Positions 1 through 64,000 of a stretch of 64,000 bases of DNA are shown piece by piece; the stretch's first letter is position 1, and each line of letters opens with the position of its first letter. The notes beneath the pieces were generated by a model. That model worked only from the letters and a program-made list of their open reading frames with translations. It had not been told where the DNA came from and ran no database searches. Source of the stretch: Methanoregula boonei 6A8. GTDB taxonomy: Archaea > Halobacteriota > Methanomicrobia > Methanomicrobiales > Methanospirillaceae. Both the position numbers and the translations under genes were made by a program. The stretch spans positions 682,001-746,000 of the forward strand of contig NC_009712.1 in the NCBI RefSeq assembly GCF_000017625.1, given 5' to 3'.

Positions 1-110
1 AGGTGTTTTATCACACCAACCGTTCCATAAATTTTGAGTTCGGGAATAAGCTTGCAGATAAAGGTGGTCTTTCCCGAATTTGAACGGCCAGTAACCGGAA
101 TTATCTTCAT
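1..110 (-). CDS. mobB: MobB-like P-loop GTPase, N-terminal part (gene runs off the window)
   Basis: Only the first 36 or so codons are inside the window. The translation begins MKIIPVTGRSNSGKTTF and continues into a stretch ending in GVIKHL. The G-x-S-N-S-G-K-T-T Walker A motif right at the N-terminus followed by a strand and a basic 'IKH' segment is the pattern of MobB, the GTP-binding accessory protein of molybdopterin-guanine dinucleotide synthesis. Its ATG overlaps the stop of the upstream gene by 4 nt (ATGA), so the two are probably translationally coupled. The family call rests on 36 residues; another small P-loop NTPase is possible. Confidence 0.6.
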   Translation of the reverse strand, partial: MKIIPVTGRSNSGKTTFICKLIPELKIYGTVGVIKH

Positions 111-922
111 GGTTGTAAACCCTCGTTGGTGTTCCCGGAGGAGTTCATCGAAAGAGTATCAGAATTTTTTTCATCAGGGTATGAAGAGGGGATAGCCTGA
201 GTGGTTGTGAAGAGTTCATGTCCATTCTGTCGGGGAGACTGTGACTGTGTTTTTGCCATCTGATCTGGACGAGTAGGGAATTCGACTGCGTTATCCTCTG
301 GCTGAAGAACAGGAGAATTTTCTGGGTTGGGCGGCTTGTTTGTTTCAGGAAATCTTGTCTCCTTGTCATGAGGTTCTTTAGGATTTTCTGAGGGGGTATC
401 CTCTTCATCAGTATGAGTATTTTCGGTTCTCTGAGTGAGGATCGTCTTTGCGGTTTCCCCGACGCTTCGCATAACTCTGGTGATCCTGTCCTCGATATCA
501 ATCTCCTCATCGATATCCAGTGTCGTTCCTTCAACCTCCAGAAGAAATCGTGAAACTTCGCTTGCCTCAAAGAGGAGGTCATCGAGTTCGTCCGTGGTAA
601 AGAATCCGCACATTGCCCCGTAGAAAAAGGTGGCGCTTGCTTTTCGTACTTTTTTCTTGAATGAATGGCGTGCCTGGTTCACAGCCTGGGGAGAGTACTG
701 TTCCTCCATGAAGGGGACCAGTTCCGGGAGATGTCTCCCGATAAAGGTCATTTCAGCCCCTCCGGACGTCCGAAAGTCCGTGCACAACCGGGCCAGCGCC
801 CATTCTCGGGCCGTGATATAGGTACGTTTGCGCAGAAACTGGTTTACTTTTCGGTATGTGGCGCCGTCGACTTTTTTGAATTTCTTGTATTTATTGATCA
901 CATCTTGGCTGTTATCTTCCAT
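107..922 (-). CDS. DUF5806 family protein
   Basis: The 271-aa product has a conserved N-terminal 150-160 residues (Y-K-K-F-K-K-x-D-G near residue 12, then TYITAREWALARLC and SPQAVNQARHSF), which I recognise as the archaeal DUF5806 family, also found in haloarchaea. The C-terminal 100 residues are polar, rich in Pro, Glu, Asn and Ser, and probably disordered. Function is unknown; the helical N-terminal part has no catalytic motif I can name. An AGGAAGAT Shine-Dalgarno-like stretch precedes the ATG. It overlaps the mobB-like gene by 4 nt, so the two form a coupled pair; a link with molybdenum cofactor synthesis is only inference from that. Confidence 0.8.
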   Translation of the reverse strand: MEDNSQDVINKYKKFKKVDGATYRKVNQFLRKRTYITAREWALARLCTDFRTSGGAEMTFIGRHLPELVPFMEEQYSPQAVNQARHSFKKKVRKASATFFYGAMCGFFTTDELDDLLFEASEVSRFLLEVEGTTLDIDEEIDIEDRITRVMRSVGETAKTILTQRTENTHTDEEDTPSENPKEPHDKETRFPETNKPPNPENSPVLQPEDNAVEFPTRPDQMAKTQSQSPRQNGHELFTTTQAIPSSYPDEKNSDTLSMNSSGNTNEGLQP

Positions 923-1146
923 GTGGATCTTCCTGATGGGATAGATTTGCGGTAATATGGATTCTCTCTCGTATCCTGTAGATAGCGTAGATCCCGTTTG
1001 TATATAGCAGTATGTGGTTTATTCAGGTTGAAAATAAGACAATTCAGTAGATCCGAAAGTGGTTTTTATTCAAAAATATCCCGATAGATACATAACGCAA
1101 CGTTTATTGTGAAATAACGATTTTACTCCATTGAAGGTTATTTAAG

Positions 1147-1410
1147 ATGTGCCCTTTTTCACAAATCGCGAGACAGAAATGCTGGGAATTATGGTTTGGC
1201 GATAATAACGTAGGCGTCTGTAAAAGAAAAGGTTGTACGAAGACAATTTATCGAAATGCAGGTCCTGATTCTGTCCATCATTGGCATGCCGGTCATATAA
1301 GATCATCAGCAAGTGGTGGTTCAGACAATGTTAAAAGAAATTGTGTTCCCCTATGTGACGAATGTAATCGGGAAATTGGAGCAAACCATACTCCCGCCAA
1401 TAAAAGATAA
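1147..1410 (+). CDS. small HNH-nuclease-like zinc protein
   Basis: The 87-aa protein carries paired cysteines (C-K-R-K-G-C and C-D-E-C-N), an internal H-A-G-H-I motif and a terminal N-x2-I-G-x-N-H. This order, Cys pair, His-containing beta hairpin, Asn, Cys pair, His, matches compact HNH/ββα-Me domains in viral and plasmid proteins and in 5-methylcytosine restriction enzymes. The first half (residues 1-35) does not resemble a full nuclease partner domain, so it may be a stand-alone nicking or DNA-binding protein. It lies alone in an AT-rich stretch next to another very small gene and transposases, consistent with accessory DNA. Confidence 0.55.
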   Translation: MCPFSQIARQKCWELWFGDNNVGVCKRKGCTKTIYRNAGPDSVHHWHAGHIRSSASGGSDNVKRNCVPLCDECNREIGANHTPANKR

Positions 1411-1469
1411 TTTTTCCATTATAGGAAATGCCGATATGTATTTATAGAGATTCTCTGTTAGTGTATTAT

Positions 1470-1625
1470 ATGGCAACTAACACGGGTAAGGGATATAGGC
1501 AAGGCCCAGTAAAAAAACGCAGTCAAACGGAAAATCCTGCTGCGGGTACATTTGTTAAACGAGGCGAAGATGGGAAATTTATGGCAGCTTCAAAAAAACC
1601 TTTCAAGGGAGTACGTAAAGAATAA
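1470..1625 (+). CDS. small basic hypothetical protein
   Basis: From ATG 1470 this encodes 51 residues starting MATNTGKGYRQGPVKKR, with Lys/Arg/Gly-rich text throughout (ending KKPFKGVRKE). An upstream in-frame ATG at 1428 would add 14 hydrophobic residues that do not fit the rest. Small proteins of this look (a TGKG-R-G-V-K-R start, then a central phase with F-V-K-R and a K-F-K-G-V-R-K end) recur in bacteria and archaea without known function. No fold or catalytic residue can be named. It is probably an orphan accessory gene. Confidence 0.55.
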   Translation: MATNTGKGYRQGPVKKRSQTENPAAGTFVKRGEDGKFMAASKKPFKGVRKE

Positions 1626-1647
1626 AATTTGATTTTTGAAAACGATC

Positions 1648-1785
1648 TTAGCCGGTTTTAATTTTTTTTATTGTGACTTCGACGTAATCATCCTTAATTA
1701 ATCCTTCATCATCCCAGGTTTTTTTATCAATTACAATCCGCCTCTGTTTATCGTCCTTAACTTGGACAATGAATGGCTTTGCCAT
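1648..1785 (-). CDS. AbrB/SpoVT-like small DNA-binding protein
   Basis: A 45-aa reading frame starts MAKPFIVQVKDDKQRRIVID and ends VEVTIKKIKTG. The pattern (beta strand, a D-x2-R-R-I-V-I turn, short helix, then G-x-I-x2-D-D-Y-V-E-V strand) is that of the SpoVT-AbrB swapped-hairpin fold used by transition-state regulators and by many antitoxins. A longer frame from the ATG at 1809-1811 exists, but the 45-residue version covers the fold. It is divergent from the transposase at 1928 and faces a symmetric set of TTCACCA repeats that could be its own operator. No toxin partner is adjacent. Confidence 0.55.
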   Translation of the reverse strand: MAKPFIVQVKDDKQRRIVIDKKTWDDEGLIKDDYVEVTIKKIKTG

Positions 1786-1786
1786 G

Positions 1787-1877
1787 TTCACCACACTACC
1801 CATTTTCACCATAATCTATTAATAGATAACTTGATAATAGGTGATTGTGGTGAATTAACCATAAATGGTGAAAATGG
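1787..1877. promoter_or_regulatory. symmetric TTCACCA repeats between divergent genes
   Basis: The heptamer TTCACCA occurs at 1787-1793 and 1805-1811, and its complement TGGTGAA at 1848-1854 and 1866-1872. Each pair is spaced exactly 18 bp and the arrangement is mirror-symmetric about position 1829-1830. The outer and inner copies extend into longer inverted repeats (13 bp: 1800-1812 with 1865-1877). It lies between the AbrB-like gene and the first transposase, so it could be a regulator-binding site or transposase-binding subterminal repeats. Confidence 0.5.
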
Positions 1878-1927
1878 AGATGGCCCGTTTCCATCTGTAC
1901 CCCTCTGCATAAGCGCAGGAAAGCCCC

Positions 1928-3127
1928 GTGAAAGACATCCACTCTGATAAGAATAATGTCCAATATAAGGATAATAAAGGCACCGCTGAAAAGCGGAGCA
2001 GATTAACCCGTGACGTAATGGCCCTAGCACAAACGGTCATCATGCCCCATCTCAAACTCAAAACCCATCATAACTGCCGGTTCACACAATACGACTATTT
2101 CAAGGTCCTCGCGTATGCGGCAACGCAGCATTGCTGTGCAGAAGGCAGCGGAAACGACCTGAAATTCAGTTCTGATGTAGCGAGCCCGACCGGCGAAGCA
2201 CTCCTCCATCACCTGAAAAAATTCGGGATCACCGAACTACGCCAGTCCTCTCAGAGAGCAATAGATGAGATCATCCGGATGGCAAAGAGCCGCGGGCTTC
2301 TAAAAGGGCCGGTAAATGTTGCCATCGATTATACGGATAATCCGTATTACGGAAACCGGCGCGATCCTATGGTGATCGGGGCAAATCCGGAACGAGGTAC
2401 TGACAGAGTATTTCGCTATGCTACTCTGACCATCATCGAAAAGCAGTGCCGCCTGACCATCAGGGCAATACCGGTGTATGTCGGTTTAAAAAAGCACGAG
2501 GTGGTTGCGGATCTCATTTCCTTTGCAAACGAGAGGATCGAGATTGGTGTAGTGTGCATGGACCGGGGATTTTTTAGTGCCGAGGTTTTTGCACTGTTGG
2601 ATTCTATGGGGATCAACTACCTGACTCCTGCAGTGATGACTCCGCGAATAATATGGTCCATGCGAGCTCAGGAGCCGCCAAAAATTATCCCCATTACTAT
2701 TGGAGGTTATAAAGGCAGCAAAAAGGTTTCAACAAATATGGTCATCGTTCTCGATGAGGACATGGACCGGATGACCTATGTAACCAACATGGAACTTGAC
2801 CGGATGCACACGAGGAAATTGAATAAACTGTATGCCATGAGATGGGGGATCGAAACGGCGTACCGGGTGACAAAGGGATTCCGGCCGAAAACGACATCCA
2901 AAAATTACGCTGTCCGGCTTTTCTATTTCCTGTTCTCCGTCTGTCTCTACAACCTATGGGAGTATCTGGCAATGGTGTTGTCTGCCGCTAAGAAAGACAG
3001 GAAAGGTATCTCATCCATAACAGCATCCCTGTTTGGAACAATATTGGTGCACGGTTTTGAGCGATGTGGTACTGGGCCACCCATTGATGATATGAAATCC
3101 TCAATGCGCGCGGTTATGGATTTTTAG
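1928..3127 (+). CDS. IS transposase, DDE type (IS4-superfamily/ISH3-like), copy 1
   Basis: The 399-aa protein has a DDE transposase layout: a first Asp in VAIDYTDNPYYG (about residue 139), a second in CMDRGFF (about residue 205), and the Glu in R-W-G-I-E-T-A-Y-R (about residue 312), the YREK-like signature of the IS4 superfamily. The length and PYYG-D-P-M-V motif recall haloarchaeal ISH3-like elements. The gene appears intact and starts at GTG. It catalyses cut-and-paste movement of its insertion sequence. It is clearly related to, but not a copy of, the transposase at 3361. I could not define terminal inverted repeats or a target duplication. Confidence 0.85.
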   Translation: MKDIHSDKNNVQYKDNKGTAEKRSRLTRDVMALAQTVIMPHLKLKTHHNCRFTQYDYFKVLAYAATQHCCAEGSGNDLKFSSDVASPTGEALLHHLKKFGITELRQSSQRAIDEIIRMAKSRGLLKGPVNVAIDYTDNPYYGNRRDPMVIGANPERGTDRVFRYATLTIIEKQCRLTIRAIPVYVGLKKHEVVADLISFANERIEIGVVCMDRGFFSAEVFALLDSMGINYLTPAVMTPRIIWSMRAQEPPKIIPITIGGYKGSKKVSTNMVIVLDEDMDRMTYVTNMELDRMHTRKLNKLYAMRWGIETAYRVTKGFRPKTTSKNYAVRLFYFLFSVCLYNLWEYLAMVLSAAKKDRKGISSITASLFGTILVHGFERCGTGPPIDDMKSSMRAVMDF

Positions 3128-3250
3128 TGATAACAATTCACGTGAAAAATATCAATTTTTGATCTTTTTCAGAGAATTAATGTATATATAACCACCTATC
3201 TCTGTCCGTTTTCATTTTTTCATCGCCTTCCATTTTTTTCCATTTCTTTT

Positions 3251-3302
3251 ATAACCCTGCGTAGAAGGTTCTATTATGCGATATTTAGCAGAGCAGGGTT
3301 AT
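3251..3302. repeat. 10-bp inverted repeat before the second transposase
   Basis: ATAACCCTGC at 3251-3260 and its exact complement GCAGGGTTAT at 3293-3302 enclose 32 bp. It lies about 60-110 bp before the second transposase and may be a subterminal transposase-binding site or an mRNA hairpin limiting its expression. A 55-codon frame (3276-3443) begins inside it but overlaps the transposase and has no recognisable content. Confidence 0.4.
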
Positions 3303-3360
3303 CGTCAGCTTCAGGCCCTCTCATGGATGCAGTGGTCCTCTGGTCGAAAGCAACGCGACA

Positions 3361-4608
3361 TTGGAAGAATTTGGCGTCAACTGCGGCAGGCAACGAAAGC
3401 CTACGACAAGGCAGTTGGTCGCCAAGACCATGCCACTAGTTAAAAAATACCTCGATGGCCGATTAAATTTAAAAATTAAGGCGAATTGCAGATATTCGCA
3501 AAATACCTACCTGAAACTCCTAGTTCACACTGCAATAAATAAAAATTATGCAGAGGGTGGCTCGGCAGATTTCAAGCATAAGTGCAATCTCGATGGCATG
3601 ATCTACGGATTCGAACCATTCATTAAAAATTGCCCTGACGGAGATACATTACTTTACCACATTAAAAAATTCAACGATGATGAGCTGTATCCGGTTTTTG
3701 ACAGTATAAATGAGGGAATAGTCCAACAAGCAATCCGGGCTGGAACAATACCTCCAATGGTCACCGTAGCAATAGATTGTACTGATGTGCCCTACTACGG
3801 AAAGAAAACCGATCCGATGGTAGTTGGGAAAAAACCGGAAAAAGGTACCAATTATTCACATAGGTATGCGAGCATTACTATCGTTGAAGGGGGGTTAAGA
3901 TATACATTAAAAACCCTTGCTGTGAGCAAACATGTCTTGATATCCGACGTAGTCAGTGCGTTACTTCTTGACGCAAGCAAGCTGGTAAAGATTAGTCACG
4001 TGTTACTTGACCGGGGATTCTATACCGTTGATGTGATTACAGTATTGAAAAAGCATGACTACAAGTTCGTTATTCCCGGAAAAATGACCCCGCCCATTGT
4101 AGATCTGATAAGGAAGCAAGATGTACCGGCGATAAAACGGCATAAAATTGGAACCCGCTCAAAATTTGTATATGCCAATCTTGTGGTTGTTAATGACACT
4201 GAAGGCAAGAAATGTGCTTTTATTACCAACATTGAGGATTTTAATGCTGCAACGGCGCTTTGCAAGACCGCGGATGAAATTTTCAAAGTCGGGTCGCCTC
4301 AGTATTCCAAAAGATGGGGTATTGAAACAACCTACAGGGTAACCAAACACGATTTCCTAGCAAAAACAACCTCGAAGAATCCTGTTGTCAGATTATTCTA
4401 CATGCTCTTGGCAGTATGTCTTTACAACCTGTGGCAGCTTGCCAACATGAGATTACCCGAATCACCTGTTCAAAAGGTTAAAAAATACGAGTTGCCTGCC
4501 AGAATTTTTGGAGCAATAGTGCTGGGTTGTCTTCGAATGTTTGATTCGGGGCCGCCGAAGTGGTTAATTGCACCATATTCTGGCTCGGGTACGACTGTAG
4601 CAGGATGA
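3361..4608 (+). CDS. IS transposase, DDE type (IS4-superfamily/ISH3-like), copy 2
   Basis: This 415-aa protein aligns with the product at 1928 through VAIDCTDVPYYGKKTDPMVV (first Asp), LLDRGFYTVDV (second Asp) and KRWGIETTYRVTK (Glu), with the same spacing, so it is an intact DDE transposase of the same family. The start is uncertain. TTG 3361 is the only usual start that keeps the N-terminal T-R-x-L-V-A segment shared with the first copy, while ATG 3430 would remove it. No Shine-Dalgarno is visible at either. It would move its own element; the right end is somewhere in 4609-4740. Confidence 0.85.
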   Translation: MEEFGVNCGRQRKPTTRQLVAKTMPLVKKYLDGRLNLKIKANCRYSQNTYLKLLVHTAINKNYAEGGSADFKHKCNLDGMIYGFEPFIKNCPDGDTLLYHIKKFNDDELYPVFDSINEGIVQQAIRAGTIPPMVTVAIDCTDVPYYGKKTDPMVVGKKPEKGTNYSHRYASITIVEGGLRYTLKTLAVSKHVLISDVVSALLLDASKLVKISHVLLDRGFYTVDVITVLKKHDYKFVIPGKMTPPIVDLIRKQDVPAIKRHKIGTRSKFVYANLVVVNDTEGKKCAFITNIEDFNAATALCKTADEIFKVGSPQYSKRWGIETTYRVTKHDFLAKTTSKNPVVRLFYMLLAVCLYNLWQLANMRLPESPVQKVKKYELPARIFGAIVLGCLRMFDSGPPKWLIAPYSGSGTTVAG

Positions 4609-4749
4609 TTTTTCCATCCACGGGTAGTGCGCGTACCCTTTTTTGGGTTCCTGCCTCTTTTTCTTGTAATCATTCTCAAAAATACAACCCTATCTGGCAG
4701 GTCATAACAAGAAGAATATTATCCCGCCAGGCAATACTATCGACTGATT

Positions 4750-4956
4750 TTATACCTCAATTTCGATTTCCGTTGCGTTAGGCGACTTCTTTTTTAGATC
4801 TTTGTCCAACATCTCCTCGTATAGGCCAATGGCATCCTTAATATTGGCAAGGGCATCCTCCTTTGTCTTCCCCTCAGATATGCACCCGGGCAACCCGTGA
4901 ACAGTAACGGTATACCCACCCCGTTCATCCGGGTCAAGAATGACCGTATATTTCAT
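4750..4956 (-). CDS. HicB-like antitoxin, orphan
   Basis: From the ATG at 4954-4956 the product is 68 aa: MKYTVILDPDERGGYTVTVH, then LPGCISEGKTKEDALANIKDAI and a Glu/Ile-rich tail. The E-x-G-G-Y-x-V-x-V ... L-P-G-C-x-S-x-G-x-T-x-x-E-A motif is that of the partial RNase H fold of HicB/UPF0150 antitoxins. A longer frame starting at 5073 lacks family similarity upstream of the chosen Met. HicB normally neutralises the HicA RNase encoded next to it. No HicA frame is present on either side, so this is an orphan or a remnant of a broken module. Confidence 0.75.
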   Translation of the reverse strand: MKYTVILDPDERGGYTVTVHGLPGCISEGKTKEDALANIKDAIGLYEEMLDKDLKKKSPNATEIEIEV

Positions 4957-5063
4957 GATCGTGTTTTGCGCGCCCGAGATATTAGGTTTGAGCGCGTTGT
5001 TGCATCTGACCATAAGCAAACCTTGGCATATCCGTCCCATGCCGTCGCTGTTTACTTTCGGAT

Positions 5064-5219
5064 CTACTGACAATTGGTGGATAAATCGGGGTTAAAATGC
5101 GAAATGGCTGCTTCTATATTCATATTAAATAAATCAAACCTCTCTTCAATATCCTGATAACTCCCGATCCATTTACAGGAGGTATCAATCGGGTCTGGAG
5201 AACCTGATTTGGAAATACG
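5064..5219 (-). pseudogene. start-less reading-frame fragment
   Basis: An open frame of 51 codons bounded by stops reads S-G-S-P-D-P-I-D-T-S-C-K-W-I-G-S-Y-Q-D-I and ends in HFNPDLSTNCQ. It has no usable start codon before an internal Met near its end, so if it was coding it is the tail of a lost gene. The amino acid composition is protein-like. No family was recognised. Confidence 0.2.
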
Positions 5220-5392
5220 TTAAAAAAAATTGCTTCACGTTTCTCAAAGCTGCTTTGTCCGGAAAATTGGGGTGCCGACCCCCTTGAGTGGATACATGAG
5301 AACGATATGGATGTTTTCGTAGTGTTGTGATTTTATCGGCACAGGATCATGGTCATTGTTACCCGGTATTGATGGGAAAAATGCCCCGGGTG

Positions 5393-5743
5393 CTATACGT
5401 TGTCTGGGGGAGTGTTTGTTTCCCCCATTATTTCCCGGATATAATGTTTCATCTTGGCCTCAGGGATATTGCCATCTGTTGGGGTGGGTATGCTTTCATT
5501 TGTGCTTTGGGAGCGGGATTGACTGGCAGCGTTGTCGGATGCCGAGTGTCCTTTCTTTTGTGGAATATTGCTGTTCTTTTCGATAAACTCATCCAGTGCG
5601 GCCCGGGAGATCCGCCAGGCACGATAGGATATTTTTGTTCCTGCAAGCCTTCCGGTACGGAGCCAGATATGGACGGTTTTCTGGTGGACACCAAGGATCA
5701 CCGCCACCTCTTTCGTACTCAGAAACTGTGTATCTGTGGTCAT
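5393..5743 (-). CDS. MerR/excisionase-type helix-turn-helix protein
   Basis: The 116-aa product starts MTTDTQFLSTKEVAVILGVH, then K-T-V-H-I-W-L-R-T-G-R-L-A-G-T-K and W-R-I-S-R-A-A-L-D-E-F-I. This is the HTH_17/excisionase winged helix found in phage Xis proteins and DNA-binding subunits of mobile elements. Residues 60-116 are polar and low-complexity. Two upstream in-frame Met codons (5776 and 5782) would lengthen it by 11-13 residues; none has a clear ribosome site. With recombinases encoded 1-2 kb away it may act as directionality factor or regulator for one of them, by position only. Confidence 0.7.
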   Translation of the reverse strand: MTTDTQFLSTKEVAVILGVHQKTVHIWLRTGRLAGTKISYRAWRISRAALDEFIEKNSNIPQKKGHSASDNAASQSRSQSTNESIPTPTDGNIPEAKMKHYIREIMGETNTPPDNV

Positions 5744-6747
5744 AACTACATTACCAATGATTCCCTTTATTGCCATAATCATTTGGTTTTTTGTAGGGTT
5801 GATCTTGGTATTTGATCTATTCGTTCATTTTAGCATACTGTCCTTAATGTTTTCAGGTTTATTTTTCGTAGTCCGATCCACTTGCGTCATCCGGGATTCT
5901 AGCCGGTATTTTCAAACCTCCAGATTTTTTGCACTTTCTATTTGGACTATTACCCGTTACCGGCCCTGTCTTTTCCCATTGTTCCGTTTTTTTTAGATCG
6001 ATTAAGTGAAGATCAATCGTTTTAGTGTATAGCATTATATGGTTTATAGTAATAAAAAAACACCCTCTGATTCCACAATTATTGAAAATTCTTTTCTTGG
6101 GGTACAGTTACGTACCCGATTGAAGAGATTCTCTTAAAAATCACAAATTTACCATTTGAAAAATGGGAAAGCGTATATTATAGTGCTGCAAAACAGGTGT
6201 TTAACGGCAAAATCCCTCTGATTCTGACTATTTACACTTACACAGGTCTGTTAAAATGCGAAGATCTTGCTATGTTAAGAAAACAGATTAGATCCTAAAC
6301 TAACATTGTTAAATGATATTTTCGCTCATGTAGAGTGAATGGGAATCTGTATTTTGGCATAATGTATCCCTTTCCTCGAACCGGAGACATTTACTTGTTT
6401 TCGCAAGTTCGAACGATTGACCTCTTATTTGGCTGAATAGCTTAAAATGGTACCATTTTAACTAGAAGTATGCACTCCTCTTTTCGCGTATTTGCTAGAC
6501 TTCCTTTTGCATCAGTCTTTTTTCAAGGCTCCCTTTTTTGCGCATTCTATAGTATGCTTTCTTTATGAGTCTCGGAACATTTCCCATAAAAGCTACATTA
6601 TGGCAGGGAAACTGTCACCCCTCCAATAATCAAGTATTTCGGATTTTTTTGGAAGATTGCCTCTCTTTTCCGACAGTGCATTTATCCTGTTTTCCGAATT
6701 TTTCCATTTATTCCAGAATTCCCTAATTCTGGTTTAGTGGTGCGAAT
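5744..6747. other. 1-kb AT-rich gap without a supportable gene
   Basis: No RNA gene or standard coding region was found. At 6086-6298 (+) there is a 71-codon open frame lacking any ATG/GTG/TTG near its 5' end, reading ...TYPIEEILLKITNLPFEKW..., then GKIPLILTIYTYTGL and ending LAMLRKQIRS. The composition is plausible for protein and it could be a gene remnant. Several T-runs follow at 6500-6720. Confidence 0.4.
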
Positions 6748-7350
6748 TCAATCAGAGTTTTCTTTTTTCTCTTTGTTTGAATTATGCCGGTACAGTGTTG
6801 TATAGGGGATATCCAGAATCCGGGAGATTGCTGCAAGAGGGATCTTTTTTTCTTGTAACTCTCTCACGCGTTTCCAGGGAATCGTCCGTTTTGGCCTGCC
6901 CAGCACTACACCCTCCGCTTTTGCCCGGGCAATCCCCAGCTTGGTACGTTCGATCAGGTTCTCGCGTTCCCGATCTGCTACCCACGAAAAGATCGAGAGC
7001 ATCAGGTCCCGGAGTTTCTTGTCGTCAATCCTGCTCCATGATTCAGCAGGAGAAAGGGACCATACCCGGGTACCGGACTCTTCAAGACTGCGGACCATAT
7101 TGAGTGTATCCAGAAATGATCGTCCGAGACGGGAGATCTCGAATACATAGAGTGTAATCGGTTCATTTGGATGGTCCCTGATAAACTGAATCATCCTGGA
7201 AAATCCCTCGCGGTCCTGCATAGTGGAAATACCAGAGATGTGATCCACGTAGATGTTTTCGCGTGAAAGCCTCTCGTCAAGGAGTAGCTTGATCTGATTA
7301 TCAGCATTCTGATCATCCCGGGACACACGGACATAGCCAATTTTTATCAT
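6748..7350 (-). CDS. serine recombinase (resolvase/invertase family)
   Basis: From ATG 7350 the product is 200 aa: MIKIGYVRVSRDDQNADNQ with the catalytic Ser in YVRVS, then the E-I-S-R-L-G-R-S motif with the active-site arginines, a long E helix, and a C-terminal Hin-type helix-turn-helix (W-K-R-V-R-E-L-Q ... IPLAAISRILDIPYTTLYRH). Full length for the Pin/Hin/Tn3-resolvase group (180-200 aa). The frame extends 11 codons upstream but the family N-terminus sits at the chosen Met. It cuts and rejoins DNA through a phosphoserine link; its site and substrate (inversion or resolution) are not visible here. Confidence 0.9.
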   Translation of the reverse strand: MIKIGYVRVSRDDQNADNQIKLLLDERLSRENIYVDHISGISTMQDREGFSRMIQFIRDHPNEPITLYVFEISRLGRSFLDTLNMVRSLEESGTRVWSLSPAESWSRIDDKKLRDLMLSIFSWVADRERENLIERTKLGIARAKAEGVVLGRPKRTIPWKRVRELQEKKIPLAAISRILDIPYTTLYRHNSNKEKKENSD

Positions 7351-7851
7351 AAATCCAGCCTTTTGATAAAATAATGCTATCAAAAATGAATTAACCTTTT
7401 GGTATCTTTAATCGCTCGTTTTTGATTAAGAAAAATGAAGAAAATGTCGCTAAAATGGAAGGATGTGGGACTCCCTCTCGATCAAATGTGGAAAAATCCG
7501 GAATTTTCCAAACCGTGTCCGTTTCATTGTTCCGCATGAAAATGGAATCTTTTATATTATAATTTCCGGGACCTGTCAGTTCCGGGTTATTTTAAGAGAT
7601 TTTTCCCCAGCTCCTCCATTTATTGGATTTTTCAGACGGTAAATCGCAATAACGGGGGTTTCCTTGCCGTTTTGTGTGTTCGAGGGGTAAATCTATAGAA
7701 TAAGTGAAAAAACAGCCGTTTTAGCCTTCGCGATCAAATATATCAGATCTCAGTCAGCTTGTCATACGCTGTGAGAATAGTTTGAATTGAATTGCACAAT
7801 GGCCCAACAAAAATGTCGTGAAACTGCTTTTCTTTTGGAAAAAGAAGAGTT
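7351..7851. other. 0.5-kb gap between recombinase genes
   Basis: AT-rich spacer between a serine and a tyrosine recombinase. A 34-codon frame starts at 7434 (MKKMSLKWKDV...) but has no supporting feature. Short imperfect repeats of TTCCGGGA type occur around 7567-7590. No RNA gene seen. Confidence 0.4.
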
Positions 7852-7885
7852 CGCAGAATAGGTATTCTGCGCAAACCTTTATAAA
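7852..7885 (+). promoter_or_regulatory. palindrome plus TATA box of the tyrosine recombinase gene
   Basis: CGCAGAATA (7852-7860) and TATTCTGCG (7863-7871) form a perfect 9-bp inverted repeat with a 2-bp centre. It is followed after 6 bp by TTTATAAA (7878-7885). The TATA centre is about 27 nt before the ATG at 7909, so transcription should begin at or next to the start codon (leaderless mRNA). A protein on the palindrome would lie over the BRE/TATA side, fitting repression or activation. Confidence 0.6.
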
Positions 7886-7908
7886 TTTGAGATAAAAAAG
7901 ATTAGACC

Positions 7909-8829
7909 ATGGGGAGCGGGTATTTTTCTGACTGGCTCAAAAGCTACCGGAATTACCTGCGTATGCGCAACTATTCCTCCCGAACCCTGGACAGCTACGA
8001 ACAGGTCATCCGGCATTTTGGATATTATGTCTGGCTCCGCCGGCATACTGAAGTGACTAAACTTGTCTTCTTCTGGAAAGATCTGGAAAATGCCCGGCTT
8101 GACACCAGCGTTGATGTCCCGCCGTCCATGATCACGGATTTTCTCTCGTTTGTCTCGACCATGCGCACGTATAAACCCAAGACCTTTCACCGGATCATCT
8201 CCACCCTCAGCTCCTTTTACCGTTTCCTCTCGGTTCAGGGGGCAGTAGTTGCAAATCCGTTGGCAGGAATTGAACGCCCGCGAATCAAGCAGCAGGAGGT
8301 AAAATATCTCAAGCATAATCAGGTGCTCCGTCTGATCGATTCGATTGAGGATCCCAGGGACAAACTGATTGTCAGGACCATCTATTCCACGGGTGTCCGG
8401 GTCTCCGAACTCTGCAATATGAATGTGGAAGATATCGATTTCGACGAGCATACCATTCGGATCCGGGGGAAGGGCGACAAGATCCGGATTGTCTTTGTTG
8501 ACGATGAGACCCTTGCCGGTATTCAAAAATTTGTGGGCAACCGTATTGCAGGTCCCCTTTTTATCGGGCAGCAGGGCAAGCATATCTCGCCAAGGGCAAT
8601 CCAGCATATTTTCAAACATTATGCCCCGGCCGGTATCACTCCCCATAAGATCCGCCATAGCTATGCAAGTGAACTGTACCGCCGGTCCAAGAACCTCCGG
8701 GTAGTACAGGAGAACCTGGGCCACACCTCCATCAAGACAACAGAGGTATACCTGCACACCGATATCGATGAACGTCGCCAGGTGTACCAGCAGTTTTTCC
8801 CGCTTTCGAGCGATAATGAATCCTCGTGA
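7909..8829 (+). CDS. xerA: tyrosine recombinase, XerA type
   Basis: The 306-aa protein has an N-terminal SAM-like core-binding domain (about 1-125) and a C-terminal catalytic domain with all key residues: Arg in STGVRVSELCN (about 167), the Lys beta hairpin (GKGDKIRI), His and Arg in HKIRHSYASEL, His in LGHTSIKTTEVY and the nucleophile Tyr in TTEVYLHTD. It is of XerC/D-like size, and archaea use such XerA proteins to resolve chromosome dimers. In this neighbourhood it could equally serve a mobile element. The N-terminal domain holds an extra W-x-R-R-H-T-E-V stretch compared with minimal XerA. The gene has its own TATA box and appears leaderless. Confidence 0.88.
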   Translation: MGSGYFSDWLKSYRNYLRMRNYSSRTLDSYEQVIRHFGYYVWLRRHTEVTKLVFFWKDLENARLDTSVDVPPSMITDFLSFVSTMRTYKPKTFHRIISTLSSFYRFLSVQGAVVANPLAGIERPRIKQQEVKYLKHNQVLRLIDSIEDPRDKLIVRTIYSTGVRVSELCNMNVEDIDFDEHTIRIRGKGDKIRIVFVDDETLAGIQKFVGNRIAGPLFIGQQGKHISPRAIQHIFKHYAPAGITPHKIRHSYASELYRRSKNLRVVQENLGHTSIKTTEVYLHTDIDERRQVYQQFFPLSSDNESS

Positions 8830-9844
8830 ATGGGCGGTATCCCCACTCGTTAAAGGGGACCTGATGCGTTTTCAATATCTTTTTGAAATTGCACAAATCC
8901 TTTAAAATAGCGTTATTTTCTTAAAATAACTGATTATTGCAGATACTTTGTGGGTTCAGAGATTGTCGCGTCTATCTTTAATAAACCCTATGATGCTATA
9001 TACTAAATGATCTCCGTGAACCCTCAATTTTCACGGATTTTTTTCCCATTTAGGCCTGATCTGTTTACATTTTGGCAGTCGTTTTCAGCATTCTGGATTT
9101 CCTGATCTCATGAGCAGTATGCTCATATTGGCAGATATTTTTGCGGCACAAAATATTCGGAACATTATCTTCCTTTATAAAGAAAGAAATTCGGATTTCC
9201 ACTTTTTTTCGAGAATTATGGGGAATAATGAGGAATCCCCTGCCGTTGTGAGATGGAATTAATCTGTGTAATTCCTTCCAAAAACTTCCACTTTTTTCGT
9301 TTATTGTGGGGGATTTCCTTACCTGCGATTTCCTACCACTCTTTTCCGACATTCGATCTGAGATCTATCGTTCCGGAATTCATTCTCTTTCCAAAACGAG
9401 AATTCCCCTAAAGGCAGTACCCCCAGAAAATGGAATTGTGTAGTACTTGCACCCGGTACCCGTTTTTTAGAGGGCTCTATGCGGGAAATACCGCACCCGC
9501 AAGCCAAAAAAATCCGGATTTCCCTGATTTTTCCAAATTGGCAGAAGTACAATGGAAAAGCGTGTATCTCGTAAATTGGTACAGTGTTGTCGTTTTGTTT
9601 CCGAAATTTTCCCATTTTACTTTTGTCGTCAAAACCCCGCTCACTTCTTTACCCCAACAAATACAGGCGCTTTTTTTGACAATCCGAAAGATCATCCGGC
9701 TTTTTACGGGCTCTAAAAGAGCTAAAAATAAATCGTGTATTTCCGAATATCCATTTCAAATAAGCTCTATATACTCTTGAATTTGAATATAGGCTTAATC
9801 TGAAAATCCTGTAGATCTAAATAATCTTCTGGAAGAATTGCAGT
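8830..9844. other. 1-kb AT-rich gap
   Basis: Several frames of 70-115 codons exist on both strands (for example 9065-9352 minus, 9430-9780 plus) but they have biased, motif-free compositions and no ribosome sites, so I do not call them. The DNA contains a terminator-like hairpin at 9014-9036 and an imperfect inverted repeat GGAATTC/GAATTCC near 9377-9405. Purpose unknown. Confidence 0.4.
9014..9044 (+). terminator. hairpin with T-run
   Basis: CCGTGAA (9014-9020) and TTCACGG (9030-9036) form a 7-bp stem with a 9-nt loop, followed by seven Ts (9038-9044). It lies about 190 bp after the XerA stop codon, rather far to be only its terminator, so it could end a short non-coding transcript. Confidence 0.4.
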
Positions 9845-10345
9845 ATGGCACAGGTAAATGATAGATCGGTCCTCGCTTCATTTGGATCATTAATTAGGCA
9901 AGACCCTGTACGTGCAGAAATCAACCGGATGATATCCTGTATTAAGGCGGCAAATTACTCCACCGTGGAAAATAACGCAGAGGACACCGGCTATTCCGGC
10001 AAGGAATCCGAACAGGGAAAAAAACCTGTTGTTATCCATGTTGTAGAATTTGTCCCGGTAGAAAAGCCGGTCTTCCTGGGCCTTATAACAAGGGAGATCC
10101 AGCAGAGGAATCCGATATGTTCAGTACAGTTTGACAACTCTGTCTGGAAAATACCCCAAAATGAGATTTTCCAGACAGAAAAGTTGTCGGATTTGTATAA
10201 GCATCTCAAATATTATGGTTTGAAAATCCAGCTGGAAGGCGCTTCAGAAGATATCCTGAACAGGATCTATGTCGAAGCCCGCGAAGCACGACCCGGAGCA
10301 GTTGATCGCCTGCCTGCATCAGAATCTGAAAAATCAAAGAATTGA
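9845..10345 (+). CDS. hypothetical protein
   Basis: The 166-aa frame starts MAQVNDRSVLASFGSLIRQ and has a mixed, soluble, protein-like composition: an alpha-helical N-terminus, a polar linker at 40-60 with GKESEQGKKP, a beta-like stretch VVIHVVEFVPVEKPVFLGLI, a Lys/Tyr-rich helix and a Glu/Ser-rich tail. GGAAGAATTGCAGT before the ATG can serve as a ribosome site. I recognise no family or catalytic motif. It lies at the edge of the AT-rich accessory stretch, just before tRNA-Gln. Confidence 0.6.
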   Translation: MAQVNDRSVLASFGSLIRQDPVRAEINRMISCIKAANYSTVENNAEDTGYSGKESEQGKKPVVIHVVEFVPVEKPVFLGLITREIQQRNPICSVQFDNSVWKIPQNEIFQTEKLSDLYKHLKYYGLKIQLEGASEDILNRIYVEAREARPGAVDRLPASESEKSKN

Positions 10346-10470
10346 AATTATTTTTCCCATTATGAGTTGAGGTTCACCCGATCATCAATGCTTTTTTGAG
10401 TACAGCGATTGATATAACCGGGACATATCCCCAAAATCGAATCCATATCCGATTTGTGGTATCGTCGAGC

Positions 10471-10543
10471 ACCCCCGTAGTGTAGCGGTCAATCATGCAG
10501 GACTTTGGATCCGGCGACACCAGTTCGAATCTGGTCGGGGGTA
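10471..10543 (+). tRNA. tRNA-Gln (anticodon TTG)
   Basis: Acceptor arms ACCCCCG (10471-10477) and CGGGGGT (10536-10542) pair fully, with discriminator A at 10543. The anticodon loop is CTTTGGA (anticodon TTG), and the T arm is ACCAG-TTCGAAT-CTGGT. The anticodon stem has one A-G mismatch. The first pair is A1-U72. CCA is not encoded. In archaea this tRNA is first charged with Glu and then amidated by GatDE, whose genes lie in this same window (23729-26855). Confidence 0.92.
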
Positions 10544-10598
10544 TATCCGTTATCAGGAAGAATTCATTTTTATATCTGGGCAGAAAAACAGAACGGAT

Positions 10599-11420
10599 GT
10601 GACCGACAACATCTCCTTCCGGCTGCAGCTGTATCTCACCATCCTTATGGTGGTGGTGGTCGCCGGCATTGCCGGGATGATTATTTTTGAAAACCGTACC
10701 CCGCTCGATGCGTTCTATTTTGTCGTGGTGACCATCTCAACGGTGGGTTTTGGGGATATCCACCCGGTGACTGCTGCCGGCAAGGTGCTCACGATCGGTA
10801 TCATTCTTGCCGGGGTCGGTTGTTTTGTGGGCCTTGCGGCTTCAACCCTTGACCTGATGATCGAGAACCGTGAACGGACGTTACGGCTGCGTAACCTCAA
10901 TATGATCGTGGGCGTCTTTTTTTCGGAAGCAGGTACCCGCCTGCTCCGGTGTTTCTCGGGCCATGATCCGCATGTTGCTGAGATCCGATCTGTTCTGCTG
11001 GTCTCGAACCAATGGTCGGATGAAGATTTTTCCCGGGCCATCACCGTTCTGAATGCACACCGCCCGGTACTGGATAGCAGAAGCATCAGCCTGCCCGATC
11101 TCAAAAAGTTCCTTTCCGGGCACAGGAATTTCCTGCTCTCGCTCTTTGGGAACCCGCAGATCATCGAACACGAAGATTTCACCCCGCTTCTCCAGGCCGT
11201 GTTCCACCTTGCCGAGGAACTGGCGGCGCGCGAGAATCTCACTGACCTTCCGGCATCAGATTATGCCCACCTTTCCGGGGATATCAACCGGGTTTATGGC
11301 CTCCTGATCGTAGACTGGCTCATGTACATGCGCCATTTAAAGAAACATTACCCGTACCTGTTCTCCCTTGCAATGCGGACCAATCCCTTCGATACAAACG
11401 CATCGGCAGTAGTACGGTGA
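10599..11420 (+). CDS. two-TM potassium channel-like protein
   Basis: The 273-aa protein has one membrane helix at about 8-29, a pore helix with selectivity filter TISTVGFGD (about 45-54), and a second helix at about 63-86 (VLTIGIILAGVGCFVGLAA). This is the Ion_trans_2/KcsA-type plan, with the T-V-G-F-G-D filter expected to select K+. Residues 90-273 form a cytoplasmic domain unlike RCK/TrkA-N: there is no Rossmann GxGxxG, and the text is helical (FLSGHRNFLLSLFG, DFTPLLQAVFHLAEELAA). Gating is therefore by an unrecognised domain. The GTG start follows tRNA-Gln by 55 nt. Confidence 0.85.
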   Translation: MTDNISFRLQLYLTILMVVVVAGIAGMIIFENRTPLDAFYFVVVTISTVGFGDIHPVTAAGKVLTIGIILAGVGCFVGLAASTLDLMIENRERTLRLRNLNMIVGVFFSEAGTRLLRCFSGHDPHVAEIRSVLLVSNQWSDEDFSRAITVLNAHRPVLDSRSISLPDLKKFLSGHRNFLLSLFGNPQIIEHEDFTPLLQAVFHLAEELAARENLTDLPASDYAHLSGDINRVYGLLIVDWLMYMRHLKKHYPYLFSLAMRTNPFDTNASAVVR

Positions 11421-11507
11421 CTTTGGGAATCCATGAGAGTCCATTTTTTTCGGGCCAGCCATTCACCGGGCTGTTTCAAAAAAAGGTATGAATTATTATC
11501 GTGACCA

Positions 11508-12386
11508 TTAACAGTGGCACCGGAACAGGTCCCGGATCAGATCGGGAATTTCCGAAGGCCGGGATGCCACCGGGATATTCATTTTTTTGAGTTTTGCAAT
11601 CTTTGACCGGGCATCGCTCTCCCCGCCTTCCACAATCGCCCCCGCATGGCCCATCCTTTTGTCCGGCGGTGCAGAAATTCCTGCAATATAGGCTACAAGG
11701 GGCACATCGGTGTTTCTTGCTCCTTCTGCTTCAAGGTTGCCTCCGACCTCTCCGATCAGGACAACTGCTTTTGTCTCCTTGTCCTCCGCAAACTGCGCAA
11801 GAGCGTTTTCAAAGGTCTGACCGATGACCGGATCGCCACCGATCCCAATTACCGTACTCTGTCCGATCCCGGCCCGGGTCAGTTCATCGACAACCTCGTA
11901 TGTGAGTGTCCCGCTCCGGGAGATGACCCCCACATGGCCGCGGGAGAAGAGGCTTGCCGGCATGATCCCCATCTTTACCTCCCCGGGCGAGAGGAGGCCC
12001 GGGCAGTTGGGGCCGATCACCCTGCAGCCTTCCATCTCTGCATAGGCAATCGCCTTCATGGTGTCGTGGACCGGGATGTGCTCGGTGATGACAACCGCAA
12101 GCTCTAACCCGGCGTCGGCAACTTCCATAATGGAGTCCCCGGCCGCTTTTGCGGGGACAAAGATGACGCTTGCCGTTGCATCATGTTCTTTGAGTGCATC
12201 TTTTACGGTATCGTAGACCGGCACACCGTGTACGGACTGGCCGGCTTTTTTGGGCGTGACACCGGCAACGACCCCACGACCCCCGACCTGCCGCGCGTAC
12301 TCGTTCATCAGGCCGATATGATAATCGCCCTGCTTGCCGGTTGCCCCGGTGACAATGATACCGGTCTTTTTGTCACCGTAGATCAT
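11508..12386 (-). CDS. sucD: succinyl-CoA synthetase (ADP-forming), alpha subunit
   Basis: The 292-aa protein starts with a CoA-binding Rossmann domain (GIIVTGATGKQGDYH) and has the phosphohistidine loop RMGHAGAIVEGG near residue 253. GIGGDPVIGQTF and VVLIGEVGG are standard signatures. Together with SucC it interconverts succinyl-CoA and succinate with a nucleotide. In methanogens with this gene set it works mainly toward succinyl-CoA for 2-oxoglutarate synthesis. It is the last gene of the fum-kor-suc operon and overlaps sucC by 4 nt. The length is normal (about 290). Confidence 0.96.
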   Translation of the reverse strand: MIYGDKKTGIIVTGATGKQGDYHIGLMNEYARQVGGRGVVAGVTPKKAGQSVHGVPVYDTVKDALKEHDATASVIFVPAKAAGDSIMEVADAGLELAVVITEHIPVHDTMKAIAYAEMEGCRVIGPNCPGLLSPGEVKMGIMPASLFSRGHVGVISRSGTLTYEVVDELTRAGIGQSTVIGIGGDPVIGQTFENALAQFAEDKETKAVVLIGEVGGNLEAEGARNTDVPLVAYIAGISAPPDKRMGHAGAIVEGGESDARSKIAKLKKMNIPVASRPSEIPDLIRDLFRCHC

Positions 12387-13468
12387 GATGCAACCTCCAC
12401 GGCTTTTTTCACGACAAGATCCATGGTATCGAGCATCTCGTAGCCTTTCTCGGCAAGGAGCTTCCTGCCCTCTTCGGCATTGGTCCCGGCAATCCGCACA
12501 ATAACCGGTTCAGGTACCCCTGAAGCAATAATCCCCCGGGCCACCTCATCGCAGCGGGTGATCCCGCCAAGGAGGTTGACCACAATCACTTTTACCGTAG
12601 GTACCCCGGACACCAGCCGGACAGCGTGCATTACCCGTTCGCTGTCTGCTCCCCCGCCAACGTCAAGGAAATCCGCTGCACGTCCGCCATAGTATTCGAT
12701 GAGGTCGAGCGTTGCCATGGTCAGGCCGGCGCCGTTCCCGATAACGCCGATATTCCCCTGGAGCTCCACGTACGAAAACCCGTGTTTCTCCGCCTCCCGT
12801 TCCCGTTCGGTGAGGTCCCGGTTGAGCACGATCCCCTGGCGGGCGAGGCTGTTGTCATCGATAATGAGTTTTGCATCGGCCGCGTACACTCCGGCGGGAG
12901 TAGTCACCAGCGGGTTTATCTCGGCAAGGAGGGCGTCTTTGTGGCAGAAGACGTGGTACAGCCGGTTCACCGTTGCCTGGATCTCAACCGGGGCATCGCC
13001 GCAGAGCTCGCGGAGGAGAAATCCCGGCACATCGGCAAGAAGCGGGCAGAAACTGATCGAGCGGATCGCTTTTTTGTCGGTTTTCGCGGTCTCCTCGATA
13101 TCGATCCCGCCGGTCTCTGCAAAAAGGATCACCGGCTGTTTTTTGGTCCGGTCTATGGTGATGCTCACATAGTACTCGTGCCGGATCTCCAGGCGCTCTT
13201 CAATCAGGATCCGCTGCACCGGCAGACCCTTGATGGTGGTGTTGAAGAGTTTCCTTGCCGTCTCGATGACCGTGTCGCGGTCGGCCATCAGGACGCCCCC
13301 GGCCTTTCCCCTGCCGCCGACATCCACCTGTGCCTTGACTGCGACCTTCGCCGGAATGGCATCCATGTGGAGAAGGATCTCCTCGTGCTTACCCACAAGG
13401 ATGCCTTTTGGCACCCTGATCCCTTCTTCAGAAAAGAGCTGCTTTGCCTCGTATTCCAGTAGTTTCAT
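12383..13468 (-). CDS. sucC: succinyl-CoA synthetase (ADP-forming), beta subunit
   Basis: The 361-aa protein starts MKLLEYEAKQLFSEEGI and contains an ATP-grasp domain (AVKAQVDVGGRGKAGGV; LAEINPLVTTP with metal ligands) followed by the C-terminal ligase domain (FLDVGGGADSERV, NLLGGITRCDEVA). It binds nucleotide and Mg2+ and passes phosphate to the SucD histidine. It overlaps korC upstream and sucD downstream by 4 nt each, so it should be translationally coupled. It is slightly shorter than bacterial SucC (about 388) but matches the archaeal size. Confidence 0.96.
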   Translation of the reverse strand: MKLLEYEAKQLFSEEGIRVPKGILVGKHEEILLHMDAIPAKVAVKAQVDVGGRGKAGGVLMADRDTVIETARKLFNTTIKGLPVQRILIEERLEIRHEYYVSITIDRTKKQPVILFAETGGIDIEETAKTDKKAIRSISFCPLLADVPGFLLRELCGDAPVEIQATVNRLYHVFCHKDALLAEINPLVTTPAGVYAADAKLIIDDNSLARQGIVLNRDLTEREREAEKHGFSYVELQGNIGVIGNGAGLTMATLDLIEYYGGRAADFLDVGGGADSERVMHAVRLVSGVPTVKVIVVNLLGGITRCDEVARGIIASGVPEPVIVRIAGTNAEEGRKLLAEKGYEMLDTMDLVVKKAVEVAS

Positions 13469-14001
13469 GTTGTTTTCCCTCCTGCAAGTGCAATCCCGAG
13501 CTCCATTGCTTTCGTGTTGAGTGCCTCTGTACCTTTAGGCACGGAATCAAGGATAGCTTTCTTGAGTGCTTCTTCACTGACAACGCGGGTATATCCGACA
13601 AGGGCACCGAGCATGACAATGTTTGCCACGATGTCCCGGCCCAGTGTTTTCTTTGCTTCCTCCGCTGCCGGGATCTCATGGAAGGTACAATCCGGGCGCG
13701 AATGGATAAGGCTGGAATCGAGGATCATAATTGCATCCTTCCGGGCCGCAGCACCGTATTTCTCGAAGCCTTCCTGGGACATGATCACAAAGATATCCGG
13801 GTCTGCCACCTTGGGGTACAGGATCTCCTCGTCATCGATGATCACCGCGCTCATCGATGCCCCGCCCCGGGCCTCAGGGCCGTACACCTGGGTCTGGACG
13901 GCGAACTTGTGGTCATACATCACGGCCGCCCGCCCGAGAATAACCGCGGAGAGAATGATCCCCTGCCCGCCAAACCCGGAGAACCTGACTTCGCGCCTCA
14001 T
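13465..14001 (-). CDS. korC: 2-oxoglutarate:ferredoxin oxidoreductase, gamma subunit
   Basis: The 178-aa protein has the POR/KGOR gamma fold: an N-terminal FSGFGGQGIILSAVILG motif binding CoA/TPP-side elements, YGPEARGGASMSAVIID in the middle, and NIVMLGALVGYT near residue 133. It is part of the four-subunit KorABCD enzyme that uses reduced ferredoxin to carboxylate succinyl-CoA to 2-oxoglutarate (reversible). Its start overlaps the korB stop by 4 nt. Confidence 0.94.
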   Translation of the reverse strand: MRREVRFSGFGGQGIILSAVILGRAAVMYDHKFAVQTQVYGPEARGGASMSAVIIDDEEILYPKVADPDIFVIMSQEGFEKYGAAARKDAIMILDSSLIHSRPDCTFHEIPAAEEAKKTLGRDIVANIVMLGALVGYTRVVSEEALKKAILDSVPKGTEALNTKAMELGIALAGGKTT

Positions 14002-14801
14002 GGCTTTGCCTCCGCGGGGACAATGCCCATGGCGGGGCGGTTGCGCCGTATAAGTTCCCCGACCACAAACACATCCTCCGGGATAATCTCTCCCTTCTCG
14101 ATCATCCGGTCCCGTTTTGCCTTTAACAGCGAGTGGGCCCTAAGGTACTCGATCTGGTCGGCTACCTGCCGGAACTTGTTCCGGCGCCCGAAGTTGGTGG
14201 GGCACTGGACCAGTGCCTCGATAAACGAGAATCCCGGGGTCTCCAGGCCAATCTTTACCGCCCGTTCGAGTTCCTTAACGTGGTATGAGGTCCAGCGGGC
14301 CACATAGTTTGCCCCGGCAGCGATGGCAAGCTCCCCGAGATCAAATGCCGTCTCGGTCGATCCATACGGCGTGGTTGTCGAGAGATAGCCGCGTGGCGTG
14401 GTCGGGCTGCCCTGGCCGCCGGTCATGCCGTAGATCTGGTTGTTCATGCAGACCACTGTGAGATCGATGTTCCGGCGGCAGGCATGGATAAAATGGTTAC
14501 CTCCGATGGCTGCAAGGTCCCCGTCTCCGGTAAAGACCACTACGTGGAGCTTCGGGTTTGCCATCTTGACCCCGGTGGCAAAAGCAAGCGCCCTCCCGTG
14601 GGTGGTATGGAGAGAATCGGTGACAATATAGCCCGGGGCCCGGGAAGAGCAGCCGATCCCCGAGACGAATACGGTATCCTCTTTTTTCCAGCCCATGGAA
14701 TCCACAGCCGCAAGTGTGCAGTTGATGATCGTGCCGTTCCCGCAGCCGGCGCAGTAGATGTGCGGCAGCTTGTCCTGCCGGAGCCACTCATTGAAGCTCA
14801 T
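13998..14801 (-). CDS. korB: 2-oxoglutarate:ferredoxin oxidoreductase, beta (TPP) subunit
   Basis: From ATG 14801 the product is 267 aa, MSFNEWLRQDKLPHIYCAGCGNG, followed by GDGDLAAIGGNHFIHACRRN and MNNQIYGMTGGQ. The G-D-G-D ... N-N-x-I-Y-G-M-T-G-G-Q pattern is the thiamine-diphosphate/Mg2+ site of 2-oxoacid:ferredoxin oxidoreductase beta subunits. The frame extends 28 codons upstream, but that part is Arg-rich antisense-like text overlapping korA. The chosen ATG gives the usual family N-terminus and a 4-nt overlap with korA like every other junction in the operon. Confidence 0.95.
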   Translation of the reverse strand: MSFNEWLRQDKLPHIYCAGCGNGTIINCTLAAVDSMGWKKEDTVFVSGIGCSSRAPGYIVTDSLHTTHGRALAFATGVKMANPKLHVVVFTGDGDLAAIGGNHFIHACRRNIDLTVVCMNNQIYGMTGGQGSPTTPRGYLSTTTPYGSTETAFDLGELAIAAGANYVARWTSYHVKELERAVKIGLETPGFSFIEALVQCPTNFGRRNKFRQVADQIEYLRAHSLLKAKRDRMIEKGEIIPEDVFVVGELIRRNRPAMGIVPAEAKP

Positions 14802-15904
14802 GCGCCTGCCTCCACGAGAGCAAAGAGCTCTTTTGGTGAATGCAGTTCCCCGCCCAGTTTTGGTACGGAAACTACCGGTACGCACGTGTGTCTCTCTATC
14901 TCCCGGGCGATCTGGCCAAGATTGAGTTCAGGTACGATGAACCTCTGTGCGTTCTTGAAGATCGCGAGTGCATGGGCCGGGAAAGGCCAGACCGTACGGA
15001 TCCGCAAAAACCCGATCTTCTTGTCCGGGTGGTCATGGAGCACCTGCTGGACGGTGCGGACCGGGGCGCCGTAGGCAATAAAGACCTGTTTTGCATCGGG
15101 ATTAATGATGTCGAAATCCGCGAGCTCAATGGTTGCCGACTCTATCTTTTCAACGAGCCGTTTCACCAGTCCTGCATGGAGGCCGGGATCCGTTGCGCTG
15201 GGGAAGCCCCGTTCGTCATGGGTGAGCCCGGTCACGTGCGTCCCGTACCCGTTCCCGAACCGGGGGAAGCCCGGGATGAGGCTCCCTGCCGCTGGTTTGA
15301 AGGGTGGGGTGCCGGGGACAAATGCCGGTCGTCCGGTCTGCTCCACGGCATCCGGCACAATGATGCGCTCCCGCATGTGCCCGATCACCTCGTCGGCCAT
15401 CAGAAAGACCGGTACGCGGTACCGGTCGGCAAGATTGAATGCCTTTGCCGTAAGGTTGTACATCTCCTGCACGCTTGCCGGGCAAAGGGCGATCACCGCA
15501 TAATCCCCGTGCGAACCAAACCGGCACTGCATCATGTCCCCCTGTGCCGCCATGGTGGGTTGCCCGGTTGAGGGTCCGCCCCGCTGGACGTTGACGATAA
15601 CGCAGGGAGTTTCGGTCATTGCCGCGTACCCGATGTTCTCCATCATCAGGGAGAAACCCGGCCCGCTCGTCGCGGTCATTGCCCGTGCCCCGGTCCAGGA
15701 AGCCCCGATAACGGATGCGATGCTTGCTATCTCATCCTCCATCTGGATAAAGACCCCGCCTTTTTTCGGGAGCTTTGCAGCCATATGCTCGGCTACTTCT
15801 GTCGAAGGGGTGATGGGATAACCCCCGAAAAACCGGCAGCCTGCAGAAAGTGCACCCTCGGCGGATGCAATATTTCCCTGCCAGAATTCAAGTCTCGGCG
15901 TCAA
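14798..15904 (-). CDS. korA: 2-oxoglutarate:ferredoxin oxidoreductase, alpha subunit
   Basis: The 368-aa subunit begins EFWQGNIASAEGALSAGCRF with GGYPITPSTEVAEHMA, the substrate-binding loop of KorA/VorB-type alpha subunits, and continues with ATSGPGFSLMMENIGYA and VNVQRGGPSTGQPT. The combination YPITPSTE plus RGGPSTGQPT separates it from pyruvate oxidoreductase alpha. It carries domains I and II of the enzyme that supports 2-oxoglutarate formation. Its 4-nt overlap with korD upstream and korB downstream indicates a tightly coupled operon. Confidence 0.95.
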   Translation of the reverse strand: MTPRLEFWQGNIASAEGALSAGCRFFGGYPITPSTEVAEHMAAKLPKKGGVFIQMEDEIASIASVIGASWTGARAMTATSGPGFSLMMENIGYAAMTETPCVIVNVQRGGPSTGQPTMAAQGDMMQCRFGSHGDYAVIALCPASVQEMYNLTAKAFNLADRYRVPVFLMADEVIGHMRERIIVPDAVEQTGRPAFVPGTPPFKPAAGSLIPGFPRFGNGYGTHVTGLTHDERGFPSATDPGLHAGLVKRLVEKIESATIELADFDIINPDAKQVFIAYGAPVRTVQQVLHDHPDKKIGFLRIRTVWPFPAHALAIFKNAQRFIVPELNLGQIAREIERHTCVPVVSVPKLGGELHSPKELFALVEAGA

Positions 15905-16173
15905 TATTCAATCGCCACCTTGTGGAGTTCGTAGGGCTCTTCATCCATCCAGTGGATTGCCTGGTCAGGGCAGGTGAGCTGGCAGACACCGCAGAGCTGC
16001 CGCCCGTACAGGTGGCGGAGACGGCAGTTGGTGCAGCGTTCGGGCCGGTCCAGTTCCGGCACCACGATCCCCCGCCGGTTGGGGTTTTTCCCCTCTTTGA
16101 AGATCCGGTACGGGCAGACCTTTGTACAGAGATTGCAGCCCTTACACCGGGTCTCGTCTATGGCGAGTTTCAT
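15901..16173 (-). CDS. korD: 2-oxoglutarate:ferredoxin oxidoreductase, delta (ferredoxin-like) subunit
   Basis: The 90-aa protein starts MKLAIDETRCKGCNLCTKVC, with one standard C-x2-C-x2-C-x3-C cluster motif. The second motif is stretched: C-T-N-C, then C-G-V-C-Q-L-T-C-P after an insert holding RLRHLYGRQL. It should hold two [4Fe-4S] clusters that pass electrons between ferredoxin and the TPP centre of KorB. It comes first among the kor genes and lies 50 nt after the fumarate hydratase genes, the only real gap in the operon. Confidence 0.93.
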   Translation of the reverse strand: MKLAIDETRCKGCNLCTKVCPYRIFKEGKNPNRRGIVVPELDRPERCTNCRLRHLYGRQLCGVCQLTCPDQAIHWMDEEPYELHKVAIEY

Positions 16174-16223
16174 TATGGATCTGTCCTATCTATGTTGCGG
16201 GTGGTGCGAAAAAAATCTATGTG

Positions 16224-16787
16224 TTATGCAGAACGGCGGGTCTTTTCCATTTCCGCAGCATGCTGTGCATGTTCCCGTACCTTCCCGAAGAGATCGTTTC
16301 CCTGCGCATCGATCCCGACTACGAGAGGCAGGCGGTCGAGCTCGATCTCCCAGACGGCTTCTGCCATCCCGAGATCCGGGAAATGGACTCCTTTGAGTAT
16401 CATGTGGGAGGCGGCAAGTGCGGCACAGCCCCCGGTAAAGGCAAAGTACACGCCCCGGCCCCTGAGCTGTTCTCGTACCGTGGCATCCATCCCGCCCTTG
16501 CCGATCAGCCCACGGACCCCGGCATCGAGCAGGAAACCGGAGAGGGAGTTCATCCGTGCTGATGTGGTCGGGCCGGCGGCAATGATTTTGTTGTCTTTTA
16601 TTACCGGGCCGCAATGGTAGATCACCGCTCCTTTGGGATCAAACGGGATCCCCTCTTTTCTCATGCGAAGGTGTGCCTCGTCACGGGCGGTATAAACCGT
16701 GCCCGAGAGCTCGATCCGGTCGCCGGCCATTAGGGAGAGGACTTCGTCGCCGAGCGGGGTGGTAAGCTGCAGGGTCTTTTTACTCAC
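16224..16787 (-). CDS. class I fumarate hydratase, beta subunit
   Basis: From GTG 16787 the protein is 187 aa, starting V-S-K-K-T-L-Q-L-T-T-P-L-G-D. Motifs include LSGTVYTARDEAHLRM, the substrate-binding YHCGPVIKDNKIIAAGPTTS and GKGGMDATV, typical of the FumA/TtdB C-terminal domain. It pairs with the alpha subunit next door to make the oxygen-sensitive [4Fe-4S] hydratase that interconverts malate and fumarate. GTG overlaps the alpha-subunit stop by 4 nt (GTGA). The 13 codons farther upstream in this frame read antisense-like and are not included. Confidence 0.93.
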   Translation of the reverse strand: MSKKTLQLTTPLGDEVLSLMAGDRIELSGTVYTARDEAHLRMRKEGIPFDPKGAVIYHCGPVIKDNKIIAAGPTTSARMNSLSGFLLDAGVRGLIGKGGMDATVREQLRGRGVYFAFTGGCAALAASHMILKGVHFPDLGMAEAVWEIELDRLPLVVGIDAQGNDLFGKVREHAQHAAEMEKTRRSA

Positions 16788-17626
16788 CACTCCACCTCCA
16801 CGGTTGCGTGCCGGTTTGCCCAGCACTGCACGTTCACGGCAACCGGCAGCGACGCAGTATGGCAGGCGGCAGTCTTTACTTTGACCGCGAGCGCTGTGGT
16901 TTTCCCGCCAAGCCCCATCGGGCCGATCCCCAGCCGGTTCACGGCATCGCAGAGATTCTGTTCGAATTCGTCCATCATGTCGATGGGCTGGAGCAGCGCC
17001 TCCTTTGCAAGTGCCGGAGCTGAATCAAATGTCCCCCCGATCCCGATCCCGAGTACAACCGGTGGGCAGGGCCGGCCCTCGGCCGCAAGCATTGTCCCGA
17101 CCACGAATTCTTCGATCTTTTCGGCCTGCGAGGGGAGAAGCATCGCGATCCGTGAGACATTCTCTGCGCCGGCACCTTTGGGAAGTACGGTCACGGTAAA
17201 GTGTTCGCCGGCCTGCACATGGACCGCCGGCATCCCGGCGCCGGTATTGTCCCCGGAGTTGCGCCGGGTCAGGGGATCGACCACGTTGGGGCGCAGCGGG
17301 ATCTCCTGCGTAGCCCGGCGGATCCCTTCGGCAACCGCATCGAAGAGGGTAGGCGAGAAAGGTACCCGTGGGGGGAGAGTAAGGTAGACTATTGGTACGC
17401 CGGTATCCTGGCAGAGGGGCACGCCCAGTCGTTCGGCAGCCTCGATATTTCGTATTATGTTTTCGTATTCTCCCAAAGCTACAGCATCGGTTTCGGAGTC
17501 ACGGGCCCTGGAAAGTGCCTGTTTTACGTCCCCGGGCAGGTAAATGACGGCCTCCCGCATGGCCCTGCAGGTGGCAGCCGCAAGCGCCCCTTTCAGGTCC
17601 CCCATCTCCCCCCCTCGCTGCATCAT
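16784..17626 (-). CDS. class I fumarate hydratase, alpha subunit
   Basis: The 280-aa protein contains GVPLCQDTGVPIVY (first cluster Cys), NSGDNTGAGMPAVH, and C-terminal GIGPMGLGGKTTALAVKVKTAACHTASLPVAVNVQCWA, where the other cluster cysteines lie. These are the class I Fe-S hydratase alpha (FumA/TtdA N-terminal) signatures. A TATA box at 17648-17656 places transcription start at about 17626, the first ATG, so the gene is probably leaderless; an internal ATG at 17605 preceded by a G-rich tract is an alternative. It is the first gene of the fum-kor-suc operon. Confidence 0.94.
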   Translation of the reverse strand: MMQRGGEMGDLKGALAAATCRAMREAVIYLPGDVKQALSRARDSETDAVALGEYENIIRNIEAAERLGVPLCQDTGVPIVYLTLPPRVPFSPTLFDAVAEGIRRATQEIPLRPNVVDPLTRRNSGDNTGAGMPAVHVQAGEHFTVTVLPKGAGAENVSRIAMLLPSQAEKIEEFVVGTMLAAEGRPCPPVVLGIGIGGTFDSAPALAKEALLQPIDMMDEFEQNLCDAVNRLGIGPMGLGGKTTALAVKVKTAACHTASLPVAVNVQCWANRHATVEVEW

Positions 17627-17647
17627 CCATAATTAAGCGGCGGGGAT

Positions 17648-17656
17648 GTTATAAAC
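17648..17656 (-). promoter_or_regulatory. TATA box of the fum-kor-suc operon
   Basis: The minus strand reads GTTTATAAC here. Its centre is about 26 nt before ATG 17626, the distance between archaeal TATA boxes and transcription starts, so the operon mRNA should begin at the first codon. No operator-like repeat was seen beside it. Confidence 0.6.
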
Positions 17657-17738
17657 TGTGCCACCGGTAAAAAATCCCGGAACCCTGAAGATGAGCACTG
17701 GCTCCCGCTCCCAGGAAAAGAGTGTTTTTGAAAAATGC

Positions 17739-17768
17739 CAAAAAGAGAAAAACCGGGGGAAACCGGTT
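17739..17768 (-). terminator. hairpin terminator of the L10e gene
   Basis: On the minus strand AACCGG and CCGGTT enclose a 6-nt loop (17751-17768) directly overlapping the stop codon, followed by a T-rich tract down to about 17739. This looks like the end of the L10e transcript and separates it from the fum operon promoter. Confidence 0.55.
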
Positions 17769-18513
17769 ATTTCTTGTCCTTGCCGCCCTTTGCCGGGGCA
17801 GCCTTTCCGCCTTTTGCGGCATCTGCTCCCTTTGCTCCAGGCTCGGCTTTCGCGGGTTCGGCACCCTTGCCACCCTTGTGCTCTGCACCCTTCGCGCCCT
17901 TTGCTGCCGGTTCTGCTGCCGGTTCTGCCGCTGCCTCGGTCTCAACCTTGACCGGTGCCGCGATCTTATCGCCGGCGATCTTGGGTGCTGCAACGATCCT
18001 GCCGCTGACCTTGATCGTGTGGACCTTAAGGTGGGACGGGGTCGGAAGCTTATGGGAGCCGTTCCTTAACGCCGCCTTGACCTTGTCGAGGTACTGGGCC
18101 GTGGTAAAGACGGTAAAGAGGAGCTGGCCTGCTTCGACACGGGCTGCAGTTCCCACGGCTTTTCCGAATGCAAGCCGCATGCCTTCCGACACACGGTCTG
18201 CACCTGCGCCGGTTGCCTGTTTGTTCTCCCGGAGCACGTGGTGCGGGAAGACGCGAACCTTGAAGTGGAAGTTTGTTCTGCCAACATCCTTTAAGAGCTT
18301 CCTGTTGACCGAGATACGGGCGGCCTCAAGGGCGCTGTGCCGGATCTGGCAGGTCTCTTCAACGATCAGGTCAATCTCGGTCGGGAACTCCTGGGAGAGG
18401 TTCCCCATCTCGAACTGTACAATCTTGTTGCCGGGAACCCCGCCCATGTACTCGCGCCGAGTGTAGGCCTTCTTTGCAAGGTTCCGGTACATCTTCCCCG
18501 GTTTTCTTACCAT
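17767..18513 (-). CDS. rpl10e: 50S ribosomal protein L10e (uL16) with long basic C-terminal tail
   Basis: Residues 1-170 are archaeal/eukaryal L10e: [39 protein letters not shown] and [29 protein letters not shown]. This protein contacts tRNA and the GTPase centre of the large subunit. Usual archaeal length is about 160-180 aa; here the product is 248 aa. The extra 70-75 residues are Ala, Lys, Gly, Glu and Pro only ([20 protein letters not shown] ... KGGKDKK), resembling histone H1 or L7/L12-type tails. The tail is likely disordered. GGAGAAGGA precedes the ATG. Confidence 0.95.
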
Positions 18514-18641
18514 CGCGTCCTTCTCCTAGTTCGTATGTATCGTAAAAACAGGCACATTGCAGCGCGGATCAAGTGATTCGCTGCCGTACCTGCACACTTC
18601 ACAAACTGCTTTTATAAAATAGAGATTGAGCGTATTAAACC

Positions 18642-19403
18642 TTACTGGATAGGATCCGATTCTTCGCGGATCATATCGAGCAGGTGGCGCCGGATCTGGC
18701 CGAACTCTTCTCCTGTCCGATCGCGTGGATGAGGGCCCGGGATGGGCACGATCTCCTTGATCCGGCCCGGGCGGTGGGTAAGGACCACAATCCGGTCGGC
18801 AAGGAAGACCGCTTCGTCAACGCTGTGGGTGACAAAGAGGATCGTCTTTTTTGTCTTCTCCCAGATCCGGAGCAGCTCGTGTTGCATCCGGTTACGGGTC
18901 TGGGCATCAAGCGCTCCGAACGGCTCATCCATGAGGAGGATGGAGGGCTCGATGGCAAGCGCCCGTGCCACGGCCACTCTCTGGCGCATGCCCCCGGAGA
19001 GCTCGTGCGGGTGCCGCTTCCCAAATCCCGAAAGTCCCACCAGGTCGAGGTACTTCTCAGCTGCCGTACTCCGGTCGATCTTTTTTATCCCCCGGAGTTC
19101 CATGCCGAGCGTCACGTTCTCTTCAACGGTCCGCCACGGGTAGAGGGAATATTCCTGGAAGATCATAGCCATTTTCGGGCTGGGGCGGGTGATTGCTGCC
19201 CCATCAAGCAGTATCGAGCCGGAGGAAGCGGATTCGAGGCCGGCAATAATCCGGAGCAGGGTGGTTTTGCCGCACCCTGAGGGCCCAAGAATGCAGATGA
19301 ACTCCTCGTTACCTACCGCAAGGGAGATGTCCGAGAGTGCCTCCATGGTCTGGTGGTCTTCAGAAACAAACGTCCGTGAGATGTTTTTAATCTCAAGCGT
19401 CAT
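18642..19403 (-). CDS. ABC transporter ATP-binding protein (nitrate/sulfonate/taurine class)
   Basis: The 253-aa ATPase has Walker [11 protein letters not shown]-loop [16 protein letters not shown], signature [17 protein letters not shown], Walker [13 protein letters not shown] and H-loop [13 protein letters not shown]. The [12 protein letters not shown]-loop and PFGALD Walker B are characteristic of SsuB/TauB/NrtD-type importers. It powers the permease encoded upstream (19400-20161), with which it overlaps by 4 nt, and serves the binding lipoprotein at 20193. The substrate class is only as precise as the family. Confidence 0.92.
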
Positions 19404-20161
19404 CGCTCAAGCCCCCTCCACCCGAACCAGCGTTTTTCCACCGCCCTGAACCCTTGGTCGATGACAAGGCCGATAAGGCCGATCACGATGATGCCGGCGA
19501 TAATCACGTTGATCTGGCCGAGGTTATAGGCGTACATGATCAGGTAACCAAGCCCTGATGTCGGGCCAGGCAGGATCTCTGCGGCAACCACGCACATCCA
19601 CGAGATCCCAAAACCCACACGGAGGCCGGTCCAGATTGTTGGAGCGGCGCCTGGCAGGATGACTTTTGTGAGGATCTGGCGTTCGCTTGCCCCAAGCGTA
19701 GTACATACTTCGATCCAGGTGTTCTTTACCCCACGCACCCCGTCAACCGTGTTGAGCAGGATCGGGAACACAGCCCCGATAAAGATGATAAACACGATCG
19801 AGACGATCCCGATCTTGAACCATGCAAGAGCAAGCGGCACCCAGGCGAGGGGAGGCACCGGGCGGAGGAGCTCAATAGTGGTGTCGAAAAAGTCATTGAG
19901 CACGGCAAATCTGCCCATCCCGATCCCCAGAGGAATGGCAACGGCCGCGGCAAGCGCAAACCCAAGCACTACCCTTTCGATGCTTACCAGCGCATTGTCC
20001 ACGAGGCTGCCCGTACCCAGGATATCCGAGAACGGGGAGAGCAGCACCGGGATAACTGTTTCAAGTTTGGGCAGAAAAAAAGGGTTGTTGACGATGGTAG
20101 CCGCAACCTCCCACCCGATGATGAGGAGGATCGGCAATACCAGTCCAAGGCGCCGTGTCAT
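19400..20161 (-). CDS. ABC transporter permease (SsuC/TauC-like)
   Basis: The 253-aa integral membrane protein has about six helices (first at 5-25) and the binding-protein-dependent EAA loop near residues 165-190: [45 protein letters not shown] and [14 protein letters not shown] are typical of SsuC/NrtB permeases. It forms the import channel with the ATPase encoded next to it. The start ATG is 31 nt after the binding-protein gene; the three make one transcription unit. Confidence 0.92.
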
Positions 20162-20192
20162 TGTTCTTTATAGTAATGAGCGGCGATCCTCA

Positions 20193-21458
20193 TCAAACCT
20201 TCACTTCAGTTACGGTAATACCGCTGCTCTGCAGGGCAGCGCGGATCATAACATCCTGGATGGAGCCTTTTCCGGGCGCTGCAATCACGAGCGGCTTTCC
20301 TGCATCCGAGCGCGCCTTTGCCCATGCGGCAAAGCTCTGCCAGTCCTGTGCGGGTGCGCCATTTTCCACCACAAGGCCGGTACCGAGGTTATCGATCGGG
20401 TAGGCGATGGTGATAGGGGTACCCTGGTCGATCGCGTTGATTGCCGGCGGAACTCCGACATAAGACATCTGAATTGAGTTGGTTGCCGCGAGCTGCATCA
20501 GGTTTGGCCCGGCATTTGCCGGTACCAGGTTGACGGTGGCAATTTTCTGGCCGTTTACCATGAAGTCAGCTACATCCGGCTTTGCCTTGGTGAGATCTTC
20601 GGGTTTAAGGGCAATACCATAGGTGTCATTGAAGTACTGCCAGTTCTTGACCGCAACAAAGAGTGCCGAGTGATCAACGGCATTGAGGTACCCGACCCCT
20701 ACCGTGTTCTGGATGGGTGCAGGTGTGGGCACGTTCTTTGAAGCAAGGATAGATGTTGCGCTGGTGTACGGCTGGAAGTTGTAGAGAACTGCATCCTGGT
20801 TCGTACTGTTCGCAACAAAGCCTTTGACTGTTCCGAGCTGGATAAGTGCCTGCACGAAATTTCCGGTACTGGCCTTCCAGGCATCTGACGGATTGTTCGT
20901 GAATGCGATGGTGGGCAGGGAGTTGCTGACTGCAGTTACCGATGAGACACTTACATTCCCGTAGGTGAAGTTCTGCTTGCCGGCCAGCCAGTCAGCATCG
21001 AGTGCGGCCGTTTCATTCGGGTGATCATTGATGTACTGCGTTGCTGCAAGGTTGAGCGCAGAGAAGTCATTGACAAAGTCCGGGTTCTGGGCGTAGAAGT
21101 CCTTTCTTACCACAAAGACGTTCTGCGGGTGGTTGTTCCACTCGCCTGCAGGCGGGAGGTCCTTGGAATAGACTGCAACATGGCCTATATCGCTTTCCAC
21201 ACCGGCTTCGACAACCGGCTGCCAGGCAATGTACCCGTCAACCTGACCGGTGGCAAGAAGCGAGGGCATCGGGCCGACTCCCGCGGTTTCGAGAATCCCG
21301 ACAGATCCATTGGACGATGTGGTCGTGGTACCGGTTGAGGAACCGGCAGTGGTGCTCCCTGAGGTGGTACCCGCAGACTGCGTGCAGCCGGCGGTGAACA
21401 GCACAAGGACAAGGGCAAGCGCCAGGAGTGCGATTGCAGAAATCTTTACAGCTTTCAT
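20193..21458 (-). CDS. substrate-binding lipoprotein, lobes apparently in swapped order
   Basis: The 421-aa protein has a lipobox FTAGC (Cys 25) and a Ser/Thr/Gly linker to residue 52. Two segments follow. Residues 53-240 (GVGPMPSLLATGQVDGYIAW, VFVVRKDFYAQNPDFV) look like the second half of an NMT1/SsuA-type binding protein. Residues 252-421 (VGVGYLNAVDHSALFVAV, LMQLAATNSIQMSYVGVPPA, AAPGKGSIQDVMIRAAL) look like the first half, and the protein ends where the usual order would continue into the first segment. I infer a circular permutation. It delivers solute to the permease at 19400. The TATA box suggests a leaderless start at ATG 21458. Confidence 0.85.
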   Translation of the reverse strand: MKAVKISAIALLALALVLVLFTAGCTQSAGTTSGSTTAGSSTGTTTTSSNGSVGILETAGVGPMPSLLATGQVDGYIAWQPVVEAGVESDIGHVAVYSKDLPPAGEWNNHPQNVFVVRKDFYAQNPDFVNDFSALNLAATQYINDHPNETAALDADWLAGKQNFTYGNVSVSSVTAVSNSLPTIAFTNNPSDAWKASTGNFVQALIQLGTVKGFVANSTNQDAVLYNFQPYTSATSILASKNVPTPAPIQNTVGVGYLNAVDHSALFVAVKNWQYFNDTYGIALKPEDLTKAKPDVADFMVNGQKIATVNLVPANAGPNLMQLAATNSIQMSYVGVPPAINAIDQGTPITIAYPIDNLGTGLVVENGAPAQDWQSFAAWAKARSDAGKPLVIAAPGKGSIQDVMIRAALQSSGITVTEVKV

Positions 21459-21479
21459 ATGCACGGATTATCCGGGCGA

Positions 21480-21488
21480 TAATAAAAA
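21480..21488 (-). promoter_or_regulatory. TATA box of the ABC transporter operon
   Basis: TTTTATTA on the minus strand, centred about 26 nt before ATG 21458, supports that start codon and a leaderless transcript. The divergent regulator gene begins 210 bp away at 21668. Confidence 0.5.
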
Positions 21489-21618
21489 AGTGCACCATTT
21501 CGGCAAATAATTTATCCTATTCAACAAAAATTGGGGCAAAAAATAGACAATTGGATAATTTATAGGTGCGTCTTGTCCACATACTGTCATATACGCCCGT
21601 CCCGGTTATCGTTTTTTT

Positions 21619-21652
21619 GGACAAAAGGGAAATTTCATCTAATATTTTGTCC
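21619..21652. promoter_or_regulatory. inverted repeat GGACAAAA/TTTTGTCC before the regulator gene
   Basis: GGACAAAA (21619-21626) and TTTTGTCC (21645-21652) are exact complements spaced 18 bp, centre to centre 26 bp. They sit 16-49 bp before the HTH regulator ATG, so binding there by the regulator would give autoregulation. Related TTGTCC text lies at about 21575-21580. Confidence 0.5.
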
Positions 21653-21667
21653 TATTGTACCTATATT

Positions 21668-22201
21668 ATGGCATATGCGGACCCGGTTGACCGGCTTATG
21701 CGCGCAGCGCTCACCTCCGATGAGGCATTCGTGGCTACCTTAAACGATCTCATGGAAAACGACCTGCGCATCAGCGTCCGCGATCTCTCAGAGCACTGCG
21801 GAATCGCCCAGAGCTCGCTGTATAAGATCATCAACGGGAAACGTTCACCCAATCTATCCACTCTCCGGGAGATTGTAAAAGCCCTGCGGCAGTTCTACCA
21901 CGCAGGGGATGAGAAGTTCATCGGCCTGATCGCGGCCCGGCCGGTGCTCGAGAGCGTGGAAGAGCGGCTCGCGGATGTGGATGGCCGCCCCCTCAAGGTG
22001 CGGGAGTACCCGGTGTACACCATGGAGGATGCCATTGTGGCTGCAGTCCGGGCCGAGCGGGAAGGGGCGATTGCAATCGTCTGCGCCCCGATTGTCTCAA
22101 GCATCATCGAGCAGCTGGTCCATGTGCCGGTAACTACCATCATCCCGCGTGAATCGGTCCAGCGGGCGATTGAACTTGCGGCCCGGAAGGCGTGGATTTA
22201 A
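21668..22201 (+). CDS. HTH transcription regulator, probable controller of the ABC importer
   Basis: From ATG 21668 the protein is 177 aa. Residues 30-75 form a Xre/Cro-type helix-turn-helix (VRDLSEHCGIAQSSLYKIIN, then GKRSPNLSTLREIVKAL). Residues 110-177 form an alpha/beta domain (YTMEDAIVAAVRAEREGAIA, VPVTTIIPRESVQRAIELAA) that may sense a ligand; it resembles the regulators grouped as COG1709, which I recall but could not check. A frame 34 codons longer exists, but its extra part overlaps the inverted repeat. It is divergent from the ABC transporter operon. Confidence 0.8.
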   Translation: MAYADPVDRLMRAALTSDEAFVATLNDLMENDLRISVRDLSEHCGIAQSSLYKIINGKRSPNLSTLREIVKALRQFYHAGDEKFIGLIAARPVLESVEERLADVDGRPLKVREYPVYTMEDAIVAAVRAEREGAIAIVCAPIVSSIIEQLVHVPVTTIIPRESVQRAIELAARKAWI

Positions 22202-22250
22202 TCGATCCGCGCACACACATGAGTGTAGAATTAAAGGTGAGGGAGAACGG

Positions 22251-23732
22251 ATGCGGACCGATGTTGTGAGACTGGGACGCCTTTCGGGCGAGAGGACGGG
22301 AGAAATGATGCGCTTCCTCTCATCGATGCGATCCGACCGCTGTATTGCCGATGCTGATGTGCTGGTGGATATCGCCCACGTGCTGATGCTTGAACGCCAG
22401 AAGATCATCAGCACCGATACGGCAAAGCAGCTCCTGCCGGCGCTCCTGGAACTCAACAGCGAAGGTGTTCCCGAAGAGGTCTTTGACGACCGGTTCGAGG
22501 ATGTCCACGCAGGGATTGAGACCCTGCTTATCGGGGCTGTGGGCGCCGATGTCGGTGGCCGCATGCACATGGGGCGGTCGCGGAACGACGAGGTGGCAAC
22601 CTGCATACGGTTCAAGCTCCGGGAAGACCTGCTCAAGCAACTGGCTGCACTTCTCAAGGTCCGCGAGGTGCTGGTTACCCTTGCCGAGCAGCACCGGGAA
22701 TCGGTCATGCCCGGTTTTACCCACATGCAGCATGCCCAGCCCACCACCCTTGCCCATCATCTCCTTGCCTATGAGCAGCAGTTCACCCGGGACTTTGACC
22801 GGCTCCGCGATGCCTATGCCCGGGTCAACCTCTGCCCGCTCGGCGCTGCTGCATTTGCCTCCACCGGCTACCCCATCGATCGCGAGTATACTGCAAAACT
22901 GCTCGCATTCGATGGCCCTGTTGTGAACACAATGGATGCGGTCGCCACCCGTGACTTTGCCCTTGAAACCCTTGCCGATCTCTCCATTCTCATGGCGAAC
23001 GTGAGCCGGCTCTGCGAGGAAATGGTTATCTGGAGTACCTCGTTTGTGAAATTTGTGGTGCTCGATGACGCGTTCTGCTCGACCTCGTCGATCATGCCAC
23101 AGAAGAAGAACCCGGACACCGCCGAGATCATGCGGGCAAAGACCGGCTCGGTCTTTGGGGCTTACACGGGAGCGCTCATGACGGTTAAGGGCCTGCCCAT
23201 GAGCTACAACCGCGACCTCCAGGAGCTCACCCCCAATATCTGGCGCGGGATGCGGGACGCAAAAGAGAGCCTGCGCCTCCTCATCGACATGCTTTCGAGC
23301 GCCACGTTCGACACCGAGCGGATGAAGGAAGAGGCCGGCAAAGGTTTCTCCACCGCAACAGAACTTGCCGACACCCTCGTTCGGGACTACGGCCTGCCTT
23401 TCCGCATGGCCCACAATATCGTGGGCCGGGCCGTCCAGAAGGGGAGCCTCTCCTTAGAGATGCTTGAAGCCGCGGCAAAGGAGCTTGATGTCGGGATCTC
23501 CTTTACCGCAAAAGGGCTTACGCAGGACCAGATTGACAAGGCACTCGATGTGACGCACTCGGTGGAAGTCCGGCGGGCGACCGGTGGGCCGGCTCCCTTT
23601 GCAACAAAGATTGCCATCGCAGACCGGAAGAAACTGCTCGATACCGATTCGGTATTCATTGACGAGCGACTGGCAAAGATCGCAAAGGCCAAAGAGGACC
23701 TGATATCAGATGCACGGAGGCTGGTAGCATAA
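22251..23732 (+). CDS. argH: argininosuccinate lyase
   Basis: From ATG 22251, just after GGTGAGGGAG, the product is 493 aa. It has the fumarase-superfamily signature SSIMPQKKNPDTAEIMRAKT and HMGRSRNDEVATCIRF plus MPGFTHMQHAQPTTLAHHLL, all specific for ArgH. It splits argininosuccinate into arginine and fumarate, the last step of arginine synthesis. The open frame extends 34 codons upstream into the preceding gene's spacer and is not needed. The gene ends in ...V-A-TAA, and the gatD reading frame begins over this stop. Confidence 0.96.
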   Translation: MRTDVVRLGRLSGERTGEMMRFLSSMRSDRCIADADVLVDIAHVLMLERQKIISTDTAKQLLPALLELNSEGVPEEVFDDRFEDVHAGIETLLIGAVGADVGGRMHMGRSRNDEVATCIRFKLREDLLKQLAALLKVREVLVTLAEQHRESVMPGFTHMQHAQPTTLAHHLLAYEQQFTRDFDRLRDAYARVNLCPLGAAAFASTGYPIDREYTAKLLAFDGPVVNTMDAVATRDFALETLADLSILMANVSRLCEEMVIWSTSFVKFVVLDDAFCSTSSIMPQKKNPDTAEIMRAKTGSVFGAYTGALMTVKGLPMSYNRDLQELTPNIWRGMRDAKESLRLLIDMLSSATFDTERMKEEAGKGFSTATELADTLVRDYGLPFRMAHNIVGRAVQKGSLSLEMLEAAAKELDVGISFTAKGLTQDQIDKALDVTHSVEVRRATGGPAPFATKIAIADRKKLLDTDSVFIDERLAKIAKAKEDLISDARRLVA

Positions 23733-24967
23733 CCGGATCCTTTTCCTCAGGCGACCATGTCACCTGCACGTATGGCAACAAGACCCTTTCCGGGACTTAC
23801 ATCACCGACCGCGATGGCATGGCCGTGGTCAAACTCGCGAGCGGCTACAATATCGGGGTGGAAAAAGCGTGCTGCACGCTCGTTTCCCCGGCGCCGGCAT
23901 CCACGCCCCGTTCGGCGCCCATAAAGCAGGACCCAAAACTCCCGGAGCTTGCCATCATTTCCACCGGTGGGACGATCGCAAGCCGGATCGATTACCGCAC
24001 CGGTGCGGTCACGAGCCAGTTCGATGCGGATGATATCCTGACCGCGATCCCGGCGCTTGCCGAGATTGGGCGGTACCGCACGAAGGTGCTATACACCATC
24101 CTCTCCGAGAACATGACCCCTGCCATCTGGCAGGAGCTGGCCCGGGCGATCCACGATGAGATCAAACACGGCGTCACGGGCGTGATCGTCACCCACGGCA
24201 CGGATACGATGGCCTACAGTGCGGCAGCGGTCAGTTTCATGCTTGACACACCGGTGCCGGTGGTCTTTGTCGGGTCGCAGCGCTCGGCCGACCGGCCATC
24301 GAGCGACAACGCGATGAATGGGGTCTGTGCAGCGCTTGCCGCAGAGAGCGATCTCGGGGAAGTTGCAGTTGTCATGCACGCGACCACAAACGATGATGCA
24401 TGTGCCATCCACCGGGGCACGAGGGTGCGCAAAATGCACACCTCCCGGCGCGACGCGTTCCAGAGCATCGGGATCCCCCCGGTTGGAACGGTGGATTATG
24501 CGTCCCGCACGGTCACCCTCACCGGTGACGCGGTGAAGCGGGGCACGCACAAACTTGCCCTGCATGACCAGCTCGAACCGCACTGCGGGCTTATCCAGTT
24601 CTATCCCGGCATGTCCCCCGACCTCCTGAAGGCGTACGAAGGGTACAAGGGGCTTATCCTCTCCGGCACCGGCCTCGGGCACGTGAGCACCGCGATGATC
24701 CCGCAGATCAAAAACCTTGTCGCGGGCGGCACGCAGGTGGTCATGACTTCGCAGTGCATGCATGGCCGGGTCTGCGACCGGGTGTACGACACGGGCCGTG
24801 ACCTCCTTGCGGCGGGCGTGATCGAGGGCGGCGATATGCTTCCTGAGGTGGCGCTCGTCAAACAGATGTGGGTGCTCGGGAACGAAAAGGACCCGGCAAA
24901 GGCGGCGACAATGATGGCCACCGATCTCAAAGGCGAGTGCATGAGGAGGAGCGCCCATGGATTATAA
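23729..24967 (+). CDS. gatD: Glu-tRNA(Gln) amidotransferase subunit D, non-standard start
   Basis: The asparaginase-like domain is clear: AIISTGGTIASRIDYRTGAV, VIVTHGTDTMAYSAAAVSFM, SQRSADRPSSDNAMN. Archaeal GatD also has an N-terminal beta-barrel domain, and its equivalent (SGDHVTCTYGNKTLSGTYI ... LASGYNIGV) lies before the first ATG (23819), in frame. Between that region and the upstream stop there is no ATG, GTG or TTG. ATA 23729-23731, 8 nt after GGAGG and overlapping the argH stop, is the best candidate (412 aa, the family size). GatD releases ammonia from glutamine for GatE, making Gln-tRNA. Confidence 0.85.
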   Translation: MTGSFSSGDHVTCTYGNKTLSGTYITDRDGMAVVKLASGYNIGVEKACCTLVSPAPASTPRSAPIKQDPKLPELAIISTGGTIASRIDYRTGAVTSQFDADDILTAIPALAEIGRYRTKVLYTILSENMTPAIWQELARAIHDEIKHGVTGVIVTHGTDTMAYSAAAVSFMLDTPVPVVFVGSQRSADRPSSDNAMNGVCAALAAESDLGEVAVVMHATTNDDACAIHRGTRVRKMHTSRRDAFQSIGIPPVGTVDYASRTVTLTGDAVKRGTHKLALHDQLEPHCGLIQFYPGMSPDLLKAYEGYKGLILSGTGLGHVSTAMIPQIKNLVAGGTQVVMTSQCMHGRVCDRVYDTGRDLLAAGVIEGGDMLPEVALVKQMWVLGNEKDPAKAATMMATDLKGECMRRSAHGL

Positions 24968-26855
24968 GGCACTCGGCCTCACAGCGGGAATCGAGATCCA
25001 CCAGCAGCTGGACACAAAAGAGAAGCTCTTCTGCCACTGCCCGACCACGATCCGGGACAACGCGGATCATTCGGGAGAGTTCTTCCGGTACCTGCGGGCC
25101 ACCGAGAGCGAGATGGGTGCGATCGACCGGGCCGCACAGGAAGAGATGAAGCGGGCGAGAAAGTTCGTGTACTACACCTACCCGACTACCTGCCTTGTCG
25201 AGAACGACGAGGAGCCGCCTGCGCCGCTCAACGATGAGGCGCTCGACATCGGCCTTACCATCGCCAAGACCTTTGGCATGACCCCGATCCCGCAGGTGCA
25301 CACGATGCGCAAGCTCGTGATCGACGGCTCGAACACGAGCGGGTTCCAGAGGACGGCCCTTGTCGCCATCAACGGCGCACTCCCGAACGGCGGGAGCATC
25401 GAAACGATCTGTATCGAAGAAGAGGCGGCCCAAAGGGTCAAGGACGATATCTTCTCGCTTGACCGGCTCGGGATCCCGCTCGTGGAGATCACCACCTCGC
25501 CCTGCATGCACACCCCCGAGGACGTGCAGCAGGTGGCCGAATACATCGGGATGGTACTCCGCTCGACCGGCGCGGTTAAGCGCGGCCTTGGCACGATCCG
25601 GCAGGACGTGAACATCTCGATTAAGGACGGCGCCCGGGTCGAGATCAAGGGCGTGCAGGACCTCGCCCTGATCGCCGAGGTCGTGCGCCGCGAAGTCCAG
25701 CGGCAGCAGGCTCTCCTCGCGATCCAGAAAGAACTCATCCAGCGCCACGCATGCGTGGGTTCCGATCAGATCGATATTACTGCCCTTTTTAAGGAGACCA
25801 AGTCCGCAGTGCTCAAAAAATCCAAAAAGATTTTCGCCCTTGTCCTGCCGGGCTTTGCCGGCCTTGTCGGCCGCGAGATCCAGCCCGGCCGCCGGCTCGG
25901 GAGCGAGATGTCGGACTACGCGAAGAAGTGCGGCGTGGGCGGAATCTTCCACACGGACGAGCTCCCCGCGTATGGCGTGACCGAAGAAGAAGTCACACAG
26001 CTCCGTGAGTTCGTCCGAGCCAATGAGCAGGACGCCGTGATCCTTGTCTCCGGCGCAAACGAGAAGCAGGCCGCGTGCGCCTGGAACCAGGTCCACACCC
26101 GGGCGAATCTTGCCCTGTCCGAGAAGCCCGTTCCCGAAGAGACGCGGAAGATGCTCGAAGAGGGCAGCACTGCGTACATGCGCCCGCTGCCCGGTGCAGA
26201 GCGAATGTACCCCGAGACCGATGTGCTCCCCGTCCGGATCGATGAGGCCCGGTGGAACGCGGTGACCGTGCCGGAACTTTTGACCGTGAAGGCCGAACGG
26301 TTTGCAAAGGATCTCGGCCTTGACCCGGCGGTCGCGAAGCAGATGGCGTTCTCCGAGTACCGGCCTCTCTTTGAGCGAGCAGTTGCCGAAGGGATCAAGC
26401 CAACCCTCGCGTCCCGCACGCTCCTTGATCACCTCACGAAGATCCGACGCGACGGTGCGGACACCGATAAGATCACAGACGACGCAATCCTAGCGGTGCT
26501 TCGGGCAGTTAGTGGGATACGGCTTGTCAGTGCTACTGGACATATCAACGTATCTGGTTCTGCTACGGTAGAGGTGGCAAAAGAGGCCATTCCCGATATC
26601 CTTACTGCGGTTGCTAATGGGAGCACCGCAGAAGACGCGATGGCAAAACTCGCTCCGACCGTCTCCCGCGATGAGCTCGAAGCAGTGATCAAAAAGATTG
26701 TTGCCGACCGCAAGGAGTTTGTCACCGAGAAGCAGAAGGGCGCTCTCGGGCCGCTGATGGGCGTGGTGATGCAGGAGGTCCGGGGCTCGGTGGATGGGAA
26801 GGTTGTGAGCGAGCTGCTGAGGAAAGAGATTGAGAAGGTGCTGGTCGGGAAGTAA
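24957..26855 (+). CDS. gatE: Glu-tRNA(Gln) amidotransferase subunit E
   Basis: The 632-aa protein begins MDYKALGLTAGIEIHQQLDT and KEKLFCHCPTTIRDN, contains the GatB-type cradle (VEITTSPCMHTPEDVQQVAE), an AspRS-like insertion unique to GatE in the middle (about 270-390, EMSDYAKKCGVGGIFHTDEL), and a YqeY-like C-terminal tail. It phosphorylates Glu on tRNA-Gln and amidates it with ammonia tunnelled from GatD. It overlaps gatD by 11 nt. Codon use around 26480-26600 is slightly AT-richer than the rest. The required tRNA-Gln lies at 10471. Confidence 0.97.
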   Translation: MDYKALGLTAGIEIHQQLDTKEKLFCHCPTTIRDNADHSGEFFRYLRATESEMGAIDRAAQEEMKRARKFVYYTYPTTCLVENDEEPPAPLNDEALDIGLTIAKTFGMTPIPQVHTMRKLVIDGSNTSGFQRTALVAINGALPNGGSIETICIEEEAAQRVKDDIFSLDRLGIPLVEITTSPCMHTPEDVQQVAEYIGMVLRSTGAVKRGLGTIRQDVNISIKDGARVEIKGVQDLALIAEVVRREVQRQQALLAIQKELIQRHACVGSDQIDITALFKETKSAVLKKSKKIFALVLPGFAGLVGREIQPGRRLGSEMSDYAKKCGVGGIFHTDELPAYGVTEEEVTQLREFVRANEQDAVILVSGANEKQAACAWNQVHTRANLALSEKPVPEETRKMLEEGSTAYMRPLPGAERMYPETDVLPVRIDEARWNAVTVPELLTVKAERFAKDLGLDPAVAKQMAFSEYRPLFERAVAEGIKPTLASRTLLDHLTKIRRDGADTDKITDDAILAVLRAVSGIRLVSATGHINVSGSATVEVAKEAIPDILTAVANGSTAEDAMAKLAPTVSRDELEAVIKKIVADRKEFVTEKQKGALGPLMGVVMQEVRGSVDGKVVSELLRKEIEKVLVGK

Positions 26856-26917
26856 TTTTTTTCAATTTTCAAATTATGTTGAGTAATGAGTCAATCCTTC
26901 CAGTCAATATCGTTTGA

Positions 26918-27361
26918 TTATGGTACTTTTTGTCGAACAGGAAAATCGATTAAAAGGTATATCCAAGCTAACGTTCCGATCGTAAACATCAAAGATATCC
27001 CGAGAAAACATATTGCAATTGGTAGTGTTGCTGCAAAATATGAACCTATCAATGCAAATATGCCTAAAATAATTGCCAATATTGGAAATATCGCAACATA
27101 TAGAAGTTTGTTTGGAACTGTTTTATCAAGAGTAACAAGGATAGCATATACTGCAAAAATTGTTGCAAGGAAAAACGAAGACGTGTTAATACATGCGTTC
27201 GCGACATTAGAGAAAAAATCTTGAGGTAAAGTATTCACCACCTCGACACTCAAATGATTGGCAAGTTCTATAATTAGAATTAAAGCTGTGATCCCTGCAA
27301 AAATGAATATTGCCCAAAAGATAACATCCCTTTGATTTACTTCATACTTCCAAAATTTCAC
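26918..27361 (-). CDS. small hydrophobic membrane protein
   Basis: The 147-aa protein has four predicted membrane helices: about 13-33 (VIFWAIFIFAGITALILII), 57-80 (NTSSFFLATIFAVYAILVTL), 85-107 (LLYVAIFPILAIILGIFALI) and 113-138 (ATLPIAICFLGISLMFTIGT). I recognise no family. The DNA is much richer in A+T than gatE and argH next door, and the gene faces the other way, so it may have arrived by transfer together with the frameshifted membrane gene upstream of it. Confidence 0.65.
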   Translation of the reverse strand: MKFWKYEVNQRDVIFWAIFIFAGITALILIIELANHLSVEVVNTLPQDFFSNVANACINTSSFFLATIFAVYAILVTLDKTVPNKLLYVAIFPILAIILGIFALIGSYFAATLPIAICFLGISLMFTIGTLAWIYLLIDFPVRQKVP

Positions 27362-27483
27362 GGATTTTCCTCAATTTTGTTAAGATAACCTCTTATTTAA
27401 TAAATTTTTGTCGACTCTATAAATTTCTTCATAAGCTATGAGTTGGAGCGTGGTTTTGTGGCAGTGGGCACTAATATGAATCC

Positions 27484-27523
27484 TCCCCGCCTCAGGACCC
27501 CTTATGGGGCACGGCGGGGCAAG
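27484..27523. repeat. dispersed hairpin repeat, copy 1
   Basis: A 40-bp element with nested inverted repeats: outer CCCCGCC (27485-27491) with GGCGGGG (27513-27519), inner CCCC-TTAT-GGGG. It matches 33 of 40 positions of a second copy at 58458-58497, with paired changes in the loop region. It overlaps the 3' end of the membrane-protein gene at 27492. A looser relative in reverse may lie near 28376-28405. Confidence 0.6.
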
Positions 27524-28261
27524 ATGTGAATTTACAAGTGAAATATTTCCAATTTTCATCTGATCGTTTTATGACAATGTGAATGGAATTGATCCATCCG
27601 ATACATGTTAGAGAAAAAACAACCAAATCTAATGTAAATGAAAACTGTTTGAATGGCATTACATCCCTTATTACATATAATCCCCACAAAACCCCAAGAA
27701 ATGAAAAAAAGAAAATTACAATCATTTGACTTGGAAATAACTTCTTTCTCATAATTTCATTAGAGGGAAGGAGAATAAAAGGTACAAAAATGAAAATGAA
27801 AATGAACCCGAATGTAATACTCATTACAATTTCATTGATTTGAGAAAAAAACAGCATGAAAAACAAAATTGAAAAAACGATGATACATAATCCGGTCAGA
27901 AATGCCCAAAGATATAATAATTCTATTGTATTTCTCGTCCATCTAGCGTAATTTGCCTCTTTTATATCTTCTTGATCATTTGGATATTTCTTAATGTAAG
28001 CATAACAATCTGAAATTATAATTGAGGTTAGCACAACCACAACGAGCAGACTTATTCCGCTTCCCAGTTGAAGGAAAAAATTTGAGCCATTACTATTTGC
28101 GGTTTGCAGGAGGTATAATGATAAAGCTCCAAAAACACCGATTATAACGAGAATCTTATTCTTTTTGTTCAGGAAATTTTCAAGAGTGACTAAACTTGAA
28201 TTGCATACCCAGCAACTTGTAGGTGATCAGCAATCTCTGTATTACAATTAGGGCATCGCAT
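27492..28261 (-). pseudogene. zinc-ribbon membrane protein, broken by a one-base frameshift
   Basis: Reading from ATG 28261, the first frame gives MRCPNCNTEIADHLQV and stops 7 codons later. One added T in the TT run at 28214-28215 would continue as ...Q-V-C-W-V-C-N-S-S-L-V-T-L-E-N-F-L-N-K-K into the long downstream frame, creating C-P-N-C plus C-W-V-C, a complete zinc ribbon. The joined product would be 256 aa with the ribbon, a basic segment and about six membrane helices. The 182-aa part from 28040 is open. The cause is a mutation or a sequencing error in a short homopolymer. The family is unknown. Confidence 0.65.
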
Positions 28262-28514
28262 AATCCTTGATCAGAGGGATATTATTTGTTTTATTATTAA
28301 AGAGAACGGTTATATGGGTTGATTCATCAGCCACTAATCTTTCAGATAGTTGGATCCTATGTGGGAGTTCTCCCCCTTGCCCGCCGCGGGGGCGCCCCGT
28401 CGGGGGCGGCGGCATTCCTCGTTCGTGGGGGTATGGGGGCATCAGCCCCCATAATCATCATCCCGATTCCAAAATCCGGATGATCCATTCAGGCCCTTGC
28501 CAAAGATTTCCAAA

Positions 28515-28834
28515 AATCTTCAGCTGCTGAGTGACACATTTTCTGGAATCTTCAGCTCGGGATCCACTCTTTTTTTACAATCTTCAGCTGCTGAGCGACA
28601 CATTTTCCGGAATCGTCAGCTTGCGGCACGCTCTTTTTTTGAAATCCTCAGCTGCTGATGCGATCTTTTTCCTGCACAAGCGCAGGGTTCGCACAGGCTC
28701 CGACGGAGATTTTGAGGATTATTCGTGGTTTGGCAAATTTTGCTGCGGAACCGCATCGATCTTTTTTGAGAATCTTCAGCTGCTGAGCCGCTCTTTTTCC
28801 GGAATCCTCAGCTCGGGACCCGTTCTTTTTTGGA
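28515..28834. repeat. 32-bp tandem repeat array
   Basis: Units starting AATC(T/G/C)TCAGCT begin at 28515, 28547, 28579, 28611 and 28643, exactly 32 bp apart, and again at 28771 and 28803. The break from 28643 to 28771 is 128 bp, four whole units, so three diverged units seem to lie between. Units alternate between a CAGCTGCTGAG type and a CAGCTCGGG or CAGCTTGCGG type. Most end in a T-run. Ten units would fill 320 bp. Confidence 0.75.
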
Positions 28835-29644
28835 AAAGTGCGGGTCGCGGGCCGGCAATTCCGGAAAAAGAACTCCCCGGCAGATACTTATTCTTGAAAA
28901 GTTCTCCCCCTTTCCAAAATTTCCTCAAAAAAATCCACACCCCTTCGTCTGACTACTCCGGAAAATTCCAGATTATCGTACAAAATCAAAGGGGCCTCCC
29001 TTACTATGATCATAAGAGGGAGTCCCTTGCGAAATTCGTGGATCGAACGTACCCCTCTCCGGCTCATTTTGGGATCCGGAAAAAATGAAGGGGGGGTCCC
29101 AGATCAGCAAAAGAGGAGGGGACTCCCTCTCCACACCACACCTCTTCCTCCCTCTTGCAACCCGCCCGGTTCCGGTACACCCCCCCCCCTTTATAAAGGG
29201 GACCCGGGTGGCAGACTTAGGCTTTTCATGGATCCGTTCTCCGACGGAGGGTTTCCGGGCAGGATCCGGGTTCGGGTCGTTCCCGTGGAAGAGGTGCCAA
29301 CCCAATTCTGGATTTTGTGTTTAAATCGATATTTTGTCAAACGGGGTGTTTAAATCGAAAAATGACCGTGCAAATTAGCGGCCTTTTTTTCAAGGCCCGA
29401 AATGGGGAGGATGAATTGGTCTTCCTGGGGATTTTCGGCCGTAATTTTGGGTTTACCGCATGAAAATAACGGGTCTCTTTTTGGGGGTCTCCGGGATCGG
29501 TTTTTTCTTTGGAAAAATATCCGGATCTGCCGATGGTGGCCTTTGGTGTGGTGGGGAGAGGTATCCGGACGCAGAGATCCCCCTGTTTTCCCGAAAAATG
29601 ACCGGATCGGCTGATCGAAGATGAAAAAAAAGCAGGCCATGAGC

Positions 29645-29674
29645 AAAAGTTCCCGGATAAGGGGGAACTCTTTT
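29645..29674 (-). terminator. hairpin downstream of the DUF1254/DUF1214 gene
   Basis: AGTTCCC (29648-29654) and GGGAACT (29663-29669) form a 7-bp stem with an 8-nt loop, flanked by AAAA and TTTT that extend the stem across a one-base bulge. It begins 22 bp after the stop codon of the minus-strand gene at 29696, so it probably ends that transcript. Confidence 0.45.
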
Positions 29675-29695
29675 GCCCTGCCTGCCCCTCACGGA

Positions 29696-31153
29696 TCACG
29701 ACGCCGGGATGATTTCCGGCGGCTGCCAGCCCGTGCCATTGAGCATGCCCGGGATGTCGGCCTGTTCGGGACCGATGAGCCGCCACATCACCTCGAATCC
29801 CTGCCCGTCCGCGGTCGGCAGCCAGTTGCCTGCCAGGGCCGGGTCTGAAGGCGGCGAAGGCTGCAGGTAGAAATCCACCGAGCCGTCAGTGTTCTGCGTG
29901 AGCTGCGATGTGCTGCCAAGCGCAGACCGGTTGAGGGCATTGGGGATCATCATCCCTTTGAGGTCGTAAACGGTCAGCGCCCAGCCCTCGTCTGCCGGGG
30001 GAGCAGACGCGAGGTGCAGGGTGTAGTTGTTCGATCCGTTGAGCGGATTTTTGTTGTGATCTGCCCAGCTTATGGCATAGATCGCCTGATCGGGAGTAAA
30101 TGCCCCAAGGCCAATCTGGCTTATGACCGCACGCAGCGGGTAATCTGTCCCGTACTGTCCGAAGCCTCCCAGGAGATAGCCGTTGTGCTGATCGAAACTT
30201 TGGAGATACAGGGCCATGGTATCGTTTTTGATCTGTGCGGGACCGGCAGCCACTGCATCATTTAGCCCCCTGAGGGTATCCCTGCTCAGGCTCGTATTGT
30301 GCGAAGGTTCCATCCCGGGCCCGATCCCGACCCCGGCGAACCGGGCAAGCTCGGGCTGGTCGGCAGCCGGCGGGGGAAAGAGCGCCATCTGCTGCCCGAG
30401 CATATCATAGAAAGCAAGCCCTCCGGGCGCCTGGTAAATGATGGGGGTTGCATTGGGATCGGTCAGGTTCGATTGCCGGAAGTTTGTCCCGTACAGGCTC
30501 AGCGGCGTCAGGGTATAGCCATCCTGGATGCGGGTAACGTTTGCGATATCGTAACTCCCGTCCAGCTGGGTTGACCCGATAATCCAGATGCGGTTGTAGT
30601 CCACATCGACGCGGTGTGTCCCCGCCGGGATAGACAGGTTATACTGGCCGGGGCCGGCAATTACGTAATCTCCCGGCGGGGTATTGGCAACGCTGCCGAA
30701 GTTCTGGATGTTGGTGGTGTAGGGATCGATAAAGGCAAGAACGAAGAAGTGGCCCTGTACGTCCGGCACATGAAGGACCTCCGGCTCTTTACTCAGGTCG
30801 AGCCACGCGATGGACGAGAGCCCGGTCGAGCCCGGCGCCACAACCGCCGTGCTCCCGGCGTTATTCAGGGAACGTACGTTGTTGAACTGGTTGACCGGGC
30901 CATACGGACCGTTCGAGACATTGATGCTGGTCATGGTTTCAAACGTCGTGTTGGTCGCAATGAGCGGCAGGCCGTAGGTGTAGGCTTCAAGCCCAATCTC
31001 GTAGCCCCTGGTATAGTCGGCCTGTGATGCGGCCGACTGGTAAGCCGCAACCAGCACCATGGCCGCCACCAGCAGCGCTGCACAGATGACGATGAAAACA
31101 TGTTTCCGCGTAATCGCTTCGCATCTCATACGCGAAAAGTGAAATTTTGCCAT
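29696..31153 (-). CDS. secreted DUF1254/DUF1214 domain protein
   Basis: The 485-aa protein has a membrane anchor or signal at about 18-40 (HVFIVICAALLVAAMVLVAA). The DUF1254 part follows (YEIGLEAYTYGLPLIATN, FNNVRSLNNAGSTAVVAP, LSKEPEVLHVPDVQGHFFVL), and the DUF1214 part is C-terminal (SADEGWALTVYDLKG-like text: PPADEGWALTVYDLKGMMIP, LQPSPPSDPALAGNWLP). Such proteins occur widely in bacteria and some archaea; the reaction is unknown, and structures suggest two beta domains. It should face the outside of the cell. It is transcribed away from the lipoprotein at 31260 on the same strand, 106 bp downstream of it. Confidence 0.85.
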   Translation of the reverse strand: MAKFHFSRMRCEAITRKHVFIVICAALLVAAMVLVAAYQSAASQADYTRGYEIGLEAYTYGLPLIATNTTFETMTSINVSNGPYGPVNQFNNVRSLNNAGSTAVVAPGSTGLSSIAWLDLSKEPEVLHVPDVQGHFFVLAFIDPYTTNIQNFGSVANTPPGDYVIAGPGQYNLSIPAGTHRVDVDYNRIWIIGSTQLDGSYDIANVTRIQDGYTLTPLSLYGTNFRQSNLTDPNATPIIYQAPGGLAFYDMLGQQMALFPPPAADQPELARFAGVGIGPGMEPSHNTSLSRDTLRGLNDAVAAGPAQIKNDTMALYLQSFDQHNGYLLGGFGQYGTDYPLRAVISQIGLGAFTPDQAIYAISWADHNKNPLNGSNNYTLHLASAPPADEGWALTVYDLKGMMIPNALNRSALGSTSQLTQNTDGSVDFYLQPSPPSDPALAGNWLPTADGQGFEVMWRLIGPEQADIPGMLNGTGWQPPEIIPAS

Positions 31154-31259
31154 TTTTAAGGTTTTTGATTTAGGGTTTGCATTGCGACACTTTTTGGATG
31201 TGGCGATAGTGGTGCAGTATCAGGACATCGCGTGGTATCAGGATCCACCCGCAGTTCAG

Positions 31260-31853
31260 CTACGACCGGACACGAATGTCAATGGTATACGACCGGAGAT
31301 TCTTCCCGCTGATCTCAAAGTCGTACACCGAATTCCCGGAATAGTATTTCTGTGACCAGGGCCGGGGGTCGCCGGTTCTCTGCCACAGGGCGGAGTCCAG
31401 GCCGCCCGGAGGTTGTACCGTATCAAAGACCTTTCCGGTATCATGATCCACGATCGTAATAGTAAGGCTGGGGAAAACCGCAGAAGCAGAGGCCACTGAC
31501 TGGGCATCCTGCCCTCCCATGGTCAGGGGATCTGCAGTATACCAGAGTTCCCAGTAACTTGACGGAACAGAAACGTTTGTTACCGTTTCATCGCCGGTTC
31601 CGGTAATTGTCTGGATTGTAGTCAGACCGGCGCTCGCCGGGATTTCCGATGTCAGTGTAGGAGCTGTAGTGATTTCCTCGGTCGGTGACGGCGTTGGAGT
31701 CCCAAGGGATGTGTCAGGTGCGGGTGTCAGAGCCGGGGTTTCTGCCGTGGTCTGCACCGGGGCAGTAGCAGCGCCGGAAGATGCAGGCTGTATACAGCCG
31801 ATGACTGCGGCAGCAAATGCAACAAGGAGAATCAGGAGAACTACACACTTCAT
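31260..31853 (-). CDS. lipoprotein, Thr/Pro linker, unknown domain
   Basis: From ATG 31853 the product is 197 aa: a signal peptide ending in V-I-G-C (Cys about 20), a Thr/Pro/Ala-rich linker (about 21-75) and a globular domain beginning near ITGTGDETVTNVSVPSSYWELWY and ending SYTIDIRVRS. The domain looks like a beta sandwich (W-E-L-W-Y-T-A, S-L-T-I-T-I-V-D-H-D) of a type common in archaeal surface lipoproteins, often with a PGGLD-x-x-L-W motif; the exact family is not recognised. It should be anchored outside the cell membrane. Confidence 0.75.
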   Translation of the reverse strand: MKCVVLLILLVAFAAAVIGCIQPASSGAATAPVQTTAETPALTPAPDTSLGTPTPSPTEEITTAPTLTSEIPASAGLTTIQTITGTGDETVTNVSVPSSYWELWYTADPLTMGGQDAQSVASASAVFPSLTITIVDHDTGKVFDTVQPPGGLDSALWQRTGDPRPWSQKYYSGNSVYDFEISGKNLRSYTIDIRVRS

Positions 31854-31988
31854 ACGTGTGAATATGTTAAGACAACACATATGAACCCCTCTTTTTATCT
31901 CATCTGTGCTGGTATCTCACGGTCGTTGACAGGGGTTCGCCGGATATTCTCTCTCCTGAAGATTGGACAGGGCCGCATATCGCCAGCA

Positions 31989-31999
31989 ATATATATTGT
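31989..31999 (+). promoter_or_regulatory. TATA box of the PEGA-protein gene
   Basis: AATATATATTG lies with its centre about 23 nt before ATG 32017, close enough for a transcript with no or a few leader bases. It supports that ATG over the upstream in-frame Met at 31963. Confidence 0.45.
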
Positions 32000-32016
32000 T
32001 TCGTGCATTGTTACCT

Positions 32017-32790
32017 ATGCCAAGCCTTTCCGAATCAGTTCGATCTGTTTTCATCGCGGCCCTGCTCTTGTGTATTCTCATTATCGGGATACCTCCGGTA
32101 GCAGCTGCGGCTGACGGTGGTGTTCAGTTTTATGTACTACCTTCGACGGTTACTGCCACTACCTGTGTTGACCAGCATTGCCAGGTTACTACCTCATCTT
32201 CTGATGGAGGAGCCGCCACGTTTAACGGGCTTGACAGCAACACCTGGCACACCGTGACGGTAAAAGCTGCCGGCTACCAGGATTATTCCCAGACGTTCTA
32301 CCTTTCTTCGGATACTACCCAGGTCATCGATGTCACCCTCCAGCCCGTTCCGACGCCGACCCCGGTCCCCACCGGCAACCTTGAAATAACGGTATCCCCG
32401 AAGGGAGGGACCGCATGTATCGACGGGACCCAGTGCCAGAATCTCCCGCTCGATCTCAGTGCAGACGGCATATTCGAATTTTACTCGCTTGCCGGCAACA
32501 GTTACCACACGCTCACGATCACCCAGAGCGGATACCAGCCATACACCGACTCCATCTATGTAAATGCGGGTATGGTTAACGGTGAGTCGGTCACACTCGT
32601 TCCGCAGTCCGCCGCAGCCTCACCTGTCGCGCAGATCACAGCCGCTTCAGCTCCCAGTGCAGGAACACCGGTACCTGCCGCTACCCCGGCAAATGCCGCT
32701 CCGCAGACCACAAAAGCCGGTCTTCCCGCGGCGCTCTCCCTTGGAGCCATCGGGATCTGCGTTGCCATTTTCCTCGCAAGAAAGAATTAA
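32017..32790 (+). CDS. surface protein with two PEGA-like domains
   Basis: From ATG 32017 the protein is 257 aa. A signal peptide is at about 8-30 (VFIAALLLCILIIGIPPVAA). Two beta domains of PEGA type follow (about 35-95, CQVTTSSSDGGAATFNGLDS ... YQDYSQTFYLSSDTTQVIDV, and 105-175, with C-x-D-G-T-Q-C-Q and YQPYTDSIYVNAG), separated by a P-T-P-T-P-V-P-T linker. After an Ala/Pro-rich stalk a C-terminal helix (SLGAIGICVAIFLARKN) anchors it to the membrane. Each domain holds a Cys pair able to form a disulfide. Function is unknown. Confidence 0.8.
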   Translation: MPSLSESVRSVFIAALLLCILIIGIPPVAAAADGGVQFYVLPSTVTATTCVDQHCQVTTSSSDGGAATFNGLDSNTWHTVTVKAAGYQDYSQTFYLSSDTTQVIDVTLQPVPTPTPVPTGNLEITVSPKGGTACIDGTQCQNLPLDLSADGIFEFYSLAGNSYHTLTITQSGYQPYTDSIYVNAGMVNGESVTLVPQSAAASPVAQITAASAPSAGTPVPAATPANAAPQTTKAGLPAALSLGAIGICVAIFLARKN

Positions 32791-32850
32791 TTCCTTTTTT
32801 CCCGTTTTTGAGATCTCTTGTCATCACGATGACCGATAGGCACAGCCCCG

Positions 32851-33288
32851 TCAGGCAGCGTTCCGGAATGTGAACCTGCTCTGCCCGTGGTAGCTCCACA
32901 GGAACGCAAGGCAGGTGGCGATGATCTTTGCCAGAAGCGGGGTGAGGGCAAAGAACGTGACCCCAAGCCACACGATCCCGAGGTTGACTATCAGGCAGGA
33001 GATCGAGACCGCGGTAAAGGTGGCAAACTGCACGGCGGTCTTCGTGCTCGTGTCATGGAAGGTGAGGTACTTGTTTGCCAGGTAATTGACCACGATCCCG
33101 CAGCAGTACGAGAATGCAGCCGCATACAGGTACCAGACCTCAAAAAACGTAGTGCAGGTATACATCAGCCCGATATCCACAAGGGACGAAAGTGCCCCGA
33201 CAAGGAAAAAGGGGATGATCCGTGAATGGGTCTGTCCCCGGGCCTCAAGCGCCATAGTCCTGCATCCCGCTCCTGTTCCGTGTGTCAT
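32851..33288 (-). CDS. GtrA family membrane protein
   Basis: The 145-aa protein has four membrane helices and the GtrA signatures FFLVGALSSLVDIGLMY (about 27-43), NYLANKYLTF (about 68-77) and the C-terminal YHGQSRFTF (about 134-142). GtrA proteins help move lipid-linked sugars across the membrane or otherwise support glycosyltransferases. It lies 10 nt after the glycosyltransferase gene at 33299 on the same strand, so the pair probably works together on envelope sugars. An internal Met at 33255 could be the true start, just before the conserved part. Confidence 0.88.
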   Translation of the reverse strand: MTHGTGAGCRTMALEARGQTHSRIIPFFLVGALSSLVDIGLMYTCTTFFEVWYLYAAAFSYCCGIVVNYLANKYLTFHDTSTKTAVQFATFTAVSISCLIVNLGIVWLGVTFFALTPLLAKIIATCLAFLWSYHGQSRFTFRNAA

Positions 33289-33298
33289 GGGTTACTAC

Positions 33299-35653
33299 TC
33301 AGGCAGCCCCGAGGCAGTCGTAGAGGGTGCCGGACCCTGCTTCCGCGTTTCCGGCATTTGTGCCGGTCTGGTTTGCCGCGCCAGCCGTCGATCCTCCCCA
33401 TTCCGATGCGGGGACTGCCGTGCAGTGGGCGCTTACCCAGGAGAAGATCTCGCTGTTCCCGCTGCCTCCCTGTCCCCCGCCCATGCCACCGGTCTCAAAG
33501 TACCGGACCTTATCCTCGTGGATGTACTCCTGGAGGGTGGTGATGGAAAGTGTCTGGTCGCTCCCGGTAAATCCGCCCAGGCACATGACCGGCTTACCCG
33601 TTGTAATAATCAGGTTTGCCCCGTCCTGTGCGCTTGGTACCGCGAGGATCCAGGTTTCGTTTGTGGAATGGGAGATCAGGAATTCCGCGAGTTTGCTTGT
33701 CCCGGTATCCGCCCCATCCATGCCCGGTCCCATACCCTGTGAACCTCCCTGAACGCCCTGTATACCCTGCGGCCCGCCAGTTATGCCATTGCTGTCACTG
33801 GTCTGGTTGCGCGCAAAGCCGCGTGCACTGTCCATGCCCGCTGCCCGGGCCTCCTCCGCTCCTGTGAGTGCGGATCCACCGGGCATGCCGCCGGTGATCC
33901 CGCTACCCACGGCCCCCATGCCGCCACCGGAACCCTGCGGGCCTGCGGTCGGGATAGTGCCACCGTTCCCGGTCATAATCGGCGTGCAGGACCAGACCAG
34001 CGGAGCGATAAAGAGGATGCCGAGCGCGATTGCGACGATATGCATCCTGTGGCGTACCAATCCGTCCGTCTTTTTGAGCTGCAGCCATGCAAGCAGCCCG
34101 GCTCCCGCGAGTGTTCCTACAAGGATGATCGGGATGAGTGGCCCGGCAAAGTCCGCGTTATAGGTAAGGAACAGGACCTGGACAAGGCCGGTGATGAGCA
34201 CTGCACCAGGAAGGAGCCAGCCGGCAAGGCCACCGCTCACGTATTTCTGGTACAGCCCGATCGCCCCGATCCCCACCAGTCCTGCAATCGGCGGGGCCAG
34301 GGTGGCTATGTAATAATCGTGCCAGAACCCGCTGGTGAAACTGAAGTACAGCAGGCCGGGGATCAGCCAGAGCAGCATCGCAATGAGGGTAAGACCTTTC
34401 TCTCCGGTGGACCCTGCATCCTGTAGTCCCTGAAGGGTGAGGGTCGCAGGCCTGCGGACCCAGGCGAACACCCCCATCAGAGCGAAGAGTAGCAGCCAGG
34501 AGATATCCCCGGCAAGGCCCTCGCGGAAGACCCTGAAGATACTCGGGGTCCCTCCGCTGTTCATCCCGCCGCCACCGCCCATACTGTCCGGGACTCCGCC
34601 GGAAATCCCGGATGCTCCCTGCTGCTGCGAACCGGAATATCCCTGCCCTGATCCCAAGCCGGGTGGTGTCATCCCGCCGGGGCCTTCGCCCTGACTATCT
34701 GACAGGCTGCCCGGCGGCGTGCCGGACAAATCTTCGTTGCCGCCCGGTCCTGCAAACGAGGATCCGCTTGCACCTGTACCGGGCATTACGCCGCTTCCCG
34801 GCCCGGATCCTGCCTGACCGTTTGCAGATCCCCCCGGGCCCCCGCTGGTATCATCGATCCCGAGGCGGTGGAGGCCGTTATAATCGACGATCAGGCCAAG
34901 GACGGTGTTGTCCCCGCTCCCGCCGATGTACGGGCGTTCGCTTGCCGGAACCGAGTCAACGGCGACGGCCCAGGAAAGGGAGACGGTAAGAAGGACGATA
35001 ACCGCAAGCCCCACGTGGAGGAATCGTTTTTTCCAGGAAAAATCGGTGGTACCAAGGAAATAAACCGCAAGAATGGCCGGGACCACGATGAATGCCTGGA
35101 TCATCTTGATGTTAAAGCCAATCCCGACAAGGATAACCGAGATAAGGAGCCAGACCGGGGACCGCTCCCTTGTTGCCTTAAGCACGGCCCAGACGGCAAG
35201 GAGGAGAACAAAGATCAGCTGGGTATCCATGGTCCCGTTCCGGGCGATCGCCACAAAGATCGGGGTGAGCGCAAGGGCAAAGGCTGCAACGAGCCCTGCC
35301 GGTTTCCCAAACGGGCGGGAGACGATGATATAGAGAAGTGCCACCGACCCGATCCCGGCAAGCGCCTGGGGGAGGACCAAAACCCAGCCGGAGAACCCGA
35401 GCACCACAGCAAAGGCCGCCTGGACCCAGAGCCCGACCGGGGGCTTGTCTACGGTAATGAACCCGGCCGGGTCAAAGGAGTTGAAGAAACCCGCCGCCGG
35501 GTTCACGAGCATGGTCTTTACGGCTGCCGCGTAGTAGGTATTCGAGATCCCCTGGTTCCAGATGTTCCAGAGATTTAAGAACGCCGCAAGAATGAGGATC
35601 CCAGAGAGCAGGCACTCAGCCCGGTACCGGTAGAAAAATTCCGGAAAATTCAT
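33299..35653 (-). CDS. ArnT/YkcB-like membrane glycosyltransferase with Gly-rich loops
   Basis: The 784-aa GT-C-type enzyme has about a dozen membrane helices. Near the start it has the acidic loop region GISNTYYAAAVKTML and FDPAGFITVDKPPVGLWVQA, matching PMT/ArnT-type transferases using lipid-linked sugars. Two extracytoplasmic stretches (about 265-368 and 560-650) are Gly/Pro/Met/Ser-rich. The C-terminal domain (AEFLISHSTNETWILAVPSA, PVMCLGGFTGSDQTL) is that of YkcB-type proteins of Gram-positive bacteria. Acquisition from bacteria is possible but untested. It overlaps the small gene at 35650 by 4 nt and is followed by gtrA. Confidence 0.88.
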   Translation of the reverse strand: MNFPEFFYRYRAECLLSGILILAAFLNLWNIWNQGISNTYYAAAVKTMLVNPAAGFFNSFDPAGFITVDKPPVGLWVQAAFAVVLGFSGWVLVLPQALAGIGSVALLYIIVSRPFGKPAGLVAAFALALTPIFVAIARNGTMDTQLIFVLLLAVWAVLKATRERSPVWLLISVILVGIGFNIKMIQAFIVVPAILAVYFLGTTDFSWKKRFLHVGLAVIVLLTVSLSWAVAVDSVPASERPYIGGSGDNTVLGLIVDYNGLHRLGIDDTSGGPGGSANGQAGSGPGSGVMPGTGASGSSFAGPGGNEDLSGTPPGSLSDSQGEGPGGMTPPGLGSGQGYSGSQQQGASGISGGVPDSMGGGGGMNSGGTPSIFRVFREGLAGDISWLLLFALMGVFAWVRRPATLTLQGLQDAGSTGEKGLTLIAMLLWLIPGLLYFSFTSGFWHDYYIATLAPPIAGLVGIGAIGLYQKYVSGGLAGWLLPGAVLITGLVQVLFLTYNADFAGPLIPIILVGTLAGAGLLAWLQLKKTDGLVRHRMHIVAIALGILFIAPLVWSCTPIMTGNGGTIPTAGPQGSGGGMGAVGSGITGGMPGGSALTGAEEARAAGMDSARGFARNQTSDSNGITGGPQGIQGVQGGSQGMGPGMDGADTGTSKLAEFLISHSTNETWILAVPSAQDGANLIITTGKPVMCLGGFTGSDQTLSITTLQEYIHEDKVRYFETGGMGGGQGGSGNSEIFSWVSAHCTAVPASEWGGSTAGAANQTGTNAGNAEAGSGTLYDCLGAA

Positions 35654-35826
35654 ACCCGCCGCCGTTCGATCATGGTGATCATGCGGGAGATCTCCTGAGC
35701 ATTTACCTTGCCGTATCCTGCTGCATCCTGTTCGATTTCCGCAAGCAGCTTTTGGATTGATGCAACCTCATCAGAGGTGATGATATGCCACGCATGCCGC
35801 AGCCTGATCTCCGGTTCCATATCCAT
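35650..35826 (-). CDS. small protein coupled to the glycosyltransferase
   Basis: From ATG 35826, after a GAAAGAGGG ribosome site, this encodes 58 residues beginning MDMEPEIRLRHAWHIITSDE. The short alpha-helical product ends SRMITMIERRRV, and its stop overlaps the glycosyltransferase start by 4 nt, so the two are coupled. The frame continues 32 codons upstream without a ribosome site. No family recognised. Confidence 0.6.
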   Translation of the reverse strand: MDMEPEIRLRHAWHIITSDEVASIQKLLAEIEQDAAGYGKVNAQEISRMITMIERRRV

Positions 35827-36039
35827 AGCGGTACCCTCTTTCCGGGAGATTCCCGTCACTGGGACAGATATATTGGTGTCATGGTACTGGTCAAGCCTGA
35901 TCCCCGGGCGGGATATATTCAACTCTGCCGGGTAATATATTGCCCCCGGAAAAATGCCAATCTATTTTATTGCCTGCACTGATACTATGGTAAAGGATAC
36001 CGGCAGATCCCCGGTGTATCCGGACTAAAAGAGGTCTTT

Positions 36040-36810
36040 ATGGCAGCAGACAAAAAAACGGTCAGCATCTCGTCGGATCCGGAATTCCTGGAGGAGTTGT
36101 CCGAGTACCTCGAAGTCCTCTCCAATCCCGTACGGCTCAAGATACTCAAGGTGATAGAACGGGAGCCAAAGGAGATCACCGAGATAGCCTCAAAGATCAA
36201 CACCAGCTACGCCAACACGAAAAAGCATATCGACCAGCTGGTCCATATCGGCCTTGTCCAGAAAGAGGCCGGCTTTGGGCGTGAGACGGTAAAAGGGATC
36301 CACCCGGTCTGGAAGTTCTCGCTTGCAAAGGGCAGCCTTGAGATGCTCATCAAAAACCTCGGGGTTTTTTCCCGGGTAAATATCCCTATGGGGTATGGCG
36401 AGATCCAGAAGAAAATGGAAGCGGTGCGGGCCGCAGTTCTCGAGGAGTCCGGTACCACCGGCCCGGCCCTCCACCTCATGAGCGGGAGTAAGGCAGGCCA
36501 GACGTTTCTCTTAAAAAAAGACCATGTGGCTGTGGGCCGGGCCGATCCCGATAACCCCGGCAGGGCTGGCGAAACGGATATTGTCCTTCCCGATGAGTAT
36601 GGAATGGTCACACGCATAACAAAACCGCACGCGATCCTCTCCCGGTCGGCGGACGGCTGGCAGATCGAGGATCGCGGGAGTTCAGGAGGGACCTATGTGA
36701 ATTCGGAGGTCTCCTCCCCCCAGCACCGGACCCTGCTCCGTGACGGGGATGTCATTGACTGTGCACTCGGGGAGAGCGCAGCCCGGTTCCTGTTTATCGC
36801 AGAGAAATAA
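36040..36810 (+). CDS. HTH (ArsR-type) regulator with C-terminal FHA domain
   Basis: Residues 15-85 form a winged helix (YLEVLSNPVRLKILKVIERE, EITEIASKINTSYANTKKHI) like ArsR/HTH_5. Residues 150-256 form a forkhead-associated domain: VAVGRADPDN, TRITKPHAILSRSADGWQIE and DRGSSGGTYVNSE, with GR, the phospho-contacting region and the S-x-G-T-x-V-N turn. FHA domains bind phosphothreonine, so this is probably a DNA-binding protein controlled by a Ser/Thr kinase. The gene is followed after 48 nt on the same strand by such a kinase. The SR-x-x-H of classic FHA is partly replaced by T-R-I-T-K-P-H. Confidence 0.88.
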   Translation: MAADKKTVSISSDPEFLEELSEYLEVLSNPVRLKILKVIEREPKEITEIASKINTSYANTKKHIDQLVHIGLVQKEAGFGRETVKGIHPVWKFSLAKGSLEMLIKNLGVFSRVNIPMGYGEIQKKMEAVRAAVLEESGTTGPALHLMSGSKAGQTFLLKKDHVAVGRADPDNPGRAGETDIVLPDEYGMVTRITKPHAILSRSADGWQIEDRGSSGGTYVNSEVSSPQHRTLLRDGDVIDCALGESAARFLFIAEK

Positions 36811-36858
36811 CCCATACGTTCATCACAAGGCCTTCCCGTACAGGAAAGAGGAGCATTG

Positions 36859-38874
36859 ATGAGAATCTCAGCCCCGGGGGCACAAATGACCACCTTTTTT
36901 TACCGGGTACTTTTTGTACTGCTCCTTTTTGCCCTCCTTGTTTCCTGGCCGGTAGCGGCAAAGGTTGTCACCTATAACGGGACCGGTGCCCCTGGTGAGA
37001 TCCAGGGAATAATCGAGAATGCCAGCAACGGGGACAGCATCTTTCTTTACGGGGGCACGTACGCAGGCAACCTTGTCATCGATCGCTCTATTGTCTTTGG
37101 TGCGATTGATTCGGCAGACCCGCCGCGTATTGTCACGAGCGGTGCCGGCGCCGGCCTCACGCTCTCTGCCGATGATATCACGATCAACGGCATCTCTGTG
37201 CTGGGGAACGCATCCACGGGAATTCTCGTGGCGTCCAACGACAACCGGATTACCGGGAGCACGATCTCGGGGCACTCCACCGGGATCGCATTTACCTCGG
37301 GCTCCCATAATGTCCTTTCCGGGAACACCATTGTCGGGAACGGTGTAGGCATCAGTCTTGACCGCAGTTCGGATTCCAACCTTGTCTATTTTAACGACTT
37401 TAACAACACGCTCGATGCCGTCAGCCAGTCCATGGACAATATCTGGTTCTCGGCAGGCCAGGAGTACCAGTACCAGGGAAAGAATCTGACCGGTCCCCTT
37501 GGGAACCACTGGCCGGGAGCCGGTTCCGCTGACAACAACGGTGACGGCGTAGGAGACTCTTCGTTCTCCCTTGTGCCGGGGGGTCAGGCATATCCCGGTG
37601 CGGTGACGATCACCGATTCAGCACCTCTTGTGGCATCCCTTTCGGCCTACACGATCACAAAAGCGGTGCCGTTTGTCGATATTTCGGGTGCCGGCCTCAG
37701 GCAGCAGTCAGGATTCCCTGCATCCCAGCAGTCGGGAGGTATCCAGCCCGGAACCACATCCGGTGGGGCTATCCAGCCTGTACCCACATCAGGCGGAGCA
37801 GGGCAGTCACTTTCAGGAGGTCTCCCCTCCGGCAGCCTGCCATCAGATCTTAACCAACAGATCCAGCCTCCCAACCCCGTGGTGGGCTTTCTCATTAACT
37901 TCTGGTACCTGATCCCGGTGGCCCTGGTCATCTCTGTTGCTGCCGGCATCTGGTTTGAGCGTTCCCGCAGGAAAAAGCCGGATCACCCGGAACCGGCCCG
38001 GGACACCCGGAATGCGACCGTTGTGCAGAAAAATGAGGGATATGCCTCCCCGGCGCAGCCCGGGCACGAGTACGCGATCCGCCTGCCTGCGGCTCTCGAG
38101 AGGAAGTATCCCGGTGCGGAGTACCTTGCCGAGGGTGGGGTTTCCCGGGTTTTCAAGGCCCGCGACGAGAAGAACGGGAGGGATATTGCAGTCAAGGTCC
38201 CGATCCGGTTCGATGAGGTAACCGGGACCCAGTTTACTAAGGAACTCTCCATCTGGGAGGGGCTCCACCACGAAAATATCGTCGAGCTCTACGCGGCAAA
38301 TATCTTCCCCCTGCCGTTTATCGAGATGGAATACGTCCACCGGTCGCTTGCGGAGGTACCATTCCCTATCGATGAGACCCGGGCAGTGGGAATCCTTATG
38401 GGAGTTGCCGAAGGTCTCCGGTACGCCCATGGGCAGGGTATCGTCCACCGGGACATCAAGCCGGGAAATATCCTCCTGACCCCTGACGGCATCCCGAAGA
38501 TTACCGACTGGGGTCTTTCCAAGGCCCAGGGGACAAAACAGTCAGGTATCATTGGATTTTCCCTGGAATATGCGGCACCGGAACAACTGGCCCCCAACCT
38601 GTTCGGGGAGCCGGGCCCCTGGACCGACATCTACCAGCTGGGCGTCCTCTTCTACGAGATGCTTGCGGGACATGTGCCCTTCTCCGGCGCCGGTGTGGGC
38701 GAGATCACGCACGCGATCCTGCATGATGCACCGGCACCGGTTGTGACCGGGGATAAAAATGAGGAGATCATTAACACCATTATTGCCCGGTGTCTCCGCA
38801 AGCGTCCGGAGGACCGGTATGCCTCGGTAGCGGATCTCATAACCGATCTCCGTACTCTTGGCAGTTCCGGGTAA
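36859..38874 (+). CDS. transmembrane Ser/Thr protein kinase with extracellular beta-helix
   Basis: The protein (671 aa) has a signal peptide (about 12-35) and a right-handed beta-helix of NosD/CASH type (about 40-260: NGISVLGNASTGILVASNDN, NVLSGNTIVGNGVGISLDRS). A Ser/Gly/Pro linker and one membrane helix (about 345-366) follow, then a cytoplasmic kinase. The kinase has GGVSRVFKARD (P-loop), DIAVKV (Lys), HRDIKPGNILL (catalytic, Asp about 530), TDWGLSK (DWG instead of DFG) and APEQL. All catalytic residues are present. It likely senses a surface polymer or sugar and phosphorylates the HTH-FHA protein encoded just upstream. ATG 36859 follows AAAGAGGAG. Confidence 0.9.
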   Translation: MRISAPGAQMTTFFYRVLFVLLLFALLVSWPVAAKVVTYNGTGAPGEIQGIIENASNGDSIFLYGGTYAGNLVIDRSIVFGAIDSADPPRIVTSGAGAGLTLSADDITINGISVLGNASTGILVASNDNRITGSTISGHSTGIAFTSGSHNVLSGNTIVGNGVGISLDRSSDSNLVYFNDFNNTLDAVSQSMDNIWFSAGQEYQYQGKNLTGPLGNHWPGAGSADNNGDGVGDSSFSLVPGGQAYPGAVTITDSAPLVASLSAYTITKAVPFVDISGAGLRQQSGFPASQQSGGIQPGTTSGGAIQPVPTSGGAGQSLSGGLPSGSLPSDLNQQIQPPNPVVGFLINFWYLIPVALVISVAAGIWFERSRRKKPDHPEPARDTRNATVVQKNEGYASPAQPGHEYAIRLPAALERKYPGAEYLAEGGVSRVFKARDEKNGRDIAVKVPIRFDEVTGTQFTKELSIWEGLHHENIVELYAANIFPLPFIEMEYVHRSLAEVPFPIDETRAVGILMGVAEGLRYAHGQGIVHRDIKPGNILLTPDGIPKITDWGLSKAQGTKQSGIIGFSLEYAAPEQLAPNLFGEPGPWTDIYQLGVLFYEMLAGHVPFSGAGVGEITHAILHDAPAPVVTGDKNEEIINTIIARCLRKRPEDRYASVADLITDLRTLGSSG

Positions 38875-38926
38875 GGAAATAAAAAGAGAAGGATCACGGG
38901 CATTATCCGGCCCGGATCCGTTTGTC

Positions 38927-39301
38927 TCACTGCGTTGCCGGTGGGGTCCCGGAGGGAGCTGATCCCCCCGAGGGCGGATTACCTGAGGGTGCAGTACCGT
39001 TTCCCATGCCTCCCATTCCGCCCGGCCCTGAGCCGCCTGAAGGGGCCGTACTGTTCATTCCTGCCGGCGGAGTCCCGGAGGGTGCAGTACCGTTTGCCCC
39101 GGCCATTGCAGTGCTGTTCATTGCTGCCATGGGTGTACCGGAGGGTGTTCCGGCTGCCGCCTGATCATTTCCCGTCACCGATGAGGACGGGGTGCTTGAG
39201 GATGACGATGTGGTTGTCGAACTCTGTGTACAACCTGCAATCAGGATCCCCGCGATGAGGAGTGCTGATCCGATCAGCATAAGTATAGTGCTTTTCTTCA
39301 T
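38927..39301 (-). CDS. low-complexity lipoprotein rich in Gly, Pro, Ser, Met
   Basis: From ATG 39301 the 124-aa product has a signal peptide with lipobox I-A-G-C (Cys about 24), then only low-complexity text: a Ser/Thr run, M-N-S-T-A repeats, and G-P-G-G-M-G-G-M-G-N-G-T-A-P-S-G. Asn-Ser-Thr and Asn-Gly-Thr triplets are possible N-glycosylation sites. It should be a small membrane-anchored surface lipoprotein, perhaps disordered. It is convergent with the kinase gene, 52 bp from its stop. Similar GPGGM text occurs in the products at 33299 and 44242. Confidence 0.7.
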   Translation of the reverse strand: MKKSTILMLIGSALLIAGILIAGCTQSSTTTSSSSSTPSSSVTGNDQAAAGTPSGTPMAAMNSTAMAGANGTAPSGTPPAGMNSTAPSGGSGPGGMGGMGNGTAPSGNPPSGGSAPSGTPPATQ

Positions 39302-39313
39302 GGATTTTACCAC

Positions 39314-39799
39314 CTGGAACTACAGGGAACTCCCTCGCTCGTGAGGTGTTCCGTTTAGTGCCCCTGCCTCCGGGACATCCGGAAAGGCCGGGAAATCCTG
39401 TATTTTCGGTGCAATCCCGATATTCCGGGAGATTCCCTCATGGGACCGTGTGCACCTTCATCTACAGGATCACGATTTATTTTCACTGGTGATCCTTTCC
39501 GTTGTGGGGAAGGTCAACCACTTTTACGTCCGGACCTTTTTATATGTGCCGTATGGCGTTTGTGATATCCTGCACAGGAAAGCGATTAATTCAACTCGTA
39601 AGTTCATACAATCTCCACAGATCATCCCGGTGAGTACGGGTTCTGCCCCGTCGGGTAAGGGGAACCCACGAGATACCCGGGAACTCTGATACGAGGGTAA
39701 AAGATGATTGCCTGATTTGCAGGATAAAGCGGAATCGCTCCCGGATGCGGGGACCGTTTTTGATCGCTCCTTTTAAAAAAGGCAGGGATACCCCCTGCA
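39314..39799. other. 0.5-kb gap
   Basis: No gene. An imperfect inverted repeat GGAAC..CCTC/GAGG..GTTCC lies at about 39326-39352 just before the lipoprotein gene, and may be part of its promoter region or a structured leader. Confidence 0.4.
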
Positions 39800-41386
39800 T
39801 CAGAGCTGCCGTCCGCTGTGGTGATGGGGGCCGCGCGGGGGCCTTTTCAGGAAGAACCATGCAGCCACACCGATTGCGATAAGGAGCAGGACCCCGGCAA
39901 CGGGAAGAATGCCGGAGGACCCGGAGGAGGATGGTGTGCTGGTCGCTTCAGCTGCGGGGGTGACCGCGGCCCGTGCAGTCTGGACCGTGGCCACCGGTGC
40001 CGGGGTAGCAGCCTGAGCGGACACCGGGGGTGTCGTGACCTCTGCTCCTGTCACGGTAATATACCCGCTTTTTGTGACCGTGTTGCTGCCCGCACTGTTA
40101 GCTGCCGTGAGTCTGACCGTATAACTTCCTTCCTCCGCATAGGTATGGGACGGGTTTTCGAGAGTCGATGAGCTCCCGTCGCCAAAGGACCAGAGCCAGG
40201 AAGAGGGGGAATCAGACGAGGTATCGGTGAACTGGACGGTCAGGGGAGAGCTACCCTCGCTGACATCTGCGGTAAATGAGACGTCAGGTGAGATCACTGA
40301 TGAGGTCACGGTGATATAATCAGATTCGCTTGTCTCATTACTTCCCTCAGAGTTTGAGGCGGTCAGCGTTACCGTATAACTCCCGATACTGGTGTACGTG
40401 TGGGTTGCATTCTGGGAAGACGACGTGTACCCGTCCCCAAACGTCCAGTACCAGGAAGTGGGGGAATCAGACGAGGTATCGGTGAAATTAACGGTCAGGG
40501 GATTTGCCCCGCTTGTGACATTTGCTGAGAATGAAGCGACAGGAACCGCGGCAGTCACGGTAATATAATCAGTCTCGGTGACCGTGTTGCTGCCGGCAGT
40601 ATTGGTTGCGGTGAGTGTCACCGTGTACGTGCCGATACTCGTATAGGTATGGGTGGGACTCTCTTCGGCGGATGAACTCCCGTCGCCAAAGGACCAGGCC
40701 CAGGAAGTCGGGGAATTGGATGACGTGTCCACGAACTGGACGGAAAATGGCACGGTTCCCGACGTCTCCACAGCGGTAAACGAGGCAGAGGGCACCGAGG
40801 CCACCTTTGTCACCGTGATCTCGCCGGATTCTGAGAGGGTGTTGCTGCCTGCGGCATTGGTTGCGGTAAGGGTTACGGTGTAGGTACCTACACTCGTATA
40901 GGTATGTGACGGGTTCTGTGCCGCCGAGGTGCCACCGTCACCAAAGGACCAGGCCCAGGAAGTCGGGGAGTTTGAGGAAGAGTCCACGAACTGGACCGAG
41001 AGCGGCACAGTCCCGCTTGTGACATTTGCAACAAATGCTGCACCGGGGGCAGACCCCGTTTTGCTGACCGTGATATAATCGCTTTTTGTAACGGTGTTGC
41101 TACCCGCTGCATTGGTTGCAGTGAGGGTCACGGTATAGGTGCCTGCACTCGTATACGTATGTGTGGGGGTCTGGACAACCGAGGTACTCCCGTCGCCAAA
41201 CGACCACAGCCATGATGTCGGCGTATTGGTGGATTCATCGATAAAAAGGACTCCAAACGGGGCAGTCCCGGAGGTTGCATTCGATACAAAGGCGGCTACC
41301 GGCGTGGATGCCGCTGATGCCGGCAGGACAAACGCCATGGCGGCCAGGAGGATGAAAAGACCCGCTGCAAGGGAAGACGATTTCAT
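39800..41386 (-). CDS. cell-surface protein with five PKD domains
   Basis: The 528-aa protein has a signal peptide (about 1-25), five PKD domains of about 86 residues each (each with the core S-W-x-W-x-F-G-D-G and T-Y-T-V-T-L-T-A-x-N), a Thr/Pro/Ala stalk (about 455-495) and a C-terminal membrane helix followed by a basic end (FFLKRPPRGPHHHSGRQL). PKD domains serve adhesion and as stiff spacers in archaeal surface layers. The DNA of the five units forms a tandem repeat. The gene is preceded by GGGGGAGAT and a leader of about 75 nt. Confidence 0.92.
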   Translation of the reverse strand: MKSSSLAAGLFILLAAMAFVLPASAASTPVAAFVSNATSGTAPFGVLFIDESTNTPTSWLWSFGDGSTSVVQTPTHTYTSAGTYTVTLTATNAAGSNTVTKSDYITVSKTGSAPGAAFVANVTSGTVPLSVQFVDSSSNSPTSWAWSFGDGGTSAAQNPSHTYTSVGTYTVTLTATNAAGSNTLSESGEITVTKVASVPSASFTAVETSGTVPFSVQFVDTSSNSPTSWAWSFGDGSSSAEESPTHTYTSIGTYTVTLTATNTAGSNTVTETDYITVTAAVPVASFSANVTSGANPLTVNFTDTSSDSPTSWYWTFGDGYTSSSQNATHTYTSIGSYTVTLTASNSEGSNETSESDYITVTSSVISPDVSFTADVSEGSSPLTVQFTDTSSDSPSSWLWSFGDGSSSTLENPSHTYAEEGSYTVRLTAANSAGSNTVTKSGYITVTGAEVTTPPVSAQAATPAPVATVQTARAAVTPAAEATSTPSSSGSSGILPVAGVLLLIAIGVAAWFFLKRPPRGPHHHSGRQL

Positions 41387-42330
41387 GGGATCTCCCCCGG
41401 GAAGTGCAGACGGTTGTATGCATGAATGAACGGGGTTTGCATGGGTTACACCTTTTACGGTATGTCCAGTCCCCGTTGGAGGTATTTATTTTAAGAACAT
41501 GAGAACGGTGAAATATTCCCCGGGATGGTGAAGTATCATACCACGCGGTTATGGATATCCCGGAAACTTGTCACACCCGGATTCAGAAGCGAAATGGATC
41601 TGACCTGTCCTGTCCCTGAAAAAGAGGGGAGACCGGATGCCAGCCGGTCTCCGGTATGATCCGGTACCCCGTGGGCACTGCCAGAAGTTTCCCCCGCCGG
41701 GTCCGGATCCGGTTATGGTATCTGCCCCATCTGCCGGACGGTCATCGGGTAAAACCGTTTCCGGGCAGCGGATGATATTACCATTGTGCTGTCTGGCACC
41801 CCACAGGTGCCCGGGTTTTTCCTGCTTTTTCCTGATTGCATGCTCGTGCTCTGCTTTGTTTTCGAGAGGGTAATCTCCCTTGTCATCCCTGGTGCTGCTG
41901 CAGTGCCGGGCGCGGAAAGACATTTCTGGTCCGGTCCTTTCCATGTGATTTTTTGTGACGAGGGTCCCCGCGCCGGGGATTACTATGCCGGGGTGTTCTG
42001 CCTGCCGTCTGTTGGATCTCCCGCCTTCACCTCCTTTAGATCGTGAGTGTCTCTTTTTTGGCACTCACATGATATCGGGAGGGTGCCGGTCAGTCATATA
42101 ATCCCTGCATGGCGTGGGTGAAAATATGTACCCGGCTCTGTGATTGATTCAACTGCCGGGTATCAGGTATCCGCATCGGGAAGAAAAAAAGGATCCGGTC
42201 TCTCCTACCGGGACCGGTGCGCTTTTCGTGCCTGTACCCGTGCAGGCCGCACGGGTTTTGGCACAACAATTTTTGCGAGCACCCGTTTGAGGTAATAATT
42301 CATCAGTACGGACATACGCTGCTTTCCCCC
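41387..42330. other. 0.9-kb gap
   Basis: I see no supportable gene. A 171-codon minus-strand frame (41549-42064) is rich in Arg, Gly and His with no motif and no ribosome site. Inverted repeat AACGGGG/CCCCGTT occurs at about 41428-41480 in the likely leader of the PKD gene. TTTATTTTAAGAA near 41487 may be its TATA region. Confidence 0.4.
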
Positions 42331-43554
42331 TCACTCGCTCCTGAGGGCATCGATCGGGTCCATGTTCGAGGCCATCCAGGCCGGGTACACACCGGAGATC
42401 ACACAGACCACCACACCGATGAGCATGGCTGCCGGGACATACAGGATACTTGCCGGCTGGAAGAAGTACGCCGTAGTACCTATCATCGCGTCCACCACGG
42501 AGTACCCGATGATCAGGCTGCTTGCACCCCCGATCCCGGCACCGAGAAGCCCCAGGATGAAGGACTCATACATGAACATCCGGCGCACCTCGCCTTTTTC
42601 CGTACCTATGGAGAGCAGGATACCAATTTCCTGGATCCGTTCGGAGACTGACATCATCATCACGTTGAAGATACTTACGGCCGCAACGAGGAGTGATATC
42701 CCCCCGATGGCCATGATAAACGTGGTCACCGTACTTAAGGTGGATGTCTCGGTTGCAAGCTGCGATGACGCATCCGTGATCCTCACCGAGGGGGACTTTG
42801 CATTGGTGTTGACCTTGTCATCTATGGCACTTTCAATGTCACTGATGTTGTCCACATCCTTGACAATCACGTTTACCTGGGTCCACTCGTTCTTCCCGCC
42901 GTACTGGTTGGTATACCAGTTGCTGTTCACCACAACCGCATTGTCCGTTGAGACCCCGTCAGCAACGGTTCCCCGGGGCTGGAGGACTCCGGCTATGCGG
43001 AGTTCCGGCCGGGATGAGGACGAGAACGATCCGATCCTGATCCGGGTGCCCACCTTGAGGTTGAACTCTTCTGCAAGTTCTGACCCGACGAGAACCTCTC
43101 CTGTCCCAATCTCCGTTGTTCCGTTGCCATAGGACTGGTTTATGGAAAGGAACTTTCCTATATCCCCAGGATCGATACCATAGATCGATCCCCTGCCGGC
43201 AACGGAATTTATCGTGAATTCACCGCTTGTGGAATAGATGGGGATCACGGTTCCGTTCGATCCCACGACCGAAGTGATCTTCGTCAGCTCGGTCTTGGTT
43301 ATGCCGGAAGATGACGACGACGAAGGAGTGAATCCCGGCGGCCCCATCCTGACGGTATCCGAGGATATGACAATGGTGTTTGCGGTTGCCGAAAGCTGTT
43401 CTTTGACTTCCAGCTGCATGTTGGTGCCAAGCATTCCCATCGATGAGATCGCAACCACACCGATCACGATGCCGATCGCGGCAAGCATCGAGCGCAGGAA
43501 GTTCAGGCGCACACTCCGGACAGCGAGGTTAAAGAAGATATCCCCTTTTATCAT
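42331..43554 (-). CDS. MacB-type ABC transporter permease
   Basis: The 407-aa protein has one N-terminal helix (about 18-40), a large extracytoplasmic MacB_PCD domain (about 45-260, with GTNMQLEVKEQLSATANTIV and FSINQSYGNGTTEIG-like text), and three helices of the FtsX fold at about 285-310, 335-360 and 370-395. Such permeases act by mechanotransmission rather than solute channelling, working on lipoproteins, peptides or secreted proteins. It overlaps the ATPase gene upstream by 4 nt. Substrate unknown; the secreted protein at 44242 in the same unit is the natural suspect. Confidence 0.9.
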   Translation of the reverse strand: MIKGDIFFNLAVRSVRLNFLRSMLAAIGIVIGVVAISSMGMLGTNMQLEVKEQLSATANTIVISSDTVRMGPPGFTPSSSSSSGITKTELTKITSVVGSNGTVIPIYSTSGEFTINSVAGRGSIYGIDPGDIGKFLSINQSYGNGTTEIGTGEVLVGSELAEEFNLKVGTRIRIGSFSSSSRPELRIAGVLQPRGTVADGVSTDNAVVVNSNWYTNQYGGKNEWTQVNVIVKDVDNISDIESAIDDKVNTNAKSPSVRITDASSQLATETSTLSTVTTFIMAIGGISLLVAAVSIFNVMMMSVSERIQEIGILLSIGTEKGEVRRMFMYESFILGLLGAGIGGASSLIIGYSVVDAMIGTTAYFFQPASILYVPAAMLIGVVVCVISGVYPAWMASNMDPIDALRSE

Positions 43555-44231
43555 GATTCTGCAATCCTCCCGTCCACCAACCGTATAGTACGCTGTGCGT
43601 ATTCCGCGATCTTAGGGTCATGGGTCACAATGATCACGGTCTTTCCCTCACGGTGCAGGCCGCAGAGGATGTCCATGATCTGGTACCCGGTCTTACTGTC
43701 CAGGTTCCCGGTCGGCTCATCGCAGAGAAGGATCTTCGGGTCGTTAACGAGCGCCCGGGCAATGGCTACCCGCTGCTGCTGACCCCCTGAGAGCTGAGTC
43801 GGCCGGTGTGCACTCATATCCTTGTTGATACCCACCTGTTCGAGCAGGATGGTGGCCTTGCCGGTCGTATCCCTTTTTTTGTATTTCAGGATAAGCGGGT
43901 ACTCCACGTTCTCGTATGCCGAGAGGAGAGGGATCAGGTAGAATTTCTGGAAGATATACCCGATGGTGTCCCTGCGCATATGCGTCCGCTCAAGGTTCGA
44001 CATTTCAGCTACATCCCTGCCCGAGATATACAGTTTTCCCGAGCTCGGGACATCGAGGATCCCCAGCTGGTTCATCATGGTTGATTTGCCGGATCCTGAC
44101 GGCCCCATGATGGCGACAAAGTCGTTCTCCTTGATCTCAAGGGAGACATGATTGAGAGCGGTAAAGTCTCCGCTCTCCAGATGATAGGTCTTTGTCACGT
44201 CAGCAAGCTGGATTACAGGGATATCGGTCAT
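43551..44231 (-). CDS. MacB/LolD-type ABC transporter ATPase
   Basis: The 226-aa ATPase has Walker A GPSGSGKSTMMNQL, signature LSGGQQQRVAIARALV, Walker B ILLCDEPTGNLD and switch VIIVTHDPKIAEYA. The combination GNLDSKTG and the LGILDVPSSG segment are typical of LolD/MacB/YknY ATPases. It drives the permease encoded next to it. It begins 10 nt after the secreted-protein gene, so the three form one operon, secreted partner first. Confidence 0.93.
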   Translation of the reverse strand: MTDIPVIQLADVTKTYHLESGDFTALNHVSLEIKENDFVAIMGPSGSGKSTMMNQLGILDVPSSGKLYISGRDVAEMSNLERTHMRRDTIGYIFQKFYLIPLLSAYENVEYPLILKYKKRDTTGKATILLEQVGINKDMSAHRPTQLSGGQQQRVAIARALVNDPKILLCDEPTGNLDSKTGYQIMDILCGLHREGKTVIIVTHDPKIAEYAQRTIRLVDGRIAES

Positions 44232-44241
44232 GTCCGATCCC

Positions 44242-45621
44242 TCACTGCTTCTTGTTCAGTTTGAGAAGGATCCATTTCCGCTTTTTCCACAGGACAATGC
44301 CGGCAATGAGTATGATCACTGCTCCTATGACCGGGTAGAACGAACTGATCCCGCCGCCTTTGCTCCCCGAGAAGAGTGAGGTGACACTGCTCGAACTGCT
44401 GCCACCCGGTCCTCCCATATCGCCGCCCGGGCCACCGCTCATCCCGCCGGGGCCTCCCGACATGGAACCTGATGAGCTGGAGGTGGTGGAGGTCTTTGAA
44501 GTACTGCTGCCTGTGGTGCTGCTGGTGCCGGAGCTGAGATCGAGAGTCTTTGTGATGTTGTAATCATTCCCTGACGAGTCCTTCCAGCTGACTACCAGGG
44601 GGACTGCCGAAAGATCATTTGCGGAAAAGGTGACATCGAAGCTCCCGGAATCGTCGGAGGCAATGCTGCCGATCGCATACACGGGGTAGGTTCCGGTTGC
44701 AATGGCCGGGGACCCGACCGTGACGGTCACTCCGTAAGCGTCCGTGATCCCGGCATTGGTGACATCCCCGGTGATTTCCTGGGTCGATCCTGATGACGTG
44801 AGTTCCACATTGTTGACAATGGGCACGGCAGCGGTTTTGTCCTGACCCAGGGTGATTGGCAGTACGACATCGGTGTAATGGGTGTTGTCCCCATCCTGGT
44901 AACTGACATTGAACGTGAGATCAGAGGCCTGGTGGGGGGTTATGCCAAAGGTCACAGCAGAGGAACTGCCGGCACTGATGGTGGGAATAAGTTCCACGGA
45001 CGGGTCCGCGTCGATACCCGACCCTACCGGAGTGATCACGATATTTTTAATGTCACCACTACGGGTGTTCATGAGGGTGAGTGTCACGTTCTGCTCGGCT
45101 TCTGGAGCATATGAAGTGGGTTGAGAGGTGATTGCTCCCGTGAGCGTGTTTGAACTAATCTTAATCTTCACCGGGTAATGGATGGCGTTGCCGTTCTGTG
45201 TCCCGATAGTAAAGAGCGCGAAATAGGTGCCGCACGGGGGTTTTACGGTGAAGGGGATCGAGTACGTGAGCGAGGAACCTGCACCAACAAAACTCATGCC
45301 CACCCAGTCATTGTTCTCGGTAGAGATATGGGGACTTATCAGGGTCGGGTTTTCCAGCCCGATAGCCGATGTTCCACCGTTGGTGAGGGTAACGCTCAGC
45401 GTACCTTCGTCATCGGGGAAGTACTCGTTGGTATCCAGACTTATGTTCGAGACATACACCAGGGCTGCCTGGTCGACCGTTGAAGTCGAACTTGAGGTGG
45501 ATGAACTGCTGGTAGTGCTGCTTGACGTGCTCGATGTTGTGGATGAGCTGTCATCCGCGTATACCGCTGATACCATCAAAAGTATCAGCAGGCAACTCAA
45601 AATACCTAGTTTCCATTTCAT
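44242..45621 (-). CDS. secreted COG1361-like S-layer-type protein, partner of the ABC exporter
   Basis: The 459-aa protein has a signal peptide (about 1-22), a Ser/Thr run, then beta-sandwich domains of the kind grouped as COG1361/NEW1-CARDB (SLDTNEYFPDDEGTLSVTLT; NVTLTLMNTRSGDIKNIVIT; NNVELTSSGSTQEITGDVTN). After a Ser/Gly stalk with G-G-P-G-G-M repeats (about 395-420) it has a C-terminal helix and a basic tail (LWKKRKWILLKLNKKQ). Similar proteins often precede MacB-like ABC genes in archaea, as here. It may be a substrate or an external adaptor of the transporter. Confidence 0.85.
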   Translation of the reverse strand: MKWKLGILSCLLILLMVSAVYADDSSSTTSSTSSSTTSSSSTSSSTSTVDQAALVYVSNISLDTNEYFPDDEGTLSVTLTNGGTSAIGLENPTLISPHISTENNDWVGMSFVGAGSSLTYSIPFTVKPPCGTYFALFTIGTQNGNAIHYPVKIKISSNTLTGAITSQPTSYAPEAEQNVTLTLMNTRSGDIKNIVITPVGSGIDADPSVELIPTISAGSSSAVTFGITPHQASDLTFNVSYQDGDNTHYTDVVLPITLGQDKTAAVPIVNNVELTSSGSTQEITGDVTNAGITDAYGVTVTVGSPAIATGTYPVYAIGSIASDDSGSFDVTFSANDLSAVPLVVSWKDSSGNDYNITKTLDLSSGTSSTTGSSTSKTSTTSSSSGSMSGGPGGMSGGPGGDMGGPGGSSSSSVTSLFSGSKGGGISSFYPVIGAVIILIAGIVLWKKRKWILLKLNKKQ

Positions 45622-45982
45622 GTTTTTTCCTTCGTATCCGTTTTCCGGTAATATGCATTCGAGGGAGTTTTCCCGGTTTTTGGGATTACCCCTCGCGAAA
45701 ATCCCTATTGTACGGATTTTTTTCTTTCCCTCTCCATCCCCGGCAGGAGGGATATATTGGCAGCATACCCGGCGGCGAATTATAACTCAAAAACAGGATA
45801 TTCTTAACCGCCCGGTTAACAATATCGCAGCACTGCTTCCCGCTTGTATGCAGATTTTTTCCTTTAGAATAGCGGCCGCGATCCGTGGGAGGCGGGACCG
45901 GCCCGAAAAAAAGGGGATGTATAAGACACCTGGTCTGCAGGGAGCGGGAGTAATCCTCTCCTCTATGAGGAAATCCGCCGGT
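45622..45982. other. 0.36-kb gap
   Basis: Promoter region of the 44242-45621 gene on one side and the end of the Mut7-C gene on the other. No RNA gene or reading frame with support was found. Confidence 0.4.
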
Positions 45983-46468
45983 TCAGGATGAAATACAGGA
46001 TTCTATTCGTTCCCTGATGTGCCTTCCATGCGAACCGTTCCAGTACAGTTTCCTGCACCGGTCGCACCAGAAAAAGGAATACCCCGTACGGGCATGCGGG
46101 GCATACCGTGCGGAGGCAATTTCGGATTCCGTGGCCTCACGGAGCACTGAGTTGCACAGCGAACACCGGCTCAGGGGAAGTCGTGGCTCGACAAGCCCGA
46201 GATCCAGGAGCTGCTGCACCTGTGCGAGCACGTCCCCCTCCACGATGAGCACGGCGCTGTCACCTCCCCGTCGGGCCAGCTCGTGGTCCCGGGTCAGGAG
46301 AATACGGTGATCGTTTCCTGCCAGTTCCAGGAGCCGTGTGTCCTCGTCGGGGTTTCCGGCCGCAAAACCGTTTGCACTGACCGTGTCATAGCCCATGAAC
46401 CGGAGGTAACGGGTGAGGGTGCCGAGCATGCGATCGGCCAAAAACCGGGTTTCGGTATGTTCAGGCAT
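45983..46468 (-). CDS. Mut7-C RNase domain protein
   Basis: From ATG 46468 the protein is 161 aa. The N-terminal half is a PIN-like fold (FLADRMLGTLTRYLRFMGYD, PDEDTRLLELAGNDHRILLT, TRDHEL) with conserved acidic residues. The C-terminal half is a zinc ribbon (C-S-L-C-N ... C-D-R-C-R-K-L-Y-W-N-G-S-H). This is the Mut7-C family, thought to be RNases. The chosen start overlaps the end of the radical SAM gene by 8 nt; 17 further codons upstream lie inside that gene. Confidence 0.88.
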   Translation of the reverse strand: MPEHTETRFLADRMLGTLTRYLRFMGYDTVSANGFAAGNPDEDTRLLELAGNDHRILLTRDHELARRGGDSAVLIVEGDVLAQVQQLLDLGLVEPRLPLSRCSLCNSVLREATESEIASARYAPHARTGYSFFWCDRCRKLYWNGSHGRHIRERIESCISS

Positions 46469-47471
46469 GGCGCACGATCTCGATCTTTTCGCCACACTTC
46501 CGGCACTGCCGGTCATCAAGATCCACCATCCGGCTCGAAAAACCCCGGCGCTCGATCAGAAGTGCACCGCAGGCAGGGCAGATAGTATTTTCGAACCGGC
46601 TGCGGGCCACGTTTCCTGCGTACGGGAAACGGAGCCCCAGTTCCATTGCCCGGGAACAGATCTTCTCGATCAGGGCCGCCGGCGTAGCACCGCGGTCCGT
46701 CATCTTATAGTCCGGGTGGAACGCAGAGAAGTGCATGGGCGTCCCCGGGCCCAGGTTCTCGATCACCCAGCGGATCAGCGCCTCCAGATCCTCTATGCGA
46801 TCGTTTACCCCGGGGATGACGAGCGTCACCGTCTCGATGTGCATCCCCAGTCCCTTTGCCACCACGGCCGATTCCAGCACCGGCTGGAGGTGGGCCCCGC
46901 AGACCTTGCGGTAAAAATCATCGGAAAAAGCCTTGAGATCTACCCGGTATGCGGCAAGCATGGGAGAGAGCTCCCGGAGGGCTTCCTCCGTGATGTACCC
47001 GTTGGTAACATAGCAGGTCCCAAGCCCCTTTGACCGTGCAATTGTACCCATATCAAGGGTGTACTCGTGCCAGATTGTGGGTTCGTTGTAGGTCCACGAG
47101 ATACTCGCGCATCCGCTCGCCAGGGCACGGGATACGCCCTCCTCCGGGGAGAGAGAAAAGAGCCGGGCATGCGCGCGATCCGCCTGCGAGATATGCCAGT
47201 TCTGGCAGTGCTCGCACCGGAAATTGCACCCGATGCTGCCAAGGGAATAGGAAAGGGTACCGGGCAGGTAATGGTAGAGCGGTTTTTTTTCTATGGGGTC
47301 AACGGCTTCTGCGCTCACCAGGCCATAGGTGGTTGCGTACAGGGTCCCGCCAGTGTTCTCTCTCACCCCGCAGATCCCGTGCTTCCCGTCAGCTATCGTA
47401 CAGCGGTGGCTGCAGAGCGAGCACTGCACCGCGTTCTTCTCTTTTCTGGTGTACTGGCGCGCCTCGTGCAT
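46461..47471 (-). CDS. amrS: AmmeMemoRadiSam-type radical SAM enzyme
   Basis: From ATG 47471 the protein is 336 aa. It has an N-terminal four-Cys segment (CSLCSHRCTIADGKHGICGV), the radical SAM site CNFRCEHCQNW, and a C-terminal zinc-ribbon-like pair (CPACGALL; CRKCGEKIEI). The whole order matches AmrS of the MEMO1-associated system. These enzymes bind a [4Fe-4S] cluster and cleave SAM; their product in archaea is not settled. A 66-codon upstream extension of the frame overlaps the zinc-ribbon gene and is not coding. Mut7-C follows with an 8-nt overlap. Confidence 0.9.
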   Translation of the reverse strand: MHEARQYTRKEKNAVQCSLCSHRCTIADGKHGICGVRENTGGTLYATTYGLVSAEAVDPIEKKPLYHYLPGTLSYSLGSIGCNFRCEHCQNWHISQADRAHARLFSLSPEEGVSRALASGCASISWTYNEPTIWHEYTLDMGTIARSKGLGTCYVTNGYITEEALRELSPMLAAYRVDLKAFSDDFYRKVCGAHLQPVLESAVVAKGLGMHIETVTLVIPGVNDRIEDLEALIRWVIENLGPGTPMHFSAFHPDYKMTDRGATPAALIEKICSRAMELGLRFPYAGNVARSRFENTICPACGALLIERRGFSSRMVDLDDRQCRKCGEKIEIVRHA

Positions 47472-47484
47472 ACACAATTCCCTG

Positions 47485-47649
47485 TTATTGTTCCGGTTTG
47501 TCCGGGGTCTCATTCCCGGGCACATCGTCGTCCACCTCAAGGACAAACGATCCCCGGTATTTGCAGTCCTTGCAGAGGTACACCTGGCCAATGTATCCCC
47601 CGGCCACCGGGAAGATATTACGGCTTTTGCAGACCGGACAGTACAACAT
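47485..47649 (-). CDS. small zinc-ribbon protein
   Basis: This 54-aa frame starts MLYCPVCKSRNIFPVAGGYI and continues with VYLCKDCKYRGSFVLEVD and an acidic tail. Two C-x2-C pairs spaced 21 residues form a treble or rubredoxin-like zinc ribbon. It lies 13 nt before amrS on the same strand and is probably co-transcribed. GGAGCACAGGA before the ATG is a good ribosome site. Such proteins often bind RNA or other proteins; no specific role is evident. Confidence 0.75.
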   Translation of the reverse strand: MLYCPVCKSRNIFPVAGGYIGQVYLCKDCKYRGSFVLEVDDDVPGNETPDKPEQ

Positions 47650-47703
47650 TCCTGTGCTCCTTCGAACAATTCTATATGAGTATCCGGTACAAAAACTAGT
47701 GCA

Positions 47704-48408
47704 ATGAAGACGGTCGTATTATCGTTGGGCGGTTCGATCCTGATACCGGAACTTGCAAAGAACCGGATTTCGGCCTATCTTCCGGTCCTAAAAGAGATTG
47801 CCGGACAGCACCGGGTTTTCGTGGTCGTCGGGGGCGGGGGAGGCGCACGGGACTATATCGCAGTTGCGCGAAAGCTCGGCATCGATGAGGGTACCTCAGA
47901 CGAGATCGGGATCCTTGTGACCCGGCTCAATGCCACGCTGCTCATCGCTGCCCTTGGGGATGCTGCCTATCCCAAGGTGGCAGAGAGCCACTCCGAGGCA
48001 AAGAAGTTTGGCGAATCAAAAAAGATCGTGGTGATGGGCGGAATCACCCCTGGCCAGACCACAGATGCCGTTGCGGCAGTTCTTGCTGAACGCGTGCAGG
48101 CTGATGTCTTTGTGAACGTGACTTCGGTAAATGGGATCTACGATAAGGATCCAAAGAGCCACCCCGCTGCACAGCATCATGCGACCCTCACTCCGAAGCA
48201 GCTTCTTTCCATCGTAAGCCAGGGCGGGCTTGGGGCCGGCTCCCATAACGTTCTCGATATCATCGCCGCACGGATCGTGGAGCGCAGCAGCATCCCGCTC
48301 GTTGTACTCGACGGAACCCGGCCAAAGAACCTCTCTGACGTCCTGCTCCGCGGAAAGGGCGAATACTCAGTTGTCAGCAGCACAAAAAAGAAGGTTCTCC
48401 CACTCTGA
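47704..48408 (+). CDS. pyrH: UMP kinase, archaeal type
   Basis: The 234-aa amino-acid-kinase-fold protein begins MKTVVLSLGGSILIPEL, has FVVVGGGGGARDYI (phosphate loop), ATLLIAALGDAAYPKV, the GGITPGQTTDAVAAVLAE loop and VNVTSVNGIYDKDPK. This is the shorter archaeal PyrH lineage (about 225-235 aa). It phosphorylates UMP to UDP in pyrimidine nucleotide synthesis. It is divergent from the zinc-ribbon/amrS unit with 54 bp between. Confidence 0.95.
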   Translation: MKTVVLSLGGSILIPELAKNRISAYLPVLKEIAGQHRVFVVVGGGGGARDYIAVARKLGIDEGTSDEIGILVTRLNATLLIAALGDAAYPKVAESHSEAKKFGESKKIVVMGGITPGQTTDAVAAVLAERVQADVFVNVTSVNGIYDKDPKSHPAAQHHATLTPKQLLSIVSQGGLGAGSHNVLDIIAARIVERSSIPLVVLDGTRPKNLSDVLLRGKGEYSVVSSTKKKVLPL

Positions 48409-48469
48409 TCATTTCTCACCGGGTTAATGGCAGGTATTTTTAGCGATCATGGGAAATAGTACAGGAAGC

Positions 48470-48544
48470 GGGGTAGTAGGGTAGCCTGGTCCATCCTAGA
48501 GCGTTTGGGACGCTTTGACGGCGGTTCGAATCCGCCCTACCCCA
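48470..48544 (+). tRNA. tRNA-Pro (anticodon TGG)
   Basis: GGGGTAG (48470-48476) pairs fully with CTACCCC (48537-48543), and the discriminator is A. The anticodon arm is GAGCG-TTTGGGA-CGCTT with anticodon TGG; the T arm is GGCGG-TTCGAAT-CCGCC. No intron and no encoded CCA. The nth gene begins 4 nt after its 3' end. Confidence 0.93.
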
Positions 48545-48547
48545 TGC

Positions 48548-49210
48548 ATGGACGCACAGGACGCAAAAAAAATCTATTCTGCCCTTCTCAAGCGTTATCC
48601 GCGTGCCCGCGAGTCGCCGACCACGATCTGCCGTGGCACGCCTTTTGAGGTGCTCATCCTTACCATCCTCTCCGCCCAGACCACAGACAAAGCCGTCCTC
48701 CAGGTAAAAGAGCCGCTCTTTTCCGCGTACCCGTCACCCCATGCCCTTGCCCGGGCAAATCCCGCCGATGTCGAGCCGATCATCCACAGCCTCGGGTATT
48801 ACCACGCAAAGGCAAAGCACATTGTTGCGGCGGCCGCATCCGTGGAAAACGAGTTCGGCGGTGAGGTGCCACGGACTATGGACGAGCTGCTCTCCATCCC
48901 CGGGGTGGGCCGGAAGACCGCAAATATTGTGCTGTACCATGGTTTTGGCCAGAACCACGGGATTGCGGTGGATACCCACGTGCGCCGGCTGGCACAGCGG
49001 ATCGGGATCTCGGACACCGATGACGTGAAGGTGATCGAGCAGGATCTCATGGCCCTCTACCCGAAAAAGGACTGGGGCGACCTTACCGACGTATTCATTG
49101 CCCACGGGAGGGCAACCTGTGATGCCAGGAAACCGCTCTGCGGTGACTGCGTGATCCGGAAGTACTGCCGGTACTACCGGGATTTACCGGATGACCAAAA
49201 AAAGGACTAA
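48548..49210 (+). CDS. nth: endonuclease III (DNA glycosylase/AP lyase)
   Basis: From ATG 48548 the protein is 220 aa: ILTILSAQTTDKAVLQVKEP, helix-hairpin-helix LLSIPGVGRKTANIVLYHGF with the catalytic Lys, AVDTHVRRLAQRIG with the catalytic Asp, and the [4Fe-4S] motif C-x6-C-x2-C-x5-C (about 190-206). It removes oxidised pyrimidines and nicks abasic sites. The frame runs back through tRNA-Pro, but the family start is at 48548, only 3 nt after the tRNA end, so its mRNA must come from cleavage of a tRNA-mRNA precursor or start inside the tRNA gene. Confidence 0.93.
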   Translation: MDAQDAKKIYSALLKRYPRARESPTTICRGTPFEVLILTILSAQTTDKAVLQVKEPLFSAYPSPHALARANPADVEPIIHSLGYYHAKAKHIVAAAASVENEFGGEVPRTMDELLSIPGVGRKTANIVLYHGFGQNHGIAVDTHVRRLAQRIGISDTDDVKVIEQDLMALYPKKDWGDLTDVFIAHGRATCDARKPLCGDCVIRKYCRYYRDLPDDQKKD

Positions 49211-49267
49211 TTCTTAAAAAAAAAGAGGACTGAATTTTTTGTCTGTCTCTTCCTATTCTAGAGAGTA

Positions 49268-50299
49268 TTAACTCCCGACCACGAGCCGGATCGCCTGGAA
49301 TGCGCCGTACCCGATCAGTGCGCTTATGGGGATAGTCAGGATCCAGGCTATCATTATGCTGCGTGCAACGCCCCACTTTACTGTACTTGCGCCCATGGTC
49401 GTACCTACCCCCATGATGGACGAGCAGATAACATGCGTCGTACTCACCGGGATGCCTGCTGCCGATGCGCCAAGGATGGTTGCCGCCCCGGCGGTCTCTG
49501 CCGCAAAACCGTGCACCGGGCGGAGCTTGGTGATCTTGTATCCCATGGTCCGCACGATCCGCCATCCGCCGGCGAGGGTCCCGAGAGCGATTGTGGTATA
49601 ACAGATAATAATCACCCAGAACGGCACCGACAGATGGCTGGAATTGGCATTTGCACCATAATATCCCAGGGAAAAGAGGAGCGGGACAATGATCCCCATT
49701 GTCTTCTGGGCATCGTTTGTCCCGTGGCTGAAACTATAGGCTGCCGCAGAGCAGAGCTGGAGTCTTTTGAAATGGCCTTCTGCTGTCGGTTTGCTTGCTT
49801 TCCTTGTGATCCAGAGGATCGCGGCCATAAACAAAAAGCCGCAGGTAAGCCCGATCAGCGGGGAGAGGACCATAAAAAGGGCCACCTGGCCTACCGTTGC
49901 CCACTTGATGGCTACAAGCCCGGCCGCGGAGATACCGGCGCCGGCAAGACCGCCGATCAGCGCATGGGATGAGGAGGTGGGCAGGCCAAAGAACCAGGTG
50001 ATCAGGTTCCAGCTGATCGCCCCGGTTAGGGCAGCAAGGACGATATAGGGGATAATTCCGGCCGCAACCACATTAAGCTGGACGATGTTTGCAATTGTAT
50101 CTGCCACTGCCACACCAAAGCCGAATGCTGCAAGAAAGTTGAAAAAAGCAGCAAAGATCACGGCGTTCCGGGGCGAGAGGACTTTTGTGGAGACCACCGT
50201 TGATATTGAATTTGCCGAGTCATGGAACCCGTTGGTGAAATCAAAGACGAGTGCGATGATGATAATCGCAACAATAAGGATGAGCGGGGCAGGGATCAT
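49268..50299 (-). CDS. pit: PiT family phosphate transporter, copy 1
   Basis: The 343-aa membrane protein has ten or so helices and two PiT inverted-repeat signatures: FTNGFHDSANSISTVVSTK (about 20-40) and FSHGTNDAQKTMGIIVPLLF (about 195-215). These hold the cation/phosphate sites of the Na+- or H+-coupled phosphate symporters. Upstream on the same strand, 39 nt away, is a DUF47 (PhoU-like) gene, its usual regulator. A second PiT-DUF47 pair lies directly upstream. Confidence 0.93.
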   Translation of the reverse strand: MIPAPLILIVAIIIIALVFDFTNGFHDSANSISTVVSTKVLSPRNAVIFAAFFNFLAAFGFGVAVADTIANIVQLNVVAAGIIPYIVLAALTGAISWNLITWFFGLPTSSSHALIGGLAGAGISAAGLVAIKWATVGQVALFMVLSPLIGLTCGFLFMAAILWITRKASKPTAEGHFKRLQLCSAAAYSFSHGTNDAQKTMGIIVPLLFSLGYYGANANSSHLSVPFWVIIICYTTIALGTLAGGWRIVRTMGYKITKLRPVHGFAAETAGAATILGASAAGIPVSTTHVICSSIMGVGTTMGASTVKWGVARSIMIAWILTIPISALIGYGAFQAIRLVVGS

Positions 50300-50338
50300 A
50301 GCCTCCCTCCGTTATGCACAGTATGCAACGCCTTCGCC

Positions 50339-50968
50339 TCACGAGTGCCGGATGGCGATATCGGAGAGTACGTTTGCCACGTCCTCGCAGTAATCGGTCG
50401 CCGTTTCGAGGTTCTCGTAAATGTCCTTGAGCTTGATGATCGCGATCGCGTCATTTGTCTTGAAGAGGTCGGTGACCGCCTGGGCAAGTACATCGTCTGC
50501 CAGGTTCTCAAGCCGGTTTACCTCGATGCAGCGCTCCTCGATATAGCGCGGGTCTTTAATCGAGCGGATTCCCTTGACCGCACCCTCGATCTCAACCACG
50601 GAGAGGTGGATGAGCTTTGCGAGCTCTACCATGTGGATGTCGGTATCATCGATACCGTAGTAGAACATCTTCTCGGCAGAACTGTCGATGTTGTCCATCA
50701 CGTCGTCCAGAGCCGAGGCAAGCCGGGAGATCTCCTCCGGGTCAAGCGGGGTAATAAATGTCCGGTTGAGCTGCTCGTAGATGCCGTGGGTGATCTGGTC
50801 CCCCTGGTGTTCGAGGAGCTCGATCGCGTGGCGCTTCTCCTTTACGTTGGTGAAGTCCTCGCTTAAGGTCACCAGCTGGTACGCTGCTTCCCGTGTGATT
50901 GCAGCCTGGCGTTCAAACATCTCAAAAAAGATCTTGTCCTGCGGAATCAGCAGTTCCCGTAAACCCAT
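50339..50968 (-). CDS. DUF47/PhoU-like protein, copy 1
   Basis: The 209-aa all-helical protein starts MGLRELLIPQDKIFFEMFER and has EHQGDQITHGIYEQLNRTFI, TPLDPEEISRLASALDDVMD and KLKDIYENLETATDYCEDVA. These are the conserved parts of the DUF47 (TIGR00153) family, structurally related to PhoU and usually linked to PiT transporters. The E-x2-G-D and D-x3-D metal-binding stretches are present. It probably regulates or gates the PiT protein encoded 39 nt downstream. Confidence 0.93.
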   Translation of the reverse strand: MGLRELLIPQDKIFFEMFERQAAITREAAYQLVTLSEDFTNVKEKRHAIELLEHQGDQITHGIYEQLNRTFITPLDPEEISRLASALDDVMDNIDSSAEKMFYYGIDDTDIHMVELAKLIHLSVVEIEGAVKGIRSIKDPRYIEERCIEVNRLENLADDVLAQAVTDLFKTNDAIAIIKLKDIYENLETATDYCEDVANVLSDIAIRHS

Positions 50969-51026
50969 AACACAAACCCACTGCTAATGGCGCAGGCGAA
51001 CTAAAAAATATAGCGAAATATAGTGT

Positions 51027-52220
51027 TCACGGGAGGAGGGGCAAAACAAGGGTCAGGGCCATGTAGCCGGCCCATGCGCAGGCAGCGGCAAGCGGGATCG
51101 TGATCACCCATGCCGTCATCATCTCGCGCACTACGTTCCAGTGGACTGCGTTCTTGCCCCGGGTGACCCCGACCCCGACAATTGCCCCGCTGATCACATG
51201 GTTTGAGGAGACCGGGATACCGTGCATGGTGACAAACGCAAGCGTCGTGCTCCCTGAGGTCCCTGCGCAGAAACCCTGGTAGGGCCGGATCTTTGTGATC
51301 CCCTTTGCCATTTTGTCTACCACCTTCCATCCGCCAAAGCAGGTGCCAAGGCCGATTGCAATGGCAGAAAGCAGGACAACCCAGGTGGGCACCGCAAAGG
51401 TGGCAAGGATGCCGGCGGAGACAAGGAGCGCGGTGATCACACCCACTGCGTGCATCCCGTCATTTGCCCCGTGACCGGTTGCCTGGAAGAGGCAGGCAAG
51501 GATCTGGAGCGGGGTAAAGACCCGCTTCATCCGGTTCTGGCGCGAGGTCCGGAAGAGGTGCGAGACAAGCAGATCAAACAGGAACGCGATGGTGGCCCCA
51601 AGGACCGGGGAGATGAAAATGAAGAGCACAACTGCAAAGAGGCCGGTGAGCTTGAGCAGGCCAAATACAATGGCGAGCGGGATCGCGAGGCCCGCCCCGC
51701 ATATCGCCCCGATAAGGAGGGCAAACCGGTAATCCCCGTGCAGGGCAGCGGTGATGGCAGCAAGGACCACGGCCCCGGTAACTGCGCCAAGCACTCCCCA
51801 GCCAAGCGCTCCAAGGACCATGCTTCCTGCAGGGAGGATGACGGCAGTAAAACCAAACCCGGCAATGCTTGCACCGATAAGTCCCCCGATCAGCGCATGG
51901 CTGCTGGAGAGCGGAATGCCGATCCGGGTAGCAGAGAAGACAAGCGCAATCGAGGCAAGCATCCCAACGATGATGGTTGCCGGGGTCATAGCGCCGGAAG
52001 AGACAATGGCAGTCCCGATGGTGGCAGCAACAGCAGTCGTGAACACAAACGGCCCAAACATATTGCAGACCCCGGTCAGAAAGACCGCTTTACCCGGGGA
52101 GAGCGCACGGGTGGCCACTACTGTTGCCACACCCTGGGCTGCATCGGTAAGGCCGTTAAAGAAGTTCAGCACCAGGGCCACAAAGATGCCAAACAGGATG
52201 ACAGGATCGTAACCGGTCAT
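51027..52220 (-). CDS. pit: PiT family phosphate transporter, copy 2
   Basis: This 397-aa paralogue has the same repeats: FFNGLTDAAQGVATVVATRA and GHGANDGMHAVGVITALLVS, but differs at the first motif (T-D-A-A instead of H-D-S-A) and is longer by about 50 residues in the central loop. That points to different kinetics or a different coupling ion rather than a recent copy. It overlaps the upstream DUF47 gene by 4 nt. Confidence 0.92.
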   Translation of the reverse strand: MTGYDPVILFGIFVALVLNFFNGLTDAAQGVATVVATRALSPGKAVFLTGVCNMFGPFVFTTAVAATIGTAIVSSGAMTPATIIVGMLASIALVFSATRIGIPLSSSHALIGGLIGASIAGFGFTAVILPAGSMVLGALGWGVLGAVTGAVVLAAITAALHGDYRFALLIGAICGAGLAIPLAIVFGLLKLTGLFAVVLFIFISPVLGATIAFLFDLLVSHLFRTSRQNRMKRVFTPLQILACLFQATGHGANDGMHAVGVITALLVSAGILATFAVPTWVVLLSAIAIGLGTCFGGWKVVDKMAKGITKIRPYQGFCAGTSGSTTLAFVTMHGIPVSSNHVISGAIVGVGVTRGKNAVHWNVVREMMTAWVITIPLAAACAWAGYMALTLVLPLLP

Positions 52221-52846
52221 GAGTGGCTCATCGAGATATCAACCAGTGCATGCCCGACATCGTTGCATTTTTCCATCACCTTTCCCATGCTCTCGTAGAT
52301 ATCCTTGAGCTTGATTATCATCAAAAGATCCTGGGTCTTAAAGAGGTCGAGCACCGCCCGGGAGAGGAGTTCGCCGGAGAGGTTATAGAGCCGGCTGATC
52401 TCAAGGACATGGCTGTTGACATCGGCCGGTTTCTGGAGGGTAGCAAGGGCATCCATGGCATCGGAGATCTCCTGGGCAGTCATCAGGATCAGGTACGAGT
52501 ATTCCTTGAGGACATCGTCCGACTGTGTCAGGCCGTAGGTGGCGATCTGGTGGGTGACCCAGTCGATCTTATCCAGCACATCGTCAAGAGCAGGGGCAAG
52601 CCGGGCAATCTCGTCCGGTTCGAGCGGGGTGATCAGAGACTCGTTAAGACGCTCATAGATGTGCCGGGTGGTCTCGTCGCCGAGATGCTCAATCTGGCGC
52701 ACCTTATGCGACTTCTCGGTACCGTTGGGGAGCTCGTGGGTGATCTCGTTGAGGGTTTCGGCAGACTCTTTGATCTTTGCTGCCATATCCCCAAAGAGGG
52801 TAAAAAAGATCTGGTCTTCGGGAAGGATCAGGTCGCGGATGCGCAT
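52217..52846 (-). CDS. DUF47/PhoU-like protein, copy 2
   Basis: The 209-aa protein has MRIRDLILPEDQIFFTLFGD, EHLGDETTRHIYERLNESLI, TPLEPDEIARLAPALDDVLD and KLKDIYESMGKVMEKCNDVG, colinear with the product at 50339 and of identical length. It is the first gene of the phosphate-transport cluster, translated in overlap with the second PiT gene. The order DUF47-pit-DUF47-pit suggests a tandem duplication of a two-gene unit, now diverged. Confidence 0.92.
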   Translation of the reverse strand: MRIRDLILPEDQIFFTLFGDMAAKIKESAETLNEITHELPNGTEKSHKVRQIEHLGDETTRHIYERLNESLITPLEPDEIARLAPALDDVLDKIDWVTHQIATYGLTQSDDVLKEYSYLILMTAQEISDAMDALATLQKPADVNSHVLEISRLYNLSGELLSRAVLDLFKTQDLLMIIKLKDIYESMGKVMEKCNDVGHALVDISMSHS

Positions 52847-52992
52847 AATCTCAAAGATAACGAGAGATTTGGTAGTATTTATAGTATCTGCGGAGACGCC
52901 CGCCGATCAGGGATTTTTCCTTAAATCGTATGAAATATACCCTGTGATCGGGAAAGGATCTTTCTGGCAAAGGAGTTCACAAAAACGCGGAA

Positions 52993-53064
52993 TGGACTGG
53001 GCGGGAATTGAACCCGCGGCCTCTCCCATGCCAAGGGAGCGTAATACCACTTTACCACCAGCCC
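52993..53064 (-). tRNA. tRNA-Ala (anticodon GGC)
   Basis: On the minus strand the acceptor arms are GGGCTGG and CCAGTCC, including the G3-U70 wobble pair that identifies alanine tRNAs, with discriminator A. The anticodon arm is CTCCC-TTGGCAT-GGGAG (anticodon GGC) and the T arm GCGGG-TTCAATT-CCCGC. No intron. It lies between the phosphate cluster and the nicotinate phosphoribosyltransferase gene. Confidence 0.93.
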
Positions 53065-53138
53065 GCTCTAACCATGTTGCACGGCATAGGTTAAAAGAAT
53101 TGGGTGGCGCAGGGCCATTATTGCCCGTGCCTGCCGGG

Positions 53139-54341
53139 TCAGGCCTTTGGGGCAGCGGGTGCCTTTCTCGGCGGATTGTGTTTCCCGTTCTTTTTTTCCG
53201 GCTCCTTTGTTGCTTCGCCTTCTTTTGAGGCGTGGCCGATCCACGCGAGCACCTTTTTTCGTGCCACCTGCAGATCGGCCTTATGCACGATCCTCCCGTC
53301 CACGATGCAGGGTTGCAGGAGCGGGATGGCGTTTGCGGGCGGGACCTGGCCCAGGGGCAGGGTCCGGTGCTTCCCGCAGACCAGCTCGTACACCTGTTTT
53401 CTCCCGCTTCGCTTTCCCCGCTTTGCCTTTGGCTTTCCCTCGATCTCCACAATGTCCAGGGCAAAGTCGATCACCGGGGCATTTGCGATCGCTCCTCCGA
53501 TCCCAAACGCATCCACGCAGTCCCGGTATAAGATTACGTCCTCTTTTGTGACCCCGCCAGAGAGGAATATCTTCACCTGGGGGTAGCCGTGCGAATCGAG
53601 CTCCCAGCGGACCTCCTCGATGATAGCCCGCATGTTCCCCCGACGCGAGCGCGGGGTGTCGAGCCGGACTGCCGTGGCTCCGCACGCAGCGGCACGCAGC
53701 GACTCGGTCTTCTCATCGCAGTAGGTATCGCAGAGCATGATGCGCGGCACCTCTTTTGGGGCATCGCGGTCAAAAGCGCGCCAAGCGTCATCGGGAACAG
53801 AGAAGCACATCACCATTGCGTGGGGCATGGTTCCGACCACCGGCATTCCCGCGGGCGCGCAGGTATTGGAGACACCATCTGCTCCCCCGATCCATGCGGC
53901 CCGTTCGATCATGGTTGCAATGGCCGGGTGCTGCCGCCGGGACCCAAAAGAGTACACGGGCCGTCCCTTTGACTCGCACATGATATGGGCTGTAGCCGAC
54001 GCAATCCCGGAGGCATGGCAGAGGAACCCGAGGATCGCAGTCTCGTACCGGCAGAAATCCCGGTACCGCCCGGTGATGCGCAGCACAGGCTCGCCCGCAA
54101 AAAAGAGCGTTCCCTCCGGCATGGCGTCTACCATGACCGGCAGTCCTTCAAGGAGTGCGATTACATCGGCCATGCCACAGACAATCCCCCATGTGTCGGG
54201 GAGGGCTGCCGCGGTCACCTCCATGGAAACGAGCGGGTTTATCTTTTCCCGTGCAAGCACTTCCTCGGTGCGGACAAAGTAGATGTCCGTGCACTCCCCC
54301 CGTTTTATCGTCTCGTCGCTGACGGTATCGAACATGCCCAT
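53139..54341 (-). CDS. nicotinate phosphoribosyltransferase
   Basis: The 400-aa enzyme has YSFGSRRQHPAIATMIERAA and GGADGVSNTCAPAGMPVVGT, LDTPRSRRGNMRAIIEEVRW, and VKIFLSGGVTKEDVILYRDC, the features of archaeal-type NAPRTase. It joins nicotinate with PRPP in NAD salvage. The last 35 residues are Lys/Glu/Pro/Ala-rich (KEGEATKEPEKKNGKHNPPR) and probably disordered. It is divergent from the methylthioinosine phosphorylase gene. Confidence 0.92.
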   Translation of the reverse strand: MGMFDTVSDETIKRGECTDIYFVRTEEVLAREKINPLVSMEVTAAALPDTWGIVCGMADVIALLEGLPVMVDAMPEGTLFFAGEPVLRITGRYRDFCRYETAILGFLCHASGIASATAHIMCESKGRPVYSFGSRRQHPAIATMIERAAWIGGADGVSNTCAPAGMPVVGTMPHAMVMCFSVPDDAWRAFDRDAPKEVPRIMLCDTYCDEKTESLRAAACGATAVRLDTPRSRRGNMRAIIEEVRWELDSHGYPQVKIFLSGGVTKEDVILYRDCVDAFGIGGAIANAPVIDFALDIVEIEGKPKAKRGKRSGRKQVYELVCGKHRTLPLGQVPPANAIPLLQPCIVDGRIVHKADLQVARKKVLAWIGHASKEGEATKEPEKKNGKHNPPRKAPAAPKA

Positions 54342-54501
54342 GAAGAGTGTGGGGCAGGCACGCTCTTTACGTTTACTGGCCCGGGACAGCCGCGTACGCT
54401 ATCTATTAGTGCCGGGGCACACAACCTTTTCTTCGACAAACCATGGCGCGGCTTCCCCTTGTAATAACGCTTCCCGGCAGCCGGTGCAGAAGGTGTGCCT
54501 G

Positions 54502-55173
54502 ATGCTTGGCATCATCGGCGGGACAAGCCTGCTCTTCTCCACGCTTCCGGCACTGAAAAAAGAGACCGTGGCGACACCCTTTGGCGAGGCTGAACTCCTC
54601 TGTGGGGATATTGTCATGCTCATGCGCCACCAGTATGGCAGGCCGCCGCACCGGATCAATTACCGGGCAAACCTTGCTGCCATGGCTATCTCCGGTGTGG
54701 ATCATATCGTGGCCTTTGGCTCATCGGGATCGCTCAAAAAGGAGATCCCGCCCGGCACCACCCTGATCCCGACCGATTACGTGAGCATGGCAGATATTCC
54801 CTCTATCCACGATCACGCGATCGAGCATGTCCGCCCCGAACTCTCCCGGGCACTTGCAGAGAAACTCGCCGCAGTGGTCCCGGAGGCACGCCTCGGGGGT
54901 GTGTATGTCCAGACCCGGGGGCCACGGATCGAGACCGTAACAGAAGTAGCGGCCCTGGCACAGATCGCCGATGTTGTGGGAATGACGGTGGCCTCCGAAG
55001 CTACACTCGCCTGCGAACTGGACATGGAGTTTGCCGCGCTCTGCACGATCGACAACTATGCAAACGGCCTCGGGGCCGAAGTACTCACCTTCGAGCACAT
55101 CCTCTCCATCTCAAAAGCCCACAGCCGGCGCACCGAGGAGGTCCTTGGGGCGATCATCCGCGAGATGGGATAA
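54502..55173 (+). CDS. methylthioinosine/purine nucleoside phosphorylase
   Basis: From ATG 54502 (after AAGGTGTG) the protein is 223 aa. It starts MLGIIGGTSLLFS and has RHQYGRPPHRINYRANLAAM, IVAFGSSGSLKKEI, YVQTRGPRIETVTEVAALAQ and VGMTVASEATLACELDMEFA, the MTAP/PNP family II pattern. Archaeal members act on 5'-methylthioinosine or 6-oxopurine nucleosides. It lies 18 nt before an MTA/SAH deaminase gene, which fits a route that deaminates methylthioadenosine first and then phosphorolyses methylthioinosine. Confidence 0.9.
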   Translation: MLGIIGGTSLLFSTLPALKKETVATPFGEAELLCGDIVMLMRHQYGRPPHRINYRANLAAMAISGVDHIVAFGSSGSLKKEIPPGTTLIPTDYVSMADIPSIHDHAIEHVRPELSRALAEKLAAVVPEARLGGVYVQTRGPRIETVTEVAALAQIADVVGMTVASEATLACELDMEFAALCTIDNYANGLGAEVLTFEHILSISKAHSRRTEEVLGAIIREMG

Positions 55174-55191
55174 ATCACCGGGGTTTTAGTT

Positions 55192-56520
55192 ATGACCACA
55201 CAGGAATCAGCAGATATCTTTGGGAACAACAAATCGATTCTCATCACTAACGTAAACGACGGCACCGGGCCGGTAGACATCTTCATTGACGCAGAAGAGA
55301 CAATCTCCGATATCGGCTGCGAGATCCGCAAGCGCCACCGGGGCGAGGCCGAGTTTATCGTGGACGGGGCCGGGGCGCTTGCGCTGCCGGGCCTTTCCAA
55401 CACCCACACCCACGCGGCCATGTCGCTTCTCCGGGGCTATGCTGACGACATGATCCTGCAGGACTGGCTGGCGCAGAAGATCTGGCCGCTTGAGGCCCAC
55501 CTGACCGCAGATGATGTGTACTGGGGGACCCGGCTTGCCTGCCTTGAGATGATCCGGACCGGCACCACTGCGTTTAACGACATGTACTTCTTTATGGAGT
55601 CCGCGGCAAAGGCCGTGGACGAAGCCGGGATCCGGGCCCTGCTCTGCTATGGTTTTATCGATCTGGGTGATGCGGAGAAACGGGAGCGCGAGTGCCGGGC
55701 CACCGAAGCGCTGGTTGCGCATATACGGGGCCTGAAAAACTCCCGGATTCACGCCGCAGCAGGCCCGCATGCCCCATACACCGTCTCACCCGAGGGCCTG
55801 AAATGGTGCGGGGAATTTTCCCGCGAGCAGGATATCCCCGTTCATATCCACCTGTCAGAGACAGAAAAAGAAGTAAACGACTGCGTTGCCCGGCACAAAA
55901 AACGGCCGGCAGCACTGCTCGACGAGTGCGGCCTTCTCTCCCCCCGGACCATCGCGGCACACGGGTGCTGGCTTGATGATGCAGAATGTGCACTTCTCGG
56001 GAAACGCGGGGTAAGCGTCTCCCACAACCCGGCAAGCAACATGAAGCTTGCCACCCACCGGGCACTGCCTTACCGGGAGCTCGTGGCTGCAGGGGCAAAC
56101 GTCTGCCTTGGGACTGACGGCTGTGCCTCGAACAACAACCTCGACCTCTTTGAAGAGATGAAGATCGCAGCGCTCCTCCAGAAGTTCTTCTGGAACGATC
56201 CTACCGTCCTTGCGGCACCGGAAGCGCTTGGTATGGCAACCGCAAACGGGGCAAAGGCGCTCGGGTTTGGCGACGGGGCGCTTGTGGCAGGGGCACCGGC
56301 CGATCTCATCCTTGTCACCACCCGCACCCCCGCAAACACCCCGCTCCATAATGCCGCTTCAAACCTTGTCTATGCCTGCAGCGGATCTGCCGTGGAGACC
56401 ACCATCTGCAATGGCCGGGTGCTTATGTTCGACCGGGAGATCCCGGGCGAGGAGAAGGTCCTTGCGGAGGCTGCCGGTGCAGCCGCACGACTGGTGAGAC
56501 GTGCGCAGACTCCTTCCTGA
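55192..56520 (+). CDS. dadD: 5'-methylthioadenosine/S-adenosylhomocysteine deaminase
   Basis: The 442-aa amidohydrolase has metal ligands in LSNTHTHAAMSLLRGYADDM, the substrate loop GPHAPYTVSPEGL, metal His in HIHLSETEKEV, HNPASNMKLATHRALPYREL and Asp in CLGTDGCASNNNLDLFEEMK. This is the MtaD/DadD/SsnA group. It converts methylthioadenosine, S-adenosylhomocysteine and 5'-deoxyadenosine to inosine forms; in methanogens DadD serves SAM by-product recycling. It follows the phosphorylase gene by 18 nt as a functional pair. Confidence 0.93.
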   Translation: MTTQESADIFGNNKSILITNVNDGTGPVDIFIDAEETISDIGCEIRKRHRGEAEFIVDGAGALALPGLSNTHTHAAMSLLRGYADDMILQDWLAQKIWPLEAHLTADDVYWGTRLACLEMIRTGTTAFNDMYFFMESAAKAVDEAGIRALLCYGFIDLGDAEKRERECRATEALVAHIRGLKNSRIHAAAGPHAPYTVSPEGLKWCGEFSREQDIPVHIHLSETEKEVNDCVARHKKRPAALLDECGLLSPRTIAAHGCWLDDAECALLGKRGVSVSHNPASNMKLATHRALPYRELVAAGANVCLGTDGCASNNNLDLFEEMKIAALLQKFFWNDPTVLAAPEALGMATANGAKALGFGDGALVAGAPADLILVTTRTPANTPLHNAASNLVYACSGSAVETTICNGRVLMFDREIPGEEKVLAEAAGAAARLVRRAQTPS

Positions 56521-56589
56521 ACCTTCTGGTGTTCCCTGCACCGGCCAAATCCGATATTCTTTTACTCTATCCCCTCGAACCGGAGAGGT

Positions 56590-56778
56590 ATGACTTCCTG
56601 CGAACACCACCCGGAACATGCACACTCCACAACCTGCCGTGTATGCAAATCCGAGTACTGCCATGACTGCCACCCCTCTTCGCTTGGCATCTGCGAGAAG
56701 TGCGCATACAAGATCCTGATCGGTCTTGTGGTCATCATGGTAATTGTATCGTATATAGCGTGGTTCGGGGTGTACTAA
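56590..56778 (+). CDS. small B-box-like zinc protein with a membrane helix
   Basis: The 62-aa product begins MTSCEHHPEHAHSTTCRVCK, with C-x2-H, C-x2-C, C-x2-C and C-x2-C pairs in a B-box-like order (SEYCHDCHPSSLGICEKCA), then one membrane helix (ILIGLVVIMVIVSYIAWF). Small proteins of this design occur in archaea and bacteria and are often annotated as B-box zinc finger proteins. Function is unknown. GGAGAGGT precedes the ATG. Confidence 0.75.
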   Translation: MTSCEHHPEHAHSTTCRVCKSEYCHDCHPSSLGICEKCAYKILIGLVVIMVIVSYIAWFGVY

Positions 56779-56902
56779 CTCGCACACCTGGTTTGCGCGG
56801 CAACGGGCTGTTGTCCCGGGAATCCCGGGATAGCGGCCTTTTTCCTGCCCGTTCTGCGGCACCCGGAACCTGTACCCCCAGTCTCTTACCGAAATACACA
56901 CC

Positions 56903-58366
56903 ATGTCCCCCGATGTTCCTGCCCTCTGTGATGCCGGATGCCAGGACCCGGCCATCTGCCGGATGCCGGCCCTGCCGGTCACCGCCACGGAAAAACGGAT
57001 CGTTCTCTTAATTGCCATTCTTTCCGGTTTCCTCACCCCGTTTGACGGATCAGCGGTCAATATCGCCCTCCCCACGATCGGATCCGCGTTCCACATGGAC
57101 GCGATCTCGCTCTCCTGGGTAGCGACTGCCTACCTCCTTGCCTCCGCACTCTTCCTTGTCCCCTTCGGGAAGCTCGCAGACATTTACGGGAGGAAGAAGA
57201 TCTATTTGTGGGGGATTTGCGTCTTTGGTGCAGCCTCGCTCATCATGACGTTCGTTGCTACCGAACAGCAGATGATTGCGGTACGGGTCCTCCAGGGTAT
57301 CGGAGCCGCCATGATCTTCGGTACCGCGATCGCCATCCTGACCGCGGTCTTTCCCCCGGGCGAACGGGGCAAGGCGCTTGGGATCTACATCACCTCCGTG
57401 TACCTGGGCCTCTCCCTCGGGCCGTTTTTCGGGGGTGTCCTGACCGATGCCTTTGGCTGGCGGAGTATCTTCTACATCAATGTCCCCATTGCGATCACGG
57501 CGGCAGTTCTGATCGTCTGGAAACTCCGGGGCGAATGGGCTGAATGCGTGGGCGAGAAGTTCGATCTCGCCGGATCGCTTATCTACAACCTTGGCCTGAT
57601 CGCGCTCATGGTCGGCTTCTCGGTGCTCCCCGATATTTCCGGAGGTGCGCTCGTGGTCGCCGGCCTTCTCCTCATTGGTGCATTCGTCTGGTACGAACAG
57701 CGGCAGGCATTCCCGGTTCTCAACATGCAGCTGTTTTTCAAAAGCCGGATCTTCGCGTTCTCCAATGTCGCCGCGCTCATCAACTATTCGGCTACCTACG
57801 CGGTCGCCTTCCTGCTCAGCCTTGATCTCCAGTACACCAAGGGTTTCTCAGCGGAATATGCCGGGGTTATCCTGATCGCCTCGCCGTTCTTCCAGATGAT
57901 TGTCTCCCCTTTTGCGGGGAAACTCTCTGATAAGCACGATTCCCAGGTACTTTCATCGCTGGGTATGGGCCTGACCGCACTTGGCCTGTTTCTCTTTATA
58001 TTCCTCAATGAGTCTACGCCGCTCTGGTACATCATCGTGGTGCTCATTATTCTCGGAATCGGTTTTGGCCTCTTCTCCTCCCCGAACATCAATGCGATCA
58101 TGAGCGCGGTGGACAAACGGTATTATGGCGTTGCATCGGGCATCAACTCCACGATGCGGCTGTTGGGCCAGATGCTCTCCATGGGGATTGCGATGATGAT
58201 CTTTGCCATCGTGATCGGCCAGGTGGAGATCACGCCTGCAAACTACCCTCAGTTCACCCAGAGTCTCCATTGGGCGTTTGTCCTCTTCACGGTCATGTGC
58301 GTGGCCGGGATCTACTTCTCCCTCGCCCGAGGAAAACAGGAGGGACAGACGGTGGTGGAGGGATAA
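56903..58366 (+). CDS. MFS transporter, DHA2 (EmrB/QacA) drug-exporter type
   Basis: The 487-aa protein has 14 likely helices and the DHA2 motifs: LTPFDGSAVNIALPTIG (helix 1), GKLADIYGRKKIYLWG (loop 2-3 motif A), GPFFGGVLTDAFGWRSIFYI (motif C, helix 5). It should export drugs or metabolites by proton antiport. The first 20 residues are Cys- and Pro-rich (VPALCDAGCQDPAICRMPAL) and unusual for the family; the Met at 56963 may be the real start. No regulator is adjacent. Confidence 0.9.
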   Translation: MSPDVPALCDAGCQDPAICRMPALPVTATEKRIVLLIAILSGFLTPFDGSAVNIALPTIGSAFHMDAISLSWVATAYLLASALFLVPFGKLADIYGRKKIYLWGICVFGAASLIMTFVATEQQMIAVRVLQGIGAAMIFGTAIAILTAVFPPGERGKALGIYITSVYLGLSLGPFFGGVLTDAFGWRSIFYINVPIAITAAVLIVWKLRGEWAECVGEKFDLAGSLIYNLGLIALMVGFSVLPDISGGALVVAGLLLIGAFVWYEQRQAFPVLNMQLFFKSRIFAFSNVAALINYSATYAVAFLLSLDLQYTKGFSAEYAGVILIASPFFQMIVSPFAGKLSDKHDSQVLSSLGMGLTALGLFLFIFLNESTPLWYIIVVLIILGIGFGLFSSPNINAIMSAVDKRYYGVASGINSTMRLLGQMLSMGIAMMIFAIVIGQVEITPANYPQFTQSLHWAFVLFTVMCVAGIYFSLARGKQEGQTVVEG

Positions 58367-58734
58367 CTTCTCATCACTTTTTGAGGGGAATATAACCTCG
58401 TGTGCCCGGGCGTTGCAGTCCAAAAACAAAAGAACTCTTTCCCGGGATAACGATTCCTTCCCGCATCAGGGCCCCTCGCGGGGCATGGCGGGGCAAGGGG
58501 GTTGTTGCAATACGTTGGAAAATTTTTCTGTCAATACCCGGAACAGGGCTTCGGAGTATTTTTAGTTCCTCGCTGCCGCGGGAGCAATCGCAACGAATGG
58601 TGCAGAAATAACCGTGCTTTGAATCTTTCAGGATTATCCGGTTTTTTGTGAGGATATGCGGGGAGATTTGTTACACGATTGCAGGAATCAAAAAAGGCTC
58701 TCCAATGAAGGGTGAGAAAAACCTCCCCTGCCCT
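58367..58734. other. 0.37-kb gap
   Basis: Between convergent genes. It holds the second copy of the 40-bp hairpin repeat. No reading frame has support. Confidence 0.4.
58458..58497. repeat. dispersed hairpin repeat, copy 2
   Basis: Matches copy 1 (27484-27523) at 33 of 40 positions in the same orientation. The CCCC-x4-GGGG inner stem is kept while its loop changes from TTAT to TCGC. The right arm GGCGGGGCAAG is identical in both. It lies about 90 bp after the MFS gene stop. Confidence 0.6.
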
Positions 58735-60435
58735 TCACGCGGTCTTGATCTTGTCTGCTGCTTCAAGGCCGAGCCTTTTGATCGACTCTTCCCGCATGAC
58801 AAACTTCTGGATCTTGCCGGTCACGCTCATGGGGAAGTCATCAACAAAAAGCACGTAACGGGGGATCTTGAAATGGGCGATCTTCCCTTTGCAGAACTCC
58901 TTAACCTCGTCTTCCGTGAGCGCCTGGCCGGCCTTGACCTTGACCCATGCGCAGAGTTCCTCGCCGTACTTGATGTCCGGCACGCCGACTACGTACACAT
59001 CAGAGACCTTCTCGTGGTGGTGGAGGAACTCCTCGATCTCCCGCGGGTAGATGTTCTCCCCGCCCCGGATCACCATGTCCTTTAACCGGCCAACAACCTT
59101 GAAGTAGCCCTCCTCGTCCATCGTGGCAAGATCGCCGGTGTGGTTCCAGTGGTCCTTGTCGAGCGTTGCGTGGGTGGCAGCCGGGTTATTATAATAGCAT
59201 TTCATCACGCAGTAGCCGCGGGCGCAGATCTCCCCGACCTCCCCCATGGGAACAATCTTGCCGGTTTTCGGGTCAATAATCTTGAGCTCGGTATGGGGGA
59301 AAGCCCTCCCGATTGTGGTGACCCGGCGTTCGAGTGGATCTTTTGTCGTTGTCATTGTGACGCCCGGCGAGGTCTCGGTCTGGCCGTACACGATCACGAT
59401 GTCCCGCATGTTCATCTTCGTATTGACCTGCTTCATCACCTCGATCGGGCAGGGCGAGCCGGCCATGATGCCGGTGCGGAGGGAGGAAAGGTTGTACTTT
59501 GAGAAGTTCGGGTGCGAGAGCTCGGCAATGAACATCGTGGGGACACCGTGGACTGCCGTGCAGCGCTCCTTTTCTATGGTCTTTAAGACCTCCTCGGCAT
59601 CAAAGGTAGGGCAGGGAAGCACCATGGTCGTGCCGTGGGTGGCCGAGGCCATGTTGGAAAGGACCATGCCAAAGCAGTGGTAGAAGGGTACGGGGATACA
59701 GAGCCGGTCTTTCTCGGTAAAGCCCATGCCCTCGCCGATGATGTAGCCGTTGTTCAAGACCCCGTGGTGAGTGAGGACAACGCCTTTGGGAAATCCCGTT
59801 GTGCCGCTCGTGTACTGGATGTTGATCGGGTCGTCAAAGGTGAGGGCCTCGCCGCGCTCCACGAGCTCGTCCATGGTGATGTCATCGGCCTTTTTGATGA
59901 ATTCGTCCCAGGTAAAGGTGCCGTTGTACGGGATGTTACCCATGAAGACGACATTTTTTAAGAAGGGGAACTTCTCGCTTGAGATCCTTCCCGGCTTCTG
60001 CTCGTAAGCCTCGGGGCAGGCCTCGTAGAACATACCTACGTAATCGGAGGTCTTGAACCGGCCCTGCAGGATGAGGGTCTGGATCTCGGACTGCTTGAGG
60101 GCGTACTCGAGCTCGTATGTGCGGTAGGCCGGGTTGATGTTGACCATGATCGCCCCGATCTTTGCGGTGGCAAACTGGATAACGATCCATTCGGCGTGGT
60201 TCATCGCCCAGATCCCGACACGGTCGCCTTTATCGACCCCAAGGCCCATAAGAGCCCGGGCCACGAGGTTTACCTGGGAGAGGAACTCCTTATAGGTCCA
60301 CCGGATGTTCTGGTGGACGGAGACTATTGCCTCGTTCTCCGGGTACCTGGCCGCAATATGGTCGATCATCTCACCCATCGTCATTCCCAGCAGGGGGAAT
60401 TCCGAGGTCCCGCACGTATAGCTCCCCTTGTCCAT
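58735..60435 (-). CDS. acyl-CoA synthetase (AMP-forming, medium-chain type)
   Basis: From ATG 60435 the protein is 566 aa, with the AMP-binding motif [53 protein letters not shown] and the C-terminal Lys in [10 protein letters not shown]. It activates a fatty or aromatic acid to acyl-AMP and then acyl-CoA; the exact acid is not visible. A GTG at 60456 would add seven residues. A TATA-like ATATATTC about 30 nt before ATG 60435 favours the ATG with a near-leaderless transcript. Confidence 0.92.
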
Positions 60436-60579
60436 CGTAAAATATGGAGCAATCACAGAATATATGGCTGATGGCCGGAACTCCAGGACTGATTAAAAGT
60501 CCCTGACCAAGGGAAAACCATTAAATTTCGTCAGCGCGATTTTGTACAGTCAGCTGTGGCAACACGCTGCATGACGGGC

Positions 60580-60751
60580 GGGGTTGTGGCCAAGCCCGGA
60601 ATGGCGACGGGCTCCAGCGGTCTTTGCGTTCAAAAAACGTGCTCGCAGATGATGAACAATGGGTCTGCTGAAATTGATGATGACCCGTTGGAGCACTGAT
60701 GCGCATGTCGGAGAGACCCGTCGATCGTGAGTTCAAATCTCACCAACCCCA
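60580..60751 (+). tRNA. tRNA-Trp (anticodon CCA) with a 98-nt intron
   Basis: Exon 1 is 60580-60617 and exon 2 60716-60751. Acceptor arms GGGGTTG and CAACCCC pair fully, discriminator A. After splicing, the anticodon arm is ACGGG-CTCCAGA-CCCGT with anticodon CCA (60614-60616), and the T arm is GTGAG-TTCAAAT-CTCAC. The intron interrupts between positions 37 and 38, the usual archaeal site cut at a bulge-helix-bulge. Confidence 0.92.
60618..60715 (+). ncRNA. box C/D guide RNA within the tRNA-Trp intron
   Basis: The intron holds box C ATGATGA (60649-60655), box D' CTGA (60668-60671), box C' ATGATGA (60677-60683) and box D CTGA (60696-60699). By the N+5 rule the D guide (GTTGGAGC, 60687-60694) pairs with anticodon positions 31-37 and points to C34. 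The D' guide (AATGGGTCTG, 60658-60667) pairs with positions 35-43 of the spliced tRNA and points to C39. Position 34 and 39 methylation by the tRNA-Trp intron is known from Haloferax. Confidence 0.88.
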
Positions 60752-60833
60752 CGTTTTCCAGAACTGTTTTTTTTAGCGGTGCGTCCGTTTTGTTTCCCGG
60801 ATACTTTATCGGCCGGGATGCCAATCCCCTGTT

Positions 60834-61625
60834 ATGAGCTGCGAACTGCACGTTGTTGATGCCTTTACCGGTCATCCCTTCCGGGGGAACCCGGCGGCGG
60901 TCTGCATCCTTGATGGCCCGGCCGACCCGGGCTGGATGCAGGAGGTTGCGGCCGAACTCAAACACTCGGAGACCGCGTTTCTCCATCCCGGTGCCAAGGG
61001 CTGGAACCTGCGGTGGTTTACCCCTACGCGGGAAGTTGAGCTCTGCGGCCATGCTACCCTTGCCTCCGCCTTTGTGCTCTGGCAGACCGGGCGGGCAGGA
61101 GCAGGATCGCCAATCTCCTTTGATACGCTCTCGGGAACGCTTACCGCACGGCGGGACCGGGCAGTGATCACCCTTGATTTCCCGGCGGATCCGGTTCAGG
61201 CGATCCCGCTTATTTCCGGGCTCGATAAAGCGCTCGGGGCCGCCCCGGTCTTTACCGGAAAGGGCAGGTTCGATCTTCTCGTGGAACTTCCCACCGCTGC
61301 GGATGTCTGCGACTGCGAACCGGACATGGCGGCACTTGCGGCGCTTCCCGCCCGGGGGATCATCGTAACCGCAGCTTCCGATCTCCCGGACTTCGATTTT
61401 GTCTCCCGGTTCTTCGCTCCGTCGGTCGGGATACCGGAAGACCCGGTGACCGGCTCCGCGCACTGCTGCCTTGGTCCGTACTGGGGGGCAAAACTCCACA
61501 AGACCGAACTTGCCGGGTTCCAGTGCTCTGAACGCGGCGGGTCCGTGAAGGTCGCGCTTGCGGAAGACCGGGTGATCCTTGGCGGCCATGCGGTGGACGT
61601 GTTCTCGGGACAGCTCCACGTGTGA
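60834..61625 (+). CDS. PhzF-like isomerase
   Basis: The 263-aa protein has the two-fold PhzF barrel motifs: VVDAFTGHPFRGNPAAVCIL at the start, HSETAFLHPG with the catalytic Glu (about 46), RWFTPTREVELCGHATLASA, and in the second half GIPEDPVTGSAHCCLGPYW. This is the usual size (260-300). Members isomerise small acids; the substrate here is unknown, since no phenazine genes are nearby. It lies between tRNA-Trp and fae-hps in the same direction. Confidence 0.92.
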   Translation: MSCELHVVDAFTGHPFRGNPAAVCILDGPADPGWMQEVAAELKHSETAFLHPGAKGWNLRWFTPTREVELCGHATLASAFVLWQTGRAGAGSPISFDTLSGTLTARRDRAVITLDFPADPVQAIPLISGLDKALGAAPVFTGKGRFDLLVELPTAADVCDCEPDMAALAALPARGIIVTAASDLPDFDFVSRFFAPSVGIPEDPVTGSAHCCLGPYWGAKLHKTELAGFQCSERGGSVKVALAEDRVILGGHAVDVFSGQLHV

Positions 61626-61703
61626 GTGCGGCATCCCCGGTCACCCCCGCGTAATCTTATCATGGTTGACGGTCACATAAGTAAGAGGAGATAAAAGATT
61701 CAC

Positions 61704-62885
61704 ATGTATCTTGTCGGAGAAGCACTCATCGGCGAGGGCGCAGAACTCGCGCACATCGACCTGCTGCTCGGAAGCAAGGAAGGCCCGGTCGGATCCGCGT
61801 TTGCAAACGCGGTATCCCAGCTGTCCATGGGACACACCCCGCTCCTTGCAGTTGTCCGCCCCAATCTGCTCACCAAGCCTGCAACCGTCATCATCCCCAA
61901 GGTGACGTTAAAGGACATGGAGCAGGTCAACGAGATGTTCGGGCCTGTCCAGGCAGCGGTTGCAAAGGCAATCGCCGACAGCCTTGAGGAAGGCGCGTTC
62001 AAGGACATCGACATCGAGGGGATCGCGATCATCGCGTCGGCCTTTGTCCACCCTGAGGCAAAGGACTACAACCGGATCTACCGGTACAACTACGGTGCCA
62101 CCAAGCTCGCCCTCCACCGGGCGCTTGACAAGTTCCCGGACGAGAAGACCCTTGTGTACGAGAAGGACCGGGCTGCGCACGGTATTATGGGATTCAAGGT
62201 GCAGCGCCTCTGGGACCCGCCGTACCTGCAGGTCGCCATGGACCTCGTGGACATGGGCAAGGTCGCCCAGGTCTTAAAGGAAGTGCCGCAGAACGATCAC
62301 GTGATCATCGAGGCGGGAACGCCGCTCATCAAGAAGTTCGGCCTGAACGTTATCGGCGAGATCCGGAAACTCCGCCCGAATGCGTTCATCATCGCGGACA
62401 TGAAGATTCTCGACACCGGCAATCTCGAAGCCCGCATGGCAGCAGATGCCACCGCAGACGCGGTCGTGGTCTCGGGTCTTGCCCCGACTTCGACCATCGA
62501 GAAGGCAATCTCCGAGGCCCGCAAGGTGGGCATATACTCGATCATCGATATGCTCAACGTGCAGAACCCGGCAAAGCTTATCGAGAAGCTCAAAGTGAAG
62601 CCTGACATTGTCGAGCTCCACCGTGCCATTGACACCGAGGAGACCGCCCATGCGTGGGGCGACATCCCGGCCATGAAGAAGGCAGCAGGCGGGAAACTGC
62701 TGGTTGCAACGGCCGGCGGCATCCGGGTCGAAGTCGTGAAAGACGCCCTCAAGGCAGGAGCAGATATCCTTGTGGTCGGCCGGAGCATCACAGCGAGCAA
62801 GGACATCGGGCATGCAACCGATGAGTTCCTTGACCAGCTCAACCGGGAAGAGATCGACCAGTTCCGGATTATGACTGATTTCTAA
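61704..62885 (+). CDS. fae-hps: bifunctional formaldehyde-activating enzyme / 3-hexulose-6-phosphate synthase
   Basis: Residues 1-160 are Fae (MYLVGEALIGEGAELAHIDL, GSAFANAVSQLSMGHTPLLA, with the conserved His 17 active-site region) and residues 170-393 are Hps, an OMP-decarboxylase-like barrel (DPPYLQVAMDLVDMG, IIADMKILDTGNLEARMAAD, TAGGIRVEVVKDALKAGADI). Hps forms or splits hexulose-6-phosphate with ribulose-5-phosphate and formaldehyde. Fae links formaldehyde to tetrahydromethanopterin. In methanogens the fused protein makes ribulose-5-phosphate for nucleotides while capturing the released formaldehyde. A GAGGAGAT ribosome site precedes the ATG. Confidence 0.96.
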   Translation: MYLVGEALIGEGAELAHIDLLLGSKEGPVGSAFANAVSQLSMGHTPLLAVVRPNLLTKPATVIIPKVTLKDMEQVNEMFGPVQAAVAKAIADSLEEGAFKDIDIEGIAIIASAFVHPEAKDYNRIYRYNYGATKLALHRALDKFPDEKTLVYEKDRAAHGIMGFKVQRLWDPPYLQVAMDLVDMGKVAQVLKEVPQNDHVIIEAGTPLIKKFGLNVIGEIRKLRPNAFIIADMKILDTGNLEARMAADATADAVVVSGLAPTSTIEKAISEARKVGIYSIIDMLNVQNPAKLIEKLKVKPDIVELHRAIDTEETAHAWGDIPAMKKAAGGKLLVATAGGIRVEVVKDALKAGADILVVGRSITASKDIGHATDEFLDQLNREEIDQFRIMTDF

Positions 62886-63417
62886 AACCACCCATTTTTC
62901 CCATACGCTTTTTTTTTAAAGAATTCTGTGACCCGCCGTTCACGGTATGCCCTTTGCGGATCGGTTCAAAAATGAACCGACCCTATGGAACAAAAATTGA
63001 CCTGTGTATCTGTTCACGTAACCCATAATCGGGGGGAAACCGGGCTCTCTTTTGCCGGGGTATGCGACAGCTCCTGGACCCGGATCAGGAACCACCGCTT
63101 ATCCGCATCGGAAAGCGCTTTGAATCCATCAGGGGCCGGTTGTGCAGAAATGTTTGTGTTCATCGGGAAATCTCCTGCCCATATCCTTGTGGGCCTTACT
63201 CGGTTATTGATCCAGCCGGGTCATAAACGGCAAAGAATGTGGAAAAAAGGCAGGGGAAAATTTCCAGATTGTATTTACGATTGCGGATCCCGATCTGAGA
63301 ATTCCGGAAAAATCCGTCACTCACAGGTGCCAGTGGCACGCGGAATTATTACCATCACTTTCCGTAGAACGCACAAAACAACGCCACTTTATGAGTATAC
63401 GATAAAAAAATATAATT
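62886..63417. other. 0.5-kb gap
   Basis: It holds the T-run terminator and a perfect 8-bp hairpin TCGGTTCA-AAAA-TGAACCGA (62961-62980) without a T-run. A 152-codon plus-strand frame (62985-63443) starts 5 bp after the hairpin, but its Ser/Arg/Gly-rich content has no motif and it runs into the convergent gene, so I do not call it. Confidence 0.4.
62909..62917 (+). terminator. T-run terminator of fae-hps
   Basis: Nine consecutive Ts begin 24 nt after the stop codon of fae-hps. Archaeal RNA polymerase stops at such T-runs without a hairpin. Confidence 0.6.
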
Positions 63418-63687
63418 TCAACTGGTTTGCGGGGGCAGGATAAGAAGGCGTCCCCGCGAGGTAAGCCGGAGGATGATCTCGCTGCTTGCTTTCCCCCCGT
63501 CAAGATAGCGCTTGGAGAGAAGGTCCCGGATATCGGAGCGGACACGGCTCTCGCTGTGGAGGCTCTGGAGTGCGCTGACAACCTGGCTGATGTGACAGCT
63601 CTTCATGTCCCCGACTGTCTTGAGTATATCGAGATGGACCGGGGTTGGTTCGAACACTTCAGCAGGTGCAAAGGATATCGCTTTCAT
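63418..63687 (-). CDS. small winged-helix protein
   Basis: From ATG 63687 this encodes 89 aa: VHLDILKTVGDMKSCHISQV, then VSALQSLHSESRVRSDIRDLLSKRYL and LRLTSRGRLLIL. The helix-turn-helix and the wing ending T-x-R-G-R-x-L resemble small archaeal winged helices, so a regulator is likely. An ATG five codons upstream (63702) is possible. It is flanked by non-coding DNA on both sides, and no neighbour hints at its targets. Confidence 0.6.
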   Translation of the reverse strand: MKAISFAPAEVFEPTPVHLDILKTVGDMKSCHISQVVSALQSLHSESRVRSDIRDLLSKRYLDGGKASSEIILRLTSRGRLLILPPQTS

Positions 63688-63932
63688 GGTGGCTTCTTTC
63701 ATGGTTAAACCCTGGTGATAATGAACATTCGAGCGGTTTCATGGGGCAACAGGCCGTATCACCACAGTACTATATACTCTTTGAGATGAAGTAACCATTG
63801 ATGTGGAACGTTCCGGATTTTTAAAAATTGCCATATCGTGACAGATTTTTTTAGCGTTTGGTTCCGGTATAGGGTCCTTGCAAACCTTCCAACCACAAAT
63901 TATTCAACCCTTCACATGCCACAGCGGTAGGA

Positions 63933-64000
63933 ATGACCCGCGGGAGAAAACCGGTGGCCGCGATCGCCGAAGCAAAGAAGTTCGCGGAACGGATGGGATA
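63933..64000 (+). CDS. hypothetical protein, start only (gene runs off the window)
   Basis: The frame opens with M-T-R-G-R-K-P-V-A-A-I-A-E-A-K-K-F-A-E-R and reaches the window edge after 22 codons. A GGTAGGA stretch lies just before the ATG. The basic, alpha-helical start is compatible with a nucleic-acid-binding protein, but nothing specific can be said. Confidence 0.5.
   Translation, partial: MTRGRKPVAAIAEAKKFAERMG

Follow-up and report, generated by a model that had tools for sequence, protein, structure and literature searches.

Natural circular permutation is already known in other substrate-binding proteins (SBPs) of ABC transporters. Tp0684 (MglB-2) of Treponema pallidum is a naturally permuted, lipid-anchored ABC binding protein which has retained its function, and its authors consider anchoring among the possible reasons for the permutation (PMC4990184). 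The glycine-betaine-binding proteins OpuAC and ProX and the molybdate-binding proteins, which share the type II binding-protein fold, have been related to each other through circular permutation (CPSARST, PMC2395249); this relationship is ancient, with less than 24% identity, and links families of different functions. No earlier report of a permutation in the SsuA/NMT1-type family was found in the literature searched. Our analysis of a 64,000-nucleotide stretch of the Methanoregula boonei 6A8 genome (hereafter, the window) revealed a gene at 20193-21458, minus strand, whose product we are confident is a circular permutant of the SsuA/NMT1-like type II fold and the lipid-anchored binding component of an ABC importer. 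The protein resembles Tp0684 in being a lipid-anchored and naturally permuted ABC binding protein; however, Tp0684 is bacterial, has a type I (cluster B) sugar-binding fold and a different cut site, and arose by a non-homologous event, whereas profile matches and the fold search with an unpermuted control assign the window protein to the NMT1/SsuA type II proteins. Unlike the OpuAC/ProX case, this permutation is found among close relatives, within a single orthologous transporter slot. With the SsuA/TauA/NrtA-like SBPs (PF13379, PF09084, TIGR01728) the window protein shares the sequence family, motifs and fold elements, as well as the operon type (SBP, TauC-like permease, TauB-like ATPase), but its halves are inverted, with new termini after the GSIQD helix.

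The open reading frame is intact and encodes 421 amino acids from an ATG at 21458; an in-frame GTG two codons upstream (21464) is a possible alternative start. Reading of the SBP beyond its stop codon was ruled out, as the permease gene begins at 20161, some 30 bases further on. A signal peptide with the lipobox FTAGC (Cys25; 21384-21458), similar to those of unpermuted proteins in the same slot of the same genus, is followed by a Ser/Thr-rich linker with low pLDDT (residues 26-51; 21306-21383). Residues 52-240 (20739-21305) correspond to the C-terminal half of ordinary relatives plus a linker helix, and contain the IDGYIAW(Q/E)P loop, the HP.. loop and the helical C-terminal part. Next comes the internal linker KNVPTPAPIQNT (residues 241-252; 20703-20738), which in the alignment connects the old C-terminus to the old N-terminus. 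Residues 253-421 (20196-20702) correspond to the N-terminal half of ordinary relatives, with the GVGYL strand, the VGVPPAI loop, the GTGLVV motif and the GKGSIQDVM helix; the loop and strand after this helix form the new C-terminus. An earlier note, made from the sequence of the window, had proposed the permutation from the placement of these elements. The translation puts GQVDGYIAWQP at residues 71-81 and the internal linker at 241-252, exactly where the note had them, while GKGSIQDVM is indeed near the C-terminal end but at residues 396-404, one residue away from the 397-405 given there.

Curated profiles recognize the protein in pieces and in the wrong order. It matches PF13379 (NMT1_2) with 91.8 bits (cut-off 24.7) and PF09084 (NMT1) with 24.2 bits (cut-off 20.5), and TIGR01728 (SsuA_fam) with 62.4 bits, below the cut-off of 163.5. 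Positions 163-245 of the 252 in NMT1_2 fall on residues 65-154, and positions 142-232 of the 290 in SsuA_fam on residues 66-161. Searching the genome in six frames placed Pfam profile positions 163-246 at window positions 21000-21272 and positions 35-155 at 20199-20540, both on the minus strand. The second half of the profile thus lies upstream of the first on the coding strand, and so comes first in the protein.

The same was seen when rotations of the mature protein were scored against an HMM built from seven unpermuted relatives: the best continuous domain scored 65 bits in the native order and 133 bits after opening of the chain near residue 242, at the old N-terminus, the maximum among 691 reported shuffled sequences being 8.4 bits. 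Inversion of the half order is therefore confirmed far beyond chance, and the ordinary linear order is absent by profiles, six-frame search and rotation scan. HMM positions 192-342 align with residues 55-220 and positions 49-189 with the C-terminal half. The halves join at HMM positions 186-192, in the turn that leads from the helix after GSIQD into the next strand, and hence nothing is missing from the permuted protein; the linker at the new junction precedes GYL. Identity to the ordinary relative L154 is 45% over 129 aligned residues in one half and 29% over 153 in the other. The pocket motifs GYLPSDH, VGxPP, NTEGSG, GSIQD, W(E/Q)PF and HPCC are common to permuted and unpermuted members, and the cleft motifs are also found in ordinary relatives from Methanocella-like genomes. 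No homologue covering the junction was found in the PDB.

An AlphaFold2 model of the permuted protein, computed from 29 sequences, was confident (pLDDT 90.5, pTM 0.84). The control was a model of L165 (pLDDT 89.3), which is unpermuted and occupies the corresponding slot in another Methanoregula genome. The model predicts a two-lobed type II fold in which, after rotation, the order of elements is that of L165, with the exception of an inserted hairpin, the linker helix and an extra terminal strand; the ordinary lobe order does not appear in it. Strands are predicted at both ends of the permuted protein (residues 415-419 and 52-58), whereas the control has a single strand (177-180); the pair of terminal strands in the main family may be a remnant of overlapping copies. 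A Foldseek search of the PDB with the permuted model gave no match at E<=1e-3, while L165 gave 1016 matches, the best being SsuA at 1.4e-21. Similarly, the top VIA-align match of the permuted model was a partial one to OpuAC of B. subtilis (Z 9.2, 208 residues, rmsd 4.6), compared with Z 33.9 over 292 residues (rmsd 2.2) for the control. The case also explains the under-annotation of such genes: a profile or structure search built on linear order detects only half of each.

In the proposed scheme, the ordinary chain would have been opened at the surface turn that follows the GSIQD helix, and a short linker would have joined the two old termini, which lie side by side in lobe I. Closure on the ligand in the hinge cleft and docking on the permease would be expected to persist. 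The chief physical difference would concern the lipid anchor, which fold topology would place on lobe II of the permuted protein, instead of lobe I as in the SsuA/TauA/NrtA-like SBPs, and this allows one to ask whether ABC import depends on where the binding protein is anchored.

In Methanomicrobiales the gene occupies a conserved slot, where GatE, GatD, ArgH and HTH regulator genes are followed by the SBP, permease and ATPase genes and then by rpS3ae. The slot carries a permuted SBP in 14 of the sampled genomes and an ordinary one in 12, including members of one genus; permutation is usually observed only between distant families, while here both forms fill the same slot within a genus. The HTH gene is missing or was not detected in three of the 14 genomes with the permuted SBP. 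In the permease-ATPase tree the permuted groups A and B stand apart from the ordinary transporters with support of 100/100, whereas in the tree of HTH regulators carriers of the two forms are interleaved, and the AU test rejects a grouping of the permuted carriers in a single clade (p 6e-35). Since the regulator does not track the permutation, the transporter has apparently been exchanged beneath it. The simplest reading of the trees is that the SBP-permease-ATPase unit was swapped under a resident regulator; alternatively, there could have been two ancient cassettes, one of which was repeatedly lost.

The distribution of the permuted order was analyzed in a sample of 392 genomes of the phylum. 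Full-length permuted relatives were found in 48 genomes, 47 of them within the taxonomic order of the window and one outside it, and the order is fixed in all 28 aligned relatives, with strong conservation of residues. A near relative of the family from outside the order (L071:2531-3760; genome G207, family f10) lies on a contig of 6.5 kb and represents either a transfer or a mis-binned contig. A paralogous permuted group (B) is not accompanied by the HTH gene. In one genome (G006) the group B gene is present as two overlapping open reading frames (L078:2966-3694 and 3580-4224), and in two others (G017 and G020) it was matched in two pieces; these cases could be frameshifts, split genes or divergent stretches. 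A second family, comprising lipoproteins of 330-360 amino acids with approximately 25-30% identity, shares this order and cut; it was found in at least 18 genomes of family f9, probably Archaeoglobaceae. One further permuted SBP with this cut comes from family f16 (L176:5097-6170, genome G107); it has a long branch and is linked to an HTH gene. With an order swap common to many related archaea and repeated independently in another lineage, nature offers a rare experiment in the rewiring of a protein.

It is quite possible, although we lean somewhat towards a single ancient origin followed by descent or transfer, that permutation at this cut happened independently in Methanomicrobiales (groups A and B) and in the Archaeoglobaceae-like and f16 genomes (groups C and D). 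In the best trees of both the transporter and the SBP, C and D are set off from A and B, with unpermuted members between them, and the new C-terminal ends differ (EVKV and GLEIGT). However, the AU tests leave one origin unrejected (p 0.27 for the transporter and p 0.22 for the SBP), and the site is identical within a few residues.

A different cut was found in G095, from family f14 (presumably Methanocellaceae). Its SBP (L075:2365-3453, plus strand; the same gene as L155:6371-7453), known in this form from one draft genome only, is opened between the GSALVV strand and the ADLKGK helix, and rotation raises its score from 252 to 407 bits. L075 is nested together with an unpermuted sister, L079, with support of 99/100 in the tree of the transporter and 100/100 in that of the SBP. 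The internal linker of L075, SGTPKVKDTVK, resembles the post-lipobox linker of the sister, TGTPGVKDLVK, and the DNA just past the stop codon is common to both genes. This is the pattern expected if a tandem duplication later lost its outer parts, and the linker likeness strongly suggests that the internal linker is a fossil of such a process. Overall, at least two permutation events are supported, and three are possible. With both forms in one slot within a genus, and with an unpermuted sister and a linker fossil for this younger permutation, the duplication and loss route and the functional cost of permutation become directly testable.

For the window protein, the earlier note had suggested the same route, with KNVPTPAPIQNT derived from a linker that once followed a lipobox. 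Tandem duplication, with the outer parts then lost, is probably how the protein arose; for this old event it is unprovable, and the internal linker is too diverged for its descent to be proved, the strong suggestion coming from the younger linker of L075. The alternative, gene fission followed by refusion, is unlikely. A tandem-duplicate intermediate was sought and not found, and the group B gene of G006, with its two reading frames, suggests that the halves are separable, though a frameshift is the simpler reading there. On the other hand, the linker and post-stop DNA of L075 fit duplication and loss, and the strands at both termini of the main family, compared with one in the control, fit overlapping copies. 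A protein of 819 amino acids (L069:2642-5098) considered as the intermediate proved to be a single SBP of the ordinary kind; its long C-terminal extension includes a TP-repeat and repeated domains.

It is highly improbable that the gene is a fusion of half-proteins from different binding-protein genes, the inverted order being coincidental. Each half by itself scores modestly against family models (60 and 62 bits). However, after rotation the two halves align without a break and build a single complete fold, in which no part is absent and at most a short strand may occur twice, and the main groups agree between the transporter-gene and SBP trees. Moreover, when aligned separately, as the earlier note had proposed, the halves match opposite ends of the family models, and neither is a complete domain of another family; together with the rotated model and the relatives sharing the order, this bears out the central claim of that note. 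That the gene is dead, or an artefact of sequencing or assembly, has a negligible probability. The occurrence of the L075 cut in a single draft could be cited for such a reading, but nothing concerning the window gene, for which it is already refuted, as the genome is a single contig, the order is common to independent isolates, metagenome-assembled genomes and several families, the frame is intact and the residues are strongly conserved.

The partner genes are of the SsuA-type importer kind by both profiles and gene order: an ABC permease (BPD_transp_1; 19400-20161, minus strand), with SaoP, TauC and NtrB as the nearest models, and an ABC ATPase (18642-19403, minus strand), nearest to SaoA, TauB and NrtCD. 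All matches of the two proteins to NCBIfam models are below the equivalog cut-offs. The SBP-permease-ATPase operon presumably functions in transport, and its ligand may be a small anion or a sulfonate-like compound. The conserved neighbors GatE, GatD, ArgH and rpS3ae gave no hint of the substrate, and an Rfam search for riboswitches or other RNA elements near the operon returned a single chance-level match. The divergently transcribed HTH regulator (21668-22201, plus strand) has a weakly PrpR_N-like C-terminal part and is tied to the cassette across the phylum: its gene was found in 255 of the 392 genomes, mostly adjoining this ABC cassette where checked.

Follow-up and report, generated by a model that had tools for sequence, protein, structure and literature searches.

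Mosaic intergenic repeats built of regular units are known mainly from bacteria. Among these, BIMEs are described as regularly spaced REPs in alternating orientation, and it has been proposed that RAYTs spread them (PMC2817692). In this study, we analysed a window of 64,000 nucleotides of the archaeon Methanoregula boonei 6A8 (contig NC_009712.1, positions 682,001 to 746,000), in which an array of 32-bp units probably belongs to a mosaic family of non-coding intergenic repeats that is limited to one clade and BIME-like in working, the array being one copy among many. Like REPs and BIMEs, the family is intergenic, dispersed and modular, consists of regular short units, apparently with some dyad symmetry, joined into tandem modules, and differs in length between relatives; 52 profile matches lie in 21 places of the M. 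boonei genome, and none of 33 array segments overlaps a called gene. Unlike them, it is archaeal, its 32-bp lattice is contiguous and includes a core of 96 bp, and its strands are mostly uniform (23 of 27 scanned clusters of at least three units), whereas those of BIMEs alternate. A cognate RAYT was not found in the genome either, PF01797 (the RAYT family) having 0 matches there and, among the five array-bearing genomes, one match in genome G009 only. Because the strands do not alternate and PF01797 is absent from its own genome, we did not file the family as a BIME, and its absence likewise led us to reject a RAYT-driven REP in the strict sense; we read the BIME as the nearest known kind, with the family lying outside its definition.

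A sequence-only reading of the window had described seven units at exact multiples of 32 bp, with two subtypes alternating in a 64-bp higher-order unit, and both descriptions hold. The units start at 28515, 28547, 28579, 28611, 28643, 28771 and 28803 (steps of 32, 32, 32, 32, 128 and 32 bp), all on the plus strand. In the unit scan, subtype A comprises units 1 (28515-28546), 3 (28579-28610), 5 (28643-28674) and 6 (28771-28802), and subtype B units 2 (28547-28578), 4 (28611-28642) and 7 (28803-28834), giving the order A B A B A, core, A B. The tandem-repeat search that had been suggested (TRF) returned both periods over the array, period 32 at 28515-28663 (score 126) and 28770-28830 (score 80), and period 64 at 28513-28663 with a higher score of 209 and 83% matches. 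Subtype A is marked by TCAGCTGCTGA, while subtype B is without such a palindrome; the consensus sequences from 28 A+B pairs are AATCnTCAGCwGCTGAG..ACATTTTCCGG for A and AATCTTCAGCTCGnGACCCGCTCTTTTTT for B, TCAGCWGCTGA being present in A units and absent from B units, and by eye the unit junctions are near-palindromic. T-runs, noticed before in most units, in fact occur as at least four T in all seven and at least five T in five of the seven, with lengths of 4-7 here. The array had also been taken as non-coding, and called genes overlap none of it; an ORF of 185 codons (28531-29088) crosses it and was left uncalled by the gene caller. As to its extent, the seven units stand, but the end at 28834 does not, since two units on the opposite strand continue to 28892 (28829-28860, score 23, and 28861-28892, score 13, at a threshold of 12). 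On the minus strand, 28452-28506 resembles by eye the 3' tails of other arrays, and 28374-28451 is el4, a GC-rich dispersed element that follows arrays elsewhere. A second family member in the window, at 63283-63323 on the minus strand, is short and degenerate (profile match C1:745283-745323, E=3.1e-4). Elsewhere in the intergenic region of the array, at 29015-29130, AGAGGGAGTCCC and GGGACTCCCTCT make up a perfect inverted repeat of 12 bp.

Several readings of the window array were tried and rejected. A CRISPR array does not fit, as the units are contiguous and lack unique spacers, and the one interval is a core common to loci and species. The two strands gave z of -1.33 and -0.69, and a structured RNA was dropped. 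A bacterial promoter-like match within the core (minus strand, 28736-28709; 3 found versus 1.0 in shuffles) was set aside because, to our knowledge, archaea use no promoters of bacterial type.

With the window array as query, blastn found 24 matches in the M. boonei genome (2,542,943 bp), the array itself included, and since places elsewhere in the genome match at up to 1e-52, the array exceeds chance. The 64-bp profile was a sequence-only model of the 28 A+B pairs, 25 of them from 8 places in the same genome and 3 from G009, the only one of the four other family-bearing genomes to give training pairs; it returned the 52 matches at E<=1e-3, which we ourselves grouped into the 21 places, 13 of them independent of the training set. 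The family is present in 5 of 39 genus genomes (M. boonei and four others) and, in a scan with stricter filters, in 5 of 232 genomes of the order. In scanned clusters of at least three units, from which the strand counts also come, 107 of 136 steps between units on the same strand (69 of 81 in M. boonei) equal an exact multiple of 32 bp, the remaining 29 being off by 1-3 bp, and by eye three divergent stretches (L018, L039 and L106) hold the 32-bp step as well. A generic 32-bp rhythm of T-runs in the genome was rejected, as a sample of 20 x 20 kb had no clear peak at 32 (78 runs of at least four T at that spacing versus a mean of 70.8, sd 9.3; 20 of at least five T versus 14.0, sd 4.2), and 400 kb of two relatives had no clear 32-bp peak either. 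Viral carriage was also rejected, there being 0 exact pattern matches to the repeat in viral_contigs. A literature search by titles and the beginnings of abstracts met no description of this family, which leaves such a description's absence unproven.

The arrays keep mixed company. Four other dispersed intergenic repeats, el2-el5, are intermixed with them in the 581 kb of DNA compared, among the matches listed at C1:1798590-1798922, C1:1186755-1187160 and C1:806735-806840, for example; this comparison covered matches of at least 60 bp that were not near-identical. Array, el4, el2, el5 is a frequent order of modules among the matches listed, and other orders occur. Some similarity to the el2-el5 stretch exists in 22 of the 39 genus genomes. 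In its fullest form, the family consists of an array, the 96-bp core and a second array, often followed by el4, el2 and el5 modules.

The interval within the window array had been taken for a gap of four unit lengths, but the start-to-start step of 128 bp leaves 96 bp between units, or three lengths, and the interval (28675-28770, plus strand) is no mere gap: it is a conserved core common to other loci and species. The core lies between two arrays at 453, 608, 636, 710 (the window) and 1392 kb, and also in G009 and G051. A model of it gave 7 matches in M. boonei (5 strong, 2 weak), 4 in G051, 2 in G009 (1 weak) and 1 weak match in G003, so that it was positive in 4 of the 39 genus genomes, every one of them array-bearing. 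A C/D-box RNA in the core was rejected, since neither the window copy nor that of G009 retains the motif. Five M. boonei copies of the core, each taken together with the two units before and the two after it, give a gapless alignment of 224 bp in which identity to the consensus is 81%. They show 213 substitutions and 0 indels, a lower share of indels than in el2 (p=0.02), el3 (p=0.002) and el5, controls whose copies were hand-picked with partial ones excluded; with four copies from other species added the figures become 511 substitutions and 11 indels, and the difference disappears for both el2 (p=0.67) and el3 (p=0.18), so that the copies may or may not be under a constraint on length. The core length stays in phase, a length that neutrality does not demand, and this counts against the explanation we prefer.

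The lattice and the phased core would also be expected of a binding array in which a protein that organises DNA (in the nucleoid, in segregation or in chromatin) loads at the core and occupies the same helix face every 32 bp. The exact steps, the conserved core in phase and the indel-free M. boonei copies speak for it, as does a low end-to-end ratio in predicted curvature at the window (3 of 200 shuffles as low) and at L011 (1 of 200). The 29 steps that are off register speak against it, as do ordinary curvature at L012 (153 of 200) and L009 (76 of 200), the uneven placing of arrays in the genome, and the want of a candidate protein. Across 7 stretches of 5 arrays, 8, 3, 153, 7, 19, 1 and 76 of 200 shuffles were as low in a wedge model, and curvature was rejected as a shared property; the earlier suggestion that a bound protein would look out from a single side of the helix meets unusual curvature in some arrays and ordinary curvature in others. 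The single histone gene of M. boonei does not discriminate, for 37 of the 39 genomes have histones and 5 of the 39 have arrays, and histone positioning was rejected as a specific cause. On balance we consider a binding array distinctly unlikely, and take the array as a copy of a BIME-like repeat family in what follows.

The window array itself appears, from comparison with its own flanks and with a locus in G051, to be an in-place inversion of a 330-bp block (28507-28836) along its own 32-bp grid. In G051, el4 and then array-core-array come after a gene that we read as gatE on the basis of its sequence and not of a family search. The el4 element has the same orientation in both genomes (window 28381-28450 matches L171 1184-1253), and the array is reversed between them (window 28539-28817 matches L171 1743-1463). 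The flanks of the block keep the minus orientation, in the unit at 28829-28860, weakly in that at 28861-28892, and in the tail at 28452-28506. At the block ends lies a 10-bp inverted repeat (left arm TTTCCAAAAA, 28507-28516, plus; right arm 28827-28836, minus), a length that none of 2000 shuffles reached when the two ends of 35 bp were randomised. When the block was flipped back in silico, unbroken 32-bp units, core and tail were restored on both sides in the G051 order, and el4 and array are co-oriented at all five other places, among the matches listed in the 581 kb of DNA compared, where el4 follows an array within 60 bp. Two further strand switches sit on a shared junction with a step of 36 (32+4), one at 1798427 in M. 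boonei and one in the corresponding pair L117/L118. The inverted repeat marks the breakpoints but says little on the enzyme, and is not in itself a sign of a dedicated recombinase, because junction sequences are alike throughout the arrays. Among six genomes searched for the putative gatE, an array lies beside it in G051; no array was found in the ~2.1 kb after it in G003, the G009 contig ends at it, G040 and G053 gave no family match, and G044 gave a single match on another contig. The gatE loci are not identical, the window having ~1.5 kb with other genes between gatE and el4.

In having a block flanked by inverted repeats in opposite orientations in related genomes, with many possible junctions, the family recalls invertons and shufflons. 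The junction lattice might be imagined as a working non-coding shufflon, with self-complementary sites every 32 bp, where blocks of n x 32 bp flip in register and redirect T-tracts (as transcription stops or a binding face) relative to neighbouring genes, and where a binding protein or a dedicated recombinase would act at the core. The same block was found in both orientations, at the window and the G051 locus, though between species only, and the window, unlike invertons and shufflons, has repeats of 10 bp and a block without known promoter or gene. A working shufflon of this kind seems to us highly improbable.

Array length differs at corresponding loci: at gatE (window and G051), after an FKBP gene (PF00254; 636 kb, G009 and G003), where M. 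boonei has 12 scored units and the core and G009 and G003 have two or three units, and at 806 kb, where G009 has an array with core versus five units in M. boonei; a fourth locus, 1691 kb and G009, is a weaker case. L012 (C1:2066440-2066855) has 13 units in exact register, with near-identical 64-bp repeats, a fresh 64-bp amplification. Its neighbours are a nitrogenase-component-like gene on one side and, on the other, a gene for an amino acid permease.

We infer recombination at the junctions as the cause of these changes. Through slippage or recombination, arrays would gain or lose units in 32- or 64-bp steps. The junctions of units are similar to the palindrome TTTTCCGGAAAA; any two of them would thus be inverted repeats of each other, and the DNA enclosed by two junctions could then flip with the 32-bp register retained, the window copy being putatively such a flipped block of 330 bp. 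It counts against this explanation that no mobilising enzyme was identified, the RAYT family included. A non-autonomous, MITE-like mobile element, moved by some transposase, would share with the family that it is short, non-coding, dispersed and clade-restricted, and complete array-core-array units do recur at distant places; unlike MITE-type elements, the family is dominated by direct-repeat arrays, and the lack of PF01797 in the genome tells against movement of this sort, which we think very doubtful. The BIME-like repeat is presumably kept for the most part because intergenic DNA close to the 3' ends of genes is tolerated, any role of its own being secondary at most.

The position of arrays near genes bears on this. 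The 33 segments were hand-chosen from blastn and profile matches, most at E<=0.05 in the profile search; 1186730 (E 0.32) and 1082950 (profile E 0.97, blastn E 3.2e-5) were kept beside stronger matches, and among those left out at E>0.05 were 1249792 (judged by eye to fall within a gene), 1344218, 1845799, 225045 and 2406047. Of the 17 segments no more than 130 bp away from the end of a called gene, a cut-off set after the distances were seen, 15 are at the 3' end (two-sided p=0.002). Neighbouring gene pairs at arrays (n=31; 10 convergent, 18 co-directional, 3 divergent) differ little from those at background gaps above 300 bp (n=100; 24, 55 and 21).

It has been reported that aCPSF1 binds RNAs better when they carry more than one U-tract (PMC8716108). 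An array of archaeal U-tract terminators, in which aCPSF1/FttA would bind the T-runs on the transcript strand and a series of them would make termination strong, would suit the T-runs of 4-7 in all seven window units and the frequent position after genes. The T-strand follows the gene in 9 of the 15 close 3'-end segments and, in our reading, agrees in G051 with the gene ending towards the array. It opposes the gene in the other 6, and relative to the upstream gene it is the same in 22 and opposite in 11 of all 33 segments (21 and 12 after correction of the window case, which the gene caller misjudged); no plus-strand gene ends beside the T-strand of the window array. The earlier proposal that the T-runs could stop transcription finds mixed agreement in these counts. 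Terminators need neither a fixed 32-bp register nor a conserved core, no hairpin terminator-like site falls in 28515-28834 (all 7 within 28250-29700 are outside the array), and at L012 the T-run has turned into TTTAAAAAA in most B units. Termination as the arrays' function is thus unlikely, and a tolerated BIME-like repeat remains our preferred reading.

Even if ordinary, the family accounts for many odd intergenic stretches of the M. boonei genome, and warns that a single array should not be taken for a regulator. If the lattice, the fixed-length core and the register-keeping inversions are true, it would be a clear archaeal system for repeat spread without RAYT, in which one could ask whether phased T-tracts by gene ends affect transcription or chromosome structure.

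Other observations concern the rest of the window. On the minus strand at ~27492-28259, the gene caller missed a small gene with a zinc-ribbon-like start and a membrane part in different frames, apparently frameshifted, and Pfam gave no match for its open part; further genes may be missed. The window also contains a tandem repeat of 255 bp at 40584-41206 (2.4 copies, 74% matches). At 60580-60751, an Rfam tRNA match unreported by ARAGORN contains a C/D-box sR3 match (60645-60701), which resembles intron-borne sR3.

Follow-up and report, generated by a model that had tools for sequence, protein, structure and literature searches.

Gene content of the locus

The window analysed here, a stretch of 64,000 nucleotides of the Methanoregula boonei 6A8 genome (NC_009712.1, positions 682,001 to 746,000), harbors two adjacent genes on the forward strand, where all features described below lie unless otherwise indicated. 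The first gene (36040-36810) codes for a predicted HTH-FHA transcription regulator of 256 amino acids and the second (36859-38874) for a predicted transmembrane Ser/Thr kinase with a beta-helix receptor domain. The kinase reading frame is open from a TTG at 36856, which is the start given in the ORF list, and the likeliest start from the sequence is the ATG at 36859. Kinase residues are numbered here from the TTG, the numbering from the ATG being one less. With the ATG start the intergenic gap is 48 nt, as given in an earlier note made on this DNA, whose positions for the two reading frames were also recovered. The host genome is a single contig of 2,542,943 bases. It contains a second HTH-FHA/kinase pair at 2.033-2.036 Mb, and the only two FHA matches in the genome are the regulators of these two pairs.

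The product of the first gene matches several winged-HTH families of Pfam (HTH_20, 6.9e-8; HTH_45, 9.2e-7; HTH_5/ArsR, 6.2e-6) over about residues 20-95 (36097-36324), where the structure model displays helices and a wing, and the FHA family (2.8e-10) over about residues 140-254 (36457-36801), in agreement with the ArsR-type HTH and FHA domains that had been read from the sequence. The closest solved fold to the modelled FHA domain in a VIA-align comparison is that of DgcB (Z 17.0, rmsd 1.8 over 100 residues), with GarA, EmbR (Z 15.5), OdhI and, among archaea, ArnA (Z 14.8) as further FHA neighbours; the Pfam match and the DgcB fold match bear out its membership of the FHA beta-sandwiches. The phosphate-binding Arg, Ser/Thr and His are kept: Gly-Arg (G166-R167) and His (H197) are retained, and the position of the phosphate-binding Ser is occupied by Ser or Thr (Thr194 in the window protein). 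In nearly all members, Gly stands in place of the Asn of the N-G turn (Gly216 here), and phosphopeptides may be bound less tightly or differently as a result. We regard this loss as the main molecular doubt about the domain as a phosphothreonine reader, and the regulator is probably able to read phosphorylated threonines.

The product of the second gene matches NosD (6.4e-19), Beta_helix (7.3e-8) and Pkinase (5e-36). An N-terminal hydrophobic helix (residues 9-29 in the structure model) is followed by a predicted extracytoplasmic right-handed beta-helix of the NosD type (about residues 37-270; 36964-37665), whose strands are modelled mostly with pLDDT 85-96, and by a disordered stalk (residues 274-344). 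A single membrane helix (residues 352-372; 37909-37971) leads to a disordered cytoplasmic juxtamembrane linker (residues 373-406; 37972-38073; pLDDT <50) and to a Hanks-type kinase domain (residues 411-668; 38086-38859) with T560/S563 in its activation loop. The closest solved fold of the kinase domain is PknB (Z 30.9). The Hanks-type catalytic set is present in full (K447, E463, D533 of HRD, N538 and D551), the magnesium-binding motif reads DWG, and K447, D533, N538, D551 and W552 are invariant among 44 aligned members. The complete eukaryote-like kinase, the NosD-type beta-helix and the single membrane helix announced by the earlier note were thus all found. No HATPase, HisKA or receiver domain was matched by Pfam in either the regulator or the kinase.

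Conservation and linkage of the pair

Homologues of the HTH-FHA regulator are present in 134/199 genomes of the host order, the Methanomicrobiales. The HTH-FHA profile, run at E 1e-10 against a set of 393 phylum genomes, matched 64, all belonging to this order; no relatives were found outside it in this set at that threshold, nor on plasmids. Searching the order for FHA domains of any kind at E 1e-6 gave these same 64 genomes. One family of the order (f6) is almost entirely devoid of the regulator. At the FHA loci inspected in other groups of the phylum, with domains judged by eye, no HTH-FHA/receptor-kinase pair was seen. A locus from another group of the phylum (L270) codes for zinc-ribbon-like, kinase-like and PP2C-like proteins, also judged by eye.

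Among the kinase matches listed, a kinase gene lies on the same strand within 4 kb downstream for at least 105 of the best 150 HTH-FHA genes. Twenty loci were taken from the remaining 45, and a kinase is present in 19 of them, split by a frameshift in one case. The exception is the HTH-FHA gene at 1516-2316 of locus L089, which is followed by a PP2C gene; a second, diverged HTH-FHA gene with a kinase lies 3 kb on from it. In a separate collection of 80 named loci, whose organisms overlap with those of the first, the kinase gene comes next in all 71 loci with room downstream, the other nine being cut off at most 1.3 kb from the HTH-FHA gene. Conservation of the two genes as neighbours had been set beforehand as a test by which the proposed pairing could be refuted, and the pair holds. 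In 12 further loci the kinase is present in all but one, which runs off its contig. Overlapping genes account for 42 of the 102 distinct pairs, and in 57 the two genes lie within 120 nt of each other. Pairwise distances between regulators and between kinase domains are strongly correlated, with a Mantel r of 0.884 to which shared descent contributes, the best of 300 permutations reaching 0.096. A local accident is ruled out by the linkage across the order, and the HTH-FHA/kinase pair is conserved throughout it and not a product of chance.

Exchange of sensor domains

The kinase domain is C-terminal in 49/49 inspected members, and the region preceding it varies. Among the 102 pairs, 28 kinases have a large ectodomain and one membrane helix, 33 two hydrophobic helices enclosing a small domain, and 41 a membrane region of several helices, to which an ectodomain may be added. 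By Pfam, the sensor is of the NosD type in 19/44 members and of the PEGA type in 4/44. The sensor class changes at least seven times on a tree of the regulator and kinase domain, the classes being assigned by hydropathy and some branches being long. This variety ahead of a constant C-terminal kinase shows that sensors have been swapped on a fixed output pair. A carbohydrate as general ligand is not supported, since the sensors are too different between lineages.

Conserved threonines in the regulator tail and the kinase linker

Residues 1-11 of the regulator form a disordered N-terminal tail (pLDDT <50 in the structure model) that contains a single Thr, T7 (codon 36058-36060), located 13 residues ahead of L-x-x-Y-L in helix 1 and lying in the motif T-hydrophobic-x-hydrophobic. 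This position is Thr in 113/113 homologues, never Ser, and Val or Ile never takes its place, whereas none of the adjoining tail columns approaches it in conservation; it is likewise Thr in 29/29, 17/17 and 8/8 representatives at <70, <60 and <50% identity, respectively. It is followed by V, I or L at +1 in about 97-98% and at +3 in about 85-86% of homologues, and among the representatives no single residue exceeds about 0.4 in the columns from -4 to +5 around it. The regulator therefore has the attributes of the GarA/OdhI/DgcB type of tail, namely a conserved Thr, a disordered N-terminal tail and FHA-type flanks. The conservation of Thr only, the disorder of the tail and the hydrophobic +3 residue make T7 look like an FHA ligand, and we propose it as a phosphosite bound by the FHA domain.

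T7 could instead be conserved for a structural reason. The replacement of Asn by Gly across the family and the beta-strand propensity of T-V-x-I would both suit an FHA domain whose contacts with the kinase or with itself are independent of phosphate, T7 serving for example in a beta-strand added to the FHA sheet. Such an arrangement seems quite improbable, given that G166-R167, Ser/Thr194 and H197 are retained, that the tail is predicted to be disordered with Val or Ile never replacing the Thr, and that a PP2C phosphatase co-occurs in the operon.

A second threonine motif is found in the juxtamembrane linker of the kinase. Thr388 (RNATVV; codon 38017-38019) belongs to a Thr-hydrophobic motif, T[VIL], present in 88/105 kinase linkers vs 54 in shuffled ones (maximum 69). 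Among representative linkers it occurs in 28/38 and 17/21, which was reached by 0/1000 shuffles, and no excess before a hydrophobic residue was observed for Ser, Ala, Asn, Gly or Lys in the 105 linkers relative to shuffles. The motif is enriched and not universal, 17/105 linkers lacking it, and in most of the close clade it takes the form N-x-T-hydrophobic. In contrast to T7, a hydrophobic residue is uncommon at its +3 position. Thr388 is put forward as a phosphothreonine on which the FHA domain would dock; it is possible that the FHA domain reads the activation loop alone, where the T560/S563 region is variable.

The linker enrichment, the fixed operon pairing and the co-evolution of the two proteins would also fit a regulator that is sequestered at the membrane, its FHA domain bound to the phosphorylated kinase and keeping it off DNA until a signal alters the phosphorylation and releases it, with T7 forming an interface. 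This leaves unexplained why T7 is always Thr and never Ser in an otherwise variable disordered tail, and why it carries at +3 the hydrophobic residue preferred by FHA ligands. We consider such sequestration unlikely, and favor a switch in which T7 itself would be phosphorylated and read.

Promoter element and neighboring genes

A predicted promoter element lies upstream of the regulator gene (35950-35989); its core, TATTTTAT at 35963-35970, has a conserved A-rich/CCAA box in front of it. In an alignment of the upstream regions of eight members of the genus, the sequences are nearly identical over about 40 bases around the core and hardly elsewhere. The pattern has one occurrence in the host genome at one mismatch, and its perfect matches in the genus are upstream of HTH-FHA genes. 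A wider regulon defined by this element was discarded, as the matches beyond its own promoter are scattered and have no common neighbor.

An element found only before HTH-FHA genes is what simple autoregulation would give, and could mean that the regulator controls nothing but the expression of its operon while the kinase phosphorylates other proteins. Two such separate functions appear very unlikely in view of the phosphothreonine-reading domain in the regulator, the adjacent Ser/Thr kinase in nearly every locus and the strong correlation between regulator and kinase distances. A regulator addressed by its own kinase is the reading we retain.

The best candidate target, on the basis of proximity, is an ABC exporter operon on the reverse strand (42331-45621), which codes for a 459-aa surface protein, an ABC ATPase (ABC_tran) and a MacB/FtsX permease (MacB_PCD/FtsX). 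In 17 genomes such an ABC exporter set lies no more than 10 kb from an HTH-FHA gene or, in one of them, from its kinase. Genes of the 459-aa family lie within 10 kb of 9/30 HTH-FHA genes in near-complete contigs vs 0.36 expected under uniform placement, bearing in mind that related genomes are not independent. The gene order in the genus is GtrA, PMT_2 glycosyltransferase, HTH-FHA, kinase, PKD protein, MacB/FtsX permease, ABC ATPase and 459-aa surface protein; it is kept in most close relatives, parts being absent or off the contig in some. The envelope-gene context pointed out previously is therefore real and conserved in the genus. Pairs with unrelated sensors in other lineages (L082, L085, L102, L103, L182, L202, L237, L238 and L240) also have the 459-aa/ABC/MacB set as a neighbor, complete or, if the stretch ends there, in part; in these it is co-directional and lies upstream or downstream.

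A PP2C phosphatase gene is found close beside the pair in 13/133 loci, always on the strand of the pair and in several lineages. None is present beside the pair in the window, the PP2C genes of the host genome being located near other kinases. The ABC operon is next door in about 20/120 loci, and most loci have neither a PP2C gene nor the ABC operon adjacent.

A putative membrane-to-gene signalling module

By its sequence, the second protein places a sensor outside the cell and a kinase domain inside, and it is encoded directly behind its winged-HTH/FHA partner. We propose that the pair constitutes a Ser/Thr signalling module leading from the membrane to the gene, and give the whole mechanism, including the T7 switch and the targets, a probability of roughly 0.7. 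A signal received by the outer domain would activate the kinase, perhaps through pairing of two copies, and the kinase would phosphorylate itself, including at the linker threonine T388 or in the activation loop. The FHA domain of the regulator would dock on the resulting phosphothreonine, upon which the kinase could phosphorylate Thr7 in the disordered tail. Phosphorylated Thr7, with its hydrophobic +3 residue, would then be bound by the FHA domain of the same or the partner subunit, which would free the regulator from the kinase, rearrange it and change its DNA binding. The targets would be its own promoter and, in many lineages, the neighboring MacB-type ABC exporter operon. The system may be reset by a PP2C phosphatase, whose gene is part of the operon in certain lineages and, in the present host, lies elsewhere in the genome. 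The earlier note likened the pair to a two-component system assembled from Ser/Thr parts, which fairly captures how it would work. Its interpretation is supported by the conserved adjacency of the genes, the parallel evolution of the two proteins, the co-directional PP2C genes of several lineages and the conserved threonines in the tails of both proteins.

We rate it as somewhat better than an even chance that this is an order-wide module, in which a kinase with exchangeable sensors acts as writer, a winged-HTH-FHA factor switched by a single invariant N-terminal Thr as reader and, in some operons, a PP2C as eraser, controlling a MacB-type exporter among others and providing a one-step path from membrane to DNA in place of a two-component system. 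The signal output of archaeal Ser/Thr kinases is poorly known; if the proposal is true, it would amount to a Ser/Thr route across the membrane to transcription, in which the partner is fixed and a single phosphosite is predicted.

Comparison with known systems

No published description of an archaeal HTH-FHA/receptor-kinase pair was found in the open-access literature. A comparable archaeal system is the Arn network of the Sulfolobales, in which the FHA protein ArnA, the vWA protein ArnB, the kinases ArnC and ArnD and PP2A control the transcription of surface structures, and FHA proteins were considered to be conserved among archaea only in Crenarchaeota (PMC10470591). The present data add to the Crenarchaeota a large methanogen order in which FHA proteins are a standard feature, beside a receptor kinase. 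Both systems combine an archaeal FHA protein with Ser/Thr kinases and a phosphatase. However, ArnA has a zinc ribbon and a vWA partner, ArnB, whereas in the pair described here a single protein carries both the winged HTH and the FHA domain, and the kinase is itself the receptor. Moreover, the FHA domain of ArnA keeps Arg, Ser and Asn (PMC10470591), whereas that of the methanogens has lost the Asn.

With respect to the proposed switch, a crystal structure shows the FHA domain of DgcB in complex with the phosphorylated peptide from the N terminus of the same protein, and self-binding of the tail is likewise a property of GarA and OdhI (PMC6733907). These proteins, which are the closest solved folds, share with the regulator an FHA domain and a disordered N-terminal tail with a conserved Thr and a hydrophobic +3 residue. 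Their outputs are enzyme control or a diguanylate cyclase, whereas that of the archaeal regulator is a DNA-binding domain, and their tail motif has Ser at +1 where the regulator has a hydrophobic residue.

In terms of locus organization, the pair resembles systems of the BceRS-BceAB type, in which a two-component system lies next to an ABC exporter: one locus brings together a sensor in the membrane, a single output that binds DNA and a MacB/FtsX-type exporter. BceRS-BceAB uses a histidine kinase and a receiver, whereas the archaeal pair uses a Ser/Thr kinase and an FHA reader. The exchange of sensors observed here on Ser/Thr kinases is of the kind known from histidine kinases.

The nearest analogue, and a bacterial precedent for the idea that is absent from the earlier note, is EmbR-PknH of Mycobacterium tuberculosis, where the gene of a transmembrane Hanks-type kinase adjoins that of an HTH-FHA transcription factor; phosphorylation of EmbR by PknH in vitro needs the FHA domain, and EmbR acts on cell-envelope genes (PMC7785237, PMC9239209). 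Phosphosites of EmbR include T22, T164 and T275, and no phosphorylation of EmbR was observed in vivo when the cells grew normally (PMC9239209). In both systems the gene of a membrane Ser/Thr kinase is adjacent to that of an HTH-FHA regulator. EmbR consists, however, of an OmpR-like DNA-binding domain and a BTAD in addition to its FHA domain, whereas the archaeal regulator has a winged HTH of the ArsR/HTH_20 type and no BTAD match. No role of the EmbR phosphosites in a self-binding N-terminal switch, such as the one proposed here, is known, and, unlike EmbR-PknH, the archaeal pair has exchanged its sensors. In PknH the kinase domain is N-terminal and the sensor C-terminal. The archaeal kinases have the opposite topology, with the sensor N-terminal and the kinase C-terminal in every inspected member, which resembles that of animal and plant receptor kinases. 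The archaeal pair works like EmbR-PknH but is not a member of that system, being set apart by another DNA-binding domain, the lack of a BTAD and the opposite topology.

In the receptor kinase family, the usual DFG motif reads DWG (window 38506-38514), without exception among the 44 members aligned; CK2, a constitutively active kinase, likewise carries DWG. The HTH-FHA regulator gene has as its divergent neighbour, conserved in the genus, a PMT_2/YkcB-type glycosyltransferase gene (window 33299-35653), whose product carries long Gly/Ser-rich insertions and which adjoins a GtrA-like gene (32851-33288). A DUF1254/DUF1214 protein with a hydrophobic helix at its N-terminal end is encoded at 29696-31153.

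The single contig of the M. boonei genome harbors another HTH-FHA/beta-helix kinase pair (G000:C1:2033038-2035981), belonging to a separate subfamily that is found in much of the genus. Other kinase genes of the genome adjoin PP2C phosphatase genes at G000:C1:598774-600211, 1345877-1347393 and 416954-419930, and these groups are putative Ser/Thr signalling clusters of their own.

At a locus from another genome (L089 1516-8000), an HTH-FHA gene is followed by a PP2C gene and, 3 kb further on, by a second, strongly diverged HTH-FHA gene, poorly conserved in its HTH part and paired with a receptor kinase; a writer, an eraser and two readers lie within a short distance. Finally, zinc-ribbon-like, kinase-like and PP2C-like proteins, assigned by eye, are clustered in another family of the phylum (L270 2482-7662), with several FHA matches in the region of the kinase-like protein. 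This cluster may represent a soluble network outside Crenarchaeota similar to the Arn system of Sulfolobales.
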